22,956 nt of DNA from a virus, in the IMG/VR virus record IMGVR_UViG_3300042924_005166, positions 1-22,956 of that record. One strand, written 5' to 3'. How positions within the stretch are numbered: position 1 is the first letter of the stretch; each line of letters begins with the position of its first letter. Positions 1 to 22,956 of this stretch are shown piece by piece. The notes beneath the pieces are model-generated. The model saw only the letters and a program-made list of their open reading frames with translations, did no database searches and had not been told where the DNA came from. The position numbers and the translations under genes are program-made.

Positions 1-4167
<4,167 letters not shown>

Positions 4168-4168
<1 letters not shown>

Positions 4169-5067
4169 TGCTTATTGCTCAACATGGAATTTACAACGCT
4201 GTAGAAATCCCTTTTACCGCATCCTCATGGTCTCAACAGACCTCACCTTTTGGGTCAAGCAATATCAATGACCTTACACACAATGGAACTTTATTTGTTG
4301 CTGTTGGCAATGATGGAAAACTTGCTACATCAACAAATGCTACTTCTTGGACTCTAAGAACTTCTTCTTTTGGAATTACTGGAATCCAGTCTGTGGCATA
4401 TGTAAATAATATCCACTTGGCTGGAGGTAACTCTGGAAAGATTGCTTTTTCAACCAACGGGCTTGTTTGGACTCAAAGAACATCTCCTTTTGGAACAAGT
4501 GCAGTTTCTGGATTTGCCTACTCTTCAGGTGCTGGACTATATGTTGCAGTAGGAGCAGACGGAAAATTAGCAACATCTACTGACACAATAACTTGGACAC
4601 TGAGAAGTTCTTCATTTGGTACATCTTTTATTCAAGACATAACTGCTACAAACAGTTTATATGTGGCTGTCGGTAACTCAGGAAAACTAGCAACATCTAC
4701 AGATGGCCTAGTGTGGACTCAAAGAGTCTCATCTTTTGGTGCTTCAAATATCTATTCTGTAGTTCGTGGTGGTTCAGTTTATGTAGCAACGGGTCAGAAC
4801 GGAAAACTTGCAACTTCTGAGAACGGAACAGATTGGACTTTACAGACTTCTTCATTTGGAACATCAGATATTTTAGATGTTTCGTATAACTCAGATTCTT
4901 ATGTTGCCTGCGGTAACTCTGGAACACTTGCCACATCTTTTAATGGCTCTGGTTGGACCCAAAGAAGTTCTTCTTTTGGAACAACAAATATTAATGCAGT
5001 TGTAAAACTTGCTAATAGCGCAGTTGCTGTTGGTAATGCTGGAAAAATTGCGTTAGCGACGGCATAG
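4168..5067 (+). CDS. Seven-repeat beta-propeller-like tail protein
   Basis: Seven consecutive repeats of about 40 residues fill nearly the whole protein, each with the pattern WT.R.SSFG ... I..V ... YVA.GN.GKLATS. Seven such units predict a closed seven-bladed propeller, resembling the YCF48/sialidase/BNR-type repeat proteins often found as phage tail or fibre accessories. The start chosen is the ATG at 4168, whose A is the last base of the upstream TAA stop (TAATG) and gives a 299-residue protein; an in-frame ATG at 4138 would add ten residues and overlap the upstream gene by 31 bases. Neither has a strong ribosome site, so translational coupling is likely. No signal peptide or catalytic Asp-box is evident, so binding (sugar or protein) is more likely than sialidase activity. 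Position among fibre genes suggests a virion part; this is inference. Confidence 0.85.
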
Positions 5068-5074
5068 GAGAGAG

Positions 5075-5892
<818 letters not shown>

Positions 5893-5893
5893 T

Positions 5894-6220
5894 ATGGCTG
5901 CAATTGAACGTTTAGCAATTGTCAATCCTTCGGCTAATACCGCCAATGCTGCTTTCACAAGTGATAGCACTTTTCTTATTTCTGTTATTGCAACAAATAA
6001 ATCAAATACAGATAACGCTCTTATCTCTGTTTGGGTCTCACCTTTAGGTTCTGACACAGAAAGTGGTCGTGGCTATGTTGCCTACAACCTGCCACTTACT
6101 ATTTCTAATACTTATGAGACTATTCGCTTTCCTGTTATTAGCACAGATGTTATTCGTGTTCAGGCGAGCACTGCAAATGTTTCCTTCATAGTTGCTGGTA
6201 TTGACCAGTTAGATGTATAG
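5894..6220 (+). CDS. Small tail-associated protein (108 aa), unknown function
   Basis: ATG one base after the previous stop, with AGGAG six bases upstream (TTAGGAGTCTAATATG). The predicted protein is Ser/Thr/Asn-rich and beta-rich: FLISVIATNKS, then ALISVWVSP, then YNLPLTISNTYETIRFP and VIRVQASTANVSFIVAGID. This pattern (strands, a central ISVWV segment, and a final self-contained strand) resembles the small beta-sandwich proteins found next to fibres in many phage tail clusters, and it looks distantly like the framework of the following 194-residue protein. There are no Cys, signal peptide or membrane segment. Position in an unbroken run of tail genes suggests a minor virion component, such as a fibre collar or adaptor. 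Confidence 0.75.
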   Translation: MAAIERLAIVNPSANTANAAFTSDSTFLISVIATNKSNTDNALISVWVSPLGSDTESGRGYVAYNLPLTISNTYETIRFPVISTDVIRVQASTANVSFIVAGIDQLDV

Positions 6221-6231
6221 GGTAGGTAAAA

Positions 6232-6816
6232 ATGCCAGGATACGCTAGACAAACAAACACAGACACCAGTGGGATTCTTGCCACAACTACGGTGCGAAAT
6301 GTGGGAGATTCGGAGCAATTACTTTATACCGCTACAAAGAAGTCCGAAGTCACCGCAATTCAGGTAGCCAACCGTACAGGTGGGATTTTGCCTGTCTCTG
6401 TCTATGCTAAAAGAACAGTTACCGCATCAGTAAGCAATAAGGCCCTGACCTCTAACGTAGCAACTTTGACCACCTCCGCAGCCCACGGGCTTTTTGAGGG
6501 AGATAGCGTTGTAGTTTCTAGCGTAGATGCGACTTTCAATGGCACTTACACCATCACAGCAGTACCAACTCCTACTACTTTTAGATATGCCAAGACAGCA
6601 TCCAATGTTTCTGCTACCGCAGTAAGCCCTGTCGGAACTGTAACAAATTCAGCGGCAACTTTTTATCTAGTCAAAGACCTTAGAGTTGATAATGGAGGCA
6701 GAGCAAGCATCATCGACTACCCATTTTCAATAGTTGCATCTGACCGTTTATATGCTATTTCAGGAGTAGAAAACGCCTTTGATGTGATACTATCTATCCA
6801 GGAAGGTGTAGACTAA
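6232..6816 (+). CDS. Tail-associated protein carrying an inserted FCCH-like module
   Basis: Starts at ATG 6232 behind GGGTAGGT. The outer parts form one small tail protein: an N-terminal half (VGDSEQLLYTATKKSEVTAIQVANRTGG ends near LPVSVYAKR) and a C-terminal half (FYLVKDLRVDNGG ... DVILSIQEG). Between them, at about nucleotides 6436-6645, lies a module of about 70 residues (NKALTSNVATLTT ... VDATFNGTYTITAV ... SPVGT) that recurs three more times in the 1463-residue gene downstream. Similar segments in phage proteins are often matched to the E1 FCCH beta-barrel family; that family name is my best recollection and unverified. Without the insert, the protein would resemble the short tail accessory proteins seen next to fibres. 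It is probably a virion protein; function unknown. Confidence 0.8.
   Translation: MPGYARQTNTDTSGILATTTVRNVGDSEQLLYTATKKSEVTAIQVANRTGGILPVSVYAKRTVTASVSNKALTSNVATLTTSAAHGLFEGDSVVVSSVDATFNGTYTITAVPTPTTFRYAKTASNVSATAVSPVGTVTNSAATFYLVKDLRVDNGGRASIIDYPFSIVASDRLYAISGVENAFDVILSIQEGVD
6436..6645 (+). repeat. FCCH-like module, copy A (in 194-aa protein)
   Basis: Encodes NKALTSNVATLTT ... TYTITAV ... KTASNVSATAVSPVGT. Shares 17 exact bases, GTAAGCCCTGTCGGAAC, at 6622-6638 with copy C. Confidence 0.8.
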
Positions 6817-6817
6817 T

Positions 6818-7057
6818 ATGGCTGATGACGTTCCAAGCATTGACGACATTGCGAATAAGACCTTTTACGGTTTTAAGTACAATGTTGATACTGCTCGTTT
6901 AACTGTAGAAAAAATCAATGATGGAAGCCCAGTTCGTCTACCAAACGCTGAGTTTATAAGAGAAGATGATTATAAGCATTGGCTCTGGACTCGCAATACT
7001 TTAGGTTTTGATTGGAACTCAAACGAAAAAACTCGCCTACTGTTGGAGGTAGTGTAA
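6818..7057 (+). CDS. Small tail-region protein (79 aa), unknown function
   Basis: ATG one base after the previous stop, with AGGAAGGTG as ribosome site. The protein is charged (acidic N-terminus MADDVPSIDDIAN), with a central beta-type stretch (FYGFKYNVDTARLTVEKIND) and an aromatic C-terminal part (HWLWTRNTLGFDWN). No Cys, membrane segment or signal peptide. The run of Trp in the second half would suit a binding or assembly interface. It sits between the FCCH-carrying tail protein and the giant fibre with 1- to 2-base spacing, so it is surely co-transcribed with them. Chaperone, adaptor or minor virion protein are all possible; I do not recognise it. Confidence 0.75.
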   Translation: MADDVPSIDDIANKTFYGFKYNVDTARLTVEKINDGSPVRLPNAEFIREDDYKHWLWTRNTLGFDWNSNEKTRLLLEVV

Positions 7058-7058
7058 T

Positions 7059-10000
7059 ATGACACAGATTATCGATCTGGGAAAACTTCGCTTTTATTGG
7101 GCGGGAGAATATAACTCAGCAACCGTTTACGAAGTAAACGATATTGTCAAGTATGGCGGTAACGTCTACATCTACACCTACACACTAGCAGAAGCAGCAC
7201 ACACTCCAACAGACACTAACTACTGGGCACTGATGATTTCAGGCCTCAAGTTTGAGGGCGAATACGCAAACGGAACTACCTATCAGGTAGGAGACGGCGT
7301 TGCATACGGCGGTATTGTTTATATTGCTGTTGCTGACACAACTGGCAACCCTCCACCAAATGCTACATATTGGTCACAGTTTGCAGATGGTATTCAGTAC
7401 GAAGGAAGTTATTCAGGGGCTACTGCCTATCAGATGAATGACATTGTTACCTATGGTGGCAAGTCTTATATTGCTAAACAACTTTCAACAGGAAACGTAC
7501 CAACAAATGCTACCTACTGGGACATTCTTACAGAGGGTATCCGTGGTTTAGGAAACTACGCTAACGGCACAACATATCTTCCTGGCGATGTTGTTTCATA
7601 TGGTGGAAACGTCTACATTAACATTCTAACTAGCACTGGAAACATACCAACAAATGCCACTTACTGGAGCCTAATGAACTCTGGTATCAAATTTATTGGT
7701 GCCTATAGCGGTGGAACTGCATACAAAATTAATGAACTTGTTACCTATGGAGCAAAACTTTATGTTGCCAAGGGAGCAACAACTGGCAATCTGCCTACCG
7801 ATGGAACTTATTGGGATCTATTAGTAGATGGTATTAGCGCAGAAGGTGTCTACAACAATGCAACAGCATATGTTCCTGGAGATGTTGTAGCCTATGGCGC
7901 AAATCTTTACATTGCTATTGATGAATCAACTGGCAATCTTCCAACGAATGCTACTTATTGGAGTTTGTTTGTTGATTCAATCCAAAGCGTAGGAACTTAC
8001 GCTAGCGGAACAACATACTACATTGGCGATATCGTCAAGTATGGACCAAATCTTTATATCTGTAAATTACAATCAACTGGCAACGTTCCAACGAATGAAA
8101 CTTACTTCGATGAGTTTATTGAGTCAGTAGTAAATGCTGGAGCGTGGAGCGACTCAACAACTTATTATGCTGGTGACATCGTTGAATACGGTCCAAACCG
8201 CTACGTTGCTCTTCGTCTGACCATTAATGATGCTCCAGATGTATCAGCATCTGATTGGGAAATTTTTACTGAAGGTATAAACCTTCGTGGCGCATGGGCT
8301 ACATCAACTACTTACTACATCAACGATATTGTTGTTCGTGGTGGTTCAACTTATATTTGTTTACTAAGACACGCTTCTGGAACATTCCAAACAGATTTAG
8401 ACGCAAGCAAGTGGACTAAGTTTAATGGTGGAGTTCGCTGGCGTGGAGAGTGGGCTAGCAATACTGCTTATCTAAGAGATGACCTTGTCTACAACGGCGT
8501 AAGCACATACATTGCTACTGCTGACTTTACATCAGATGCTACTGATTTTGAAAATGACACCGATTGGGATTTGCTCTCACTTGGTGCTGACACACTACCT
8601 AACCAAGTAGGAAATGATGGCAAGTTCCTTTCAACAAATGGAACTAGTGCTGTCTGGGCTGATAGTGGAACTTTAGAGTCTCTAACTGTCAATGATGGTG
8701 TTGAGGTTTTTGGAGACATTCTTTCTCGTGGAGATGTTTCTATTTCATCTAGAGCAGTTAACGTTTCAACTAGAATTAAAACAAATAACGTAGCAACACT
8801 GACAACAGATGAAGCACACTTCTTTGATGCTAGCGACATTGTTGTTATAAGCGGTATGGGCTCTAATTTTGATGGAACTTTTCCTATTTCTACCGTACCA
8901 ACAGACACTACCTTTACTTACACAAAAGCAGGAGCAAACGTAGGCTCAGGTGCTGCTACTGCTGGAACAACAGCAACTGTAGTTGGTCGATTGCTTACTA
9001 CAGGAAGTGCTTCTATTGGAGCAGACCTAACAGTTGCAGATGATTTATATGTTGGAACTGGTGCTCAAACATTCGAGACCTCTGCTGGACTGACAGACAC
9101 AATTGCTGTTGGTGCTGGAAACACTAATGCGTTTGTTCAGTTATCAATCACTAACCTTAGTGATGGCACAGAGGCTTCAGCAGATTTTATTGCCTATGCT
9201 GACAACGGAGATAATGACTCTGGTTGGATTGATATGGGTATCACATCAAGCACATTTGATGCTGCAATCTTTGGAATTACAGGAAAGAATGATGGATACG
9301 TCTTCATGTCTGCTCCTGCCGCAACCGTATTTGATATTGACAACAAGGCTCTTACAAATAACGTAGCAACCTTAACAACTAGCGAAACTCATAGTTTTGA
9401 AGTTGGAGATGTTGTAAGAATTGCAGATGTAGATGCCACATTCAACGGTGACTACACAATTACTGGAGCAACTAGCAATACATTTACCTACGCTAAGACT
9501 GCTTCAAACGTGACAAGCGCTGCGGTAAGCCCTGTCGGAACAGCATCACGCTATACAGGTGAAGGTAACTTGGTATTGGCAACTGATGCAAACGGCTCTG
9601 CTAACAAGATTATTTTTGCAGCAGGTGGTTTGGAATCTGGTAATGAGCAGATGAGCATTACTCCTGATACTAACGTTCACATTGAAATTGCTACAGCCTC
9701 AACAAATGCTACAACTGGTGCTTTGACTGTTGTGGGTGGTATTGGCAGCAACGGTGACGTCTCAATCAACGGAACCTTCCGCTCTGAAGACCCAATCTTT
9801 ATTGGAACTGGCGCTGAAGACTTTGAGACAAACGGAACGCTGACAGCAGCAATGATGGTTATTAATAACTCTGATAACACTGCTTCAAGTTCATTCTCTC
9901 AGATTGCTTTCCGCAATGCTGATGCAACATCTTCAACCGACATGATTGTCTATATGGACAATGGAAATGATACCTATGGCTGGATGGGAATGGGTATCGC

Positions 10001-11450
10001 AGGTTCTGAGTTTGACGATGCCACATACGGAATCACAGCACCTGGAGATGGGTACATCTTCCATAACGCAATCAACGCCGCCTACACAGGAAATATGGTG
10101 TTTGCTACTGGTGGCGAAGGTTCAGAAAATAAAATTATTTTTGCAGCAGGTGGTTTTGACTCTGGTCTAACCCAGATGGAAATTACACCTGGTGTCAACG
10201 TACACCTAGAAATTGATACACCTTCAACTAGCCCAACAACTGGTGCGTTTACCGTTGTTGGTGGCGTAGGTATTCAAGGAGACTTGAATATTCAAGGAAA
10301 TGTTGACATCGAAGGAACTATCGTATTTGGTGGTGCTGGAACAACTGTAGAAACAGCAAACCTTTCAGTTTCTGACCCATTCATCTTCGTAGGTGCTGGA
10401 AACCCAGCAGATATTCTTGACCTTGGCTTCTTGGCTGAGCGCTCAATCACAGTATCTGCAATCACAGAAACAGTTACAAACAAGGCTCTTACAAATAACG
10501 TAGCAACAATTACAACTACTGGCTCACACACATACCGTGTTGGAGACCGAGTTGTAGTTGCTAGCGTTGACGCTACATTTGATGGAACATACCCAATTAC
10601 TGCGGTAACTTCAAACACCTTTTCATACGCTAAGACAGCAGCAAACGTTGCTTCTCAGGCTGATACTGGTACAACAAGTGTTGAAAAGCGTCGTGTCTAT
10701 GACGGTCTTGTTCGTGATACTACAGATAACGTAGTCAAGTTCTTCCAGAACCTTGTAGTAAAGCCAACCTCAACAGTTGACTTTGCTGAGGCTGGAATTA
10801 CTTATACAGACATCAAGACTGGTGGAATTGCTGCTGAAGAAATTACTGCAACTGGCAACCTAACAATTGCTACAGATAAGTTAGTTGTAAACGCATCAAG
10901 TGGTGCTGTAACTATGGCTAACACATTGGCTGTAACTCAAGCAACAACTCTTACTGGTGGCTTTGTCTCTAACGCGGCTTCAAACGTAAATGCTTCTCTA
11001 GATGTATCTGGAACAGCGACATTTGCTGGAGACGTTGTTATTACTGGTCGTCTTGATGTTCAAGAGATTCGTGAATATGTCATTGACCGAAACATTGCAA
11101 CAGTTGCAGCAAACGTATTTACTGCTGACTACAGCATAGGAAATATTTTCTACATCAATACTGCTCCTACTGCTAACTTCACTGTAAACCTGACAAACGC
11201 TCCAACAGATAATGGAAGAACAATATCAATTACCTTGGTAACTACACAAGGATCAACTGGATACATACCAAACGCATTCCAAGTTGCTGGTACTCAAACA
11301 TCTGGTGGAACAAACGGCATCAAATGGGTTGGAGCCGCTGCTCCTACACCAACAAGCAGTGCTGGAAGAATTGACTTGTTCAACTTTACGTTGATTAGAA
11401 GAGGTTCTGCTTGGGAAACGCTAGGATCTTCTGTACTAAACTTTGGATAA
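7059..11450 (+). CDS. Giant tail fibre with ten CBM5/12-like repeats and FCCH-like modules
   Basis: 1463 residues, starting at an ATG behind GGAGG. Residues about 12-511 are ten units of 49-52 residues with the chitin-binding (CBM5/12) signature: G.Y...T.Y..GD.V.YGG..Y.A...STGN.PTNATYW. Residues about 512-560 are a linker (LESLTVNDGVEVFGDILSRGD). The rest alternates beta-rich fibre domains of a type common in T4-like phage fibres (GTGAQTFET at about 670, GTGAEDFET at about 915, GNLVLATD, NKIIFAAGG, TTGALTVVGGIG) with three copies of the FCCH-like module. The C-terminus (about 1360-1463: NIFYINTAPTANFTVNL ... SAWETLGSS) is a typical fibre-tip domain. It is probably a long adhesion fibre whose repeats can contact surface polysaccharide. 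No signal peptide or catalytic motif is visible. Length and repeat number suggest that expansion and contraction have shaped it. Confidence 0.92.
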   Translation: MTQIIDLGKLRFYWAGEYNSATVYEVNDIVKYGGNVYIYTYTLAEAAHTPTDTNYWALMISGLKFEGEYANGTTYQVGDGVAYGGIVYIAVADTTGNPPPNATYWSQFADGIQYEGSYSGATAYQMNDIVTYGGKSYIAKQLSTGNVPTNATYWDILTEGIRGLGNYANGTTYLPGDVVSYGGNVYINILTSTGNIPTNATYWSLMNSGIKFIGAYSGGTAYKINELVTYGAKLYVAKGATTGNLPTDGTYWDLLVDGISAEGVYNNATAYVPGDVVAYGANLYIAIDESTGNLPTNATYWSLFVDSIQSVGTYASGTTYYIGDIVKYGPNLYICKLQSTGNVPTNETYFDEFIESVVNAGAWSDSTTYYAGDIVEYGPNRYVALRLTINDAPDVSASDWEIFTEGINLRGAWATSTTYYINDIVVRGGSTYICLLRHASGTFQTDLDASKWTKFNGGVRWRGEWASNTAYLRDDLVYNGVSTYIATADFTSDATDFENDTDWDLLSLGADTLPNQVGNDGKFLSTNGTSAVWADSGTLESLTVNDGVEVFGDILSRGDVSISSRAVNVSTRIKTNNVATLTTDEAHFFDASDIVVISGMGSNFDGTFPISTVPTDTTFTYTKAGANVGSGAATAGTTATVVGRLLTTGSASIGADLTVADDLYVGTGAQTFETSAGLTDTIAVGAGNTNAFVQLSITNLSDGTEASADFIAYADNGDNDSGWIDMGITSSTFDAAIFGITGKNDGYVFMSAPAATVFDIDNKALTNNVATLTTSETHSFEVGDVVRIADVDATFNGDYTITGATSNTFTYAKTASNVTSAAVSPVGTASRYTGEGNLVLATDANGSANKIIFAAGGLESGNEQMSITPDTNVHIEIATASTNATTGALTVVGGIGSNGDVSINGTFRSEDPIFIGTGAEDFETNGTLTAAMMVINNSDNTASSSFSQIAFRNADATSSTDMIVYMDNGNDTYGWMGMGIAGSEFDDATYGITAPGDGYIFHNAINAAYTGNMVFATGGEGSENKIIFAAGGFDSGLTQMEITPGVNVHLEIDTPSTSPTTGAFTVVGGVGIQGDLNIQGNVDIEGTIVFGGAGTTVETANLSVSDPFIFVGAGNPADILDLGFLAERSITVSAITETVTNKALTNNVATITTTGSHTYRVGDRVVVASVDATFDGTYPITAVTSNTFSYAKTAANVASQADTGTTSVEKRRVYDGLVRDTTDNVVKFFQNLVVKPTSTVDFAEAGITYTDIKTGGIAAEEITATGNLTIATDKLVVNASSGAVTMANTLAVTQATTLTGGFVSNAASNVNASLDVSGTATFAGDVVITGRLDVQEIREYVIDRNIATVAANVFTADYSIGNIFYINTAPTANFTVNLTNAPTDNGRTISITLVTTQGSTGYIPNAFQVAGTQTSGGTNGIKWVGAAAPTPTSSAGRIDLFNFTLIRRGSAWETLGSSVLNFG
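7092..8591 (+). repeat. Ten tandem CBM5/12-like repeats (147-156 bases each)
   Basis: Residues 12-511 of the giant fibre. Units 2-7 are exactly 49 residues; units 1, 9 and 10 are 52 and unit 8 is 50. Conserved GD.V.YG and NATYW positions; the last three units have diverged (the PTNATYW end is lost). Confidence 0.9.
8775..8975 (+). repeat. FCCH-like module, copy B (in giant fibre)
   Basis: Encodes TNNVATLTTDEAHFF ... NFDGTFPISTVPTDTTFTY. The most diverged copy; its N-terminal NKAL signature is replaced by RIKT. Confidence 0.72.
9342..9545 (+). repeat. FCCH-like module, copy C (in giant fibre)
   Basis: Opens with 29 bases (9342-9370) identical to copy D and closes with 17 bases (9525-9541) identical to copy A. 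It interrupts a domain whose second copy, at about 10080, is continuous. Confidence 0.82.
10479..10672 (+). repeat. FCCH-like module, copy D (in giant fibre)
   Basis: Opens with 29 bases identical to copy C (10479-10507); encodes TITTTGSHTYRVGDRVVVASVDATFDGTYPITAV. It sits between a SITVSAITETVT stretch and KRRVYDGLVRDTTDN. Confidence 0.8.
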
Positions 11451-11474
11451 CCTACCTAGGAGTTAAAACAAAAA

Positions 11475-12509
11475 ATGCCATTTTTCAGTATCAGACCTCA
11501 GTCAACGTTTAGTGTTCGCTCTAGACGTATTATTGCGCTGACTTTTTTAACTCGTCAGGTCATCACTACTGGATATGTTGCTGCTGGATACAAAGATGGT
11601 ATTGCGTGGAGAAATGTAAATAAAAACAACCATGCTACAGATGTCTGTACTAACCTAGGAGACCTGCTTCAAGAGGCTGCTAACTATACCTCAGGTGCTC
11701 ATAATAGAGACAATGCCTTTATGTGGGGAACTGCTGGTACAGGATCTGGTGGTGTAGGTGCATTTACATCAACTTCTTGTTGGAATATGCGCAATGACAC
11801 AACTCTTACAAAAACTTCTCAGATGAATACTGCTCAAACAGTAGGAGACTCTGCAACAATTATTAATTATGACGCTAACGGAACTGGTACTTTTTCATAT
11901 CAAACTGGTAATCAAGGTGCTTCTGTTTATCAAAAATTTAACTTAACTACTCAGCAACATCAATCGACTATAGGTACTTCTTTCACTCAGGGTGGCACTG
12001 GTGCGGGTGCTCACTTTAGTGAATTGTTTGGGTATTTTTGGGGAGACACTCCTAGCACTGATAAAAGAAAATTTGTTTTTGCTACAGAGACAGAGAGTAC
12101 TCCTTCACCAAATATTGGCCATCATGGACAACAAAAAGGTCTGATGAGTAAAGTAGGTAAAGGCTATGCTGGAAATGAAGGTTCCTATGGCGAAGGAAAC
12201 AATTTTAGAATTACTGACTATGCTACTGAAACATTAAGTGGAACCTCCGCTAAGCCTCTTGCAAATCATGGAGAAGAAAACTTCCTTTGTGGGCAAGATA
12301 AAGGGTATGCTCTAGGTGTATACGAAAACCCTGGACCAGGCCAAACTAATAACTCATACAAAATTCAATATGCTACTAACGTCGGCACTAATTTAGGCAC
12401 AGCGGGGCAGCCATCAGGAACAGCCTCTGGAACAGGTGCAAGTGGAACTTGCTGCCCATCAGGTCTCATTGGTGGACGTTCTTCAGGGCACGGTTATTGG
12501 AGAGACTAG
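11475..12509 (+). CDS. Virion structural protein, probable tail or fibre component (344 aa)
   Basis: ATG 11475 follows AGGAG with a long A-rich spacer (about 14 bases), so initiation may be weak or use a nearer A-rich site. The N-terminus (FFSIRPQSTFSVRSRR, then IIALTFLTRQVITTGYVAAGYKDG) looks like a connector; the middle is rich in Gly, Ser, Thr, Asn and aromatics with WRNVNKNNHATDVCTNLGDLL and NNFRITDYATETLSGTS; the C-terminus is Gly/Ser-rich with a CC pair (GTCCPSG). Proteins with a WRNVNK...T.LGDLL motif occur among structural proteins of T4-like phages of cyanobacteria and other aquatic bacteria; this match is from memory and unverified. It closes the tail block: after it comes a 73-base gap. 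No transmembrane helix or enzymatic motif seen. Confidence 0.75.
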   Translation: MPFFSIRPQSTFSVRSRRIIALTFLTRQVITTGYVAAGYKDGIAWRNVNKNNHATDVCTNLGDLLQEAANYTSGAHNRDNAFMWGTAGTGSGGVGAFTSTSCWNMRNDTTLTKTSQMNTAQTVGDSATIINYDANGTGTFSYQTGNQGASVYQKFNLTTQQHQSTIGTSFTQGGTGAGAHFSELFGYFWGDTPSTDKRKFVFATETESTPSPNIGHHGQQKGLMSKVGKGYAGNEGSYGEGNNFRITDYATETLSGTSAKPLANHGEENFLCGQDKGYALGVYENPGPGQTNNSYKIQYATNVGTNLGTAGQPSGTASGTGASGTCCPSGLIGGRSSGHGYWRD

Positions 12510-12582
12510 CGTTTTGTAGTAATAAAATAAAACAGTAGTAGTGCTAGACTACAGACACAAATGACAAAAGAAAGTAGTAAAA
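12510..12582. other. Intergenic gap with a small hairpin-forming inverted repeat
   Basis: AT-rich 73-base spacer between the last tail gene and the next gene group. It contains a small perfect inverted repeat, GTAGT-gctag-ACTAC, at 12538-12552 (5-base arms, 5-base spacer). No U-run follows, so it is not a convincing terminator; an operator or a weak processing hairpin is possible. I see no convincing -35/-10 pair. Ribosome site for the next gene is AAGAAAG, weak. Confidence 0.3.
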
Positions 12583-13368
12583 ATGACTAATAATGAAATT
12601 ACCCCGCTTCCAATGCCGCTTACTGATGTTTCTAATCTGACAGAAACACAGAGGGACCTTCTTCATCTATCACTACAAACTGACCATGGAACTCCTATGT
12701 TCAAAATCCGTCATTTTGTTGGTGATGCTCAAATCACAAGATATGCAAAATATAAGCAACTACTGCTTGAACTTCGGGCAAGAGAAGAAGTAATTGAACA
12801 AACTCTAGTCCAACTTGAAAAAAACAAAGCCCACGTTGAAGAGGTAAAAGAGCGTTTGCTTACCACCGAAAGTGAAGCAACTAAAAAATCTCTTATGTGG
12901 GATTTAACTAGTCATATCAATGATATTGCTAAAACAGAGAGACGCTTAAAAATGGCTTATACAGAACGAGGCCATTTTCTTACAGCGCTTGAAGAGATGT
13001 ATCACACTGGGGAAGCATATCTAGAGGATGGAACAGACCTAAAACTTTCTTTAAGTGACCCAGAGTTGGCAGAAAGACTAGAAGCAGAGCATTGGGTCTA
13101 TCGACTAGGAAAACAAGCAGCGCTAGATTTAATTGCTTATGGTCATATTGGAACTGGAAATTTAGAAGCAATCACAATGCTTGATGAAGAGGCAGCAGCA
13201 AAGACTTTGGAAATTGCTATGACCTACTCTCATAGTATGAAAAAAGCGCTGGGAACTATGGAGCAAACAATTATTGAAGCAATAGAGTCTGGCAATATTG
13301 GCACTACTTCAATTAAAATTGAAAATCAAAAACTTTCAAAACACTTAGAGATTGAATCAAATGAATGA
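12583..13368 (+). CDS. Coiled-coil protein, unknown function (261 aa)
   Basis: ATG 12583 follows a weak purine-rich stretch. N-terminal 50 residues are mixed (PLPMPLTDVSNLTETQRDLL); residues about 55-150 are long helix with high Glu/Lys/Leu content (LRAREEVIEQTLVQLEKNK ... VKERLL) and probable coiled coil; the C-terminal half is also helical (AAAKTLEIAMTYSHSMKKAL, ETM). No Cys, membrane segment or nucleotide-binding motif seen. It begins a new operon-like run after a 73-base gap and its stop codon overlaps the start of the next gene by 8 bases. Tail assembly chaperone, internal virion protein or regulatory partner are all possible. I do not recognise the family. Confidence 0.7.
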   Translation: MTNNEITPLPMPLTDVSNLTETQRDLLHLSLQTDHGTPMFKIRHFVGDAQITRYAKYKQLLLELRAREEVIEQTLVQLEKNKAHVEEVKERLLTTESEATKKSLMWDLTSHINDIAKTERRLKMAYTERGHFLTALEEMYHTGEAYLEDGTDLKLSLSDPELAERLEAEHWVYRLGKQAALDLIAYGHIGTGNLEAITMLDEEAAAKTLEIAMTYSHSMKKALGTMEQTIIEAIESGNIGTTSIKIENQKLSKHLEIESNE

Positions 13369-14053
13369 GTTTTATAAATACTACATTGCTATTCACTTTG
13401 AAGATAAAAATGCTTTAGGCAATATTCCACCAATAGGTTGGTGGAATACTAATTATTACATTTATGAAGTAGAAGACCATGTAATATCTAGACTTGACTT
13501 ACTAAAAGTAAGAGTAGTAAGTATGTCACAGAAAGTTGCTTATGGTTGGAATTTTTGCACTGCTCAGAGAGACCACATAAAAGTCCGTGAAAGTAATCTG
13601 TTAGTAATAGAACAAATTGGTGGAAAAGAAAAATTAGAGTTATATAAACCTGAATACTATAAATATTATCTAACAGAAGATGACATAGCAAATGGAGTTG
13701 CTTTTGGAAAAATAATGCTAAAAGAGCATTTATATAGAAATTATAAAAATATTTGGTCATATACCAAAGAAAACTACTCGGACATATACTCTGAGTATTT
13801 TACCTATGTGTATGGGACAGATGATAAAGAGTTGATTTCCCAAACGGAAAACAAGTTCCCAAAACAAATTGAAGATTACAAAAAATACTATAAAAATCTA
13901 AGTGTTCTAGTTGAGGATATGGCTATTTTAGAAAACACTATTGATAGCATAGGGTCAATCGAAGATGTTCACAAAGCACTATATGAAATAGCAATTCGTA
14001 TAGACTCCTTTCCACAGACAATTTTGGAGAATAGGGAAATAAAAAATGTTTAG
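13361..14053 (+). CDS. Tyr/Lys/Asn-rich hypothetical protein (230 aa)
   Basis: The start chosen is ATG 13361, which overlaps the upstream stop by 8 bases; a TTG nine bases earlier could extend it by three residues but is less likely. The protein is very rich in Tyr, Asn, Lys and Ile (YKYYIAIHF, EYYKYYLTEDDI) and has an aromatic motif GWWNTNYYIYEVEDH early on. Two long helices are likely at the C-terminal end (LSVLVEDMAILENTIDSIG, EDVHKALYEIA). It overlaps the next gene by 8 bases, so it is translationally coupled on both sides. Base composition is more AT-rich than the tail genes, which may mark a recent acquisition. No recognisable domain; function unknown. Confidence 0.7.
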   Translation: MNEFYKYYIAIHFEDKNALGNIPPIGWWNTNYYIYEVEDHVISRLDLLKVRVVSMSQKVAYGWNFCTAQRDHIKVRESNLLVIEQIGGKEKLELYKPEYYKYYLTEDDIANGVAFGKIMLKEHLYRNYKNIWSYTKENYSDIYSEYFTYVYGTDDKELISQTENKFPKQIEDYKKYYKNLSVLVEDMAILENTIDSIGSIEDVHKALYEIAIRIDSFPQTILENREIKNV

Positions 14054-15683
14054 TGTGCCTCTCAATCCTAAACTAAGCACAGAAGAAAATACAGATTTTT
14101 ATATTTTTTTACAAGAATACAAACCGTACATATATGATTTTTATTTTACTTGTAGGATACCTCCATTTACCCAAGACGCTATGGGAGATGTATTTAGTGG
14201 GGGAACAGATGACCACGACTATCTTATAAATCTTGCTTTACATATACAAAAAGATTTAGGAATTACCGCTTCTGCTGTATTTAATAATACAGAGGTAAGG
14301 CCTTCTCAACAAAATTTAGATTTATTTATTGAGTATTTTAAGCCAGTGTATGAGGCTGGAATTAGATCAGCAACAATACCCCACACCCACTGGGTGGCCA
14401 CTGGACAAATTCAAAAAGCATTTCCAGATTTGTTTATTAAGAATACAATTCTTCGCAACGTGAGTGAGCCTAGAGATATTGAAAAACTTGCTAAAGCAGG
14501 GTTTCACTACATAAATCTAGACCGAGACCTAATGCGTGACCACGAAAAACTTTTGCGTTTTAAGAAGGCTAAAGAGATGTTTGGAGTAAAACTATCGCTT
14601 TTAGCCAATGAAGGATGTCTTGGCGGATGCATAATGATGGATGAGCACTATCAATTTAACAACACCAGAGTTGACGGACCTCAATATTTTGCTGACCCCA
14701 TAAGCAGAGTCTCTTGTATGAAGTGGGACCACGAAGACCAAGCCGTTGCTCTAAAAACAGCAAACTTCCCGCCTTGGCGTGCTGACTGGCAACAGTTTAT
14801 AGATAAACTTGGCATTGATGTCATAAAGATGCACGGAAGAGAGTCAAAAGTAAGGCTTCGTGAAACTATGAGCATAATTAAAAAATATGCTGATGGTGAA
14901 GAGATTCTTTTTGACCATTTTAGTGACTTTATCGAAGAGACAAATCTTGTTGATAGACCCATAAACATATGGAGAAACAAGATTAAAACTTGTAAATTTG
15001 ACTGCTGGGATTGCGGCTATTGCGACAAAATTGTCAAAGCAAAGTATGGAGACAAAACAAATCCTAAAGTAACAATGGTCACTCAAGGGCTTGTTGATGC
15101 TGTCAATGTTGATATTGATATTCCTATAGAAGGGCTCACAAGTAAAAGAGTTCAAGCGCTTCTTAATTATTTAGGTAAAAACTCTAAAACATATTTAGAG
15201 GTTGGAACTTATCAAGGGGCAACAGCAGCAGCAACGCTACTAAACAACTCTCTCAAGGCATACCTTATTGATAACTGGAAAGACAACATTCAGCCAGCAG
15301 AGGCAGACCTAACTCTGCCAGAAAACAATAAAGATGATTTTGAAATGAATATACAGCCATACCTAAAAGGCAACAATGTGGTAGTTATTGATGAAGACTT
15401 GTTTGACGTAGATGTATCAACAATTAAAGATGTTGACCTGTTCTTCTATGACGGACCACACGACCACGTTTCTGTGTCCAAGGCTGTGCAAAAATACGCA
15501 ACTTGCTTTGCGCCAGGTGCAGTGTTAGTATTTGATGATGCTAATTGGAATGATACATACACAGGTGCCGATGAAGGAATTAAAAAAGCAGGGCTACAAG
15601 TGAAATACTCTAAAAAAATAATTAATAAAATTGAGTCAAAACACGACTGGTGGAATGGTCTGTACATAATCGTGCTTAGTTAG
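14046..15683 (+). CDS. U32-like (PrtC/UbiU-type) domain fused to class I methyltransferase
   Basis: 545 residues. Residues about 20-300 resemble the TIM-barrel of the U32 family, with a U32-type signature ANEGCLGGC (187-195, Cys191 and Cys195) and Cys224; a compact Cys cluster follows at 316-326 (C-x3-C-x2-C-x2-C). U32 relatives such as UbiU/UbiV and TrhP/RlhA hold Fe-S clusters or hydroxylate RNA and quinones; proteolysis is doubtful for the family. Residues about 365-545 are a Methyltransf_24-type SAM-binding fold: EVGTYQG (385-391) is motif I, DLFFYDGPHDH (464-474) and VLVFDDANW (493-501) are later motifs. The two halves are continuous with no stop or frameshift. Start is ATG 14046, overlapping the previous gene. 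Substrate unknown; the fusion suggests an Fe-S oxidation or binding step coupled to methyl transfer (inference). Confidence 0.8.
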   Translation: MFSVPLNPKLSTEENTDFYIFLQEYKPYIYDFYFTCRIPPFTQDAMGDVFSGGTDDHDYLINLALHIQKDLGITASAVFNNTEVRPSQQNLDLFIEYFKPVYEAGIRSATIPHTHWVATGQIQKAFPDLFIKNTILRNVSEPRDIEKLAKAGFHYINLDRDLMRDHEKLLRFKKAKEMFGVKLSLLANEGCLGGCIMMDEHYQFNNTRVDGPQYFADPISRVSCMKWDHEDQAVALKTANFPPWRADWQQFIDKLGIDVIKMHGRESKVRLRETMSIIKKYADGEEILFDHFSDFIEETNLVDRPINIWRNKIKTCKFDCWDCGYCDKIVKAKYGDKTNPKVTMVTQGLVDAVNVDIDIPIEGLTSKRVQALLNYLGKNSKTYLEVGTYQGATAAATLLNNSLKAYLIDNWKDNIQPAEADLTLPENNKDDFEMNIQPYLKGNNVVVIDEDLFDVDVSTIKDVDLFFYDGPHDHVSVSKAVQKYATCFAPGAVLVFDDANWNDTYTGADEGIKKAGLQVKYSKKIINKIESKHDWWNGLYIIVLS

Positions 15684-15697
15684 CCTTTTATGGTAGT

Positions 15698-15756
15698 GTG
15701 GGCTTGACGGATACGAGCATAAGTATAAGACCGTTGGGCTACAGGTCTCCCACCTG
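15698..15756 (+). promoter_or_regulatory. Candidate structured leader or promoter ahead of transporter gene
   Basis: The 93-base gap 15684-15776 is unusual for this otherwise gapless block. Visible elements: arms ACGG (15707-15710)/CCGT (15731-15734) and, inside, ATAC (15711-15714)/GTAT (15723-15726) forming one stem with a one-sided AAGA bulge; a 5-bp hairpin CAGGT-CTCCC-ACCTG (15742-15756); and GTGGG (15698-15702) complementary to CCCAC (15749-15753), giving either a loop-to-upstream pairing or mutually exclusive folds. A competing reading is a sigma70-like promoter: TTGACG (15704-15709) and TATAAG (15724-15729), though the 14-base spacer is short. The ribosome site AAAGG lies at 15761-15765. 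It does not match any riboswitch class I can recall. Confidence 0.4.
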
Positions 15757-15776
15757 CAAAAAAGGAAACAATAACA

Positions 15777-16727
15777 ATGGAGTTTACATCTTCATTAATA
15801 ACGAATAACCAGCAGTATTTAGTATTACTGGCAGCAGTTATGGCTTTGTCATTTGCTGCTAAAAAGACTCAAGTGTTTTTGCCTTTCTACTCATGGATTG
15901 CAAGAACTGTTAAGTCAAAAAGAGCAGTAGTTGCTCTTATTTCACTAGCATCTGGTGTATTACCTATCTCAGGTCGTGTAGCGGTCTCAGCGGGTGCGCT
16001 AGACACTATCGCACCAGAGGACACTAAGAAGCGTAAAAACTACGGAATCATCGACTACCTATCTACGCATCACTTTTATTTTTGGTCTCCTTTAGAGGCC
16101 ACAGTCCTTGTTCCTATGGCAGTTCTAGGTCTTAGTTATGGCGAATTTTTAAGTAAAATTTGGCCTCTACTGGCGACTGCAATCGTCATCATTCTTTGGT
16201 ACATTTTTAAGGTGCTTAAAGAAGATGACATTGACATTGTAATCCCAACTAAGCCACTAAAGAAAAAACAAAAAGAGGCTTGGCAGATTGAAGCGGACTC
16301 AAAGCGTGATCGTCGTCAAGTAGTTGATTACTCAAAGACCATTATCTTTACTTTTTTTGTAATCATTCTTGGTAATATTGTTAAGGCTAATTTTGATGCT
16401 ATCGAAGCGTGGGTAAAATCTGCTAACGAAAGCAACCTAATTATTCTTGTTGCTTTTGTAGGGTTCCTAGCCAGTTTTGCCTTAGGAAGCAGCGGTAAGT
16501 TTGCAGGATTTGTAGGACTGTCAACAAGCGTATTTGGGCCAGCAACATTGCCTTTGTTCTTCGCTGTGGATTATGCAGGATATATGCTTTCTCCCACACA
16601 CAAGTGTTTAGTTGTGGGAAAAAGTTATTTTAAGACTCCGCTTAAGGACTACTACAAAGCAATTCTTTCTCTAGTTATTCCTCTTATTTTAGTTGGAATT
16701 ATCCTCTACTACGGTGGAACCCTTTGA
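15777..16727 (+). CDS. Integral membrane transporter-like protein (DUF401-like, tentative)
   Basis: 316 residues, ATG 15777 behind AAAGGAAAC. About eight hydrophobic segments: near residues 12-30, 50-70, 95-118, 125-145, 190-207, 222-240, 245-275 and 295-313, with a charged cytosolic-type loop at about 146-188 (KKKQKEAW, DSKRDRRQ). Motifs GVLPISGRVAVSAG (59-72), HHFYFWSPLEA and SPTHKCLVV are reminiscent of DUF401 and the wider CitMHS/GntP-type transporter group, where a re-entrant loop with a Pro/Gly-rich segment occurs in each half. It is shorter than the usual 400 or so residues, so one or two helices may be lost. Substrate unknown; a carboxylate or anion is a guess from the clan. Membrane transporters are rare in phages, so this is a candidate host-derived auxiliary gene. 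Confidence 0.72.
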   Translation: MEFTSSLITNNQQYLVLLAAVMALSFAAKKTQVFLPFYSWIARTVKSKRAVVALISLASGVLPISGRVAVSAGALDTIAPEDTKKRKNYGIIDYLSTHHFYFWSPLEATVLVPMAVLGLSYGEFLSKIWPLLATAIVIILWYIFKVLKEDDIDIVIPTKPLKKKQKEAWQIEADSKRDRRQVVDYSKTIIFTFFVIILGNIVKANFDAIEAWVKSANESNLIILVAFVGFLASFALGSSGKFAGFVGLSTSVFGPATLPLFFAVDYAGYMLSPTHKCLVVGKSYFKTPLKDYYKAILSLVIPLILVGIILYYGGTL

Positions 16728-17419
16728 AAAAAATAAAGTTTATGGCGGGGTCTCACGACTCCGCCATAAAACTTACCCCTCCAGCCCCAGCCAAGACTTT
16801 TGTACCTGATTGGTATAGAAAAGCCGAAAGATTTATTGGTGGCAAGATGGACTTAATCGAGTCTGGAATCAACAAAGACTTAAAACTATGTGTTCCATTT
16901 TTAGATGCCTTAACAAGCGGATACTGCATTGAGTTACCTTGCGACATATACGTAAAAAGAGACAGCAATGGAATAAATTTTTATTGGCATGAAGAGCCTA
17001 TGCCTATAAATTTAAGGTCAAAAAACATGGCAACAACATTGCCTAGACCCTCTGGCCATGAAGAGTCTTTATACGCATGGAAATCTCAATGGGCTGTTAT
17101 AACCCCACCTGGATATAGTGCAATTTTTACTCATCCTCTAAATAGGTTTGATTTGCCATTTACAACCACCTCAGGGGTTGTTGACAGCGACAAATATTTT
17201 TCTTCAGGAGAAATACCTTTCTTCTTAAAAGATGGATTTGAGGGAGTGATACCAGCGGGCACACCGATTGTTCAAATAATTCCTATTAGAAGAGAGCCTT
17301 GGGAGCACGAAATTCTTCCGTACAACGAAGAGTTTCTTTCTAGAAATAGATACTCTATACAAAAACTTTTATATGGAGGATATAAAAAGTTTTTATGGCA
17401 AAAGAAGGAATATAAATGA
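16724..17419 (+). CDS. Conserved phage-type protein of unknown function (231 aa, DUF6065-like)
   Basis: Starts at a TTG (16724) that overlaps the upstream TGA (TTGA), with GGTGGA upstream as ribosome site; the next in-frame ATG (16742) lacks one and would remove the KIKF strand. Visible motifs: a Pro-rich opening (LTPPAPAKTFVPDWYRKAERF), then CVPFLDALTSGYCIELPCDIYV, then a beta-rich core with WAVITPPGYSAIFTHPLNR and GTPIVQIIPIRREPWEH. This resembles small proteins, about 200-250 residues, found in phages of cyanobacteria and other aquatic bacteria, possibly DUF6065 (name from memory). The fold suggests a cupin-like or double-stranded beta-helix with a C-terminal helix. No experimental function is known to me. 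It is coupled to genes on both sides (ATGA overlap with the next). Confidence 0.75.
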   Translation: MKKIKFMAGSHDSAIKLTPPAPAKTFVPDWYRKAERFIGGKMDLIESGINKDLKLCVPFLDALTSGYCIELPCDIYVKRDSNGINFYWHEEPMPINLRSKNMATTLPRPSGHEESLYAWKSQWAVITPPGYSAIFTHPLNRFDLPFTTTSGVVDSDKYFSSGEIPFFLKDGFEGVIPAGTPIVQIIPIRREPWEHEILPYNEEFLSRNRYSIQKLLYGGYKKFLWQKKEYK

Positions 17420-17664
17420 GTAAAAACAACAGCCTTTGGAGTAATTTTATACAAAAATTTGAAGTAAATCCTTTAACTTTGCTGGACAAAAACGAGCCTA
17501 GAGTTTCTCCAGAAGTAGCAGAAGAAAGACTAGGCATTTGCGAACAATGCAAGCACTACATAAAAATTACACATCAGTGTCGTAAATGTTTTTGCTTTAT
17601 GCCAGCAAAAGTTATTATTTCAAGAGCAAGTTGTCCTATTTCTAAGTGGGAAGGTAGTCTATAA
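17416..17664 (+). CDS. Small Cys-rich putative zinc protein (82 aa)
   Basis: ATG overlaps the previous stop (ATGA). Six Cys lie in the second half at residues 42, 45, 55, 58, 60 and 73, spaced C-x2-C-x9-C-x2-C-x-C-x12-C; the consensus (RLGICEQCKHY ... CRKCFCFMPAK ... ASCPISKW) matches a small zinc-ribbon-like family found in phages. The first 40 residues are helical and charged. The stop is followed immediately by the glycosyltransferase start (TAAATG). A structural zinc site is likely; the protein may be an adaptor for its neighbours. Function unknown. Confidence 0.78.
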   Translation: MSKNNSLWSNFIQKFEVNPLTLLDKNEPRVSPEVAEERLGICEQCKHYIKITHQCRKCFCFMPAKVIISRASCPISKWEGSL

Positions 17665-18735
17665 ATGAAAGTGGCAGTGTATACAATCGCTCTTAACGAA
17701 GAGCAGTTTGTCGAGAGATGGTATAACTCGGTAAAAGACGAAGCAGACTATTTGCTTATCGCTGATACAGGCTCAACGGATGGCACAGTGGAGAAAGCCA
17801 GAGCGTTAGGTATCAATGTTGTTTCTATTTGGGTAAAGCCTTGGCGCTTTGATCAAGGCAGAAACGCATCTTTGGCTTTAGTTCCACCAGATATGGATTA
17901 CTGCGTCCCGCTAGATATGGATGAGATTATGCTTCCAGGTTGGCGTGCTGAACTTGAAAAAGCATTTGAAGCAGGGGCAACTCGTCCACGTTACAACTAC
18001 ATCTGGAATTGGAATGATGATGGAACTCCAGGTCTCACCTTTGGTGGAGACAAGATTCACGCACGTCAAGGATATTTTTGGAAGCATCCTGTACATGAAA
18101 TTTTAACTACAGATAGATTAAAAGAGGTTCAACATTGGACTGGTGCAACTATGGAGCATCACGCAGATAATACTAAATCTCGTGGACAGTATTTAGGGTT
18201 GCTCAAAGCATCGGTAGATGAAGGTCCTACAGATGATAGGAATGCTTTTTATTACGCTAGAGAATTATTTTTCTACAACAAATATGTAGAAGCAACAGCA
18301 GAGTTCAAACGTCATCTATCTTTACCTAATGCCAGATGGGCACCAGAGCGTGCTGCATCTATGCGCTACTTAGGCAAGATAAATAAAGAAGAGGCGGAGT
18401 TGTGGTTTACCTTAGCGGTAAGAGAAGCACCAGGCAGACGTGAGCCGCATATTGATTTGGCTAAACACTACTACGGCACTAGTGACTGGAAACTTTGCTA
18501 TGAGCACGCAAATATTGCTTTAGCAATAAAAGAAAAACCTTTAGAGTATCTCTGCGAGGCCGAAGCGTGGGGATTTACTCCGTATGATTTAGCATCGATA
18601 TCTGCTTACAATTTGGGAATGTACAAAGAGGCGTATGAAAACGCTGTAAAGGCCCTTGAACTAGGGCCTGAAAAAGATAAAGAAAGACTAAAAGCAAACC
18701 TATCCTTCTGTGAGGCAAAACTAAATGACAACTAA
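17665..18735 (+). CDS. GT2 glycosyltransferase with C-terminal helical-repeat domain
   Basis: 356 residues. Residues 1-180 form a GT-A fold of family 2: an N-terminal VAVYTIALNEE, the nucleotide-binding IADTGSTDGT (32-41), and a metal-binding LDMDE (83-87, Asp84 and Asp86 as the DxD-type pair). HPVHEIL (141-147) is a typical later motif. Residues about 190-350 are tetratricopeptide-like helices (FYYARELFFYNKYVEAT; YNLGMYKEAYENAVKALELGP). GT2 proteins of this GT-A plus TPR layout occur in phages and bacteria and add a sugar to a glycan, nucleic acid or protein. The start directly abuts the upstream stop and its end overlaps the next methyltransferase by 11 bases, so the pair is probably made together. 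Target unknown; fibres, host glycan or DNA are all possible. Confidence 0.92.
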   Translation: MKVAVYTIALNEEQFVERWYNSVKDEADYLLIADTGSTDGTVEKARALGINVVSIWVKPWRFDQGRNASLALVPPDMDYCVPLDMDEIMLPGWRAELEKAFEAGATRPRYNYIWNWNDDGTPGLTFGGDKIHARQGYFWKHPVHEILTTDRLKEVQHWTGATMEHHADNTKSRGQYLGLLKASVDEGPTDDRNAFYYARELFFYNKYVEATAEFKRHLSLPNARWAPERAASMRYLGKINKEEAELWFTLAVREAPGRREPHIDLAKHYYGTSDWKLCYEHANIALAIKEKPLEYLCEAEAWGFTPYDLASISAYNLGMYKEAYENAVKALELGPEKDKERLKANLSFCEAKLNDN

Positions 18736-19309
18736 TGACTATCCAAACTGGTTTACTACTAATGGTGCTTCTCAAAACTTTGCATCTCAACTGTATAAGT
18801 TCAAAGATGTGAAAGTAGATTTTCTTCAACTAGGAGCCTACACAGGGGATGCCACCAAGTGGCTCTTTGAGAATGTTCTTACCCACCCAGAATCAACTTT
18901 GACAGATGTTGATACTTGGGAAGGCTCTAACGAAGAAGAGCATAAGGAGATGAACTGGCAAAGCGTCGAGTCTATCTATGACGAGAAGAATTCTCAGTGG
19001 CTATCTGAGTCAAGATTATTTAAGAAGAAAATGACTACAGATGAGTTTTTTGCATCCAACAACAAACAATTTGACTTTGTTTATGTAGATGCTGACCATA
19101 CCGCAATGGCTGTTCTGAAAGATGGAATTCATGGGTATGACTGTCTAAAAGTAAATGGAATTCTTGCTTTTGATGATTACAGATGGGGCGCTCATCTACC
19201 AGTAAAAGATAGACCTCAGGCTGGTGTAGATGCTTTTAGAGTCGCTCATTGGAACAAGACATCGCTCCTTGAGGCTAATCAACAGGTTTGGTTGAAGAAG
19301 ATTTCTTAG
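18725..19309 (+). CDS. SAM-dependent methyltransferase, Methyltransf_24 type (194 aa)
   Basis: Starts at an ATG inside the end of the glycosyltransferase gene (11-base overlap). Compact class I fold: motif I LQLGAYTG (35-41), acidic loop DVDTW (61-65), core YVDADH (120-125) and FDDYRWG (149-155), in the order of the methyltransferase domain at the C-terminus of the 14046 gene. It is the family usually found with glycan-modifying enzymes, and it sits directly after a GT2 gene, so O-methylation of the sugar added by that enzyme is a plausible role (inference). Complete at both ends for this family. Its 3' end overlaps the converging WhiB gene by 35 bases. Confidence 0.88.
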   Translation: MTTNDYPNWFTTNGASQNFASQLYKFKDVKVDFLQLGAYTGDATKWLFENVLTHPESTLTDVDTWEGSNEEEHKEMNWQSVESIYDEKNSQWLSESRLFKKKMTTDEFFASNNKQFDFVYVDADHTAMAVLKDGIHGYDCLKVNGILAFDDYRWGAHLPVKDRPQAGVDAFRVAHWNKTSLLEANQQVWLKKIS

Positions 19310-19808
19310 CCTTACGATTTTTCTTTAGTTTTTCCTTTTGTTGTTTGGCGAGTTTTTCTGCTCGCTCAGTCTTATATGCTTCAACAGCATTGGCACTAGT
19401 ACGACTGCGCCAAGCAAATCCACACTCAGTGCAGGTAACAATCTTTGCTGTAGTCCAACGACCAGTTGTATCAAGTTGAGCAATAGAAGTTTCTAGTTTG
19501 TTTGGTCGCGCTGTGCAGTACGGACAATTTGGGAACCTGCGTCGTCTAGTTTCTTCTCCAAGATATGAGACAGAAAGAGTTCTACGAATTTCAACTTCAT
19601 CTTTTCCTCCCCAGATTCCCCAGATTTGACGATGCTCAAGAGCCCACTGAAGGCACTGTGATCTCACAGGGCAGGAGAAGCAGAGGTTCTTAGCCGTATA
19701 TTTTTGGGAGAAATCTTGGGAGAAAAAGTGGTCTATGTATGTTCTATTTTCTGGGAGAGCGCATAAGGCGTTACGTTGCCACTCTAAGTTGTTTACAGGT
19801 TTCCACAC
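19275..19808 (-). CDS. WhiB-family protein with extra C-terminal zinc ribbon
   Basis: 177 residues. Residues 1-80 are a WhiB domain: Cys16, Cys43, Cys46 and Cys52 (C-x26-C-x2-C-x5-C) as Fe-S ligands and the GIWGG turn at 64-68. WhiB proteins bind the sigma-A subunit of RNA polymerase and adjust promoter choice. Residues about 90-140 add a C-x2-C ... C-x2-C ribbon (Cys95, 98, 126, 129) followed by a Lys-rich tail (147-170), which most WhiB proteins lack. Start is GTG 19808, the only plausible one since an in-frame stop lies 15 bases upstream; an overlapping ATG is in another frame. Probable phage-encoded regulator of host or phage transcription. The extra ribbon and basic tail would suit DNA or RNA contact (inference). 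Confidence 0.93.
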   Translation of the reverse strand: MWKPVNNLEWQRNALCALPENRTYIDHFFSQDFSQKYTAKNLCFSCPVRSQCLQWALEHRQIWGIWGGKDEVEIRRTLSVSYLGEETRRRRFPNCPYCTARPNKLETSIAQLDTTGRWTTAKIVTCTECGFAWRSRTSANAVEAYKTERAEKLAKQQKEKLKKNRKAKKSSSTKPVD

Positions 19809-19862
19809 ATATAGAACTCTACACTAATAGTCTATAAAACTATCGACTAAACACACTATTAT

Positions 19863-20207
19863 TTATTTGTCTATTTCAGCCCAAGTTACTGGCTGTATGT
19901 TTTCCAATATATCACCATAATCACTTTCTCCAAATTCATCACAGGCAATAAGTTCAAAATCAGCCTCTAAGACTCCAGCCCACCCACTACTAACAATTCC
20001 CTTTTCTACAGCCTTGAAAGCGTCTCCTAGGCCGTCACAGACCCCATCTCGTTGAAGGGCAGAGGCTAAGGCACGTTTGACTAACTCGTTTTCAATATCA
20101 ATATGATCTATCGTGTAATACACAATTGACTCAGGGTTTTGAAAAGAATAGCCAGAGCCATCCCACTCAATCCATAACTCTTGTCCTGGTCTTGCGTCTT
20201 TTGCCAC
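19863..20207 (-). CDS. Hypothetical protein, acidic (114 aa)
   Basis: GTG start at 20207 (MAKDARPGQELW); ends 54 bases before the WhiB/zinc-ribbon gene. Acidic, with beta-rich N-terminal half (LWIEWDGSGYSF, YYTIDHIDI) and a mixed second half containing DGVCDGLGDAFKAVEKGI and SSGWAGVLEADFELIACDEFGESDYGD. Two isolated Cys do not form a clear metal site. It is transcribed with its neighbours with an 11-base gap upstream. Unknown function; acidic composition would suit a DNA-mimic or protein inhibitor, but nothing proves that. Confidence 0.7.
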   Translation of the reverse strand: MAKDARPGQELWIEWDGSGYSFQNPESIVYYTIDHIDIENELVKRALASALQRDGVCDGLGDAFKAVEKGIVSSGWAGVLEADFELIACDEFGESDYGDILENIQPVTWAEIDK

Positions 20208-20218
20208 TAGCGTCCCTA

Positions 20219-20515
20219 CTATTCGTCGTCTATAACATTGTCAAAATTAAACTCAAAATTCTTTGATGAATCTTCATCAAAAAAGTAAACCGTTTGTGGG
20301 TCTACTAGTGTATATATTCCAGCAATAGTAACTGTCCCACACATACAGCAGATTTCTACAGACCCGTGATTTATAATCTCTGGGCTATCTACTCCCACTA
20401 ACTTCATTAGAATACTTCCAGATTCGTTCATACTCTCTGGCTCCCAGCGGGCGTGCTCGTCTAGCCAGCACATTTCGCACATTGCCATAGGTACTTGAAC
20501 AGGTTCGGCTGCCAT
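20219..20515 (-). CDS. Small zinc-ribbon-like protein (98 aa)
   Basis: ATG 20515. Two Cys pairs, CEMC (13-16) and CCMC (56-59), separated by about 40 residues, fit a treble-clef or zinc-ribbon fold; WLDEHARWEPES follows the first pair. The C-terminal 30 residues are acidic and disordered (FDEDSSKNFEFNFDNVIDDE). Such small C-x2-C proteins are common in actinobacteriophages. It lies between a hypothetical gene and a WhiB gene in the same direction, so it probably belongs to the same regulatory group. Function unknown. Confidence 0.75.
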   Translation of the reverse strand: MAAEPVQVPMAMCEMCWLDEHARWEPESMNESGSILMKLVGVDSPEIINHGSVEICCMCGTVTIAGIYTLVDPQTVYFFDEDSSKNFEFNFDNVIDDE

Positions 20516-20534
20516 AGAACAATTCTAGTTCCTT

Positions 20535-20822
20535 TTAGTATCCTAGATTTGCTGCCACGCCATCAACATTTATACCTTTACGCCTTCTAATGACATTTCT
20601 TTCCTGAGGCGTAAGACCACCCCAAAAGCCAAAAGATTCGTGCTTTATGGCCCAATCAGCGCATTCGGTTGAGTGAATACACGACTTACATATTTGCTTC
20701 GCTACAGTGTAGTCTCCAACAGAGACAACAACAGACCTGTCATCTTTGTCTTCTAAGTAGAAGAACTCGACTCCAACTTCAGCGCACAACGGTTGATTAA
20801 AAGTCCAAGGCTCTTTAGCCAC
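20535..20822 (-). CDS. WhiB-family transcriptional regulator, minimal form (95 aa)
   Basis: All hallmark residues are present: Cys13, Cys45, Cys48 and Cys54 (C-x31-C-x2-C-x5-C) for a [4Fe-4S] cluster, and the GFWGG turn at 65-69, followed by a basic patch (ERNVIRRRKG) that contacts DNA in known WhiB proteins. Length is normal for the family (about 80-120). Start is GTG 20822. Phage WhiB proteins such as WhiBTM4 can inhibit the host WhiB2 and block septation, and others redirect sigma-A; either is possible here. Having two WhiB genes 730 bases apart is notable. Together they form the main evidence that the host is an actinobacterium. Confidence 0.94.
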   Translation of the reverse strand: MAKEPWTFNQPLCAEVGVEFFYLEDKDDRSVVVSVGDYTVAKQICKSCIHSTECADWAIKHESFGFWGGLTPQERNVIRRRKGINVDGVAANLGY

Positions 20823-20846
20823 GAAATACCTTCCCCAAGCATTCGA

Positions 20847-21161
20847 TTACTTATTTTTGTTTTCAAGCGCTCCTACTTCGTAGCCACAACCTGCGTAGCC
20901 AGCAATATCAATCCATGTGTCTGGTTGATATCCAGATTTAGATGCATAGCGGGCAACCTTTAGCCCAACCATCATCATTGCTACATCTTCATTGCTTATG
21001 GGGATTCCTAGAATTACAGACCAAATCTTTGCTGTTCTATCAAAATTATCCTCTGGTGCTCCATACTGCTTATTGCGGTCACTAGAAATAATCTTTGCTG
21101 CTTCTCTGAGGGCCTCGACCCGCAGAGAGTTTTGCTCTGGAACTGAACTATCTGTTGTCAT
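20847..21161 (-). CDS. DUF6378-type phage protein (104 aa)
   Basis: ATG 21161, overlapping the upstream gene's end by 14 bases. The core LREAAKIISSDRNKQYG, followed by PEDNF..TAKIWSVILG, then DVAMMMVGLKVARYA and TWIDIAGYAGCGYE, matches the DUF6378 family found widely in phages (an all-helical protein with a conserved PEDNF and D-x-AGY motif, resembling the MazG/all-alpha NTP-pyrophosphatase look). The family has no proven biochemical role; a nucleotide-related function is only a structural guess. Length agrees with the family, and there is no truncation. Confidence 0.85.
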   Translation of the reverse strand: MTTDSSVPEQNSLRVEALREAAKIISSDRNKQYGAPEDNFDRTAKIWSVILGIPISNEDVAMMMVGLKVARYASKSGYQPDTWIDIAGYAGCGYEVGALENKNK

Positions 21162-21357
21162 CTTTTATCCTTGCTATAACTTCTACTTGGTAACTTTTAC
21201 TTTTTTCTGCGTCAGTAACAGTTGTTTCATAGTTGACATACCTTAGCGGGTCTTCAGAGTCGTTGTCCACAAATGCTGAAATCTTCTCTGTAATTGTGTT
21301 TAGTATTTCTTCCTTATTGTCAGCAAGAAAACCAAACTTGTAAGTAATAGATTTCAT
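21148..21357 (-). CDS. Small hypothetical protein (69 aa)
   Basis: ATG 21357, two bases after the upstream gene's end; overlaps the DUF6378 gene by 14 bases. Begins KSITYKFGFLADNKEEILNTI and ends with a beta-strand/basic tail (SYQVEVIARIKDDNR). An alpha/beta fold of 3-4 strands with one helix seems likely. No recognisable family or metal site. Overlap and shared strand mark it as co-expressed with the neighbours. Confidence 0.68.
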   Translation of the reverse strand: MKSITYKFGFLADNKEEILNTITEKISAFVDNDSEDPLRYVNYETTVTDAEKSKSYQVEVIARIKDDNR

Positions 21358-21359
21358 TG

Positions 21360-21794
21360 CTAGACCAGTTTCTCTAAGTTCTCTGGCTTGAAGTGTGCTC
21401 CATCTATAACAGGGGTCTTTCCATCATTTGTTTTTACAATTATGTCTCCGTATCGAACACCAACAACTCTGCCTCTACGGCCATTCATTGCTGATTTTCC
21501 AGAGTCTTCATCAAAAGCGTTGTACATAACTCGGACAGTATCAGCAACTTTAATTGCCCCCGCTTGAGCCTTTACCCACTTTTCGTTTTTATCTTCTTGT
21601 ACTAGAGCATGACCTAGAGCAAGTTTTCCAAAAATATCAACAATATCTTTAGAGTTGTTTACTTTCATAGACTTGTTCTTTTCTTTAATCTGTTCCCAGA
21701 CTTCTAATAATTTGAGTACAGAGTCGCCTACAGCCTTTTTAGTTTTGTTCTGAGTAAGTTGTTCTTTTACCCAGTCCATATCTGCGTCGGACAT
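21360..21794 (-). CDS. Hypothetical protein with SH3/KOW-like C-terminal domain (144 aa)
   Basis: ATG 21794 behind a near-perfect ribosome site (AAGGAGGA, 4-5 base spacer), the strongest in the window, so it is probably highly translated. Residues 1-80 are helical and charged (KLLEVWEQIKEKNKS; DIFGKLALGHALV). Residues about 80-144 are beta-rich with the KOW/SH3 type pattern IKVADTVRVM ... GRRGRVVGVRYGDIIVKTNDG and an end DGAHFKPENLEKLV. KOW-type barrels bind RNA or protein. There is no enzymatic motif. Function unknown. Confidence 0.72.
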   Translation of the reverse strand: MSDADMDWVKEQLTQNKTKKAVGDSVLKLLEVWEQIKEKNKSMKVNNSKDIVDIFGKLALGHALVQEDKNEKWVKAQAGAIKVADTVRVMYNAFDEDSGKSAMNGRRGRVVGVRYGDIIVKTNDGKTPVIDGAHFKPENLEKLV

Positions 21795-21805
21795 TTTTCC
21801 TCCTT

Positions 21806-22828
21806 TTAGATTGTGTATGTTTTTTGGAGCAATACATTGCCCAAATTTTCCTTGACCTTAGACCAAGAAGGCAATGTTTCTATGTATAACTCTTTCTGCC
21901 GTCTTGCTAGTTCAAGTCTTTTTTCTGGCGTTAGTTCCTCTATTGCGGCAGGAAGTATTGACCACTCACTACCTAGATGAACTGTCTGACGCCAGTCAGT
22001 AGCCACAGGGACGCCCACAAAGAGCGCCTGAGACAGGCTAGGGAGCCACCAAGGGTTTCCATCTTTGTAGACCGAGATAAGGGCTCCAATGGAGTTATCT
22101 AAGCGTTCTAAGATGTCTTCGTTTGCTTCCCACTTACTTTGTCTGTAATTTACTACAGGCTTAGTAATATTCTCAAATGTCCTCAGCGCCCACTTACTCT
22201 TTTGGCTGTCTGAGCACCAATAATCTCCATCAACTAATTTAGTTCTGTAGCGTTGAATTTCTAAAAGCACAGAATCTGGAGCAACTAGAAACAACTTATT
22301 GTTGTCTATGGTTGGTATGTATTTAGAAATAACCTCTGGCTTAGACCAAGGGTAAGCAGGAATAATAGTCTTTGGCCAAGCCCCTGTGAATAACTTAGTA
22401 AGTCCAGAAAAGATATTGGCATAATTTTCTTGCTCTAAAGCCTGATTGTATTCACGCTTTTTTGAATAAAAAGGTTTTACTAAAGATTGTGGGTTGAGGT
22501 ATATCTCTCTAAGTCCAGCGTAAATTTTATGTGGGTCAGGGGTGTCTACAAATAAAGAAAGGTTGCCTAACTCCGATGCGTGTTTAATGACGGACAATGC
22601 GCCATAAATTCTGTGTGAGGTTACGTTTGTTGGTGAAGAAACGCCAACTATTACTGAGTCAAACTGGGACAAATATTCTTTATCAAACGCTACTGATGGG
22701 CTATCCCAAACAACTTCACAGCCCAACTCCGTGAGAGCCATATTTATAATTCCAGCAAAGGAAGGTGTTTTTTCATTAGAGTATGTAGATGCGTGTGATG
22801 CTGTGCATCCAGTAAGAAATACTTTCAT
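21806..22828 (-). CDS. Probable GT-B-like glycosyltransferase (340 aa)
   Basis: ATG 22828 behind AAGGAAGG. N-terminal half: VFLTGCTASHAS, then FAGIINMALTELGCEV with a Rossmann-like start, VIVGVSSPTN, and LFVDTPDP. C-terminal half: LFLVAPDSVLLEIQRYR; then NPWWLPSLSQALFVGVPVATDW, the region where GT-B enzymes hold the donor sugar (small-residue EA.xxGxPV-type motif). Length and two-lobe layout match phage glycosyltransferases of mycobacteriophage type; this is from memory and a structure match would be needed. It stands first in the minus-strand run, after an intergenic inverted repeat. The target may be phage DNA, a virion protein or a host glycan. No signal peptide or membrane segment. Confidence 0.72.
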   Translation of the reverse strand: MKVFLTGCTASHASTYSNEKTPSFAGIINMALTELGCEVVWDSPSVAFDKEYLSQFDSVIVGVSSPTNVTSHRIYGALSVIKHASELGNLSLFVDTPDPHKIYAGLREIYLNPQSLVKPFYSKKREYNQALEQENYANIFSGLTKLFTGAWPKTIIPAYPWSKPEVISKYIPTIDNNKLFLVAPDSVLLEIQRYRTKLVDGDYWCSDSQKSKWALRTFENITKPVVNYRQSKWEANEDILERLDNSIGALISVYKDGNPWWLPSLSQALFVGVPVATDWRQTVHLGSEWSILPAAIEELTPEKRLELARRQKELYIETLPSWSKVKENLGNVLLQKTYTI

Positions 22829-22847
22829 TGAACCTTCCTTTATTTAA

Positions 22848-22898
22848 GGATTATTAGGTGCTGGACTTACTTCCCCGAAAGAACAGCACCTAATAACC
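22848..22898. repeat. 13-base perfect inverted repeat between minus-strand genes
   Basis: Arms TTATTAGGTGCTG (22851-22863) and CAGCACCTAATAA (22884-22896), with flanking GG..CC pairing around one bulged base and a 20-base loop. On the minus-strand transcript it starts 12 bases after the stop of the upstream Pro/Ala-rich gene and ends 19 bases before the glycosyltransferase start. No U-run follows, so it is at best an atypical terminator; an RNA processing site, attenuator or protein-binding operator is also possible. Confidence 0.65.
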
Positions 22899-22910
22899 AC
22901 ATTTATTTAT

Positions 22911-22956
22911 TTAGAACGGCGCTTGCGGTGCTGCTGCAATTGGCGCTGGAGCAGGT
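22911..22956 (-). CDS. C-terminal end of a Pro/Ala-rich protein (5' part outside window)
   Basis: On the minus strand, a frame open from the window edge ends in TAA at 22911-22913 and reads PAPAPIAAAPQAPF. Pro/Ala-rich tails of this sort end several phage proteins, and the stop is followed by an AT-rich stretch and then the strong inverted repeat. Only 14 codons are visible, so the protein cannot be named. The other frames give less protein-like sequence. Confidence 0.5.
   Translation of the reverse strand, partial: PAPAPIAAAPQAPF

Follow-up and report, generated by a model that had tools for sequence, protein, structure and literature searches.

U32 hydroxylases act without O2. In Bacillus subtilis and other Gram-positive bacteria, the U32-type barrel protein TrhP forms ho5U34 in tRNA via prephenate, and the SAM- and metal-dependent enzyme TrmR then O-methylates ho5U34 to mo5U34 (PMC6599085). 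Prephenate, a possible oxygen donor, is required by both TrhP and RlhA (PMC6599085; PMC11574389), and Glu162 (TrhP numbering) is essential in both (PMC6599085). In anaerobic ubiquinone synthesis, UbiU and UbiV, with one [4Fe-4S] cluster each and the canonical U32 motif CX6CX15CX3/4C, hydroxylate an aromatic ring that is subsequently O-methylated (PMC6747719). A hydroxylase and an O-methyltransferase also occur on one polypeptide in Phytophthora species and the diatom Phaeodactylum, in which trmR is joined to another hydroxylase gene, yceA/TrhO (PMC6599085). The phage protein described here resembles all three systems, and its two halves appear to be distant homologues of TrhP and TrmR. By comparison, TrhP and TrmR are two proteins with a canonical U32 Cys motif, a tRNA substrate and no linkage to phage fibres, and TrhP has an extra C-terminal region. 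UbiU-UbiV is a heterodimer with four-Cys clusters of other spacing, a small-molecule substrate and a separate methyltransferase, whereas the TrhO half of the eukaryotic fusion is an O2-dependent rhodanese-family hydroxylase unrelated to U32.

The window, that is, the whole 22,956-base virus contig analysed here, carries collagen-like and other fibre genes upstream of the gene for this fusion protein. The reading frame starts with ATG at 14046 and runs through 545 codons to a stop without interruption. ANEGCLGGC occupies residues 187–195, Cys224 lies within SRVSC, CKFDCWDCGYC spans residues 316–326, and EVGTYQG, YDGPHDH and FDDANW are all found in the protein. The first-pass annotation had described one uninterrupted frame containing these motifs, and each of them was confirmed at the residue number given there. 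The features of the gene and its upstream neighbours are as follows.

11475–12509, plus strand: GC351-like ('sericin 1 precursor-like') glycine-rich protein, probable fibre component (phrog_1417; GC351 HMM E 1e-120)
12583–13368, plus strand: GC353-like protein, strictly co-occurring partner (phrog_1409; HMM E 4e-107)
13352–14053, plus strand: GC352-like protein, strictly co-occurring partner (HMM E 3e-65)
14046–15683, plus strand: fusion protein gene of the T4-GC 354 / phrog_1458 family, 545 aa, single open frame
14046–15065, plus strand: predicted U32-like TIM-barrel domain with C-terminal Cys segment, residues 1–340 (from the model and the profile chain)
14616–14717, plus strand: C191-x3-C195-x5-H201 ... 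C224, proposed cluster ligands in the loop after strand beta7
14826–14843, plus strand: KMHGRE (residues 261–266), equivalent of U32 K-I-E-G-R, at the end of strand beta8
14991–15023, plus strand: C316-x3-C320-x2-C323-x2-C326, second proposed cluster
15078–15680, plus strand: O-methyltransferase domain, residues 345–545, with SAM motif E385-x-G387-x3-G391 and probable metal ligands D469, D497 and D498

The fusion protein matches the full-length profile of phrog_1458, to which no function is assigned, over residues 46–544 (E 2e-166). This profile match and the cassette position place it in the orthologous T4-GC 354 family of cyanomyoviruses, which has the identical layout and cassette, is annotated 'T4-LIKE GC: 354' in Syn19, P-HM2 and P-SSM4 and has been catalogued without a function. 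The fusion protein was recovered by tblastn in 123 phage records, with coverage of 80% of its length or more in 121; all belong to Synechococcus or Prochlorococcus phages. IMG/VR scans with three different queries gave 464, 472 and 141 confirmed encoding stretches. Both domains occur in every full-length locus, and the short cases are run-offs at contig ends, except for L119, in which the frame breaks. Because the whole layout is kept at ~45% identity in these 123 cyanophage records as well as in over 460 stretches of IMG/VR, it is, as judged from sequence conservation, more than chance. The first-pass annotation knew of no described phage enzyme with this layout. No functional hypothesis for the GC354 family was found. 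The family is nevertheless common and no peculiarity of this phage: well over 100 marine cyanophages with sequenced genomes carry it, as do hundreds of phages from environmental data, under no annotation other than 'hypothetical'. Our literature search found no paper linking cyanophages with peptidase U32, and a PADLOC scan of the fusion protein for a defence function gave no match.

Outside viral records, the plasmids searched contained no relatives of the fusion protein, and a short-pattern genome scan returned only two phage-like contigs, both within metagenome-assembled genomes. Among 293 genomes from the phylum of L084, a Euryarchaeota metagenome-assembled genome, only the phage-like contig itself was found. 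The cellular relatives discussed below came from profile searches of Chloroflexota genomes. With regard to the host, the window encodes two WhiB-family proteins (PF02467) on the minus strand (19275–19808, E 6e-17; 20535–20822, E 2e-11), and elsewhere WhiB-like ORFs occur only in the nearest relatives L001–L003 and L040. The WhiB genes suggest that this branch has an actinobacterial host, whereas the rest of the family is known from cyanophages.

A profile search against PF01136, proposed in the first-pass annotation as a check of its U32 assignment, gave no direct match at E up to 10 in any of 20 family members, and direct Pfam and NCBIfam scans of the fusion protein likewise gave no U32 match. 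Since a missing profile match had been named there among the grounds for abandoning the assignment, homology was tested by other routes. As the Cys loops were of low confidence in a model of the full-length protein, the N-domain was folded alone with a deeper alignment (pLDDT 87.9, pTM 0.88). This model shows the (beta-alpha)8 barrel of U32 proteins, and its best match among solved structures is the U32 protein Mk0906 (5D88; Z 16.1, rmsd 3.0, 215 aligned), whereas non-U32 barrels reach Z of at most 13.1, three Z units lower. In profile–profile comparison, the phage domain aligns in register with TrhP-type U32 proteins, with E 5e-4 to 1e-3 at low probability. Furthermore, the phage N-domain profile finds Chloroflexota proteins (E 1e-6 to 5e-30), among which the bridging proteins L289 and L290 match PF01136 above the cut-off (E 1.4e-15 and 1.9e-7, respectively). 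The resulting hhalign chain runs from phage to Chloroflexota (E 4e-27), from Chloroflexota to the bridging proteins (1e-13) and from these to U32 (9e-15), with a shortcut from phage to bridging proteins at E 6e-18; by comparison, four unrelated TIM barrels used as controls gave E 0.2–0.5. PDB sequence searches with the N-domain returned nothing useful, and one with TrhP returned no solved relative. An AP-endonuclease-type barrel was also considered and rejected, with weak PF01261 matches only (best E 0.022, 7 of 20 members); the control comparison came out negative.

The structure match, the in-register profile alignment, the chain of intermediates and the columns invariant from phage to cell together argue that the N-terminal half is, by profile and model comparison, a distant and divergent U32 homologue. 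The U32-like barrel of the initial description is thus borne out by the 5D88 fold match and the profile chain through Chloroflexota, and not by the direct Pfam test. The Cys residues that it had singled out (C191, C195 and C224; C316–C326) also prove to be conserved. All 216 aligned phage sequences retain C191, C195, C224, C316, C320, C323 and C326, together with H113, E189, H201, K261, G264 and R265. Sequences had been chosen for this alignment by the presence of DAMGD and of the start of the C-terminal Cys motif, so that the conservation of the Cys residues in that motif is partly built in; the independent evidence is strongest for C191, C195 and C224. Across phage, Chloroflexota and bridging proteins, the invariant columns are mainly the seven Cys residues, H201 and K-x2-G-R, and KMHGRE aligns in register with KIEGR of TrhP.

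The Cys arrangement nevertheless departs from the canonical four-Cys motif: the phage protein has C-x3-C-x28-C and a separate C-x3-C-x2-C-x2-C, a layout common to the phage and the cellular bridging proteins. At the position aligned with Glu162 of TrhP it has the invariant Ser184, subject to a possible small alignment shift. Because the Cys spacing is unlike the canonical motif and the Glu of TrhP and RlhA is absent, we refer to the N-domain, on sequence grounds, as a divergent U32-like subfamily and do not file it as a U32 member. The bridging proteins, which combine the phage Cys layout with a PF01136 match, make it look like a separate subfamily of the same superfamily. If so, U32 hydroxylases would gain a divergent subfamily with the signature C-x3-C-x5-H ... 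C ... K-x2-G-R ... C-x3-C-x2-C-x2-C.

The C-terminal half carries the Methyltransf_24 domain that had been noticed from the sequence, as PF13578 scores above its cut-off (E 5.9e-9; 37.2 versus 26.3 bits). Among PDB sequences, the first match to the methyltransferase-half profile is YrrM of B. subtilis, that is, TrmR (5zw3/5zw4; E 1.9e-4), and the next lies at 0.034. Structural comparison gives COMT-type O-methyltransferases at Z 15–17, including TrmR at Z 16.1, and the domain shows the COMT-like SAM-binding fold and motif of class I O-methyltransferases. The SAM motif E385-x-G387-x3-G391 and residues D469, D497 and D498 are invariant in 68 of 68 members; in our reading of the alignment, these three residues correspond to an Asp, Asp, Asn metal-ligand set with Asp in place of Asn. 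On profile and modelled structure, the C-terminal half is a predicted SAM-dependent methyltransferase of class I O-methyltransferase fold close to TrmR.

The presence of U32-like and TrmR-like domains in one phage protein suggests hydroxylation followed by O-methylation, and we consider it probable that a single substrate is hydroxylated by the U32-like domain and then O-methylated, the protein being a bifunctional modification enzyme. The Cys residues would hold one or two Fe-S clusters, with the three beta7-loop ligands leaving an open iron site and the four-Cys cluster serving as an auxiliary one. The barrel would then add a hydroxyl to an aromatic or heteroaromatic C–H without O2, as do UbiU-UbiV, RlhA and TrhP, with the oxygen probably coming from host-supplied prephenate, and the tethered O-methyltransferase would cap this hydroxyl as a methoxy group. 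If true, this would allow the pairing of hydroxylation with O-methylation in a single polypeptide to be put to the test, and it would point to an unrecognised modification tied to tail fibres or nucleobases.

By analogy, the idea of hydroxylation and subsequent O-methylation gains support from the TrhP-then-TrmR pathway and from O-methyltransferase genes beside the cellular relatives. The Chloroflexota relatives L295, L299 and L301 each adjoin an O-methyltransferase gene; the neighbours in L295 and L299 score as PF00891, and that in L301 is 62% identical to the O-methyltransferase of L299. DAHP synthase is the entry to the shikimate/prephenate pathway, and its genes (PF00793) lie beside U32-like genes in two different genomes (L293, 4237–5052, minus strand; L297, 2098–3144, plus strand), in keeping with a link to prephenate. 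Only a few Chloroflexota loci are available, some of them from a single clade, so their neighbours count as weak evidence. The L295, L299 and L301 loci also lie near reductive-dehalogenase-like and B12 radical SAM genes, and we know of no description of a neighbourhood in which a U32-like gene and a PF00891-type O-methyltransferase gene accompany genes of these kinds.

With regard to the substrate, the fusion gene forms the end of the cassette GC351-GC352-GC353-GC354, in which the order of GC353 and GC352 is swapped in the window. The upstream partner GC351 is found in the same order in Syn19, P-SSM4, P-HM2 and S-CAM4, and among the 161 IMG/VR loci whose upstream sequence reaches 3.2 kb or more, GC351 and GC353 are present in 159. 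The record count is 123 for each of GC352, GC353 and GC354, with identical organism tallies (77/38/8) and the same leading host tallies, a comparison made by tallies and not record by record. The GC352-like gene overlaps its neighbours by 17 and 8 nt and is probably translationally coupled with them. Further upstream, 3–4168 and 5233–5892 (plus strand) encode long collagen-like G-X-T repeat fibre proteins.

The cassette position shows co-transmission, not substrate identity, but the strict linkage to the fibre-cassette genes weakly favours a fibre-linked target. The target may be a virion component, most likely a GC351–GC353 cassette protein and perhaps an aromatic side chain in it. To our knowledge, the experimentally studied U32 hydroxylases act on RNA or quinone substrates only and none on proteins, which counts against a protein target. 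Given a two-step enzyme, a tail-fibre protein may well be the substrate, at a likelihood we place a little short of even; an RNA or DNA nucleobase is rather unlikely, and a small molecule or envelope component slightly more so. The full proposal, in which host prephenate and two Fe-S clusters would serve to hydroxylate and then O-methylate an aromatic residue in the phage's own tail-fibre protein, is tentative and unlikely to hold in all its parts. If true, it would be without precedent in two ways, as a U32-type enzyme with a protein substrate and as a single polypeptide that combines an O2-independent hydroxylase with a methyltransferase.

The same two-step chemistry may instead act on a nucleobase, so that a 5-methoxy or similar pyrimidine would arise in a nucleotide precursor, in phage DNA or in tRNA or rRNA. 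This is the main rival, because RB69-like phages have a relative in a DNA-modification cluster. A query with L290 also finds ~200 records of other phages, mostly enterobacterial, and in the one examined, Shigella phage Shf125875, the RB69ORF050c-type 'peptidase' (L303, 5983–7152) matches PF01136 (E 7e-11) and the A4 profile (E 3e-5). RB69ORF050c of Mosigvirus resembles the phage barrel as a phage-encoded member of the extended family and lies inside the gene cluster for arabinosylated 5-hydroxycytosine DNA (chemistry: PMC13390438), but it differs in having no methyltransferase fusion, a DNA-modification gene neighbourhood and another Cys spacing. The literature credits a thymidylate-synthase homologue with 5-hodCMP synthesis in Mosigvirus (PMC13390438), so any part that the U32 protein may have in it is conjectural; the present family bears on that part as well. 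The RNA-acting U32 hydroxylases all place the hydroxyl on pyrimidine C5, the solved methyltransferase closest to the phage domain, TrmR, acts on ho5U34 of tRNA (PMC6599085), and RNA would be shared by cyanobacterial and actinobacterial hosts. Set against these points, the fusion gene lies in a late tail-fibre cassette and not among nucleotide-metabolism genes, and its protein has no recognisable RNA-binding extensions; a nucleobase-modifying fusion protein is, overall, distinctly unlikely.

Slightly less plausible still is that the two domains have different substrates, or that the barrel serves in Fe-S electron transfer, in binding or as a structural module, the two being fused only for co-delivery to the assembling tail; we regard this as improbable. 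The methyltransferase half evolves faster (25–59% identity to the window, compared with 54–81% for the N-domain) and has been exchanged separately by recombination. Between the window and L002, nucleotide identity drops from ~95% to ~70% at codons 326–350, that is, at the domain boundary (window 15020–15100), which indicates that recombination exchanged the methyltransferase half and the downstream DNA and that the barrel stayed with the fibre cassette. As the halves have been separated in this one close pair, they need not strictly share a substrate; yet essentially all full-length homologues retain the fusion, and both predicted active sites are fully conserved. Finally, the Cys residues of CKFDCWDC are spaced as in radical SAM enzymes (CX3CX2C), and Zn could be bound by four Cys residues lying so close together, so that the Cys-rich barrel might be a module of radical-SAM or zinc-binding type instead of a U32-type Fe-S hydroxylase. 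However, the motif (residues 316–323) lies after the barrel, at its C-terminal end, and not after strand beta1, no radical SAM profile (PF04055) matches, and the homology chain ends in U32, whose proteins do not have the radical SAM motif (PMC11574389); such a module is therefore very improbable. The reading that we prefer remains a U32-like hydroxylase domain acting ahead of the O-methyltransferase on one substrate.

Downstream of the fusion gene, the window encodes a predicted membrane protein related to DUF401/TIGR00529 transporters (15777–16727, plus strand; E 6e-13). A second Methyltransf_24 gene is located at 18725–19309 (plus strand; E 9e-12), its product being 25% identical to the fused methyltransferase domain, and it adjoins a family 2 glycosyltransferase gene at 17665–18735.
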